Shown: positions 1 through 33,075 of the stretch, one piece after another
Layout: every line of letters begins with the position of its first letter
Numbering within the stretch: position 1 is the first letter of the stretch
IMG/VR virus record: IMGVR_UViG_3300042465_003753
Location: 1-33,075 of that record
Origin: a virus
DNA: 33,075 nt
Reading direction: 5' to 3' (one strand)
Notes under the pieces: generated by a model
What the model saw: only the letters and a program-made list of their open reading frames with translations
Told to the model about the DNA's origin: nothing
Databases searched by the model: none
Made by a program: the position numbers and the translations under genes

Positions 1-119
1 GTGCAATTGGTGATGCAGCTAGGAAGGCGTGGTATGACTTACACCCCGATTGGTTTGAGGAAATCTATGGTAAGAACTTTGTTCTTATTACTCCTCTGCC
101 TGATAACTCTAAGGAGTAA
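1..119 (+). CDS. 3' end of an upstream phage gene (partial)
   Basis: Reading from base 3, an open frame without internal stops runs to TAA at 117-119 and gives about 38 residues ending in PLPDNSKE. The composition (Trp, Tyr, Phe, acidic residues, a KAWYDLHPDWFEEIYG segment) looks like real protein, so I read it as the C-terminus of a gene whose start lies left of the window. It overlaps the signal-peptide region of the next gene (67 onward) in another frame. An AAGGAG at 111-116 sits just before its stop. I do not recognise the family and too little is visible to assign a function. Confidence 0.55.
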   Translation, partial: AIGDAARKAWYDLHPDWFEEIYGKNFVLITPLPDNSKE

Positions 120-1362
120 TTATGCTGAAGCAAATTGTTACGCAAGTCAGTGGCAAAATAATATGCCTGTTTTTTCAAGTCTTAGCGTTGCTCAAGGCAC
201 TACTATGCAAGCCTGTCAGTTACTTGCGTGCCAAATATACCCGAATATCCCAGAATGCCCGCAATTTTTATCTCCTGAACCTCCTGCGTGTTCCGACAGG
301 GTCGAATATCAATCTATTGCGTGTGAACCTAATAACAGTGGGGCAGTTAATCAAAGCCGCACTTATCAGTGTAAAAGTCAATCTTTTACAGATTGGGTCA
401 CTACTTCTAACAATTGCACGCCAAATCCGCCAACTTGTACCTACAGCGCAATCACCGAGGAAAGGCAAACCTGTGGGGATAACCAAATCGGCTCGATCAC
501 CTATAAGCGTGAGCAAAACTGCCCAGACCAATACGGTCAGCCCATTGATTCAGGATGGTACGAAATATCAAGGTCGTGCCAAGCGGCACCGCCAACGTGT
601 CAAACAACCGTTGAAAGCCAATCCTTAGTATGTCCAGTAAACTTTTCAGGGACAATACAGCAAGCCAAGACAAACACTTGTCCAGACCCTTATGGTCAGC
701 CAGTGCAAGGCAGTTGGGCCACTGTGTCCAATTCATGCACACCAGACCCAGCAACGTGTTCAGCATCAACGCAAATTAGGACTTTATCGTGTCAAGAGGA
801 TTACGTGGGGGCGATAACAGAGAACAGGATGTCGAGCTGCGCGACACCTTACAGCGAGCCTGTGTGGAGCAACTGGATGGTGACACAGGACACTTGCGTC
901 AAGAGTCCAACCAACGTAACGAATATGAGCAGTCCATTGAATCCAGTCAGTCCAATAGCACCAACGATGCAGGAGACAGTAGTACAGCAACAAGAGCAGC
1001 CAGCAATGGAGATGCCGAGCATACCAGCTACCCCTGCGCCCACTGCAACGACTACGACACAAGAGACAACACAAACACCTACAGCACCGCAAGCACCCAA
1101 GGGCAAGGAATTAGTGCCAGGCTTTGGGATTGTGTTGAGCCTAGAGATTTTAAACAAGCCTATGCAGATTCAAGAGATTCAATTGAACGATGCACTGGCA
1201 TACCAGCAGGAGTTACCGTATGAGCTTAAAGGAAACCAAGGAATCTTACTCGAACTACTCAGCGAAAACGCTATTATTAGTGATTTTTGGAGTATTAGCA
1301 CCGCTAGGTGGGACAGTTTACGTAGGAATAACGACTTACAACCGTGTTATAGCTGCGACTGA
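67..1362 (+). CDS. Exported protein with four Cys-rich repeats
   Basis: The predicted product is 431 residues from ATG 67, which has GAGG at 57-60 as ribosome site. The N-terminus is a classic signal peptide (MVRTLFLLLLCLITL, then AEA before the mature NCYASQ). Four repeats of about 50 residues follow (roughly residues 70-285), each with four Cys in the order C-x10to12-C-x13-C-x13to16-C and a conserved Trp; two contain PYGQP. This resembles thrombospondin type 1-like folds, stabilised by disulfides. A Pro/Thr/Gln-rich linker and a short C-terminal segment come next. Phage genes with cleavable signals are uncommon, and a disulfide-rich product implies a periplasmic or surface role, but the function is unknown. 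It sits just before the lysis genes, so a lysis-stage or cell-surface role is possible. The last 143 bases overlap the next gene. Open reading in frame 1 continues back to base 1, but ATG 67 fits the signal peptide best. Confidence 0.7.
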   Translation: MVRTLFLLLLCLITLRSNYAEANCYASQWQNNMPVFSSLSVAQGTTMQACQLLACQIYPNIPECPQFLSPEPPACSDRVEYQSIACEPNNSGAVNQSRTYQCKSQSFTDWVTTSNNCTPNPPTCTYSAITEERQTCGDNQIGSITYKREQNCPDQYGQPIDSGWYEISRSCQAAPPTCQTTVESQSLVCPVNFSGTIQQAKTNTCPDPYGQPVQGSWATVSNSCTPDPATCSASTQIRTLSCQEDYVGAITENRMSSCATPYSEPVWSNWMVTQDTCVKSPTNVTNMSSPLNPVSPIAPTMQETVVQQQEQPAMEMPSIPATPAPTATTTTQETTQTPTAPQAPKGKELVPGFGIVLSLEILNKPMQIQEIQLNDALAYQQELPYELKGNQGILLELLSENAIISDFWSISTARWDSLRRNNDLQPCYSCD

Positions 1363-1690
1363 AGCCATTGAAGCTGCCAAGCCATACGATGATACTGAGT
1401 TAAGGGCTGAGGTAAATGCACTTAAGGTTCAATTGGCTGCACAGCAATCATCTGTAAACACAGTTAAAGACAGCATGGTGACTACATCAAACCAGCTTGT
1501 ATCAATGCAAGAGAAGGTGTCTAACGCTATCGGAACGGCTAACGAGGCTAAGGCCATCACTAACGGTAACGTGCGTGAAACGGCTGCGTCTTTAATGGGT
1601 GTACGCGAAGAAATGAAAGCTACAAGAGAAGGCATTGAATCACAACTTAAAGCACTTAAACGAGCAACATCTAACCCATTAGGAAATTAA
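1220..1690 (+). CDS. Single-pass membrane protein with coiled-coil tail, lysis region
   Basis: A 156-residue protein with a start at ATG 1220, backed by CAGGAG at 1207-1212. A short polar N-terminus is followed by one hydrophobic segment (about residues 17-39) and then a long helical, heptad-rich region (about 58-147) with little hydrophobicity otherwise. This architecture is seen in inner-membrane spanin-like and other lysis-associated phage proteins, but no lipoprotein partner is visible and I cannot assign it. Its first 143 bases overlap the end of the Cys-rich gene in another frame; two bases separate it from the holin-like gene downstream. The position between an exported protein and holin/lysozyme suggests an envelope role late in infection. 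Confidence 0.7.
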   Translation: MSLKETKESYSNYSAKTLLLVIFGVLAPLGGTVYVGITTYNRVIAATEAIEAAKPYDDTELRAEVNALKVQLAAQQSSVNTVKDSMVTTSNQLVSMQEKVSNAIGTANEAKAITNGNVRETAASLMGVREEMKATREGIESQLKALKRATSNPLGN

Positions 1691-1692
1691 TT

Positions 1693-2190
1693 ATGTTATC
1701 TATTATCTCAGGTTTATTAGGCATAGGTTCATCAGCCCTGCCAAGTTTGTTAAGCTTCTTTCAACAAAAGGGTGATCAGAAGCATGAAATGGCTATGGCT
1801 CGCTTGCAAACAGAACGTGAAGCAGCAATGGCCGCAGCTGGTTTTGCATCGCAAGAAAAGATTGAAGCCATTAAGCTAGACGAAATCGAAGTGCAAACTT
1901 ACGCACAAGAACGCGAGGCTTTATATAACCACGACATGAAAATCATGGACAAGGCCTCACAATCAGTTGTTGATCTTAATGGTAAGGTTCGTCCTTACAT
2001 TGCATTTACGTTTGTTGGATTGCTTGTATTCATTGATGTAGCTGGCTTTGTTTGGGCAGTTAAAACAGGTGTAGATTTTACAACAGCTATGGGGTTAGTA
2101 TTCTCTGATGATGAGATGGCTATAGTTTCAAGTATAATCGGTTTCTACTTTGGTTCACGCCAATGGGAAAAACATCGTGAAAGTAAGTAA
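1693..2190 (+). CDS. Three-segment holin-like protein (GTA-holin type)
   Basis: A 165-residue protein with a hydrophobic N-terminus (about 1-23), a long charged helical middle (25-95), then two hydrophobic segments at about 101-123 (preceded by KVRP) and 141-156, ending with a charged QWEKHRESK tail. The pattern of three membrane segments separated by an Ala/Glu/Gln-rich helix, with V-R-P before the second, matches the three-TM holin family known from gene transfer agents and many phages. Such proteins form inner-membrane lesions that let the endolysin reach the wall. It overlaps the lysozyme gene that follows, a normal holin-endolysin order. Family assignment is by pattern and was not confirmed by a search. 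Confidence 0.75.
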   Translation: MLSIISGLLGIGSSALPSLLSFFQQKGDQKHEMAMARLQTEREAAMAAAGFASQEKIEAIKLDEIEVQTYAQEREALYNHDMKIMDKASQSVVDLNGKVRPYIAFTFVGLLVFIDVAGFVWAVKTGVDFTTAMGLVFSDDEMAIVSSIIGFYFGSRQWEKHRESK

Positions 2191-2668
2191 AGAACTAATT
2201 AAAATGTTGAAGCACCATGAAGGTGTGAGATACAAACCGTACCAATGCCCTGCTGGATTGTGGACTATAGGTGTTGGCCATGTAATGTACCCAGAGCAAG
2301 CAAAGATACCGTCCAGCATAGAGGGCATGGCTAAGCGTAAGGCGTACCCGTTAAAACCTGAAGATAACCGTAGATGGAGCGAGGAAGAAGTTGACTCAAT
2401 ATTGGCTAAGGATGTCGTACGATTTGAACGAGGGGTTGAACGTTATCTACCTATCAAACTTTCACAGAATGAATTTGATTCTTTGGTCAGCTTTAGCTTT
2501 AACCTTGGTCTGGGCGTACTGCAGCGGTCAACCCTCCGTCAAGCGCTTTTACGCGGGGATAAAACGGCGGCTATACAAAGTCTACTCAAGTATAACAAAG
2601 CAGGCGGTAAGGTACTAAAAGGTTTGGACAACAGGCGTAAAGACGAAGCAGCTTTGTTTTTGTCTTAA
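2177..2668 (+). CDS. Endolysin, T4-type lysozyme (GH24 muramidase)
   Basis: A 163-residue enzyme predicted to cleave the N-acetylmuramic acid-N-acetylglucosamine bond of peptidoglycan at the end of infection. The signature is clear: Glu15 in HHEG, then eight residues to Cys24, then five to Thr30 in WTIGVGH, the E-x8-(D/C)-x5-T arrangement of phage lysozymes, with Cys in the Asp position as in many members. A later FSFNLGLG segment is also typical. I chose GTG 2177 because VKVSKELIKMLKHHEG aligns with normal lysozyme N-termini; an upstream TTG at 2150 and the internal ATG 2204 fit less well. No signal or SAR segment is visible, so export needs the holin. The start lies inside the holin-like gene (14-base overlap). 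Confidence 0.9.
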   Translation: MKVSKELIKMLKHHEGVRYKPYQCPAGLWTIGVGHVMYPEQAKIPSSIEGMAKRKAYPLKPEDNRRWSEEEVDSILAKDVVRFERGVERYLPIKLSQNEFDSLVSFSFNLGLGVLQRSTLRQALLRGDKTAAIQSLLKYNKAGGKVLKGLDNRRKDEAALFLS

Positions 2669-2673
2669 CTCTG

Positions 2674-2702
2674 TATATTTTTCAATGGTTTTGGCTTATA
2701 AT
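2674..2702 (+). promoter_or_regulatory. Probable sigma70 promoter for the virion module
   Basis: CTG precedes TATATT (2674-2679), then 17 bases, then TATAAT (2697-2702). The upstream element is a poor -35 alone, but the CTGTATA context matches the other promoters of this phage (CTG-TTTACA or CTG-TATACA). The -10 lies in a bulged hairpin-capable stretch (2689-2712). Unlike the early promoters, no perfect inverted repeat follows at the start site. It lies in the 96-base gap between lysozyme and adaptor genes. Confidence 0.45.
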
Positions 2703-2764
2703 AGGCCGAAAATACTAGTAACGTCGACATGCTGTCTTGAGCAAGTCACCAGTGAGGGATCACA

Positions 2765-3409
2765 ATGGCTTACACAATGACATTTAACTCGTTGCAAGTT
2801 GACCTTAGACGGTACTTGGAACGTGGCTTTACATTAGCAGACGACCCATACGTCTACGAACAACTACCCCGCCTGATCAACATGGCTGAGCGTAGAATTG
2901 CACGCGATCTTAAAATCCAAGGCTTTATTGTCCCTGTCACTACGACGTTTTCCCAAGGTGTGGCTACATACCAGAAGCCGGATCGTTGGCGTGATACCAT
3001 CAGCATGACATTCAATAATGGTGGTAATCTAACTCCGATCTTTACTAGATCTTATGAGTATTGCCGAAACTATTGGCCGAATGAAACAAGCGAAGCACCA
3101 CCTGAATTTTACGCTGACTATGACTATTCGCATTGGTTGATCGTACCTACTCCTGATGATGACTACACGGCAGAGATCCTATACTATGAATTGCCAGTGT
3201 TACTAGATGACAGCACTCAGACTAATTGGCTAACAGACTACGCCCCTAACTTATTGTTATACGGCGCTCTGCTAGAAGCTACCCCATTCTTAAAAAATGA
3301 TGATCGCATTACCACATGGCAAAACTTCTATCAGTCTGCCGCTAACGCATTGAACACTGAAGATCTTAAGAAAATTACCGATCGCGACGCATCTAGGACG
3401 GAGGCGTAA
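2765..3409 (+). CDS. Head-tail adaptor protein (podovirus SU10-type)
   Basis: A 214-residue protein whose N-terminal half has the helical LPRLINMAERRIARDLK segment typical of the adaptor family that sits below the portal in short-tailed phages (SU10-like and related groups). The C-terminal half is Tyr/Trp-rich with YYELPVLLDD and NWLTDYAPNLLLYGAL, also characteristic. The adaptor ring connects the portal to the nozzle/tail. A GTGAGGGATCACA stretch before ATG 2765 supplies the ribosome site. It heads the virion operon and its stop overlaps the next start (TAATG). Assignment is from recalled family features, not a search. Confidence 0.75.
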   Translation: MAYTMTFNSLQVDLRRYLERGFTLADDPYVYEQLPRLINMAERRIARDLKIQGFIVPVTTTFSQGVATYQKPDRWRDTISMTFNNGGNLTPIFTRSYEYCRNYWPNETSEAPPEFYADYDYSHWLIVPTPDDDYTAEILYYELPVLLDDSTQTNWLTDYAPNLLLYGALLEATPFLKNDDRITTWQNFYQSAANALNTEDLKKITDRDASRTEA

Positions 3410-4467
3410 TGTCATTTACCAATGTCTTCACTGGCTCAACCATCTACCCTACGGTGGTAGCGCTTACCAAGTTGGACATGACTGCCAATGTGGTATTGTA
3501 TTGGCCGACTGAAACTGCGATAGGCGTACCTTTAGCGTCAGAGATTGTTGAGATAACAAGCTCCACCTCTGCTAACTGGACGATAAGAGTGCCGGACGCG
3601 ATGTTAGTGTCTGTTGGTCAAACTATTCTATTTAATAACCGCACTGGTGTAGCAATCAGCGTTGTTGACTACAACAGCAACCCTATCGTGTCTGTATCTC
3701 CTGGGACACAGTGGCAGATCTATCTAGCGACTAACACAACTCAAGCTGGTGTATGGCGTCAGTACCAGTTTGGCGCAGCAACATCCACAGCAAATGCAGC
3801 TGCTTTGGCAGGACACGGTTTGCGTGCGATTGGCTCAGAGTTAGAGACAGCCGTTATTGTTGAGTACGTCACATCAAACAGAACGCTAACAGAGGCCGAC
3901 CACGCAGGGTTCTTTAACTGGGAAACTGCAGGCACCGGCACGATAACTTTGCCAGAGACAACAGGCTTAAGCTCGGCATGGTACGTTTATATACGAAACA
4001 CTGGTAACGGTACACTTACTGTAGACACAGTTGGTGTGGCAGAGATTAATCACGCTGCGACATTGGTTTTCTCACCTGGCGACTCAGCAATGATTGCCAA
4101 CGACGGAACAAACTATTACACAGTTGGTTTTGGTCAGAGCGCTATCTTCGCCTTTGACTACACGGAAATTAACGTGGGTGGCGGTACAGACTACATTCTG
4201 ACTGGTAACGAACTAAACCGCATTGCCTATCAATTTACAGGCGTGCTAACAGCAAACGTAACCGTCATTGTTCCTGCTACTGTTCAACAGTACTGGGTAT
4301 TCAATAATACTACTGGCGGCTTTGATTTAAGCGTAGGTACTGCCACTCAGGTTTCACCTTTAATTGTTACACAAACGCTGCGCACCATTGCTTATTGCGA
4401 CGGCGCAGACGTGGTACCCGCGGTAACGTCATTCGTAACAGGTACAATTAGTGGGGGCTCGTTCTAA
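3409..4467 (+). CDS. Beta-rich virion protein, unknown role
   Basis: The product is 352 residues, rich in Thr, Val, Gly, Asn and Ala and almost without Cys, with short alternating hydrophobic/polar stretches typical of beta-structured phage structural proteins. Segments such as SAWYVYIRNTGNGTLTVDT and YWVFNNTTGGFDLSVGT look like repeated beta-sandwich or spike-decorating modules, and the two halves appear to repeat this theme. It is coupled to the adaptor gene upstream and to the nozzle-like gene downstream by TAATG overlaps. The position suggests a tail or tail-fibre-associated component. I do not recognise a specific family. Confidence 0.6.
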   Translation: MSFTNVFTGSTIYPTVVALTKLDMTANVVLYWPTETAIGVPLASEIVEITSSTSANWTIRVPDAMLVSVGQTILFNNRTGVAISVVDYNSNPIVSVSPGTQWQIYLATNTTQAGVWRQYQFGAATSTANAAALAGHGLRAIGSELETAVIVEYVTSNRTLTEADHAGFFNWETAGTGTITLPETTGLSSAWYVYIRNTGNGTLTVDTVGVAEINHAATLVFSPGDSAMIANDGTNYYTVGFGQSAIFAFDYTEINVGGGTDYILTGNELNRIAYQFTGVLTANVTVIVPATVQQYWVFNNTTGGFDLSVGTATQVSPLIVTQTLRTIAYCDGADVVPAVTSFVTGTISGGSF

Positions 4468-6311
4468 TGGCCGCATCTGTTATTATCTTAAAGTCAGGTC
4501 CTGGCATTAAGCGTGACGGCACCATCTTTGAGGGTGACTTCTACGTCGACGGTGAGTGGGTACGTTTTCAACGTGGTTTGCCACGTAAGATATGGGGCTA
4601 CCGCGCTATTTCATTATATCTACCACAGATTGTTAGAGGCCTAAACACTTTTGTGCAAAATCAATTGGTTTATACGCACGCTGGTTCACGAGACACAGTT
4701 AAACGGTTCACAATCAATAGTTCGTTTATTCCTTCTGTGGTTAGCGACCGTACACCAGTAGACGTTGGCGCTACAGGTACAGTAACCTTAACAGGCGGTG
4801 GCTCTGGCTCTGTCAATAGCGTTACAGTTAATGGTGTAACAATTACATCAGGCGCGGTTGCGTTCTCTGTGGACTTAGCAACAACGGCGACAGCGGTGGC
4901 TGCAAACATCACAGCGTACACATCAACCCCTGACTACACAGCAGTAGCGGTTGGCAGCGTGATAACTATCACGGCCTCGACAGGTGGATCAGCTAGCAAC
5001 GGCTTTGTTGTAGCGACAACCTTAACAACTATAACAGCGACCACGACTAACATGACCGGTGGCTCAAACGGATTGATTGTTGACAATAACAACACTTGGA
5101 TGTTTGACGTGATGTTTGACTCAGTCTCGTTAGACAACTTGTTGGTTGCTTCAGTTGCACCTAACTTAACAGCGATTGATTCTTCAGCTGACGGCCAAAT
5201 ATTTACAGGCAACGTGCTTGGCACCGCGCCGTTGGTTAAAGTTGAACTCCCTCCTAACGCCAACGCCTCTGGCGGCATGGTTGTGCTTCACCCTTACTTG
5301 TTCTACTACGGTACGGCTGGTATTGTTGGTTGGTCAGTACCTGGCGACCCTAGAGACTTAACTGGTTCAGGTTCAGGCCAAGCTAGGATTGCTGGTCAAA
5401 AGATTGTTAAAGGTTTGCCATTACGTGCTGGTGCAGGCTCTGCGCCTGCCGGTTTATTCTGGGCGTACAATGCACTGATTCGATCAACCTTTACAGGTGG
5501 GGCTACCACATTCCAGTTTGATACTATCTCAGCTGAGACAACGATACTAAGCCCAAACAGCGTGATTGAGTATGACGGTATTTACTACTGGTGCGGTGTT
5601 GATCGATTCTTAATGTTTAACGGTGTGGTGCGTGAACTAGCAAACACAATGAACCTCAACTTCTTTTTTGATAGTCTAAATAAAGAACAGACACAAAAAG
5701 TATTTGCAACCAAGGTGCCACGCTTTGGCGAGATCTGGTGGTGCTTCCCATTGGGTACCAGTGAAGAGTGCAACCATGCTATCATTTACAATGTACGCGA
5801 GAATACGTGGTATGACACACCTTTGCCTAACTCAGGCCGATCAGCTGGTTCATTCGTACCATTCTTTGCTGCACCATTGACTACTGGCGTAACTAACCAA
5901 AATGGTTTGGGCTACAAGGTTTGGCTACAAGAGCAAGGCTTGGATGAGATTGATGGTACATCGGTTAACGCAATCGTCTCTTACTTTCAAACGTCCGACC
6001 TTTCATTAGCCGTGTTAAACAATCAAAACCGCAAGGTTAAGATTAGCTACATCGAGCCTGACTTTGTGCAAACAGGTGATATGACAGTTGAAGTTATTGG
6101 TCGTGCCAACGCTAGAGCGCCAACTGTGACTAGTAATGTGGTGACGTTTGTGGCTAACCCTGGTTCTGATCCTGCTGCGCAGATTGTGCCTTTCAAAGAG
6201 CAACGCCGCGAGATGCGAGTCAAATTTACAAGCAACGCCGTTGGCGGGGACTATCAAATGGGCCAAGTGCTAATGCACATTGAACCAGGCGATGGTACAA
6301 TCACAGGATGA
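4467..6311 (+). CDS. Probable tail nozzle / tail tube protein with inserted beta domain
   Basis: A 614-residue protein. Residues 10-50 (GPGIKRDGTIFEGDFYVDG, then W-VRFQRGLPRKIWGY) and the later IWWCFPLGTSEECNHAIIYN, NTWYDTPLP and GYKVWLQEQGLDEIDG blocks are the pattern I associate with podovirus nozzle/tail-stabilising proteins, which form a propeller-like hub below the adaptor. A Gly/Thr/Val-rich block at about residues 100-203 (GTVTLTGGGSGSVNSVTV onward) looks like an inserted independent beta domain of a type that recurs in unrelated phage virion proteins. Gene order after adaptor supports the call. Its end overlaps the next small gene by four bases. Confidence 0.6.
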   Translation: MAASVIILKSGPGIKRDGTIFEGDFYVDGEWVRFQRGLPRKIWGYRAISLYLPQIVRGLNTFVQNQLVYTHAGSRDTVKRFTINSSFIPSVVSDRTPVDVGATGTVTLTGGGSGSVNSVTVNGVTITSGAVAFSVDLATTATAVAANITAYTSTPDYTAVAVGSVITITASTGGSASNGFVVATTLTTITATTTNMTGGSNGLIVDNNNTWMFDVMFDSVSLDNLLVASVAPNLTAIDSSADGQIFTGNVLGTAPLVKVELPPNANASGGMVVLHPYLFYYGTAGIVGWSVPGDPRDLTGSGSGQARIAGQKIVKGLPLRAGAGSAPAGLFWAYNALIRSTFTGGATTFQFDTISAETTILSPNSVIEYDGIYYWCGVDRFLMFNGVVRELANTMNLNFFFDSLNKEQTQKVFATKVPRFGEIWWCFPLGTSEECNHAIIYNVRENTWYDTPLPNSGRSAGSFVPFFAAPLTTGVTNQNGLGYKVWLQEQGLDEIDGTSVNAIVSYFQTSDLSLAVLNNQNRKVKISYIEPDFVQTGDMTVEVIGRANARAPTVTSNVVTFVANPGSDPAAQIVPFKEQRREMRVKFTSNAVGGDYQMGQVLMHIEPGDGTITG

Positions 6312-6547
6312 GTTTCAATATTACGTTGCCTGTTGGGTTGGGTCTTACTGACTGGGCAGATCAGATTACATTTGACTTAGACAACCAGACATCTTTGTCT
6401 AAATTAACAGATGAGGACCAGTGGCAAGATTGGGCAGTTCAGTTTGTAACAGCAACCGGATTGGCTGGTTATAACGTACCTACGCCGTATGGTTTTGATA
6501 ATTGGCAACCGTGGGCAGATAGTTTGTGTAAAGCATTACAAGCATAA
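6308..6547 (+). CDS. Small acidic virion-module protein, unknown
   Basis: A 79-residue protein starting at an ATG that overlaps the stop of the nozzle-like gene (ATGA). It is acidic and Trp-rich (five Trp, several in W-Q-D-W or W-A-D contexts) with no membrane segment. Its place between nozzle and internal-protein genes and the translational coupling suggest a small structural or assembly factor. I do not recognise it. Confidence 0.6.
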   Translation: MSFNITLPVGLGLTDWADQITFDLDNQTSLSKLTDEDQWQDWAVQFVTATGLAGYNVPTPYGFDNWQPWADSLCKALQA

Positions 6548-6584
6548 TATTTTATAGATCACTTTTAATAGTACGGGTGGCATC

Positions 6585-8456
6585 ATGGCAGATAAAAATA
6601 GTTTAATTCAGTTTGTGGCTCAAAAGTTAGGGCCAGAAAAACTTCAACAGATGGTTGATCAGATCTCACAAGAGCTAGGTCAAGACTCAGACGTCACGCC
6701 TGAGGTAATTGATCAGATGATCAATTTGTTTGGTCAAGTTGCTGAGAATCCTGAAAGCTACCAAAGCGTTGTTCAGGAAGCTATTAATGTTGGTGTACTA
6801 GACCAAGGTGACTTCCCTGAAGAATTTGATCCTATATTTATAGGTATCTTGCTACTTGCTTTACAAGGGCTGAAACAACAAGGAGTTGGCAGTCAAGCCT
6901 TTGCCAAAGGAGGCCTAGCTCAAGCAGCTCAAAAGATTCAATCCCAAGGACGTAACTCAGACACTATCCTTGCTCACATTAGTCCGCATGAAGCTTTGTT
7001 CCTTAAGCGTTTAGGCGGATCAGGTACTATTAACCCTCAAACAGGGTTGATGGAATTTGGCCTAGGTTTAAAGAAAGCATTTAAGAAAGTAGCTAAGGCG
7101 GTAGTTTCAGTAGCTAAGGTTGTCGCACCAATTGTTGTTACTGCTACGCTAGGCCCAGTAGCTGGTGCTGCAACAGGTGCTGCAATAGGTGCTACTGGCG
7201 GTGGCGGTTTAAAAGGTGCAATACTAGGTGGTCTAAGCGCATCTCTAGCCCCAGGTGGTGCATTAGGTGGTGGCATACCAGGTCTGGACCTAGCTGGTTC
7301 AGTTGGTAAAACTGTTCTTGATTCTGGTGTCGGCAGCATGCTGAACAACATCATCGGTCCACAAACGCTTGGCGCTGGTTTACTAGGTGGTGCAGCTAGC
7401 GCTGCTGCCGGTAAAGGTTTCTTGCAAGGCGCATTGACAACTGGTGGTATGGCTGCAATGACACCTACAATTAACAGCCTAACTAACAGCCTAACTAGTC
7501 CAGGTGGACTATTTTCTTCACAAGCAGGTGGCACTGGCGTTAATCTAGGTTCTTCACAAGTAGGTGGCCCAGGTGTTAACTTAGGTTCTACGCAAGTAGG
7601 TGGCCCAGGTGTTAACTTAAGTTCTACTGGAGCTGCTCCTACTGGCTTAACTCAAACCAGCGGCAATTTACTAAGCTCTTCAGGAGTTGCTGACGCCGCA
7701 AATTATGGTCTCCCTAGCTTTGACTTAGCCCCTACCACAGTAACAGGTCCTGGCATCGTTCTTCCTGGTTTTGATTCTGGCGCTGCAGTTAAAGATGCAG
7801 CGGCTAACTGGAATATGGACGTTTCAAACATTGCAGCTGCAAACGCTGGTAATATCGTTGCTCCTGCTGCAAGTACAGGAATCCTTGGTTCTGGTATTAC
7901 AGGTTCACAAGCTTTACTTGGTTTGACGGCGCTAAATGCTTTAGGCGGAGTTACCCCTACTCAAGCCCAACAGACAATTGCTAATTCTAGTTTGACAGAA
8001 CAACAAAAAGCTGATATGGCAAGAAATCTAACTAACTACAGCGCTTCATGGAATGCCACTGTGTTACCTAAACCTGGCACCCCTGAGTATGCGGACATGA
8101 TGAACAAGATAAGCCGAGGCATTGGAATTAACTTTGTTAATCCTACCATTACTGCTATGAAGCGGGGTGGTAAAGCCAATGCTCCACAAGGTGCATTATC
8201 TACTGTGGCTAGATTGGCAAGTGGCACAGGAAGCGGAAGAGATGATACAATTAACGCAAAATTGTCTGATGGCGAATACGTACTTGACGCTGAGACTGTT
8301 GCGTTGCTTGGAAACGGTAGTACTAAGGCAGGAGCCGCGGTACTGAATCAGATGCGAGAACAATTACGAAAACAAAAAGGTAAGGCTTTAGCTAAAGGCA
8401 AATTCAGCCCTAACGCTAAGTCTCCCCTAGCCTACATGAAAGGAGGGCTAAAATAA
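6585..8456 (+). CDS. Large Gly/Ala-rich internal virion protein
   Basis: A 623-residue protein. Residues 1-120 are acidic and helical. A segment at about 125-150 (SDTILAHISPHEALFLKRLG followed by GSGTINPQTGLMEFG) and a C-terminal segment (SGRDDTINAKLSDGEYVLDA then ETVALLGNG) are motifs recurring in podovirus internal/ejected proteins. The middle is a long Gly/Ala/Val low-complexity region with alternating hydrophobic runs (about 160-300) that could insert into membranes, as expected for proteins ejected to form a DNA channel. Three 12-residue repeats occur near residues 312-346. A GGGTGGC precedes ATG 6585; the end overlaps the next gene by TAATG. The role is inferred from position and composition. 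Confidence 0.6.
   Translation: MADKNSLIQFVAQKLGPEKLQQMVDQISQELGQDSDVTPEVIDQMINLFGQVAENPESYQSVVQEAINVGVLDQGDFPEEFDPIFIGILLLALQGLKQQGVGSQAFAKGGLAQAAQKIQSQGRNSDTILAHISPHEALFLKRLGGSGTINPQTGLMEFGLGLKKAFKKVAKAVVSVAKVVAPIVVTATLGPVAGAATGAAIGATGGGGLKGAILGGLSASLAPGGALGGGIPGLDLAGSVGKTVLDSGVGSMLNNIIGPQTLGAGLLGGAASAAAGKGFLQGALTTGGMAAMTPTINSLTNSLTSPGGLFSSQAGGTGVNLGSSQVGGPGVNLGSTQVGGPGVNLSSTGAAPTGLTQTSGNLLSSSGVADAANYGLPSFDLAPTTVTGPGIVLPGFDSGAAVKDAAANWNMDVSNIAAANAGNIVAPAASTGILGSGITGSQALLGLTALNALGGVTPTQAQQTIANSSLTEQQKADMARNLTNYSASWNATVLPKPGTPEYADMMNKISRGIGINFVNPTITAMKRGGKANAPQGALSTVARLASGTGSGRDDTINAKLSDGEYVLDAETVALLGNGSTKAGAAVLNQMREQLRKQKGKALAKGKFSPNAKSPLAYMKGGLK
7515..7622 (+). repeat. Three tandem 36-bp repeats inside an internal-protein gene
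   Basis: Units begin at 7515, 7551 and 7587, exactly 36 bases apart, and encode the 12-residue unit S-(S/T)-Q-(A/V)-G-G-(T/P)-G-V-N-L-(G/S). Units two and three are nearly identical at DNA level, unit one is more diverged, suggesting stepwise duplication. The frame is preserved. Confidence 0.85.
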
Positions 8457-9349
8457 TGGCCTCATGGACAGACGCTTTATCAGGACTTTTTCAGGGCACC
8501 CCTCAAGCTGCTCCTTCTTATTCTACCACTACTAGTGAGGTACCTAAGTGGTTGCAAGACTATACGGTTGATTTGTTCTCGCAGCAACGCGCTGTATCAG
8601 GACTGCCTTTTCAAACGTATCAACTACCTAGGATAGCTGAGGCTACTGCGCCAACTACTCAGGCGTACCAAACAGTGCAAAATGCTGTTGGTAACTGGCA
8701 AGCTCCACTATCTACCGCACTATCTGGTACACAAGGCTTAGGTACTACTACGTCTACTAGTAATATAGGCGCTTACATGAATCCGTACACTCAGAGTGTC
8801 ACAGATCAGTTAGCTAAACTAGGTACTCGTAATTTGACAGAGAACTTACTACCAGGAGTCAGCGATCAGTTTATTCGTGCAGGTCAATTTGGTTCATCAG
8901 GTATGGGCGAGTTTGGTAACCGTGCATTGCGTGATACGCAAGAAGCTATCTTGGCTAAACAAGCTGAGACATTGAATACTGGTTACGGCCAAGCTTTAAC
9001 TGCTTCACAACAAGATCTAACACGCCAACAAGGTGCGTTATCTCAAGTTGCTGACATTGCTAAACAACAACAAGGCTTATCTACTGCTGACGCTGCTGCG
9101 CTTCAATCAATTGGTGCAGAACAACAAGCGCAACAACAAAAAGGTTACGACGTTGCTTACCAAGACTTCTTGAGACAACAAGGTTATCCACAAGAACAAA
9201 TCAATGCAATGAGCACAACGTTACGAGGCCTACCTGCTACTGCGGTACCTACTACTGGCACTCAAGCTGGTACTACTACTCAGTTCAGCCCAAGCCCGTT
9301 GTCTCAAGTTGCATCTGCTTACTTTACATCTAAAGCTTTAGGGGTATAA
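8456..9349 (+). CDS. Gln/Ala-rich internal virion protein
   Basis: A 297-residue protein, rich in Gln, Ala, Thr and Gly, without Cys or membrane segments. YMNPYTQSVTDQLAKLGTRN (about residues 107-126) followed by a GQFGSSGMGEFGNRAL stretch and a long Gln-rich helix (about 175-240) match a common component of the podovirus internal-protein block. It is coupled to the gene upstream by TAATG, and one base separates it from the gene downstream. It probably travels in the capsid with the neighbouring large proteins. Function is inferred from context only. Confidence 0.6.
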   Translation: MASWTDALSGLFQGTPQAAPSYSTTTSEVPKWLQDYTVDLFSQQRAVSGLPFQTYQLPRIAEATAPTTQAYQTVQNAVGNWQAPLSTALSGTQGLGTTTSTSNIGAYMNPYTQSVTDQLAKLGTRNLTENLLPGVSDQFIRAGQFGSSGMGEFGNRALRDTQEAILAKQAETLNTGYGQALTASQQDLTRQQGALSQVADIAKQQQGLSTADAAALQSIGAEQQAQQQKGYDVAYQDFLRQQGYPQEQINAMSTTLRGLPATAVPTTGTQAGTTTQFSPSPLSQVASAYFTSKALGV

Positions 9350-9350
9350 T

Positions 9351-10715
9351 ATGGATCCGATTGAGCAACTATTTATGGCTAACTATGGTCAGTACTTGCC
9401 TAAACAGGCACAACCTAACCAGATGAATCCTTTGGCTCAAAAATATGCAGTAGGCGGCCCTGTTAGAGGTTACGCTTTAGGCGGTATAAAAGAAGAAGAT
9501 CCGTACGCTCCTGTTCCTGCTCCTAACTTTGCTCCTCTAACTACAGGCCAAGTAGAACCTTCAGGAGGTGGTGCTATACCTCAAGCCCCTGCTATGGCTC
9601 CTGCCATGACGATTGCTAACCCTGAACTAAAAGCATTGTTAGACCAATATTCTACTGGTGCTGACTATTCAGCTGACTTAAAACAAGCTAGAATGGATCG
9701 TCAAGCTAGCGAACAAAGCTTTAACACTACGCTAGATAAACTAATGTCTGGCTCTGACGAAGGTCCTTCTAAGTCTGAGATGTATTTCAGGCTTGCTTCT
9801 GCTTTTGCAACGCCTACTAAAACTGGTGCATTTGGCGAAGGTTTAGGTCAAGCTGCTGGTGCTATGGCTGAGCATAAGAAAGAGGCTCGTGCAGCTGGTA
9901 CAGCTAAACGTAAGCTTGGCGCAGAAATTGCCATGAAGAAACAAGAATTAGCTTTGGAAGCTGCTAAAGATCAAGAGAAAACCTTGCTAGGTCTTCAAGC
10001 AGAGTCTAACAAAGATAAACGCGAGTTTATTAAAGCTCAAGTTAAGGATTACATTGATTCAGGTAAACCGCAGTCTAATGCAGGTAAAATTGCCAAAGAT
10101 AAAGGCTTCACGCCAGGTACCCCTGAATACCAAGCAGAAGTTGACAAACAAGTTAACTTGGAAATTGAAAAACAAGTTGGCGCTATTAAACTTCAGCTTC
10201 AGTCTGGTAACATTGCCTTAGCTAACCTTGGTATCGCACAAGAAAAAGCTGGACGAGAAGCAATTAAGCTTGAACCAGATGAGCGTAAAGCCATCCGCGA
10301 TGATGAAGATGCGATGTTTGCTGCTGAAAACACCGTTAAGAATCTTAACACTGCCATTAGTTTTGTGGACCAAGCTTTCACAAATACTGCGTCAGATCAA
10401 GCACAGTATAAGAAACTTAGACAAACAAACCCTAACGATCCACGCGTGAAAGCAACTGAAGAGTTAGAAAACTTGATTGGCCAAAACGTAGTCGGCAGCT
10501 TGAAAACAACATTTGGTGGCAACCCAACTGAGGGTGAACGCCGTGCACTACAAGAACTTGGTGGCTTAGGTTCAGCTAACAAGGATGTACGTAAAGCAAT
10601 CATGAAGCGCGCAGCCAAAGCTCTTGAGGAAGCTGCAGACTACCGTAGTGCTCGCATTACTAAGATTGAAACTGGTGGATACCGTAAAAAACCTGCTACT
10701 GAGGATAAAAAATAA
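9351..10715 (+). CDS. Internal virion protein with coiled-coil body
   Basis: A 454-residue protein with ATG 9351 behind AGGGG. The N-terminus carries Gly-motifs (KYAVGGPVRGYALGG, about residues 31-45) seen in phage internal proteins and a Pro/Ala linker; residues 110-330 are highly charged Lys/Glu/Gln/Ala helices predicted to form coiled coils. The C-terminus (about 390-430, GGNPTEGERRALQELGGLG then KAIMKRAAKALEEAADYR) resembles a segment found in many phage virion proteins near ejection proteins. TAATG couples it to the next gene. A capsid-internal or ejected role is the best guess. Confidence 0.6.
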   Translation: MDPIEQLFMANYGQYLPKQAQPNQMNPLAQKYAVGGPVRGYALGGIKEEDPYAPVPAPNFAPLTTGQVEPSGGGAIPQAPAMAPAMTIANPELKALLDQYSTGADYSADLKQARMDRQASEQSFNTTLDKLMSGSDEGPSKSEMYFRLASAFATPTKTGAFGEGLGQAAGAMAEHKKEARAAGTAKRKLGAEIAMKKQELALEAAKDQEKTLLGLQAESNKDKREFIKAQVKDYIDSGKPQSNAGKIAKDKGFTPGTPEYQAEVDKQVNLEIEKQVGAIKLQLQSGNIALANLGIAQEKAGREAIKLEPDERKAIRDDEDAMFAAENTVKNLNTAISFVDQAFTNTASDQAQYKKLRQTNPNDPRVKATEELENLIGQNVVGSLKTTFGGNPTEGERRALQELGGLGSANKDVRKAIMKRAAKALEEAADYRSARITKIETGGYRKKPATEDKK

Positions 10716-12763
10716 TGGCTGATGAAAATTATTATGTCGCTCCTACAGGGGATCCTAGAGCCGACGCTTTGGCTGAGTTTAAGGCAAAGTACGGAGTAAA
10801 AGAAGCACCTTTCCATGCTCGTACTTTCTTCGGACAAGGCGTGGCAATGGGTGGTGGTGATGAACTAGAAGCTTGGGTTCGTTCTAAACTATCTGGCCGT
10901 CCTAAAGAAGAGATCAGGCAAGAGATCATGGGCGATGTCCGCCGCTTTGCTAAAAAATATCCTGTTAGCGCTGCGCTACAAGAGTTTGGTGGTGCTGCTC
11001 TTCCTTCGATCGCCACCTCGTTTATTCCTCCATTAGAATCTGTTACAATGCCTAGAACGATAAGTGCCTTAGATAGCCTTCGACGTGCATTGTCATTTAA
11101 CCCGGCAAACCCCGTATTGAGCGGAACTAAGGTTGGCACTGGCTATGGTACAGTTGGTGGTGCTTTATCAGCTGAGCCTGATAGCCGAGGAACTGGTGCC
11201 TTGATTGGCGGCGTAGGTGGTGGTTTATTTGGTGCAGCGTTACCCGTTGCTACTAAAGCAGGGGGAAATATTGTAAGCTTCCTTGGCCGCAATATACTAG
11301 GCCCTACAGAGCGTGGTGCAGCTGGTGTAGCTTCATCTAAATTGCTAGAAGAAATGCGCAACACCGGTTTGTCAGGTGAAGAACTAATGAACCTAAGCCG
11401 CGATGACTACAATCGTCTAGGCATACCTTCTATTATTGGTCACTACTTGCCTTCTACTACTGAGGCTGTTGTTGCTAGGTCTGGCACACCTGAAGCTGGT
11501 AAACTTGCTACTAAACTACAAAAAGTGCAGCGCGGTGCCACTGGCCGTGTTGAAGATAAGTATAGAGCTGCGCTAAAACCTAAAGATTACTTTGAAACAG
11601 CCGATGAGTTGACTAAAGATCTTAGAGCTAACGCCAAGACTATGTACAACGATGCTTACGAATTTGGTGAGGTAAACGATCCTAGGATCTTAGAAGTACT
11701 AAACGATCCTAATTTTAAAGCAGCATTTGAAGATGCCAAGGCTATTGCTTCTACTGAAGCGGCTACCGCCAAACTAGCAGGTGAGGATCCTTCTGCCTAC
11801 ACAATTCGTGAGTTGTACATACCTAGAGAAGTTAAGCCAGGGATCTTTGAGCTAGAGCTGAAAGAAATACCAGATGTTCGTACGTTAGACTATGTTAAAC
11901 GTGGCATTGATTCAATTATAGACAAAGGCTTCAAAGGTGATGGTATAGGCCCTGCCAGAGCTAGCGCTTTAAAAGGCTTACGCAATCAATTTGTTTCTGC
12001 CATTGACGAGAATGTACCGGCTTACGCTGCTGCTCGTAGAAAATATGCAGGCGACCTTGAAGTTAAAGATGCTTTGGCAATGGGCATGACTAACTTCAAC
12101 AAGTTAAAACATGAAGAGATTACTAAATTCATGGAAGGTGCTTCTGAAGCTGAGAAAGAAGCCTTTAGGACTGGTGCCATGCGTTATCTACAAGATACCA
12201 TCTTTGATAAGCCAAATGCTGCTGGTAAGATCTTGTCTTCGAATAAGCTAAATACTAAGCTTCAAGCTATGTTTGACTCACCTGAAGAATATGCATTGAT
12301 TAAAGCGGCTATGGAAAAAGAAGCTTTGTTCTATAGTCATGCAAGTAGTGCATTGGCAGGATCTAGAACAACGCCAAAAGCTGAAGCTATTGAACGAGTC
12401 ACTGCTGCCCCTGACACAGGGCCTGGTAACATTATAGGGCCTGTCATCAAATTCTTGGTGCATGGAGAAGAAAAAGTAACGCCAGAAGTTATGGGTAAAA
12501 TGGCAGATATGCTATCCGCAGGGTCTCCTACTGAAGTTGCTGCCGTGGTTAAAGCTATTGAGAAGCGTGAAAAACTACAAAATGCTAAACGAATTGCCAG
12601 CGAAGCTGCAGTAAAAGGAACGATTGCCGGTACTTCTGGTGGTACAGCGTTACCGCTAACTGACTCAAGTGAGGTATCTGCTGGCGACGTTATCCTAAAC
12701 GAGCTATCCGATTACTACAATTCTTGGAAAGAACGCGGTGGCGGCGGTGGCGGAGAACGCTAA
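10715..12763 (+). CDS. Large internal virion / DNA-ejection protein
   Basis: A 682-residue protein and the last gene of the virion operon. Residues 1-100 are helical, 140-200 contain Gly-rich amphipathic or hydrophobic stretches (GALIGGVGGGLFGAALP) that could span a membrane, and 260-560 are long charged helices. The tail ends in a Gly run (ERGGGGGGER). I see no lysozyme or protease catalytic signature. Length, position at the end of the internal-protein block and the membrane-like segment fit an ejected protein that helps DNA cross the envelope. The terminator at 12797 follows 33 bases after its stop. Confidence 0.6.
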   Translation: MADENYYVAPTGDPRADALAEFKAKYGVKEAPFHARTFFGQGVAMGGGDELEAWVRSKLSGRPKEEIRQEIMGDVRRFAKKYPVSAALQEFGGAALPSIATSFIPPLESVTMPRTISALDSLRRALSFNPANPVLSGTKVGTGYGTVGGALSAEPDSRGTGALIGGVGGGLFGAALPVATKAGGNIVSFLGRNILGPTERGAAGVASSKLLEEMRNTGLSGEELMNLSRDDYNRLGIPSIIGHYLPSTTEAVVARSGTPEAGKLATKLQKVQRGATGRVEDKYRAALKPKDYFETADELTKDLRANAKTMYNDAYEFGEVNDPRILEVLNDPNFKAAFEDAKAIASTEAATAKLAGEDPSAYTIRELYIPREVKPGIFELELKEIPDVRTLDYVKRGIDSIIDKGFKGDGIGPARASALKGLRNQFVSAIDENVPAYAAARRKYAGDLEVKDALAMGMTNFNKLKHEEITKFMEGASEAEKEAFRTGAMRYLQDTIFDKPNAAGKILSSNKLNTKLQAMFDSPEEYALIKAAMEKEALFYSHASSALAGSRTTPKAEAIERVTAAPDTGPGNIIGPVIKFLVHGEEKVTPEVMGKMADMLSAGSPTEVAAVVKAIEKREKLQNAKRIASEAAVKGTIAGTSGGTALPLTDSSEVSAGDVILNELSDYYNSWKERGGGGGGER

Positions 12764-12796
12764 ATAAAATCAACAACTTACGTAGTTGCTAATATG

Positions 12797-12832
12797 ATGG
12801 CTTAGATCGAGAGGTCTAAGCCATTGTTTTTT
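12797..12832 (+). terminator. Intrinsic terminator after the virion operon
   Basis: ATGGCTTAGA (12797-12806) pairs perfectly with TCTAAGCCAT (12815-12824) around an eight-base loop, followed by TGTTTTTTAT. A ten-pair stem with a U run is a strong rho-independent terminator. A weaker hairpin (CAACT/AGTTG, about 12774-12788) precedes it. It separates late and early transcription. Confidence 0.9.
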
Positions 12833-12839
12833 ATACAAT

Positions 12840-13071
12840 ATTAGTAGATTTTTCCTAACATCAAATTTTCCGCGTACTAATTAGTCTGAAAGCTAGGCCA
12901 GTCCTACATATATGGGATAAAATATTAGCAGTATTAGTAAAGTCGCGGTATTTTTTTGCGCAACAACTAGGTTCATTTATTCCTATATATACATTCCAAC
13001 ATAAAAACGAATTGTTGTTGACCTGGCAATGGTTTGTGGCTAATTAGTAACCTGTTTACATAGCGCATATT
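12840..13071. other. Non-coding control region A (candidate origin)
   Basis: No credible gene lies between 12764 and 13250. This AT-rich part carries tandem repeat-like octamers TATTAGCA (12923-12930) and TATTAGTA (12932-12939), the blocks ACATATATGGGA (12906-12917), GCGCAACAACTAG (ending 12970), TCCTATATATA (12981-12991), ACCTGGCAA (13021-13029) and GGCTAATTAGTA (13038-13049), then CTGTTTACA (13052-13060). The same blocks occur in the same order on the opposite strand at 32810-32976. Conserved order of unstranded blocks without a gene suggests a replication origin or protein-binding region rather than a simple promoter. Confidence 0.6.
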
Positions 13072-13123
13072 TTTATAGATTTGCTGATACTACTGATATT
13101 GTTTGGAGTCAACGAATGTTGAC
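13072..13123 (+). promoter_or_regulatory. Early promoter with start-site inverted repeat (first of two)
   Basis: TTTATA (13072-13077), 17 bases, GATATT (13095-13100), seven bases, then the perfect inverted repeat GTCAAC-GAAT-GTTGAC (13108-13123). Both hexamers are imperfect, but the layout matches the promoters at 19700, 28007 and 32375, where a palindrome sits at the expected start site. TGCTGATA (13082-13089) lies in the spacer. Confidence 0.45.
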
Positions 13124-13182
13124 GTGGCCAATATATCACGCGTTTTATCAAAGTAAAACACTTATTTTTGTTAAATACCCTG

Positions 13183-13234
13183 TATACAAGCCTACTTATC
13201 TTTGGTATATTGGCAACACCATCAAGCATGATGG
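13183..13234 (+). promoter_or_regulatory. Early promoter with start-site inverted repeat (second)
   Basis: CTG then TATACA (13183-13188), 17 bases, TATATT (13206-13211), then the inverted repeat CCATCA-AGCA-TGATGG (13219-13234) and a TTAGAAAGG leader (13237-13245) just before the helicase ATG at 13251. This is the same order as in the other early promoters: -35, N17, -10, palindrome, (C/T)TAGAAAG, ATG. Confidence 0.65.
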
Positions 13235-13250
13235 CATTAGAAAGGATAGA

Positions 13251-14738
13251 ATGATGTTTAAGACAAAGCCTTTGGCCCACCAATTAGAAGCCTTTACCGT
13301 CTGCAAAGACAAGAAGTCATTTGCCCTATTGTGTGAGCAAGGAACAGGTAAGACTAAAATAGCTATTGACAAGTCTGCATACCTCTACGGTAAAGGACAG
13401 ATCAATGGTTTATTAGTTATTGCACCAAACGGTGTGCATAGGAATTGGATCATTAACGAAATTCCTAAACACATGCCAGATTATGCGTGTGCCAGAAGCG
13501 CGTGGTACGCCTCATCAATGAAGGTGGATGAACGTAAGACGTATGACAAGCTATATGATCCAGGTAGTGATCTGCGCGTCCTTGCTATGAATATTGAAGC
13601 TGTCTCTACTGAGAAAGGCAGAAAAGTAGCAGAAAAGTTTCTACGGACGTTTAATACGCATTTAATTGTTGATGAATCTAGTAAGATTAAGCACTTTTCT
13701 ACGCAGCGTACAAAGTACATTATCAAGTTAGGGAAGTTAGCTAAGTACAAGACAATTGCTACAGGTACCCCTGTTACACAAAGTCCGTTAGACATCTTTG
13801 GTCAGTTTATGTTTTTAGATGAAGACATCTTGGAAACATCAAGCTTCTTTATCTTTAAGGCTAGATACGCCCAATTGTTGGATGAATCCTCACCTATCTT
13901 ACGTCACATCATGCAAAGAACTGGAGGCCGTAGGGCACCGCAGGTTATTGCTACAGACAAAGAAGGCAGGCCAATGTATAAAAACCTAGATGAGTTGCAG
14001 CGTCTAATAGCGCCACATTCATTTAGAGTATTGAAAAAAGATTGCTTGGATCTACCTGACAAGGTATACCAACGCAGGTACTTTGAGCTAGCTCCTGAAC
14101 AAAAAGCTATCTATAAAGATATTAAAGAAAACTTACGGATTGAATTTGAGAATGGTGACTTTGAAGCCATGTCAAAACTAACAGCGGTGTTACGCCTGCA
14201 GCAAGTAACTTGTGGATTTATACCAGGTGAAAAAGGTGAGACGCCAATATTTGAAAAAGCTAGTCAAAATCCTAGGATTAAGACATTGGTTGAACTGCTA
14301 GAGGAAGTTAGCGGTAAGGCAATTATTTGGGCTAGGTTTAGAAAAGACATTCAGTTGATCCATGATGCTTTGGAGCAAGAATATCCAGGCCAAACCGTGT
14401 TGTACTACGGAGACGTATCATCAGATGATCGTTCTAAGGCTATGAAAGACTTCCAAGAGGATGACAAGATCAGGTTCTTTGTTGGTACCCAAGCGGCAGG
14501 TGGTACTGGCTTGACATTAACTGCAGCTAGTACAGTGGTCTACTATTCTAATACGTTTAGTTTAGAAGATCGGTTACAGTCAGAAGATAGGGCGCATAGG
14601 ATTGGCCAAAAGAATACCGTAACTTATTACGACATCGAAGCAGTCGACACTATAGACAAACGAATTATTGCAGCGCTCAGAATGAAAAAAGACGTTGCAA
14701 ACCTAATTACAAAAGACCCTTTAATTGATTGGATTTGA
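13251..14738 (+). CDS. SNF2-like superfamily 2 helicase/ATPase
   Basis: A 495-residue ATP-dependent DNA translocase or helicase. Motif I is EQGTGKT (29-35), motif II VDESS (140-144, a DExx box of SNF2 type), motif III TGTP (171-174); the C-terminal RecA-like lobe has VGTQAAGGTGLTLTAAS (motif V region) and QSEDRAHRIGQ (motif VI), diagnostic for the SNF2/Rad54 branch. No extra nuclease or chromatin-reading domain is present. I chose ATG 13251 (second ATG at 13254) because GAAAGGATAG precedes it and the protein then begins directly before the Q-motif-like HQLEAF; the frame is open back to 13116 but that part covers the promoter and palindrome. It leads the replication operon, consistent with a role in replication or recombination. 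Confidence 0.92.
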   Translation: MMFKTKPLAHQLEAFTVCKDKKSFALLCEQGTGKTKIAIDKSAYLYGKGQINGLLVIAPNGVHRNWIINEIPKHMPDYACARSAWYASSMKVDERKTYDKLYDPGSDLRVLAMNIEAVSTEKGRKVAEKFLRTFNTHLIVDESSKIKHFSTQRTKYIIKLGKLAKYKTIATGTPVTQSPLDIFGQFMFLDEDILETSSFFIFKARYAQLLDESSPILRHIMQRTGGRRAPQVIATDKEGRPMYKNLDELQRLIAPHSFRVLKKDCLDLPDKVYQRRYFELAPEQKAIYKDIKENLRIEFENGDFEAMSKLTAVLRLQQVTCGFIPGEKGETPIFEKASQNPRIKTLVELLEEVSGKAIIWARFRKDIQLIHDALEQEYPGQTVLYYGDVSSDDRSKAMKDFQEDDKIRFFVGTQAAGGTGLTLTAASTVVYYSNTFSLEDRLQSEDRAHRIGQKNTVTYYDIEAVDTIDKRIIAALRMKKDVANLITKDPLIDWI

Positions 14739-14739
14739 T

Positions 14740-15084
14740 ATGCCAGCAGTATATGTAACGCAAGAAAAAGCTAGGAAAGTTGCAGGAGAATGGATCCCTG
14801 AGTTTAACTTAACACCGGCTGCAGAATTTGGTAGAATTGAGATTTTGATGCCACCTGGCCATTCATTCTTCTCACCTGTGCCGGTTATTCGAGCTTTAAG
14901 AGAGAAGCTAAAAGATTTTTCAGATGATGACTATTTGTTACCAATTGGAGATCCGTCTATTATGGTTGCCGCCGCCATGATTGCTGGTGAAAAAACAGGA
15001 GGTAGGATTAAATTATTAAAATGGGATAGATTCCAACAGGCGTATATTCCGGTTCAACTTGATACTAGTGGGAGAGCAGTATAA
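14740..15084 (+). CDS. Conserved phage protein of unknown function
   Basis: A 114-residue soluble protein starting one base after the helicase stop. Notable segments are EFNLTPAAEFGRIEILMPPG and FSDDDYLLPIGDPSIMVAAA, then GGRIKLLKWDRFQQAYIPV. I recall similar proteins in many phages beside a SNF2-like helicase, but none with a known function. No membrane segment, Cys pair or catalytic motif is visible. The stop overlaps the next start (TAATG), so it belongs to the replication operon. Confidence 0.7.
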   Translation: MPAVYVTQEKARKVAGEWIPEFNLTPAAEFGRIEILMPPGHSFFSPVPVIRALREKLKDFSDDDYLLPIGDPSIMVAAAMIAGEKTGGRIKLLKWDRFQQAYIPVQLDTSGRAV

Positions 15085-15608
15085 TGGAAGATGCAGAAAT
15101 CAGCATTTCGAACAACGCCCTTACTCAGATTGCCAATCTAGCAAAGAGACAGCAAGAATGTGAAAGAGCAGTGTTAGTAAAAGAAGATGAACTTAAGCAA
15201 GCGGAAGCTGAGCTTAGGTTAGTCCAAGAAGACTTGTTACCAAATGCTATGGCAGAAGCCGGCATGAAGGCATTCACTCTTGATAACGGAGCCAAGATCA
15301 CTATTAAAGACGATGTGGCTGTGTCAGTTCCGGCTGATAAAAAGAGAGATGCTTACGCATGGCTGCGTGAAAGTGGCTTTGGTGACTTGATTAAAAATAC
15401 CGTAGCAATTGACTTTGGGCGTGGTGAAGACGCTAATGCCGAAGCTCTTAAGGAGTATTGTCAAGAAAACGGTATGAATTATAGTGATAAGGAAGGCGTC
15501 CATGCCCAGACATTAAAAGCTTTTATCAAAGAGCAAATGGCTAGAGGTGTAGACGTCCCCTTAGAACTATTTGGAGCCTTTCCTTATTCGAGGGCTGTCA
15601 TTAAGTAG
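15084..15608 (+). CDS. Conserved phage protein with N-terminal coiled coil
   Basis: A 174-residue protein with a charged coiled-coil-like region (about 15-52) followed by a compact domain containing AEAGMKAFTLDNGAKITIKD and RDAYAWLRESGFGDLIKNTV, IDFGRGEDANAEAL. This domain is widespread among phages with podovirus- or siphovirus-like replication modules, usually annotated only as hypothetical. Its place between the helicase-associated protein and the probable ssDNA-binding protein suggests a DNA replication or recombination role. No enzymatic motif is visible. Confidence 0.65.
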   Translation: MEDAEISISNNALTQIANLAKRQQECERAVLVKEDELKQAEAELRLVQEDLLPNAMAEAGMKAFTLDNGAKITIKDDVAVSVPADKKRDAYAWLRESGFGDLIKNTVAIDFGRGEDANAEALKEYCQENGMNYSDKEGVHAQTLKAFIKEQMARGVDVPLELFGAFPYSRAVIK

Positions 15609-15620
15609 TAACCTCTTGAG

Positions 15621-15645
15621 ACTACCGGAGGCTAAACATGGTAGT
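15621..15645 (+). promoter_or_regulatory. Hairpin holding a ribosome site in its loop
   Basis: ACTACC (15621-15626) pairs with GGTAGT (15640-15645). The loop contains GGAGG (15627-15631 region), and the 3' arm begins at the G of ATG 15638. The hairpin could expose or mask translation of the nine-codon reading frame that follows, and thereby the next gene. Confidence 0.4.
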
Positions 15646-15667
15646 TATTTTAGAAAGTAAGGAGTAG
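15638..15667 (+). CDS. Putative nine-residue leader peptide
   Basis: ATG 15638 opens a short frame, MVVILESKE, ending at TAG 15665-15667. GGAGG lies seven bases upstream. The stop falls four bases before the next ATG (15672), and the AAGGAG that serves the next gene is part of its last codons. This is a typical layout for translational coupling, but the peptide may also be chance; the branched-chain residues VVIL are suggestive only. Confidence 0.35.
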   Translation: MVVILESKE

Positions 15668-15671
15668 TATT

Positions 15672-16484
15672 ATGGCAAACGCCAACACAGAAGTAGATGT
15701 AAAAAAGAACACTGCCTTAGCAGTTGTTGATTATGACGACGATGCAGGTAGTGGTTTTGAACAAGCAGACAAGGACGCCTTTGCTATACCGTTCCTAAGT
15801 GTGCTGCAATCAGGTTCACCGCAAGTGAAGAAATCTGATGGTGCCTACATTAAAGGTGCTGAAGAAGGTTCACTATTCAATAGCGTTACCCAAGAAATTG
15901 CTTCTGGCGAAGCTGGTGTCAAGGTTATTCCTTGCTACTATACTCGTCGATTCGTTCGTTGGGGTGCTCGTGAAGCAGGCGGCGGTTTCAAAGCTGAGTA
16001 TACGTCAGATGATCCAATCATCTCAACTGTCAAGAATATCGACGGTCGTTCATACTTCCCTGAAGCTGATGGTTCTGTCAATCCTAAAGCCAACGACATT
16101 CTAGTTGATACACGCAACCATTACGTATTAATCGTACGTGACGATGGTTCGTTTAGCCCAGCTGTTGTGTCTATGACTAGCTCACAATTGAAGAAATCAC
16201 GTCAATGGATGAGTAAAATGGACGGCCTAAAATTCACTGGTAAAGATGGCCAAGTGAAAACCAAGCCAATGTTTAGTCATCTCTATACCTTATCTACTGT
16301 GCCAGAGTCAAATGACTCAGGTAGTTGGTTTGGTTATAAGGTAACCTTAGGCGAAGAAGTAAGTGCCGTAAGCCCTGCACTGTATTCTGCTGCTAAGGCT
16401 TTCCAAAAATCAATCACCGCAGGTGAAGTTAAGGTTCAACAACCTATGGCTGAATCAGCAGTGGAAGATACAGAAGACTTTTAA
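15672..16484 (+). CDS. Probable ssDNA-binding protein
   Basis: A 270-residue protein with AAGGAG before ATG 15672. The body mixes beta-prone and Lys/Arg-bearing stretches (YYTRRFVRWGAREAGGGFKA, NHYVLIVRDDGSFSPAVVSM, WMSKMDGLKFTGKDGQ). The C-terminus is acidic and ends in EDTEDF; an acidic tail with terminal Phe is the hallmark of bacterial SSB (DDDIPF) and T7 gp2.5, where it contacts polymerase and helicase. Together with its place between helicase and primase genes this suggests a phage single-stranded DNA-binding protein. It might also be annotated as a conserved unknown; the call is an inference from tail and context. Confidence 0.5.
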   Translation: MANANTEVDVKKNTALAVVDYDDDAGSGFEQADKDAFAIPFLSVLQSGSPQVKKSDGAYIKGAEEGSLFNSVTQEIASGEAGVKVIPCYYTRRFVRWGAREAGGGFKAEYTSDDPIISTVKNIDGRSYFPEADGSVNPKANDILVDTRNHYVLIVRDDGSFSPAVVSMTSSQLKKSRQWMSKMDGLKFTGKDGQVKTKPMFSHLYTLSTVPESNDSGSWFGYKVTLGEEVSAVSPALYSAAKAFQKSITAGEVKVQQPMAESAVEDTEDF

Positions 16485-16496
16485 GTAGTTATCGGT

Positions 16497-16546
16497 CGTC
16501 ATGACGCCGGATAAACGTAACCGGCATTCATTTAAGGGCTAGAAAG
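16497..16546 (+). promoter_or_regulatory. Structured leader before the primase gene
   Basis: The 63-base gap holds a perfect palindrome CGTCATGACG (16497-16506), an overlapping stem GCCGG/CCGGC (16506-16510 with 16521-16525) and the CTAGAAAG leader (16539-16546) directly before ATG 16548. The same palindrome-plus-CTAGAAAG layout follows the early promoters, yet I find no -35/-10 pair here. It may therefore be an mRNA stability or processing element, or a site for the same regulator without its promoter. Confidence 0.45.
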
Positions 16547-16547
16547 A

Positions 16548-18068
16548 ATGAAAGAAAAGACAACTAAAACCGTAGCTAGGATGGCTACGCTATTCGAAGG
16601 CTTAGACAGAGCCCACGGGCAGTTCATTATTACCGGTGTTAAAGGCACAGGTAAGATAGAAGGCCGAGCCACTACAGTCTTAGGCCGAGTAACAGAAGGT
16701 CATTGGATAGAGCATTTACAAGGTACCCTAGGTGTTGGTGTTGTACCAATCAAGGACGATAGTACATGTAACTGGGGCGCAATTGACATTGACGTGTACC
16801 CAATAGACTTTAAGAAGATCCAAGATAAGATTGACGAATTCAACCTGCCACTAATTATTTGTAGAACAAAATCAGGCGGTGCTCACTTATATTTATTTGG
16901 GTCAGAGCCACTCCCTGCCACACTAGTTAGATCAAAGTTAATGGTCTACGCTGCAGCGCTAGGTTACCCAAAAGTTGAGATCTTCCCTAAGCAAGTCCGT
17001 CTTGCTTCTAAGAACGACGTCGGCAATTGGTTAAACATGCCATACTTTGCAGGTGAAAAGACAGAGCGATATTGTATTGTAGGTGACGTTAAGAAAAACA
17101 TAGAAGAATTCCTAGACATAGCTGAGTCGAAGAGAGTATCAGAGGACGAGTTAAAAGCCATAGTGATTACCAAGGTAGGTGACGATGACTTCATGGACGG
17201 CCCTCCGTGTTTGCAGTCGTTAGCTTCTCAAGGTTTCCCTCAAGGCTCACGTAACTCTGGCTTATTTGCCATTGGCGTATACCTGCGCATGAAATTCCCA
17301 GATGATTGGGAAAAAGAGATGGATCCGTTCAACCAGAAGTTTATGAATCCACCTTTGCCATCTAAAGAAGTGCTGTTGTTGACTAGGTCGGTATCGCGTA
17401 AAAGCTACTTTTACCCCTGCGATAAGTTTCCGCTAAACGAGTATTGCTCAAAAGAATTGTGTAGAGGTCGCCAGTTTGGTATTGGTGAAGGCAATGAAGA
17501 CGATCCTATGGTTAACATTGGAGCCTTGGTCAAACTAATGACTGATCCACCAGTATGGATCATCGATGTTGACGGTGTTCGTATGGAGTTAGATACTGAT
17601 GACTTGATCAGCCAAGAACGCTTCAGGAAGCGCTGCGTCGAGTTAATCAATAACTACCCTAACAGGATTAAGCCAGTTACTTGGGAAAAGATGATCCGTG
17701 AAAAGCTCCGTAACGTTGAGCTAGTAGAAGCGCCAGATGATGCAGGAGCAGAAGGCCGTATGTGGTTCATGCTTGATAACTTTTGTACCGGTATGGTACA
17801 GGCAAGGGTTAAAGAAGAGATGCTTATGGGTAAACCTTGGACAGAGGAAGGTCGTACTTATTTCCGTGGCTCTGACTTTCAAAGATACCTTGAGCAGCAG
17901 CACTTCCGCAGCATGAGTAGTAAGGAGATCTGGTCAGCGTTACGCCGCCGTGGTGCAGAACACCATTCTTACAACATTAAGAGTAAGTGCGTTCAGTGTT
18001 GGTCAGTGCCTGCCTTTACTGCGCAAGATAGTGACTTTGAGGTTCCATCGGTTGAAGGCGAATTCTAA
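16548..18068 (+). CDS. AEP-superfamily primase
   Basis: A 506-residue archaeo-eukaryotic-type primase or primase-polymerase. The catalytic metal-binding Asp pair is in WGAIDIDVYPID (DID, 80-82), the His motif in RTKSGGAHLYLF (109-113), and the third motif region in VEIFPKQ followed by GNWLNMPYF (159-167), an arrangement of the AEP branch found in phages and TOTE-like elements. C221, C291, C300 and C305 (YPC...EYC..ELC, then RGRQFGIG) could bind zinc or an Fe-S cluster as in primase C-terminal domains. No helicase domain is fused. It ends in an acidic EGEF tail. The gene has the CTAGAAAG leader and its stop overlaps the UvrD-like helicase gene, indicating a shared role in replication. Confidence 0.85.
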   Translation: MKEKTTKTVARMATLFEGLDRAHGQFIITGVKGTGKIEGRATTVLGRVTEGHWIEHLQGTLGVGVVPIKDDSTCNWGAIDIDVYPIDFKKIQDKIDEFNLPLIICRTKSGGAHLYLFGSEPLPATLVRSKLMVYAAALGYPKVEIFPKQVRLASKNDVGNWLNMPYFAGEKTERYCIVGDVKKNIEEFLDIAESKRVSEDELKAIVITKVGDDDFMDGPPCLQSLASQGFPQGSRNSGLFAIGVYLRMKFPDDWEKEMDPFNQKFMNPPLPSKEVLLLTRSVSRKSYFYPCDKFPLNEYCSKELCRGRQFGIGEGNEDDPMVNIGALVKLMTDPPVWIIDVDGVRMELDTDDLISQERFRKRCVELINNYPNRIKPVTWEKMIREKLRNVELVEAPDDAGAEGRMWFMLDNFCTGMVQARVKEEMLMGKPWTEEGRTYFRGSDFQRYLEQQHFRSMSSKEIWSALRRRGAEHHSYNIKSKCVQCWSVPAFTAQDSDFEVPSVEGEF

Positions 18069-19597
18069 TGAAGATAGGTCAGCACCAAACGCTGATCTTA
18101 GGAGCTCCTGGTTGCGGTAAAACAACCAGGCTCTTACAGATAGTAGAAGAGCAGTTAGCGTCAGGCGTGAAGCCTGAGAAAATTGCCTACATGTCATTCA
18201 CAACAAAGGCTGTCAACGAAGCTATAAATAGGGCAGGAACAAAGTTTGGATTCGTCAAGAGCGAGTTACCATTCTTTAGAACTGTCCATAGCTTTTGCTT
18301 CAGACAGACAGGTGCTAGCCGTAGCTCAGTCATGAGCAAGGCGCACTATCAAGATCTAGCCAACATCCTAGGAATTTCCTTGAATTGGAATATGGACGAG
18401 GAAGGTACAGGGCTTCCTGTTGGTGGCACAGTAGGGGATCAAATGTTGTTTGTAGATAACTTGTCTAGGTCTACAGGCGATTCACTTAAGAAAACCTACG
18501 ACTCTTTGGAATACCCAGACTTTAGTTGGCACCAGCTGACCCAGTTCAGTAAAGCCCTGAAAGACTACAAGCATGACACCGGGTTGATTGACTTTACCGA
18601 CATGCTGCGTGAGTATCTAGTAACAGGTAAACCTGCTAACGTCGATGTGGCTATTATTGATGAAGCTCAAGATCTGTCAAAGGTCCAATGGGAAGTTATT
18701 AAGCGGGCATTTAACAGCTGCAAGGAAGTGTACATCGCAGGAGACGACGATCAAGCCATCTACAAATGGTCAGGCGCTGATGTGGATTCCTTCTTAAGTT
18801 TAGAAGGTGAAAAGGAGATCCTTGCAAAATCTTGGCGGCTTCCTAGTTCAATCCACAAGTTAAGTCAAAAAGTGATCAAAAGGGTTGGCAAGAGATTCAA
18901 CAAAGCCTTTGCGTCTAAGGAAGAGAAAGGACAAATAAGTTACTATCTAAACCCTGAGATGGTGCAGGATTCAGAAGGCACCTGGTTGTATTTAGCCAGG
19001 AACGCGTATCAGTTATCAGGCATTAAAAGAACGTTGTTTGAGCAAGGCATAACGTTCACCACAAGTCAAGGCAGCAGCGTCAAGCCTAGAGAACATAAAG
19101 CTATTGTTTATTGGGAAAGACTCAGGGCTAAAAAGGCACAGCTAGGGATTGATGTAAAGCAAATACTATCATTCTTAGAAGTAGGCTATAGCATCAAGCG
19201 TGGGTATAAGGACGGTAAGGCTTTGTTAGATGATGTCTACTATACATTAGATGATCTTAAACAAGACCACGGCATTCTTATTGATCTACCTTGGCATGAT
19301 GCCCTGACAGGGATCCCTCTAGAGCAGCGGGAATACTACCTAGCCATTCTACGCCGAGGCGGACCTAAAGCCTTGTCTCAAGTACCTAGACACCACATTT
19401 CCACTATTCATGGAGTCAAAGGCGGTGAGTCAGACAATGTGGTATTATTTACAGATTTGGCCAAGAAGAGCTATACCGAGTATACAAAGAACCCTGACGA
19501 TGAAACCAGGGTGTTCTACGTCGGTATAACCAGGGCCAAAAAACACCTACACATTATCTTACCTCAAACCAACATGTACTTTGGAGAGTACCAATGA
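18068..19597 (+). CDS. UvrD/PcrA-like superfamily 1 helicase
   Basis: A 509-residue ATP-dependent helicase, predicted 3'-5'. Walker A is GAPGCGKT (12-19), motif Ia MSFTTKAV, Walker B IIDEAQDLS (196-204), motif III GDDDQAIYKW (225-234); near the C-terminus STIHGVKGGESDNVVLF and VFYVGITRAKKHLHI correspond to motifs V and VI. It lacks the long 1B/2B insertions of full UvrD, as expected for a short phage form. Start ATG overlaps the primase stop (TAATG). It probably unwinds DNA at phage forks or during recombination; no DnaB-type replicative helicase is present in the window. Confidence 0.93.
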   Translation: MKIGQHQTLILGAPGCGKTTRLLQIVEEQLASGVKPEKIAYMSFTTKAVNEAINRAGTKFGFVKSELPFFRTVHSFCFRQTGASRSSVMSKAHYQDLANILGISLNWNMDEEGTGLPVGGTVGDQMLFVDNLSRSTGDSLKKTYDSLEYPDFSWHQLTQFSKALKDYKHDTGLIDFTDMLREYLVTGKPANVDVAIIDEAQDLSKVQWEVIKRAFNSCKEVYIAGDDDQAIYKWSGADVDSFLSLEGEKEILAKSWRLPSSIHKLSQKVIKRVGKRFNKAFASKEEKGQISYYLNPEMVQDSEGTWLYLARNAYQLSGIKRTLFEQGITFTTSQGSSVKPREHKAIVYWERLRAKKAQLGIDVKQILSFLEVGYSIKRGYKDGKALLDDVYYTLDDLKQDHGILIDLPWHDALTGIPLEQREYYLAILRRGGPKALSQVPRHHISTIHGVKGGESDNVVLFTDLAKKSYTEYTKNPDDETRVFYVGITRAKKHLHIILPQTNMYFGEYQ

Positions 19598-19680
19598 AGC
19601 AAAAGGCACTAAACTGGATCCGTGGGTTAGAAGTCATAACCTGCCTGTTCATTATTGCAGGAGTGATTAGGCATTGGTAA
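19594..19680 (+). CDS. 28-residue membrane protein
   Basis: ATG 19594 overlaps the helicase stop (ATGA) and follows GGAGAG. The product, 28 residues, has a basic, Trp-containing start (MKQKALNWIRG) and one hydrophobic segment (about 11-26), ending RHW. Size and layout match small phage membrane proteins. It is the last gene before the promoter at 19700. Function unknown. Confidence 0.5.
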   Translation: MKQKALNWIRGLEVITCLFIIAGVIRHW

Positions 19681-19699
19681 ATTATTTTTGCATAAACTG

Positions 19700-19759
19700 T
19701 TTACATTTCAAAATAGCCTTTGTATAATGTTCCTACGGTCATGTTGACCGGCTAGAAAG
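19700..19759 (+). promoter_or_regulatory. Strong early promoter with start-site inverted repeat
   Basis: CTG-TTTACA (19700-19705), 17 bases, perfect TATAAT (19723-19728), seven bases, then inverted repeat CGGTCA-TGT-TGACCG (19736-19750) and CTAGAAAG (19752-19759). The expected transcription start falls at the beginning of the repeat, so the repeat could be an operator or a 5' mRNA hairpin. It drives 19776 onward, including the nucleotide-modification genes. Confidence 0.85.
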
Positions 19760-19775
19760 AATAGAAAGGTATATC

Positions 19776-20135
19776 ATGGAATTTGAAGGCAGATCAGAGT
19801 ATTCAGAACGTAACGATTGTGTCATTAGAGCATTCTCTGTGGTTTCAGGTAAGTCATACGTTGAAGTTCACAAAGAATTTTCTGCTGCAGGTCGTCGCAG
19901 TCGTTGTAAAACAAAGTCTACAACATCAGCTAGCATCGCTAAAGAGTATGGCTGGAAAAAAGTACCATGCCGTATGACAGTAGCTAAGTTTTTAGATAAC
20001 GTCAAGCATGCAGGAAGCGTTGTTGCCCGTGTAAGTGGTCACATGTTTGCTGTTGTCGATGGTGAAATTACCGACATCTACCCTGTCCGTCCTAAAAGAA
20101 TAGTGACATACTACTACACTAAGGAGGCAGTATGA
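19776..20135 (+). CDS. Papain-fold-like small phage protein
   Basis: A 119-residue protein with AAAGG before ATG 19776. Cys15 in ERNDCVIRAF at the start of a helix, and His89 in VSGHMFAVVDGEITD followed by Asp residues, have the order and spacing of a papain/NlpC-like Cys-His-Asp centre. Similar small proteins (DCxxRA start, SGHxxAVxDG near the end) are common in phages and mostly of unknown function. It could be a peptidase, an acyltransferase or an inactive relative. It is the first gene after the promoter, so it is made early. Its stop overlaps the next start (ATGA). Confidence 0.6.
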   Translation: MEFEGRSEYSERNDCVIRAFSVVSGKSYVEVHKEFSAAGRRSRCKTKSTTSASIAKEYGWKKVPCRMTVAKFLDNVKHAGSVVARVSGHMFAVVDGEITDIYPVRPKRIVTYYYTKEAV

Positions 20136-20413
20136 ATAACACCGAACTTGCAAACAAATTAACCATTGCTAAGCTTGAAATGGATAAAGCCATCGAGGCT
20201 TTTGAGAAGCTTAAATACCAATGGCTAGAGCTAGGCATTGACGAGATCAATACTGACATCGCCAAGGTTAAACTGACCAAGGCTATCCGCATCGCACTTG
20301 ATACCAAAGCTATTAAGGAAGAGATGCCTAAAGAATGGTGTGACAACCACAGTAAGATCTCTGAAGTTGCCACTCTCCGTATTTCTTATATCCCTCAAAT
20401 GGAGGCAGCATGA
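20132..20413 (+). CDS. Small helical protein, unknown
   Basis: A 93-residue, Lys/Glu/Ala/Ile-rich, mostly helical protein with one Cys and no membrane segment. Start ATG 20132 overlaps the stop of the papain-like gene and is preceded by AAGGAGG; the stop overlaps the next ATG (ATGA). I do not recognise a family. The tight coupling places it in the same unit as the modification genes. Confidence 0.65.
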   Translation: MNNTELANKLTIAKLEMDKAIEAFEKLKYQWLELGIDEINTDIAKVKLTKAIRIALDTKAIKEEMPKEWCDNHSKISEVATLRISYIPQMEAA

Positions 20414-21384
20414 AAATAGCAATCTATAGTCCTAACGGTACTTTAACCGATAAAGAAGGATCTCACCGTACAGCATGGGCTTACATGCGTGCTGACCAGA
20501 TCAGCCGTGATGGCCACGACGTGGATGTGATCTACACTAAGAACGAATCTAAGACCGACTGGGAGCAGTATGACAAGATCTATTGCTACCTCGGCATGGA
20601 ATGGTCTGGCGCTATTAACTTGTTTGGTGGCGCTTCTCCAGAAAATCGTGAGAAGTTTGATCGACTAATTGGCTTTGGCGACAAGCTAGAATGGCTAGAT
20701 GAGCGACCAATTGACCTTGGCGACCTAATTGCTAAAAGATGGCCTGATTTTCCAAAAGATGCTCTAAATGCTCGCGCCACAAGCGCGTCAGTCCACACAC
20801 AAAAAGCCTCGAGTTATATTATATTAGGAGACAGTCATAGTCTGAACTGGTATATCCCAGGCGCGTCAGTACTGCGTCATGATGGGAAAACTCTTTTTGG
20901 GGCGTTAGAAAGTGGCATTTCTAGCTTTCTGAAGCATACTCCTAAGAAATTGTGCGTTTGCTTCGGTAATATCGACATCCGTCACCACTTAATGCGTCAA
21001 TCTCACCCTCTTGTGGCGTTGACCGACTTAGTAGTGCGACTACAGCAGCAGCTTCATGATTATCAGAAGGAGACCGGCTGCGAAATTGAAATAGTGCAGC
21101 CTGCTTACATCGAGAATGAAAGTCGTAAGCTGCCTAAGACCGGCTGGTACAAGGGCACTCCATTTGCAGGTACATGGGCAGAGCGTGAAAAGTTACGTTC
21201 TTTGATGGACGGCTTGTTAAAAGACGCTTGCCTAAATAATGGTTGGACGTATCTTAAGTACCCAAGGTATTTTGTTAATGCACTAGATGAGATGGATGAA
21301 GACTACATGGAAAAACCAGGTTCTGTCCACATGTCTTGGGCTCATGGCCGTATGAATCGTATGTTAAGAGGGGAAGCAGAATGA
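20410..21384 (+). CDS. SGNH-hydrolase-like protein with Rossmann-like N-terminal part
   Basis: A 324-residue protein. Residues 1-115 begin MKIAIYSPNGTLTD and look like an alpha/beta Rossmann or glycosyltransferase-like domain. Residues 135-315 carry the blocks of an SGNH hydrolase: ILGDSHS (Ser142 nucleophile), CFGNID (Asn187) and GSVHMS (His307). SGNH enzymes are esterases, lipases or acyltransferases acting through an acyl-serine. It starts a run of genes joined by ATGA overlaps that lead into a hypermodification-like enzyme and a PLP enzyme, so it may act on a modified nucleotide or DNA base, for instance by acyl transfer or deprotection. That function is inference. An alternative is a capsule- or surface-modifying enzyme. 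Confidence 0.6.
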   Translation: MKIAIYSPNGTLTDKEGSHRTAWAYMRADQISRDGHDVDVIYTKNESKTDWEQYDKIYCYLGMEWSGAINLFGGASPENREKFDRLIGFGDKLEWLDERPIDLGDLIAKRWPDFPKDALNARATSASVHTQKASSYIILGDSHSLNWYIPGASVLRHDGKTLFGALESGISSFLKHTPKKLCVCFGNIDIRHHLMRQSHPLVALTDLVVRLQQQLHDYQKETGCEIEIVQPAYIENESRKLPKTGWYKGTPFAGTWAEREKLRSLMDGLLKDACLNNGWTYLKYPRYFVNALDEMDEDYMEKPGSVHMSWAHGRMNRMLRGEAE

Positions 21385-22514
21385 CTAACCTTGTAATGAC
21401 CGAGTATTACCCGGAATTCCTACGCTACCACCAGATGGCTACCTGGCAGCAGGAGCACTGCAACTTAGGAACGACACGTCACGAGGACTCGCCTTTTGAC
21501 GATGAACTTATGAAGCACGTTCACCTCTACGATGTTGTCAACCGTCGTTACGCCGGGTTTACACAGATCCTGCTTGACTTGTGGTATGGGAAATCCGAGG
21601 ATCATCCATACGATCATAAGATGCATGGCATTCGTTTGCCAATTGCTGAAGAAGCTACGGGTGTTCATGGTGTTTGGTCCTTGCCTGAGTGGTTGTATGT
21701 ATTTATGCTCCACAGACTGACAGGCTCAGGAATTAACTACGGCAAGAAGCATTCAGGTTACCACAACACGCTGCTACCAGATATTGTTGGTCTTTCAATC
21801 GAACAGATGGCTGAGAAGGTACAATGGTCGCAGTCTACGTTCTACACGTCTGTTGGTTATCAATTCCCTGCCTTTCCTAAACCAGGCAAGGGATTTAAAC
21901 GTGGCGGAGACTTCTTCTTGTCTGTGTATGCACCAGTCTTGGCAAGACAATTGGCTGATTGGTTAACGTCAGGTGAGAAGAAAGGACTTAGGGAGATTGG
22001 CGAATGGATGTTTGAATGGAATAGATCTAAAGATCTCAGAGCCTACAAATTCCAATACGCTGCTGTGGTTGCTGACATAGCCGACTTCTTCCCTGAGTTA
22101 GTCAACAAAGAGTCGCACTTCTTTTATGGTACAAACGCGGTGGAATGCTTAAGCTACTTGTTTCATAAGCCTAAGAAAGTGAAGCCAATACAATTTCTAG
22201 ATCAAATTATGGAGAGAATTTATGAAGATACTGGATCGGTCCCCTACGATGCAGAAGATATTGCTTGTGATTACATTCGCTGGATTGAATCTTATGTTCG
22301 GCCAGGACATGACTACGAGCATCTTGATCGCAACAATGTTTTTAGTAGTCACGGAATTAGTCATCATCCTTATGGACGGCAGCGGAAGCATCTTGAATTG
22401 GGCCTTGTTGCTAATTTTAATGACATCGGCGTTCATCCTTCTGATGACTATGTATTGCATAGAGCTAATATGACGGTTGAGGAATATCAAAGGAGAGTAA
22501 AAGATGGCGCATAA
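21381..22514 (+). CDS. Putative DNA base hypermodification enzyme (aGPT-PPlase/HMUDK helical-domain-like)
   Basis: A 377-residue, helix-rich protein with many His, Trp and Tyr. ATG 21381 follows GAGGGGAAG and overlaps the previous stop. The segments HLYDVVNRRYAGFTQILLDL, WSLPEWLYVFMLHRLTG, HSGYHNTLLPDIVG and especially YDAEDIACDYIRWIESY recall the helical family described in phages with hypermodified thymine (alpha-glutamyl/putrescinyl-thymine pyrophosphorylase and the helical domain of 5-hmdU DNA kinase), which has an early Asn/Arg motif and a late D-x-E-x-x-x-C-E/D-Y motif. If right, it would attach an amino compound to an activated hydroxymethyl base. The match is from memory and partial; it could be a new family. 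Coupled both sides (overlap of 11 bases with the PLP gene). Confidence 0.4.
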   Translation: MTNLVMTEYYPEFLRYHQMATWQQEHCNLGTTRHEDSPFDDELMKHVHLYDVVNRRYAGFTQILLDLWYGKSEDHPYDHKMHGIRLPIAEEATGVHGVWSLPEWLYVFMLHRLTGSGINYGKKHSGYHNTLLPDIVGLSIEQMAEKVQWSQSTFYTSVGYQFPAFPKPGKGFKRGGDFFLSVYAPVLARQLADWLTSGEKKGLREIGEWMFEWNRSKDLRAYKFQYAAVVADIADFFPELVNKESHFFYGTNAVECLSYLFHKPKKVKPIQFLDQIMERIYEDTGSVPYDAEDIACDYIRWIESYVRPGHDYEHLDRNNVFSSHGISHHPYGRQRKHLELGLVANFNDIGVHPSDDYVLHRANMTVEEYQRRVKDGA

Positions 22515-23409
22515 CAATCATGTAGTAGATGGAATCAACTACGATCTAACCTTGCATACGCGAGATGAATATCTGGAAATGACAAAGGATTGGAGTGACC
22601 CTTGCGGTGATCTAATTGTTGAGCCATTCCAATTAACAGGAGATGATCGTACCTTCCACGTAGTTCGAGAAGATCTAAACCCACTAGGTGGTACTAAAGG
22701 TCGATTGGGAGAGTTGTTGATGTCTACCATCAAGACTGATACCATTACCTATGTGGCACCTAGACAAGGCCATGCCCCTGCAGCGTTGGCAATCCTGGCT
22801 AAGAAATACAACAAACGATTAGTGCTATTTGCACCAGCCAGACAAGAAGCTAGCGTCCATCAAATGCACGCCATGGAATTAGGCGGTGAACTTAGGTGGG
22901 TTCGTTCTGCTGCCATGCCTAACTTAAACCGTGAAGCAAAGGCTTGGGCTGACAGGAACGACGCTACCTTCTTCCCTTTTGGGTTAAAGCATCCGTTAGT
23001 TACCGCTGTTATGGCTAGAGTATGTGACAACTACATGAAGAAGCATGGGCAACCTAAAGAAATGTGGACAGCCATTTCAACAGGCGTGATGAGCCGTAGT
23101 ATGCAAGTGGGCTGGCCAGACACTGACTTTCATTCGGTGGCTGTTGCCCGTAACTTAAAAGCAGGCGAAGCAGGTAGGGCTAAGATCTACAGCCACCCTT
23201 ACGAGTTTGGCCGTGGTGAAGACATGGAGACAGCGCCATTCCCTTCAGTCAAGACATACGATCTTAAAGTGCTGCGCTTTATGCGTGAACACGCTAGCGA
23301 TGGTGCCTACTTCTGGAATACCGGCTGCGACCATACAGTGACCACTGATCCTGCTACAATTAATAGTTACCGCGAATGGGGTGACAAATCTGATTTACTT
23401 AAACCGTAA
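22504..23409 (+). CDS. PLP-dependent enzyme, fold type II (TrpB / ACC-deaminase-like)
   Basis: A 301-residue enzyme. REDLNPLGGTKGRLGELL (about 55-72) matches the PLP-lysine motif of fold-type II enzymes such as ACC deaminase, D-cysteine desulfhydrase and threonine synthase (GG-x-K-x-R), with Lys65 as the Schiff-base residue. YVAPRQGHAPAALAILAKKY corresponds to the S/T-x-N-H-A substrate and helix region, with the usual Asn replaced, and AISTGVMSRSM to a phosphate-binding glycine/serine loop. Members catalyse beta-elimination, replacement or decarboxylation on amino acids. Next to a putative base hypermodification enzyme it may build or trim an amino-acid-derived group, as PLP enzymes do in thymidine hypermodification of some phages. 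Substrate unknown. Starts at ATG 22504, preceded by AAAGGAGAG. Confidence 0.65.
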   Translation: MAHNNHVVDGINYDLTLHTRDEYLEMTKDWSDPCGDLIVEPFQLTGDDRTFHVVREDLNPLGGTKGRLGELLMSTIKTDTITYVAPRQGHAPAALAILAKKYNKRLVLFAPARQEASVHQMHAMELGGELRWVRSAAMPNLNREAKAWADRNDATFFPFGLKHPLVTAVMARVCDNYMKKHGQPKEMWTAISTGVMSRSMQVGWPDTDFHSVAVARNLKAGEAGRAKIYSHPYEFGRGEDMETAPFPSVKTYDLKVLRFMREHASDGAYFWNTGCDHTVTTDPATINSYREWGDKSDLLKP

Positions 23410-23451
23410 TACTGTTTACAATGATCATCCATATTGAGAAAGGAAAGAATG

Positions 23452-23865
23452 ATGAGCATAGATGATACCTTTGGACCATTGTCCAATTATGAATCGGTGG
23501 CTGCGTTTCACGAGAAGTACGGCTTAACTTATGACGGTAAGCCTAGGTTGTTGGACGAGGATACCGTTAAATTCAGGCTTAAGTTTTTAGAGGAAGAGCT
23601 GATGGAGTTTAGGGTTTCAGCTCTAGCAGATGACTTACCAGGCATGGCTGACGCTTTGATTGATCTGGTCTATGTTGCTATGGGCACAGCTTACATGATG
23701 GGCTTACCTTGGCAGCCATTGTGGAATGAAGTGCAAAGAGCCAACATGACGAAGGTCAGGGCTAGTAGTCAAGGTCAGTCTAAGCGTGGGTCTGCCCTAG
23801 ATGTAATTAAGCCAGAAGGTTGGCGAGGGCCAGACATTGAAGGGGTGCTAGATGCAGCTAGATAA
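23452..23865 (+). CDS. MazG-like nucleotide pyrophosphohydrolase
   Basis: A 137-residue all-alpha protein. The KFRLKFLEEELMEF stretch (E-E-E-x-x-E) and DALIDLVYVAMGTAYMMGL (D-x-x-x-D) are the two metal-binding helices of the MazG/dUTPase-like NTP pyrophosphatase fold. It should hydrolyse a (d)NTP to the monophosphate and pyrophosphate. In this setting it may remove the normal nucleotide that competes with a modified one, or supply a dNMP to the hydroxymethylase. The start is ATG 23452 (ATG 23449 equally possible) with AAAGGAAAG. A CTGTTTACA at 23412-23420 lies upstream but lacks a -10 at proper spacing. Its end overlaps the next small gene. Confidence 0.8.
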   Translation: MSIDDTFGPLSNYESVAAFHEKYGLTYDGKPRLLDEDTVKFRLKFLEEELMEFRVSALADDLPGMADALIDLVYVAMGTAYMMGLPWQPLWNEVQRANMTKVRASSQGQSKRGSALDVIKPEGWRGPDIEGVLDAAR

Positions 23866-24016
23866 CATAGTGCTACCAGAATGGTGCTGGCATTCAGAGT
23901 TAGAGTGTGTAGTAAAGATCATAGGAACAGGCCATTTCCCTAGTACGGCTATGGTGCAGTTGCCAGATGACCGTGTGGTAGAAATAGAAGTCCAACATTT
24001 GGAGTTACGTAAATGA
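23852..24016 (+). CDS. 54-residue protein, unknown
   Basis: ATG 23852, preceded by GGGG, opens a 54-residue frame inside the end of the MazG-like gene and closes at TGA 24014-24016, overlapping the next ATG 24013. The product has three Trp/Cys-rich residues near WCWHSELEC and an otherwise beta-like sequence ending QHLELRK. Its exact fit between two genes, with overlaps at both ends, supports it being real. It may be a small KOW- or SH3-like barrel, but this is only a guess. Confidence 0.6.
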   Translation: MQLDNIVLPEWCWHSELECVVKIIGTGHFPSTAMVQLPDDRVVEIEVQHLELRK

Positions 24017-24885
24017 AATACATATTAGAAGGCCCTGATGGAGCTGGTAAGACTACGCTAGCTGTGACTTTAGGTGGTGACTCTTGGCACCACAGCTATT
24101 ATCCTGACCCTAGGGTAATGTTGACTGAATCCATTAAATCTATCATAAGCGATGCTAAAACCGTGGATAGGTGCTATCATTCTGAGTTAGTTTATTCACC
24201 TATCTATCATAAAACTACGCAGCGCTATGGCCACCGTACGCGCATGATTGACAGGATGATTCTATCTGAGGGTCGTATCATCATTGCCTGCTTGCCTGAT
24301 TATGAGACTTGCCACAAAGCTTGGTCTAGTGGCCGTGAAGAGATGGTATCTGACGAAGCTGAGTTTAAAAAGATCTACGATGCTTACGCTGCGATGACTT
24401 ACAACACGCCACACGTAACTTATGACTGGGAAAAAGAAGGTTTAGATGATCTAGCTGAAAAGCTTGACGCTATTGAGATCTACGAAAACAAAGGCCCTGG
24501 CATAGGTAACTTTAAGCCTGGTAATATCTTAATTGTTGGTGACACTGCGTCAAACCCAATGATTGATAACGTCGATTTGCCATTTGTTCACTGGGAAGGT
24601 TGCAGTCCATGGCTTGCCATGCAGCTTGACTACGCAGGCATTCCTGAGTCAGAACTATACTGGGTTAACGGCTTCCGTCTTGACGGTGGCATTCAATCAA
24701 AAGACTTTGTTGAGAAGCTACAACCACGTTTGATTATTGCTTTAGGCGATGAGGCAGCCAGGTGGTGTGAGATAGCTGACCTTGAGCACCGCCGTGTTGA
24801 GCATCCACAATATTGGAAACGTTTCCGCCATGCCGATCAATATCCGTTAGTGAATCTATTGCGAGGTCATTATGAAGAAAACTAA
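24013..24885 (+). CDS. P-loop (d)NMP/DNA-base kinase fused to a UDG-like domain
   Basis: A 290-residue two-domain protein. Residues 1-155 are a thymidylate-kinase-like P-loop kinase: EGPDGAGKTTL (6-16) and the DR motif in KTVDRCYHSELVYSP (50-63). Residues 168-285 look like a uracil-DNA-glycosylase-fold domain: NILIVGDTASNP (171-182), a Cys-Ser-x-x-Leu helix, ELYWVNGF, PRLIIALGDEAARW and a late HPQYWKRF matching the HP motif of UDG families. The usual catalytic Asp/Asn-Pro-Gly loop is altered, so glycosylase activity is uncertain. Kinases of this type phosphorylate dTMP or, in hypermodifying phages, 5-hydroxymethyl-uracil in DNA; a base-recognising domain would suit the latter. It is coupled to both neighbours by overlaps. 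The kinase part is firm, the C-terminal call moderate. Confidence 0.65.
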   Translation: MKYILEGPDGAGKTTLAVTLGGDSWHHSYYPDPRVMLTESIKSIISDAKTVDRCYHSELVYSPIYHKTTQRYGHRTRMIDRMILSEGRIIIACLPDYETCHKAWSSGREEMVSDEAEFKKIYDAYAAMTYNTPHVTYDWEKEGLDDLAEKLDAIEIYENKGPGIGNFKPGNILIVGDTASNPMIDNVDLPFVHWEGCSPWLAMQLDYAGIPESELYWVNGFRLDGGIQSKDFVEKLQPRLIIALGDEAARWCEIADLEHRRVEHPQYWKRFRHADQYPLVNLLRGHYEEN

Positions 24886-25534
24886 GGACATTCGTGATGA
24901 GTTCGTTGCTAAGTTAAGAGCGCAGGACTTTGTGACTGATAAGACAGGAGTCAAGACCATTGAGATCATGAATGCCTGCTTCTTGGCTGATGATGGAGCC
25001 TTGTTTGGTATAGTTAACGAAGACTATATTAAGCGTGAGCTTGCTTGGTACCTATCTACATCTCGCTATATCGATGACATACCAGCGCCTGTGCCAGAGA
25101 TCTGGAAGAAGGTAGCTAGTAAGGAAGGCAAGATCAATTCGAACTACGGCTGGTGCATTTACTCCACTGAGAATGGCAGTCAATACAAGCACTGTGTAGC
25201 TGAGCTAATAAACAATCCTGACTCTCGTAGGGCTGTGATGATCTATACCAGGCCCTGGATGCATGAGGACTATAACGAAGACGGCATGAGTGACTTTATA
25301 TGCACCAACACCGTTCAGTATTTGGTAAGAGACGGTAAGGTTCATGCCTTAGTCTACATGAGATCTAACGATGCTGTCTTTGGTTATAAGAACGACTACG
25401 CCTGGCAGGAGTATGTGCTTTATTCGGTTGCTGCTGAGGTAGGGCTGCCTGTTGGTGACATTTATTGGAATGTGGCAAGCTTACACATCTATGAGAGACA
25501 TTTTAACCTGGTTGAAATCTATGACAAGGCCTAG
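24872..25534 (+). CDS. Deoxypyrimidine hydroxymethylase (thymidylate synthase family, T4 gp42-like)
   Basis: A 220-residue thymidylate-synthase-fold enzyme that should add a hydroxymethyl group from methylene-tetrahydrofolate to C5 of dCMP or dUMP. The nucleophile is Cys144 in FICTNTVQ; RSND (164-167) binds phosphate, and WNVASLHIYERH holds the conserved His205 and Tyr207. The block FGYKNDYAWQ closely matches T4 dCMP hydroxymethylase (FGYRNDYAWQ): Asp175 stands where thymidylate synthase has the Asn that reads uracil, which favours dCMP as substrate. The size is slightly shorter than T4 gp42. ATG 24872 overlaps the kinase gene and the dCMP deaminase gene overlaps its end. The family is sure, the exact substrate is inferred. 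Confidence 0.85.
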   Translation: MKKTKDIRDEFVAKLRAQDFVTDKTGVKTIEIMNACFLADDGALFGIVNEDYIKRELAWYLSTSRYIDDIPAPVPEIWKKVASKEGKINSNYGWCIYSTENGSQYKHCVAELINNPDSRRAVMIYTRPWMHEDYNEDGMSDFICTNTVQYLVRDGKVHALVYMRSNDAVFGYKNDYAWQEYVLYSVAAEVGLPVGDIYWNVASLHIYERHFNLVEIYDKA

Positions 25535-25964
25535 CTTAGACGAGTACTTCGGCGTCATGGCTGAGGTGGTAGCTATGCGTGGTACTTGCCCTAGAAGGAA
25601 TGTCGGCTGCGTGCTAGTATCTGATGACAACAAGGTACTAGCTACAGGATACAACGGTGTGCCTTCTGGCTTTGCCCACTGTATAGACGAACCATGCGAA
25701 GGGGCCAAGTATAGGTCAGGCTTAGGCTTGGACAAATGCGAAGCTATCCATGCTGAACAAAACGCGCTGCTTCAAGTGGCTGATGTAAAGATGATCGAGA
25801 CTGCTTATTGCACGACCGCGCCTTGCATTCATTGCTTGAAGCTGCTCTTAAATACTGGTTGCAAAAGAATCGTGTTCAATAAGGATTACCCGCATAGCGT
25901 ATCAAGTAAGGCGCTATGGGAGAAAGCCGGCAGGGTTTGGCAACAATTTGAATTGGAAGTCTAA
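25521..25964 (+). CDS. dCMP deaminase
   Basis: A 147-residue zinc enzyme that converts dCMP to dUMP. The zinc site is HAEQNAL (His77, catalytic Glu79) and PCIHC (Cys102, Cys105), and GYNGVPSGFAHC, with an extra Cys/His-containing region before HAE, is typical of dCMP rather than cytidine deaminases. The start is ATG 25521, inside the hydroxymethylase gene, with only a weak ribosome site, so translation probably depends on coupling. The stop overlaps the polymerase start (TAATG). It would feed dUMP to thymidylate or hydroxymethyl-dUMP synthesis, or lower the dCMP pool. Confidence 0.92.
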   Translation: MTRPSLDEYFGVMAEVVAMRGTCPRRNVGCVLVSDDNKVLATGYNGVPSGFAHCIDEPCEGAKYRSGLGLDKCEAIHAEQNALLQVADVKMIETAYCTTAPCIHCLKLLLNTGCKRIVFNKDYPHSVSSKALWEKAGRVWQQFELEV

Positions 25965-27781
25965 TGAATGATCTACCAGAATTACGTGGTAAGGGGCCTA
26001 TTGCTATCGATACCGAGACGTGCGATCCAGAGTTGCTTGACAATGGACCAGGTTGGGGTCGAGGCAAAGGTTATATAGTAGGGATTTCGGTTGCTGCTGG
26101 CGGTGAGAGCTACTACATGCCAATCCGCCATGAAGGTGGTGGCAACATGGATCGTGATCAGGTATTGAAATGGGCTAATGAACAGTTCGGCGGGTTAGAG
26201 CCTAAGGTCTTTGCCAATGCTAACTACGATCTTGGCTGGTTAAAGTGGGAAGGTGTTACCGTTAAAGGTGAGATCTGGGACGTGCAGCTAGCTGAACCAC
26301 TCTTGGATGAATACGCAAGATCTTATTCGTTAGACTCGCTGCTTGGTAAGTATGGGTTAGGTGGCAAGATCCAAGATGACATGTACGAGAAGCTTCATAC
26401 AGCCTTTGGTGGACCTAAGGGTCGACGCCAAGCCGGTAATATCTGGAAAGCACCGGCAAGTTGGGTGGCAGAATACGCTAAAGGCGACGTGGACCGGTTA
26501 GCTGAGTTGTTCCTATTGCAGAAGCAGGAGTTAGAACGTCAAGATCTATGGCGAGTGTACGAGGTAGAAGCTAAGCTTTGCCCTATGCTGGTTGACATGC
26601 GTTTACGTGGCGTCCGCGTTGATGTTAAAAAGGCTAAGCAGTTGGACGATGATTGGTCAGCTCAGATCGAAGTGTATGGTCAAGAGTTTCCTATCGAAGA
26701 TGTGAACAAAGCCTCAGCGTTAGAGACTTATTGCAAGAAGAAAGGAATTGAATACCCTACCACAGCGAAAGGCAATCCTTCTTTTGAAGGGGCATGGCTC
26801 AAGGCAAACTTACCTATTGTCTACGAGATCCGCCGACTTTTAAAGGCGCGTGATACCTTTGTTCGTGGTTATATACTAGACAAAGAAGTGAATGGGAGGT
26901 TATATGGAACATTTAATCAGCTTAGATCTGATGAATATGGTACTGTTTCAGGTAGACTTAGCAGTTCTAACCCTAACCTTCAGAACATCCCTGCTCGAGA
27001 TGAGGAAATTGGGCCTTTGGTCAGAAGCTTGTTCTTGCCAGACGAAGGTGAGATCATGTCAGCACAGGATTGGAGTCAGATTGAATTCAGAATGCTGACC
27101 CACTATGGTGTAGGCCGAGGAGCTGAGTTAGCCAGGTCGATGTATCGTGAAGATCCAGCTACTGACTTTCATACGATGGTGTCAGAAATAACAGGGGTCC
27201 CTAGAAAGCCAGCTAAGAGCATTAACTTTGGTCTTGTCTATGGAATGGGCAAAGCAAAGCTTGCCTCAGAGCTAGGAATGAACCTTAGCGAAGCAGAAAG
27301 TATCTTTGCATTGTACCATGAGAAAATGCCCTTTGTGCGTGAGACGTATAACCTGGCAGCCAAAAGGGCAGGGTCCAGAGGTTATGTCAAGACTATTCTT
27401 GGACGGCGTGCTAGGTTTAATATGTGGGAGTCTGATTCGTGGGGAGTTCGTGAGGATGCCGTCGATGACCGAGGACTTGCCATTGAGAAGTGGGGCAAGG
27501 TGCGTAGAGCATATACCCATAAGGCATTGAACAGGATCCTGCAAGGTTCTGCTGCTGATATAAACAAGATGGCCATGATTAAAATGGTCGAAGAAGGAGT
27601 GACAGGATCCATTGGTGTGCCGTTAATGACGGTTCACGATGAATTGGTGTGGACAGCGCCAGGTACAAAAGAAGGGATTGAAGCCTTAGAACATGCAGGC
27701 AGGATCATGTGTGGCTTTGATCTAAAGATACCGTTGGCAATCGATGATGAACGAGGTGAAAATTGGGGGAGTGTAAAATAG
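25964..27781 (+). CDS. Family A DNA polymerase with 3'-5' exonuclease
   Basis: A 605-residue replicative polymerase. The proofreading domain has IAIDTETC (Asp16, Glu18), NANYDLGWL (Asp89) and YAKGDVDRL (Tyr171, Asp175). The polymerase domain has motif A SAQDWSQIEFRML (Asp369), motif B RKPAKSINFGLVYG (Arg414, Lys418, Phe422, Tyr426) and motif C TVHDELVW (Asp559). There is no 5'-nuclease domain, as usual for phage polymerases. Phe422 is at the place of E. coli Pol I Phe762, a position that varies among phages and affects nucleotide discrimination. The gene directly follows dCMP deaminase, so the polymerase and the special nucleotide genes are made together. Confidence 0.96.
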   Translation: MNDLPELRGKGPIAIDTETCDPELLDNGPGWGRGKGYIVGISVAAGGESYYMPIRHEGGGNMDRDQVLKWANEQFGGLEPKVFANANYDLGWLKWEGVTVKGEIWDVQLAEPLLDEYARSYSLDSLLGKYGLGGKIQDDMYEKLHTAFGGPKGRRQAGNIWKAPASWVAEYAKGDVDRLAELFLLQKQELERQDLWRVYEVEAKLCPMLVDMRLRGVRVDVKKAKQLDDDWSAQIEVYGQEFPIEDVNKASALETYCKKKGIEYPTTAKGNPSFEGAWLKANLPIVYEIRRLLKARDTFVRGYILDKEVNGRLYGTFNQLRSDEYGTVSGRLSSSNPNLQNIPARDEEIGPLVRSLFLPDEGEIMSAQDWSQIEFRMLTHYGVGRGAELARSMYREDPATDFHTMVSEITGVPRKPAKSINFGLVYGMGKAKLASELGMNLSEAESIFALYHEKMPFVRETYNLAAKRAGSRGYVKTILGRRARFNMWESDSWGVREDAVDDRGLAIEKWGKVRRAYTHKALNRILQGSAADINKMAMIKMVEEGVTGSIGVPLMTVHDELVWTAPGTKEGIEALEHAGRIMCGFDLKIPLAIDDERGENWGSVK

Positions 27782-27782
27782 T

Positions 27783-28001
27783 ATGAAGAATATGACCGGT
27801 GTTGATACAGAGCTAGTTGAAGCCGTACTTGAAGCTAGTTGGTACCATGAAAAGATGGCTCAAGCTATTAGAATGGTAGTCATTGGAGGCCGTTGTAAGG
27901 CGCACGTGGCCCATGAATTAAGTGTTACACGTCAACATGTTACGAGAACTGTCAACGATTTTTATAAAAGAATGCTAAAAAAAGATAAATATTTGCGCTA
28001 A
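27783..28001 (+). CDS. TrfB/KorA-like helix-turn-helix DNA-binding protein
   Basis: A 72-residue protein starting two bases after the polymerase stop, with GGGGGAG upstream. The AIRMVVIGGRCKAHVAHELSV then TRQHVTRTVNDFYKRM layout matches the TrfB/KorA repressor fold: a helix, a V-x-G loop, and an HTH whose recognition helix is TRQHVTRTVNDF. KorA-type proteins bind palindromes as dimers and repress promoters. Here inverted repeats sit at the start sites of the early promoters, including the one 6 bases after this gene, so it may be their regulator and autoregulate or silence early transcription. Binding is inferred. Confidence 0.65.
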   Translation: MKNMTGVDTELVEAVLEASWYHEKMAQAIRMVVIGGRCKAHVAHELSVTRQHVTRTVNDFYKRMLKKDKYLR

Positions 28002-28006
28002 AGCTG

Positions 28007-28066
28007 TTTACAAGTAGTAAATAGCCCATTATAATGATCCTACGTTCAATGTGAACGGCTAGAAAG
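28007..28066 (+). promoter_or_regulatory. Strong early promoter with start-site inverted repeat
   Basis: CTG-TTTACA (28007-28012), 17 bases, TATAAT (28030-28035), seven bases, inverted repeat CGTTCA-ATG-TGAACG (28043-28057), then CTAGAAAG (28059-28066). The architecture is the same as at 19700. It drives the small-gene block and lies just after the TrfB-like gene. Confidence 0.85.
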
Positions 28067-28078
28067 TGGAGAATTAAT

Positions 28079-28387
28079 ATGTTGTATGCGAATCATTATG
28101 GCTGGACTGATGTTAACCCGTTTGAAGTTGTTCGTGTAGTATCTGAAAAAACTATGGAAATCCGTGCTATGGACGCAGAACGTTCAGAATCATGGAAACC
28201 AGAATTCATTCCTGGTGGTTTTTCAGCTCACTGCACCAATAACAACGATCAAGAATGGGACATCAAGTCTAACGAAAACAACCGAATCATCCGTATCCGC
28301 CTAGGTAAAAAAGGCTGGAAGGATGCAAGCGGTCGTAAATTCGGTCTTAGTGACAAACCTAGAAAACATTACGACTTTAACTTTTAA
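28079..28387 (+). CDS. Conserved small phage protein, unknown
   Basis: A 102-residue hydrophilic protein, ATG 28079 after GTGGAG. The sequence pattern MLYANHYGWTDVNPFEVV, AMDAERSESWKPEFIPGGF, SAHCTNN and GWKDASGRKFGLSDKPR is one I recall from many phages and some plasmids as a conserved unknown. The mixed beta-like composition with FEVVRVVSEKTMEIRAM suggests a small beta-barrel. It is first behind a strong promoter, so probably highly expressed early. No function known. Confidence 0.75.
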   Translation: MLYANHYGWTDVNPFEVVRVVSEKTMEIRAMDAERSESWKPEFIPGGFSAHCTNNNDQEWDIKSNENNRIIRIRLGKKGWKDASGRKFGLSDKPRKHYDFNF

Positions 28388-28392
28388 TTCAT

Positions 28393-28408
28393 GGGGGCTT
28401 CGGCCCCC
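28393..28408 (+). promoter_or_regulatory. UUCG hairpin between small genes
   Basis: GGGGGC-TTCG-GCCCCC is a six-pair stem closed on a UUCG tetraloop, among the most stable small RNA hairpins. No T-run follows, so it is not a normal terminator. CTAGAAAG (28413-28420) and GAGGAG follow, so the hairpin sits where the start-site palindromes sit in the promoter leaders. It may protect or partly attenuate the mRNA. Confidence 0.6.
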
Positions 28409-28432
28409 TCACCTAGAAAGAGGAGAAATATT

Positions 28433-28588
28433 ATGACAGTATCAGATGCATGGGTTGTTTACCTAGACGAACACATCATGGGTGTGTACCCAAACCAAGC
28501 CAACGCTCAAGAAGTATTTGAGGCTCTTAAAGATCCTGAGACAGATGGCACACCTCGGATTGTTAAATCAGAAATTAGATCTTGGTAA
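28433..28588 (+). CDS. 51-residue protein, unknown
   Basis: ATG 28433 behind AGAGGAG. The product has 51 residues, a mildly acidic beta-like sequence: MTVSDAWVVYLDEHIMGVYP with a helix QANAQEVFEALKD. It resembles a small single-domain alpha/beta protein. I do not recognise it. The frame is open upstream to 28391, but that would include the hairpin. Confidence 0.6.
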   Translation: MTVSDAWVVYLDEHIMGVYPNQANAQEVFEALKDPETDGTPRIVKSEIRSW

Positions 28589-28598
28589 GGAGACGATC

Positions 28599-28757
28599 AT
28601 GAAATTCACATACCAAAATTTATTTGAGTTGGCTAATGCCAAGGGCGTTCAATGCCGTCATACATTCAGCTATTTCTACGAGCTGAAGTTTCAAGACGGC
28701 TCAATCTACGATGGCAACATCGATGACTGTGTCAAAAAACTTGGCCCGAGGTATTAG
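28599..28757 (+). CDS. 52-residue protein, unknown
   Basis: ATG 28599 after TAAGGAGACG, a strong ribosome site. The 52-residue product (MKFTYQNLFELANAKGVQ, then aromatic YFYELKFQDGSIYDGNI) looks like a small alpha/beta protein with two Cys. It is part of the small-gene block. No family recognised. Confidence 0.6.
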   Translation: MKFTYQNLFELANAKGVQCRHTFSYFYELKFQDGSIYDGNIDDCVKKLGPRY

Positions 28758-28759
28758 TC

Positions 28760-28972
28760 ATGACTACATTTGCAGATCTTAAAGTAGGTGACGAATACAT
28801 CTTGACTAGTGAGGATGATCCTGAGGTGACGACTCAGGGTAAAATCACCGAAATAGCCGTGACAAACGGCAACATCAGTGTGCAATTTGATGATGAACTC
28901 GGTACCTTTACCTGGGGAAAACCTACCGACAGAATTCACAGCTTCATGGAGAAAATACCATGTCAAGAGTAA
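28760..28972 (+). CDS. 70-residue acidic small-barrel-like protein, unknown
   Basis: ATG 28760, two bases after the previous stop. The 70-residue acidic product begins MTTFADLKVGDEYILTSEDD and alternates short beta-strand-like stretches (KITEIAVTNGNISVQFDDEL), which fits an SH3- or KOW-like barrel. No function known. Its end overlaps the next gene by 13 bases. Confidence 0.6.
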   Translation: MTTFADLKVGDEYILTSEDDPEVTTQGKITEIAVTNGNISVQFDDELGTFTWGKPTDRIHSFMEKIPCQE

Positions 28973-29133
28973 AAACACTGTGGATGGAGCAAGAGCCGAT
29001 ACAAGATGAAAGCCTCAACGAGTTAATCAGAGAGCTCCAGGCTTTTAGTAAAGAATTCAGTGAAGACAACGATCTAGCAGAGGAGAGAGAACGTGAAAGA
29101 GCAAGACAATTTGTTTCCCTATGGAAAATTTGA
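28960..29133 (+). CDS. 57-residue charged helical protein
   Basis: ATG 28960 follows GGAG within the previous gene. The product, 57 residues, is highly charged and helical (ESLNELIRELQAFSKEFSED, then a run of Glu/Arg) and ends FVSLWKI. It looks like a coiled-coil mini-protein. The support is the ribosome site and the overlap of the next gene's start. Confidence 0.5.
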   Translation: MSRVKTLWMEQEPIQDESLNELIRELQAFSKEFSEDNDLAEERERERARQFVSLWKI

Positions 29134-29272
29134 TGGGCAAGTAGGAGGTCAGCCTGACGATAGGATCTTGGCTGTGCTTAACGGCGTGCAAAATAATATG
29201 ATGATGATGCTTCAGAAGATTGATGTACTTGAATACAAGGTACGCCAGCTTGAGGAGAAGGCAAATGACTAA
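29093..29272 (+). CDS. 59-residue helical protein
   Basis: GTG 29093 with GAGGAGAGAG upstream opens a frame to TAA 29270-29272. The product (59 residues) has a Met-run (NNMMMMLQKIDVLEYKV) and a helix with Leu/Val heptads in its second half (LQKIDVLEYKVRQLEEK), a likely short coiled coil. It overlaps the genes on both sides. Unknown function. Confidence 0.5.
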   Translation: MKEQDNLFPYGKFDGQVGGQPDDRILAVLNGVQNNMMMMLQKIDVLEYKVRQLEEKAND

Positions 29273-29402
29273 ACGAAAACTCAGAGTTATCCTGCTGCGC
29301 TTGATTACCAGGCCTAGCAGGGCTTACATCAGCCGGAGTCTTAGGGACTATAACAAGACCGGGATCTTAACAAACTGGGCTAATCAGGCAGACCGTGGAT
29401 GA
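29265..29402 (+). CDS. 45-residue basic protein
   Basis: ATG 29265 after GAGGAGAAG. The 45-residue product starts MTKRKLRVILLRLITRPSRA and is rich in Arg/Lys with Leu/Ile. A strongly basic mini-protein of this size may bind nucleic acid or a membrane. It overlaps the neighbours at both ends. Confidence 0.5.
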   Translation: MTKRKLRVILLRLITRPSRAYISRSLRDYNKTGILTNWANQADRG

Positions 29403-29557
29403 TCATTAGGCGTAGATATAGTAAGACGCGCATGGCAGGGTTCAGACGCGATCACTTAGCTAGGAATGGTAGATTCCTTACGTACACTGCCTTCAGGACC
29501 AGGCAGCAATACGGTCGGCGTCCAAATGTATATAGATGGCACTTTAAGAAAGGATAA
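29399..29557 (+). CDS. 52-residue Arg-rich protein
   Basis: ATG 29399 overlaps the previous stop (ATGA). The 52-residue product has 13 Arg and 3 Lys with several Tyr/Phe (start MIIRRRYSKTRMAGFRRD), so it is extremely basic. The nature suggests nucleic-acid binding. It ends three bases before the next ATG. No family recognised. Confidence 0.55.
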   Translation: MIIRRRYSKTRMAGFRRDHLARNGRFLTYTAFRTRQQYGRRPNVYRWHFKKG

Positions 29558-29560
29558 GAA

Positions 29561-29950
29561 ATGCAAGAGATAATTGACATAGCTAAGATGTACAACATCA
29601 TTAGCGCCAAGATACAACACTCACCACTGCCTGTTAGTGCTCGTGAATTAGGCGAGATGGTAGAGTTAGCTAACGAAAAATCTATCAGGATCCGTGATGC
29701 CCTGAAGCAGCTGCATAAGTTAGGCAAGATCAGACGGGTTCCTATTAGCTCTGTCGTGGATCGACGTGAGCGAGTTGGTTACGAATGGAACAACAAGACG
29801 CATGTGTCACCTGAGTTAGTCAAGGCTATTCAGGCTAAAAGCACACAGAGAGTTGACGTTGATGACGACATCAGGATCAAGGTGAATGAAGATCATTCAG
29901 TGACTATCATTACCAAAGCTATCCGCATCACCATTGAGGTGCCGACGTAA
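29561..29950 (+). CDS. Probable winged-helix DNA-binding protein
   Basis: A 129-residue protein with AAAGGATAAG before ATG 29561. Residues 20-65 (PLPVSARELGEMVELANEKS, then IRIRDALKQLHKLGKIRRV) read as an HTH followed by a short wing, as in small MarR/GntR-like regulators: one helix, a turn, a helix with I-R-x-A-L-x-x-L, then L-G-K-I. The second half (RVDVDDDIRIKVNEDHSVTI then ITKAIRITIEV) is a beta-hairpin-like domain. It may be a phage transcription regulator; not a firm family. Confidence 0.5.
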   Translation: MQEIIDIAKMYNIISAKIQHSPLPVSARELGEMVELANEKSIRIRDALKQLHKLGKIRRVPISSVVDRRERVGYEWNNKTHVSPELVKAIQAKSTQRVDVDDDIRIKVNEDHSVTIITKAIRITIEVPT

Positions 29951-30144
29951 TGTTTATTGTAATGGCTGTGCAACGCAAAGCAACCATTGACTTGCATGGT
30001 GAAGCCACGTCGATAGACTTAAAGTTTGCCAGTGGCATGATTGGTGTGCTACCTATATTTATGTCTCGCAAGGCTGCTGAGAGGTTTGCTAAAAAGAAGT
30101 TTACCATTGTAGAAATAGGGGAGAGAGATGATGCCGTGCAATAA
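29950..30144 (+). CDS. 64-residue protein, unknown
   Basis: ATG 29950 overlaps the previous stop (TAATG). The 64-residue product (MFIVMAVQRKATIDLHGEA, then SRKAAERFAKKKFTIVEIGE) is a small alpha/beta protein. It overlaps the next membrane protein gene. No family recognised. Confidence 0.55.
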   Translation: MFIVMAVQRKATIDLHGEATSIDLKFASGMIGVLPIFMSRKAAERFAKKKFTIVEIGERDDAVQ

Positions 30145-30346
30145 AGAATGCAACCAAGGACGTAACTGCAACTGCGACAGAGGAGCAGACCGAGCGACTG
30201 TTGTTATCTGCGCCTTAGTATTAATAGCTGTGGTGGCCATGGGTTTAGGTGTGTATAAGCTACTTAACATTACCGGCCATGACTGCGCCGTTGAGGTTCA
30301 GTTCAAAGACGGAGTTAAGGCTACATACATTGGACAGAGTTTGTGA
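30128..30346 (+). CDS. Cys-cluster membrane mini-protein
   Basis: A 72-residue protein (ATG 30128 or 30131, after GGGGAGAG). The N-terminus has four Cys in MMPCNKECNQGRNCNCDRG, then one hydrophobic segment (about 24-46), then a short external part with one more Cys. Similar C-N-Q-G-R-x-C-x-C starts recur in small phage proteins. A metal-binding cytoplasmic head with a membrane anchor is likely; function unknown. Confidence 0.65.
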   Translation: MMPCNKECNQGRNCNCDRGADRATVVICALVLIAVVAMGLGVYKLLNITGHDCAVEVQFKDGVKATYIGQSL

Positions 30347-30387
30347 TATATTAGTAAAGCTTCAAACAACCAAAAAGGGAGGAAACC

Positions 30388-30558
30388 ATGGACGTTCTAT
30401 TAGTTATTATTGTAAGCGCAGTGGCAATAGCGCTGATCATTAGGTCAGTGAACAAAGATGCAGCCAAGATTGAACAGGCTAAGGAAGAACAACGAGCCAA
30501 GTGGCGTAAGTATTCGGCAGCAAAGCGAGCACGCAGAAAGGCAAACAGTGGCCGATGA
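30388..30558 (+). CDS. 56-residue membrane-anchored basic protein
   Basis: ATG 30388 after GGGAGG. The product has an N-terminal hydrophobic helix (about 2-18, MDVLLVIIVSAVAIALII) and a highly charged Lys/Arg/Glu/Ala tail (about 23-56). It looks like an anchored cytoplasmic helix. TATTAGTAAAG (30349-30359) precedes it in the 41-base gap. Unknown function. Confidence 0.6.
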   Translation: MDVLLVIIVSAVAIALIIRSVNKDAAKIEQAKEEQRAKWRKYSAAKRARRKANSGR

Positions 30559-30751
30559 TATAGACCTAGCGAACGAAATGCTAGATGCACAGATCTCCAG
30601 GGCGGTGGCTACGGCTGGCAAACTGGAGATACCTACTAACCCTTCAGGTAAATGTCTTAATTGCTACGAGCCTGCTAAAGAAGGCCGCAGATGGTGTGAC
30701 GCCGACTGCAGAGAAGAATATGAACAAAGAAAAAATAAAAAACACGTTTGA
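30548..30751 (+). CDS. DksA/TraR-like C4 zinc finger protein
   Basis: The likely start is GTG 30548 (AAAGGC upstream), giving 67 residues. Cys36, Cys39, Cys50 and Cys54 in GKCLNCYEPAKEGRRWCDAD then CREEYE match the short DksA/TraR-type zinc finger common in phages (C-x2-C-x10-C-x3-C, RWCDADCR). The N-terminal ADDIDLANEMLDAQI helix is also typical. TraR-like proteins bind RNA polymerase and alter promoter use; whether this short one does is not known. Confidence 0.75.
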   Translation: MADDIDLANEMLDAQISRAVATAGKLEIPTNPSGKCLNCYEPAKEGRRWCDADCREEYEQRKNKKHV

Positions 30752-30941
30752 GGAATTCAAGAAGCGTGACGCTGACCGAGTAACTGACATGCAACAATCG
30801 GTCATTCAACAAGGAGGTGACTTAGGCCCTGATGTGGTACTCATGATGATGGTGGATCGGCTCAAGGATCTATCTACCCTAGTGGCTGTGATGGCCAAAG
30901 AACTAATAGCAGAAGACGACTATCATGGCCAAAAACACTAA
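30720..30941 (+). CDS. 73-residue helical protein
   Basis: ATG 30720 lies inside the zinc-finger gene, with AGAGAAGA as a weak ribosome site. The 73-residue product is Asp/Met/Leu-rich (RDADRVTDMQQSVIQQGGDL, then DVVLMMMVDRLKDLSTLVAV) and helical. It overlaps the next gene by 17 bases. Unknown. Confidence 0.45.
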   Translation: MNKEKIKNTFEEFKKRDADRVTDMQQSVIQQGGDLGPDVVLMMMVDRLKDLSTLVAVMAKELIAEDDYHGQKH

Positions 30942-31137
30942 CAACATCACCGGTGACAAGATCATTACCAAAGGTATGCTAACTAAACAAGGCGAAGCCA
31001 ACTTCGACCTAATCTTCGGTAAAAAGAAGATAAAAGAACACCCTGAAGACGACGGTCCATGGGATGAAGCTCGAGTTGATATAATTGGGCAGAATGGTCC
31101 GACGGGACTACACTACAAAGGAGAATCAAATGAGTGA
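30925..31137 (+). CDS. 70-residue protein, unknown
   Basis: ATG 30925 begins within the previous gene's last codons. The product (70 residues, MAKNTNNITGDKIITKGMLT then FGKKKIKEHPEDDGPWDEAR) is hydrophilic and mixed in charge. It overlaps the next gene by 8 bases. No family recognised. Confidence 0.55.
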   Translation: MAKNTNNITGDKIITKGMLTKQGEANFDLIFGKKKIKEHPEDDGPWDEARVDIIGQNGPTGLHYKGESNE

Positions 31138-31387
31138 ATCAACTAACGGCTATGTAATAGCCTCAACAGAAATAACTAAAGGTATTACGGCAGCATTTGC
31201 TGCAGGCTCTACAATAGACGAAGTCTTCGCAGCGCTAAAGGTCCAGGCTGAAGTAATGAATGTCCGCCTAGCTCAAGCCGTGCTCCACCAACAACAGGTT
31301 GAAGCCATGCAAGCCCAACAGGTAGCGGCAGCCGCTGCAGCTGGTCAACAGGAAATAGACTTAGGAGCTGAGAATGGCGCTAACTAG
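31130..31387 (+). CDS. 85-residue Ala/Gln-rich protein
   Basis: ATG 31130 after AAAGGAG. The product of 85 residues is helical, with AAFAAGSTIDEVFAALKVQA, then a Gln/Ala run (QAQQVAAAAAAGQQ) and an acidic end. It looks like a coiled-coil adaptor, but there is no known family. It is coupled to the next gene by overlap. Confidence 0.6.
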   Translation: MSESTNGYVIASTEITKGITAAFAAGSTIDEVFAALKVQAEVMNVRLAQAVLHQQQVEAMQAQQVAAAAAAGQQEIDLGAENGAN

Positions 31388-31517
31388 ACAAGAACTAATC
31401 CTACAGTTTATGATGGCCCTGGCATCATCAGGTACGGCTCAGTTCAACAAGGAATCTGTCAATAATGTATACGTCTTGGCTGCTGCCTTGGCGGATAGGT
31501 ACTTGGAAAGTCTATGA
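31374..31517 (+). CDS. 47-residue helical protein
   Basis: ATG 31374 overlaps the previous gene and its TGA overlaps the nuclease start (ATGA). The ribosome site is GGAG at about 31363. The 47-residue product (MALTRQELILQFMMALASSG then VYVLAAALADRYLESL) is two amphipathic helices. The exact fit between two genes supports it. Unknown function. Confidence 0.6.
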   Translation: MALTRQELILQFMMALASSGTAQFNKESVNNVYVLAAALADRYLESL

Positions 31518-31939
31518 TCGAAAAGGATCTTTGGAAAAAGATTCAACGAGGGTTCGGCCAGGTCATCGACGGTGTCGGTGGCCGCATGGACCGGGTTGAG
31601 AACGGCGTAGTAGACGGTATGCCTGACGTATCAACCACAGCAGCAGGTATAGATGTATGGCTAGAGCTAAAATACGTGGCCAAATGGCCATCACGAGCGA
31701 ACACCAGAGTGCTGGGCGACAAAGGGTTGAGGCCAGAGCAAATAAACTGGCTCTTAAGACACGCCAGAGCTGGTGGCAATAGTTTTGTGGTGGTAGGGGT
31801 TGGCAAGGAGATCTACCTGGCTAGAGGGAGTGAGGCCAAGGAAGTGAATGGCTGGGTCAGTGAAGATTGGTTCAAGAAAGGCCATAAGGTAACGAGTTGG
31901 GAAGATATGTACAAAAAGCTGTATACGAAGTATTTATAA
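31514..31939 (+). CDS. VRR-NUC / PD-(D/E)xK-like nuclease
   Basis: A 141-residue protein. GRMDRVENGVVDGMPDVSTT (with Glu29 and Asp38) followed by DVWLELKYV (Glu51, Lys53) has the E, D, E-x-K core of restriction-endonuclease-fold proteins, most like VRR-NUC and phage Holliday-junction-resolvase-like enzymes. A Trp/Arg-bearing helix (LRPEQINWLLRHARAGGNSF) and VVVGVGKEIYL complete the fold. It would cleave branched or double-stranded DNA in recombination or packaging clean-up, or degrade host DNA. It lies in the accessory block, not in the replication operon. Confidence 0.8.
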   Translation: MIEKDLWKKIQRGFGQVIDGVGGRMDRVENGVVDGMPDVSTTAAGIDVWLELKYVAKWPSRANTRVLGDKGLRPEQINWLLRHARAGGNSFVVVGVGKEIYLARGSEAKEVNGWVSEDWFKKGHKVTSWEDMYKKLYTKYL

Positions 31940-31961
31940 CACTTTACACAAGGAGACTGTT

Positions 31962-32117
31962 ATGGCTAAGCAAGGACTATACGCAAACATACATGCTAAA
32001 CGCAAAAGAATAGAAGAAGGGTCAGGTGAGAAGATGAACAAGGTAGGCTCAAAAGATGCTCCTACCTCTGCTGACTTTAAAGATGCAGCGAAGACTAAGA
32101 AAAAGGTGAAGAAATGA
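31962..32117 (+). CDS. 51-residue basic conserved phage protein
   Basis: ATG 31962 after AAGGAGAC. The product starts MAKQGLYANIHAKRKRIEEG and ends with a Lys-rich helix (KTKKKVKK). I recall this start as a common phage motif of unknown function. The strong charge suggests nucleic-acid binding. The stop overlaps the next start (ATGA). Confidence 0.7.
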   Translation: MAKQGLYANIHAKRKRIEEGSGEKMNKVGSKDAPTSADFKDAAKTKKKVKK

Positions 32118-32374
32118 AAAAAGATCCTAGACTCGAGAATGCCGGAGTAAGTGGCTACAACAAACCTAAAGCTACGCCTAACCACCCTACTAAAAGCCAC
32201 GTTGTTGTGGCAAAAGAAGGTGACAACATTAAGACAATCAGGTTTGGCCAACAAGGTGTTAAAGGCAGCCCTGACGGCAGCCAACGCAACGAATCATTTA
32301 AAGCAAGACACGCTGAGAACATAGCAAAAGGCAAGATGAGCGCAGCGTATTGGGCTAATAAAGTTAAGTGGTAG
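32114..32374 (+). CDS. Conserved phage protein (DUF5872-like pattern)
   Basis: An 86-residue protein, ATG 32114. MKKDPRLENAGVSGYNKPKA, TPNHPTKSHVVVAKEGDNIK and TIRFGQQGVKGS, with SFKARHAENIAKGKMSAAYW, match a small conserved phage family seen next to the basic MAKQGLYANIHAKRK protein, including in T4-like phages. No function is known. The gene family identity is by recall and the number of the domain is uncertain. Confidence 0.7.
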   Translation: MKKDPRLENAGVSGYNKPKATPNHPTKSHVVVAKEGDNIKTIRFGQQGVKGSPDGSQRNESFKARHAENIAKGKMSAAYWANKVKW

Positions 32375-32434
32375 TTTACTTTTTGACGGTAGCTGTTTAC
32401 TATGTTACCGTCAATGTTGACATATACTAGAAAG
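32375..32434 (+). promoter_or_regulatory. Early promoter with start-site inverted repeat
   Basis: TTTACT (32375-32380), 17 bases, TACTAT (32398-32403), six bases, inverted repeat GTCAA-TG-TTGAC (32410-32421), then CTAGAAAG (32427-32434) before ATG 32444. The overall order matches the promoters at 19700 and 28007, with weaker hexamers. A second CTGTTTAC (32393-32400) overlaps the -10. Confidence 0.55.
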
Positions 32435-32443
32435 AATAGAATT

Positions 32444-32605
32444 ATGAAACTCACCCACATCTACATGCTCCACGCTAAACGCTCAGACATGAAACATGAC
32501 TTTATAGAACTCTTCACCACTCTGGACCTGCTAGAACTATTTCTAGCTAACCACCCAAAACTTATTAAATGCCAAATAACTCTACACGAAGTGGATCCAG
32601 ACTAA
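32444..32605 (+). CDS. 53-residue protein, unknown
   Basis: ATG 32444 behind CTAGAAAG. The product has 53 residues, MKLTHIYMLHAKRSDMKHDF then LFTTLDLLELFLANHPKLIK, a mix of amphipathic helix and short strands, possibly binding a partner. It has its own promoter with operator-like repeat, so expression is probably separately controlled. It is the last gene before the terminator. No family recognised. Confidence 0.6.
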   Translation: MKLTHIYMLHAKRSDMKHDFIELFTTLDLLELFLANHPKLIKCQITLHEVDPD

Positions 32606-32613
32606 CAAAATAA

Positions 32614-32652
32614 TTTACACATGGGTGAATACTATGTATAGTGCCACCCATG
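32614..32652 (+). promoter_or_regulatory. Promoter embedded in a large inverted repeat
   Basis: TTTACA (32614-32619), 17 bases, TATAGT (32637-32642). The spacer and start region form an inverted repeat: CATGGGTG (32620-32627) pairs with CACCCATG (32645-32652), with an inner ACTA/TAGT pair. The repeat covers the whole -10 and start site, so a bound protein would block the promoter. The transcript would run only to the terminator at 32682. Confidence 0.6.
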
Positions 32653-32710
32653 AACAAACTCATTTCCTTATGGGCTTTCTTAAAAGAGACTTCGGTCTCT
32701 TTTCTTTTTT
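32649..32710 (+). ncRNA. Candidate short RNA (about 60 nt)
   Basis: The promoter at 32614 should start transcription near 32648-32650, and a strong terminator ends at about 32710, leaving a short transcript with no ribosome site. An ATG at 32650 begins a 35-codon frame, but that frame runs through the terminator, so a leaderless mRNA is unlikely. The RNA could be regulatory, a replication primer or just an aborted transcript. Confidence 0.4.
32682..32710 (+). terminator. Strong intrinsic terminator after the early operon
   Basis: AAAAGAGAC (32682-32690), TTCG loop, GTCTCTTTT (32695-32703), then CTTTTTT. A nine-pair stem on a UUCG loop with a T run is a textbook terminator. The A-rich left arm also gives a U-run on the other strand, so it may act in both directions. 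Confidence 0.95.
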
Positions 32711-33075
32711 GTGCAATATCAGCACGCGGTTTTCTCTCTCGATCTAAGCTGTTGTAATCATTGAATATTTCTGAAGACAATATTAGCATATTAGCAAAGT
32801 ATTAGCAAAGTAAACAGCATACTAATTAGCCTGCAATGGTTGCCAGGTCTAGGTCTTTGAGTCCAAAGCGGCTAAAAATGCGCTTATATATAGGAACAAA
32901 GTACTACACTACTAGTTGTTGTGCGAGTGTGGTTACTAATTACTGCTGATATTCTAATATTTCTCCCATATATGTGTTGTTGTGGTCATCGTTTGACGCG
33001 GCCTAGAAAAATATCAGCAAACTGTTTACCAGACGCGTGCTAATACTGTTTTTATACGTTGTGCTCAAGAACGTT
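32711..33075. other. Non-coding control region B, inverted relative of region A
   Basis: No credible gene is seen. On the reverse strand this region repeats the blocks of region A in the same order: ACATATATGGGA with an AAATATTAG (32954-32976 complement), AACAACTAG (32912-32925 area), TCCTATATATA (32885-32895), ACCTGGCAA (32840-32848), GGCTAATTAGTA (32820-32831) and CTGTTTAC (32810-32817). Octamers of the form TATYAGCA are scattered on both strands (for example 32717, 32781, 32789, 32800, 33012 on plus; 32944, 33038 on minus). CTGTTTAC at 33022 near the end may belong to a promoter for a gene beyond the window. Fits a replication origin or partition-like site. Confidence 0.6.
32781..32810 (+). 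repeat. Tandem TATTAGCA(AAG) iterons
   Basis: TATTAGCA occurs at 32781, 32789 and 32800; the last two are parts of perfect tandem 11-mers TATTAGCAAAG (32789-32799 and 32800-32810). Related copies are TATTAGCA at 12923, TATTAGTAAAG at 12932 and TATTAGTAAAG at 30349. Directly repeated short sites of this kind resemble initiator-binding iterons. Confidence 0.7.

Follow-up and report, generated by a model that had tools for sequence, protein, structure and literature searches.

A viral gene cassette for synthesis and probable decoration of 5-hydroxymethylcytosine

In a viral DNA window of 33,075 nt (the whole stretch that was analysed), a block of eight genes at 20410-25964 almost certainly makes, as judged from sequence, 5-hydroxymethylcytosine (5hmC) for the viral DNA, and the cassette probably adds a further chemical group onto that base. 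The explanation that we regard as likely is that the cassette serves to incorporate 5hmC in the phage genome and to decorate it afterwards, with three proteins, denoted here by HEL, PLP and SGNH, as the decoration arm. A more specific proposal, to which we give somewhat less than an even chance, is that the decoration is a non-sugar cytosine hypermodification of amino-acid or acyl type, the first of its kind and representing a widespread viral class, which would use a new DNA-glycosylase-fold transferase family together with the PLP and SGNH enzymes and no dedicated DNA-base kinase in the cassette. The cassette would join T4-type 5hmC synthesis with amine-type tailoring genes. It is noted that the initial annotation took the thymidine pathway of phages M6 and ViI as its frame; the dCMP-type Asp of the hydroxymethylase moves the reading to cytosine.

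The gene run and the synthesis of 5hmC

All eight open reading frames were confirmed at the place and on the strand given initially (the plus strand), overlapping or nearly touching one another and running into a polymerase gene. The run begins with the SGNH gene (20410..21384), which is overlapped by 4 nt by the HEL gene (21381..22514), which in turn is overlapped by 11 nt by the gene of PLP (22504..23409), a fold-type II PLP enzyme. After a gap of 42 nt there follow the gene of a MazG-like all-alpha NTP pyrophosphatase (23452..23865; PRA-PH, E 2e-13; phrog_671, E 2e-27), that of a 54-aa protein (23852..24016, 14-nt overlap), that of KIN (24013..24885, 4-nt overlap), that of the hydroxymethylase (24872..25534, 14-nt overlap) and that of a dCMP deaminase (25521..25964 with an inferred start, 14-nt overlap; PF00383, E 2e-20; phrog_174, E 1e-35). 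The last gene of the run encodes the family A DNA polymerase PolA (25964..27781, plus strand; PF00476, E 6e-57). The identities first given to the PLP, MazG-like, hydroxymethylase, deaminase and polymerase products are upheld by profile matches. A Z-genome, suggested by a DpoZ-like polymerase match, was rejected, the match lying below the cut-off and the record showing no PurZ-type gene. A promoter-like site, TTTACA-17-TATAAT, lies upstream of the run at 19700..19728 on the plus strand; it is a consensus match only, and sites of that kind occur in numbers near the shuffled expectation.

The contig L007 carries all nine genes, including those of PolA and the 54-aa protein, in the same order and with 61-93% amino-acid identity, and dN/dS between the window and this contig is 0.04-0.16 for eight of the nine genes, PolA included, the value for the hydroxymethylase being not computable because dS is saturated. 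From this conservation it follows that these are real genes and not chance reading frames. The 54-aa protein, which matched no family in profile searches, is 61% identical to its counterpart, with dN/dS of 0.13.

The base on which the cassette would act is specified by the hydroxymethylase. This protein matches T4 gp42 (PDB 1b49) with E 4.2e-83, as compared with 2e-13 for the best thymidylate synthase, and in the alignment the catalytic Cys144 is present and Asp175 stands at the position of T4 D179. At this position the dCMP-type hydroxymethylases have Asp and the dUMP-type ones have Asn; the mutants deposited as 6l18 and 6a9a also differ here. The hydroxymethylases of M6, Vi01, PaMx11 and W-14, which are thymine-hypermodifying phages, have Asn there by alignment, as do all 17 motif-scored hydroxymethylases of M6-type cassettes. 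By contrast, each of the 52 motif-scored copies in the neighbourhood of HEL has Asp; GYRND is also read in an additional copy which the motif did not pick up, and the gp42 of Aeromonas phage 44RR has Asp as well. As the hydroxymethylase is a gp42 orthologue with the dCMP-type Asp, the starting base is taken to be 5hmC and not 5hmU, and the predicted hydroxymethyl-dCMP step is strongly supported.

KIN consists of a thymidylate-kinase-like P-loop domain (phrog_761, E 3e-13) and a UDG-like C-terminal domain. The latter aligns with UDG-like proteins that are encoded as separate genes next to HEL (hhalign P 2e-5); among these, one has a PF03167 match at E 0.002, under the cut-off. These matches support the proposed fusion of a kinase with a UDG-like domain. 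A kinase acting on DNA, as had been suggested, is unlikely, because the KIN homologues of Stenotrophomonas phage AXL3, PW916 and MW202621 showed no helical, SGNH or PLP genes as neighbours, and because the other cassettes have no small P-loop kinase that recurs in the vicinity of HEL. KIN is probably a nucleotide kinase, and its features would fit the hmdCMP kinase that we propose it to be. A T4 gp1-type kinase is present in 44RR and was not found on the HEL contigs, most of which are fragments.

Based on these assignments, a supply arm, for which the sequence-level case is strong, can be outlined. The MazG-like enzyme, for which we propose the dCTPase role of T4 gp56, would lower dCTP; the gp42-type enzyme would convert dCMP to 5-hydroxymethyl-dCMP, which KIN would raise towards hmdCTP; the dCMP deaminase would feed the dTMP pool; and incorporation of hmdC would fall to the PolA-type polymerase.

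The HEL, PLP and SGNH proteins

HEL is all-helical and matches no Pfam or PHROG family. Its predicted structure (pLDDT 88, pTM 0.89) resembles HhH DNA glycosylases, which occupy all of the 19 best rows against the PDB with Z falling from 8.1 to 4.2, values that are middling for a helical protein, the first other fold being at 3.9. The nearest named viral proteins are an amino acid:DNA transferase (ADDT), aGPT-PPlase1, the SP10 5-hmdU DNA kinase and the W-14 HMUDK_hel; the match to an ADDT-named protein has Foldseek E 1.9e-3, probability 1.00 and TM 0.40, and one HEL relative in BFVD, at 52% identity, itself bears the ADDT name. At the level of sequence, none of 45 HEL proteins matched the ADDT profile (PF18724) at E up to 1, and PF18723 (HMUDK_hel) and PF18724 are absent from the window by profile, ADDT having been checked at E up to 10. 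An in-house ADDT profile likewise gave no match to HEL over shuffles, and none of the profile comparisons of HEL with ADDT, HMUDK_hel, HEL2 and the 44RR C-terminus rose above shuffled or unrelated controls. The tie to ADDT and HMUDK_hel is therefore kept at the level of fold only. Hence the likeness of this protein to the helical hypermodification family, noted initially from motifs, is one of predicted fold and does not extend to sequence profiles: by its model, HEL resembles in fold the aGPT-PPlase/HMUDK_hel/ADDT group, yet in sequence it is a member of none of them. We propose that HEL is a transferase working on 5hmC in DNA.

The PLP enzyme matches PALP at E 1e-6, under the curated cut-off, and phrog_7093 at E 1e-38. 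It resembles threonine dehydratase and cysteine synthase rather than a sugar aminotransferase, and its Schiff-base Lys65 is invariant among relatives. With M6 gp52, the PLP enzyme proposed to rework the base adduct in that phage, it shares 60 identical residues among 233 aligned, the Lys and a PFP..YDxKxW motif. In the published list for the M6-like cassette of phage SN1, M6 gp52 has its counterpart in the PLP enzyme (PMC9476957). A search that had no positive control found no PLP homologue in 44RR, PTm1, AXL3 or MW202621.

The SGNH protein (model pLDDT 90) has two domains, an alpha/beta domain at about residues 1-125 and an SGNH/GDSL domain at about 133-324, the latter matching GDSL/SGNH enzymes with Z about 15. 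The fold thus bears out the SGNH-like identity, with two canonical residues varying or missing: Ser142 of block I and His307 of block V are invariant in 47 relatives, while the block III position holds Asn in 31 relatives and Ser in the other 16, and no Asp stands three residues before His307, where the DxxH Asp is expected. Since the latter is missing and the former varies, the reaction may be unusual. We concur with the initial annotation that such an enzyme lies outside the described hypermodification pathways, and propose for it a tailoring role as an acyl-transferase or esterase. A glycosyltransferase origin of the N-terminal domain, to which a weak profile match (P 0.007) pointed, is not claimed.

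The full length of the SGNH protein matches the N-terminus of ORF233c of Aeromonas phage 31, and in phages 44RR and 31 the homologue is the N-terminal half of a fusion protein, whose C-terminal domain in 44RR has a weak HMUDK_hel match. Gene 42, denB and alc are present in phages 44RR, 31 and 25, which have no T4-type glucosyltransferase (PMC2993671). The SGNH homologues of Aeromonas phage 25 and of phage IME13 are without the helical domain; next to them are encoded a UDP-galactopyranose mutase and a protein with distant relatives that carry the annotation glycosyltransferase.

From these three proteins we infer the decoration arm, whose action on 5hmC is supported by linkage and fold. HEL would flip 5hmC out of the DNA and join its hydroxymethyl carbon to a small metabolite, an amino acid being the most likely one; PLP would then rework this adduct, as proposed for its M6 homologue; and SGNH would add or remove an acyl group, or perform a related transfer, on the product. 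A bulky cytosine would result, and host nucleases would be blocked by it.

Distribution of HEL and alternative explanations

In IMG/VR, HEL has at least 368 relatives; 50,697 GenBank phage records contain none, and among 84,980 bacterial and archaeal genomes it was found on four contigs, all of metagenome-assembled genomes and possibly viral. The HEL-type enzyme set was seen in hundreds of uncultivated viruses, with no sequenced phage isolate having the full set. In the 42 well-flanked loci (at least 4 kb on both sides), PLP is present in 37, SGNH in 36 and a gp42-type hydroxymethylase in 31. Several gene orders occur, and the contexts are both T4-like, with gp46- and clamp-loader-like genes, and other; no dedicated DNA-base kinase recurs with HEL. 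The view of the initial annotation that the genes form a DNA-pyrimidine modification cassette is supported, and the linkage of the parts, about which it had asked, holds across many viruses. It is also noted that some contigs carry HEL with a second helical protein and without SGNH or PLP, and on those contigs no hydroxymethylase was found.

Three other explanations have been weighed. That 5hmC is made and then decorated with a sugar, with HEL, PLP and SGNH helping to make or tailor that sugar, is unlikely: the known 5hmC hypermodifications are mostly sugars, and the SGNH homologues of phages 25 and IME13 have the sugar-related neighbours described above, but glycosyltransferase families gave no match to the eight products of the cassette (one could be encoded elsewhere, as this record may be incomplete), the HEL fold is DNA-glycosylase-like and the PLP enzyme is not of the sugar aminotransferase type. 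We consider it very unlikely that the viral DNA contains plain 5hmC only, while HEL, PLP and SGNH act, for example, in host takeover, the metabolism of small molecules or protection from base-excision nucleases. For that outcome the supply arm alone would suffice, and it leaves the stable linkage to the hydroxymethylase in several gene orders, the SGNH fusion with an HMUDK_hel-like domain that Aeromonas phages of hmC type have, and the DNA-modification enzymes that are the named viral fold neighbours of HEL all to be accounted for.

A thymidine hypermodification of M6/ViI type, in which 5hmU is incorporated, phosphorylated by a P-loop kinase and converted by helical and PLP enzymes, is highly improbable. 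The homology of PLP to M6 gp52, the resemblance of the HEL fold to ADDT, aGPT-PPlase and HMUDK_hel proteins and the presence of a P-loop kinase would all suit it; against it stand the Asp of the gp42 orthologue, where the scored M6-type copies all have Asn, the profiles PF18723 and PF18724, both found in all of M6, Vi01, PaMx11 and W-14 and absent from the window, and the kinase, which does not recur with HEL.

Comparison with known systems

The M6/ViI set comprises a hydroxymethylase, a kinase, aGPT-PPlase1/HMUDK_hel, aGPT-PPlase2/ADDT, a PLP enzyme and an rSAM enzyme. As in that set, the window cassette places genes for making the hydroxymethyl nucleotide next to those of a helical, glycosylase-like protein and of a homologous fold-type II PLP enzyme, and a family A polymerase gene lies downstream. 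It differs in that its hydroxymethylase is of cytosine rather than uracil type, that it has an SGNH enzyme, that neither ADDT nor HMUDK_hel was matched in sequence, that it lacks a conserved base kinase, and that no rSAM gene was found in it. With the 5hmC system of T4 (gp56, gp42, gp1 and dCMP deaminase) it shares an orthologous hydroxymethylase, a dCTPase-like enzyme, a nucleotide kinase and dCMP deaminase, whereas its candidate decoration genes are HEL, PLP and SGNH in place of the T4 glucosyltransferases. The decorated 5hmC proposed here, arising from gp42-type synthesis, is like the pentosyl-5hmC of RB69 and Thanatos, where, by contrast, the sugar is transferred by glycosyltransferases, none of which was matched in the window cassette.

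The loci of Aeromonas phages 44RR, 31 and 25 are alike in having a homologous SGNH and gp42 and no T4-type glucosyltransferase. They differ in that the SGNH of 44RR and 31 has the HMUDK_hel-like C-terminus while the window has a separate HEL, that in 44RR no PLP homologue was found (again with no positive control) and a sodium:solute symporter is encoded alongside the SGNH fusion, and that in phage 25 the mutase and putative glycosyltransferase accompany SGNH. To our knowledge, the characterised amino-type DNA hypermodifications are all on thymine, and the cytosine decorations are mostly sugars. The cytosine chemistry of 44RR and 31, two phages with gp42 and no T4 glucosyltransferase, is unexplained, and the cassette offers a specific candidate for it; both are cultured phages, so the cytosine-decoration reading is testable. 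The cassette may also yield enzymes for labelling 5hmC.

Finally, we note that phage AXL3 shares with the window the KIN fusion and an Asp-type hydroxymethylase, and that of 37 enzymes only 2, whose sites consist of A/T alone, cut its DNA (PMC7504290). No HEL, SGNH or PLP gene is seen near its KIN, and the search mentioned above found no PLP match genome-wide; since these genes are not seen near KIN, the restriction data point to a modified C or G and not to a decoration by HEL, PLP and SGNH.

Gene run and base specificity

The eight-gene cassette (20410-25964) of the 33,075-base IMG/VR virus record, where neighbours overlap by 4 to 14 bases save for one 42-base gap, leads directly into a family A polymerase gene (25964-27781), and contig L007 carries the corresponding genes in unchanged order. 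Between the window and L007, dN/dS is 0.04 to 0.16 for every computable gene including the 54-residue one, indicating purifying selection, with the saturated hydroxymethylase left out of this range. The gene run described in the initial annotation is borne out.

The hydroxymethylase matches T4 dCMP hydroxymethylase with E 4e-83 (best thymidylate synthase, 2e-13) and has Asp at the site equivalent to T4 Asp179, of which Asn mutants are on deposit (6l18, 6a9a). Asp is also present in 44RR gp42, AXL3 gp28 and MW202621, and in 52/52 motif-detected copies on contigs with relatives of the cassette, one copy outside the motif detection being GYRND. By contrast, the enzymes of M6, Vi01, PaMx11 and W-14, phages with hypermodified thymine, have Asn, as do all 17 motif-scored copies on M6-type contigs. 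Therefore, the thymidine pathway proposed initially is the wrong frame. Judging from these residues, the base modified by the cassette is cytosine, and the predicted synthesis of 5hm-dCMP is shown by homology. The T4 set around gp42 is paralleled in the window by the dCMP deaminase, MazG-like pyrophosphatase and P-loop kinase, the roles of which would by analogy be as in T4.

Fold and neighbourhood of the helical protein

The all-helical protein HEL (21381-22514) has no match among Pfam, PHROG and NCBIfam models and its relatives no convincing Pfam match, while its profile scores no better than controls against the amino acid:DNA transferase, HMUDK_hel and 44RR domains. Its predicted structure (pLDDT 88, pTM 0.89) has as named neighbours among viral predicted structures amino acid:DNA transferase (one so named being 52% identical to HEL), aGPT-PPlase1, the SP10 5-hmdU DNA kinase and W-14 HMUDK_hel; lower down come endonuclease III and some weak hits to unrelated proteins. 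Against the PDB, HhH DNA glycosylases fill each of the top 19 rows, AGOG leading with Z 8.1, and an unrelated protein first comes in at 3.9. Therefore, HEL has, by prediction, the fold of the helical hypermodification group and does not belong to that group by sequence. Because the database names one HEL relative amino acid:DNA transferase, the protein had already been noticed. The IMG/VR scan yielded 368 relatives of HEL, the 50,697 phage records scanned not one.

Where HEL is flanked on both sides by at least 4 kb (42 loci), the fold-type II PLP enzyme accompanies it in 37, the SGNH protein in 36 and a gp42-type hydroxymethylase in 31, in several arrangements. Many of the contigs with HEL are T4-like and have gp46-like and clamp-loader-like genes close by. 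A second helical family, HEL2, follows HEL in 40/87 loci (two query groups pooled), and a small UDG-like protein lies upstream in 23/87. A minority of contigs have HEL and HEL2 but neither SGNH nor PLP; gp42 was not found on these. HEL2 (L013:4896-6059, L011:3559-4563 and others) is a conserved family with a C-terminal motif pattern resembling that of HEL and no convincing Pfam match. Downstream of SGNH in 10/87 loci is a C5-cytosine-methyltransferase-like gene (L010:11128-12327, L011:6507-7727, L058 and L083 printed), with the CPCAG (PC) motif in 3 of the 4 printed copies and CPCGG in L010. In a related cassette (L008:4720-5475) MazG is fused with a dATP/dGTP diphosphohydrolase N-terminal domain (PF18909).

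Kinase, proposed pathway and alternatives

The kinase-UDG-like fusion of the window is also present in AXL3, PW916 and MW202621, and its UDG-like part matches the stand-alone protein adjoining HEL. In none of these three were HEL, SGNH or PLP found close to the kinase, and the other cassettes have no recurring small P-loop kinase around HEL; a nucleotide kinase therefore fits better than a DNA-base kinase. Only 2 of 37 enzymes cut AXL3 DNA, both with A/T-only sites (PMC7504290), in agreement with its Asp-type hydroxymethylase. The UDG-like domain may be a recurring component of hypermodification cassettes. M6 gp48 (L018:8833-9339), near the M6 hypermodification genes, resembles by eye a UDG-superfamily protein. 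For the polymerase, the nearest NCBIfam model is the aminoadenine-polymerase DpoZ (336 bits, cut-off 500), and no PurZ-type gene is on the whole record.

The PLP enzyme is homologous to gp52 in the M6 cassette. In phage SN1, closely related to M6, this cassette is described as comprising a hydroxymethylase, Nmad5, two aGPT-PPlases, a nucleotide kinase, an rSAM protein and a PLP enzyme (PMC9476957).

We propose that 5hm-dCMP would be phosphorylated up to hmdCTP and incorporated, that HEL would then flip the base out and attach a small metabolite, that the PLP enzyme would rework the adduct and that SGNH would carry out acyl chemistry. Alternatively, the cassette could yield a sugar adduct, or plain 5hmC only, with the accessory genes unrelated to it; thymidine chemistry, as another alternative, is contradicted by the hydroxymethylase residue and by the missing of the expected profile members. 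The proposed pathway is phage DNA hypermodification of a known kind, in a variant joining T4-type 5hmC supply with an SGNH enzyme and with tailoring genes of the amine type, for which priority is uncertain.

SGNH protein and Aeromonas phages

The SGNH protein (20410-21384) has two domains, GDSL enzymes matching the second; full-length structural matches are an Aeromonas phage 31 protein, a 348-residue protein, one uncultured phage protein and a PTm1 protein. Its homologue forms the N-terminal part of a 795-residue protein of 44RR and 31, the C-terminus of which, in the 44RR copy examined, gives a weak match to HMUDK_hel (E 0.0036 and 4e-4). Both phages have gene 42, denB and alc and no T4-type glucosyltransferase (PMC2993671). 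Immediately upstream of the fusion is a sodium:solute symporter (44RR ORF234c, L004:6408-7931; L188:1877-3433), which might import a precursor of the modification.

In Aeromonas phage 25 (L187:1261-4529) and IME13 (L189), the SGNH gene adjoins UDP-galactopyranose mutase and a protein with distant relatives annotated as glycosyltransferase, which suggests furanosyl-type 5hmC decoration in such phages. This neighbourhood is conserved in tulaneviruses with gp42.
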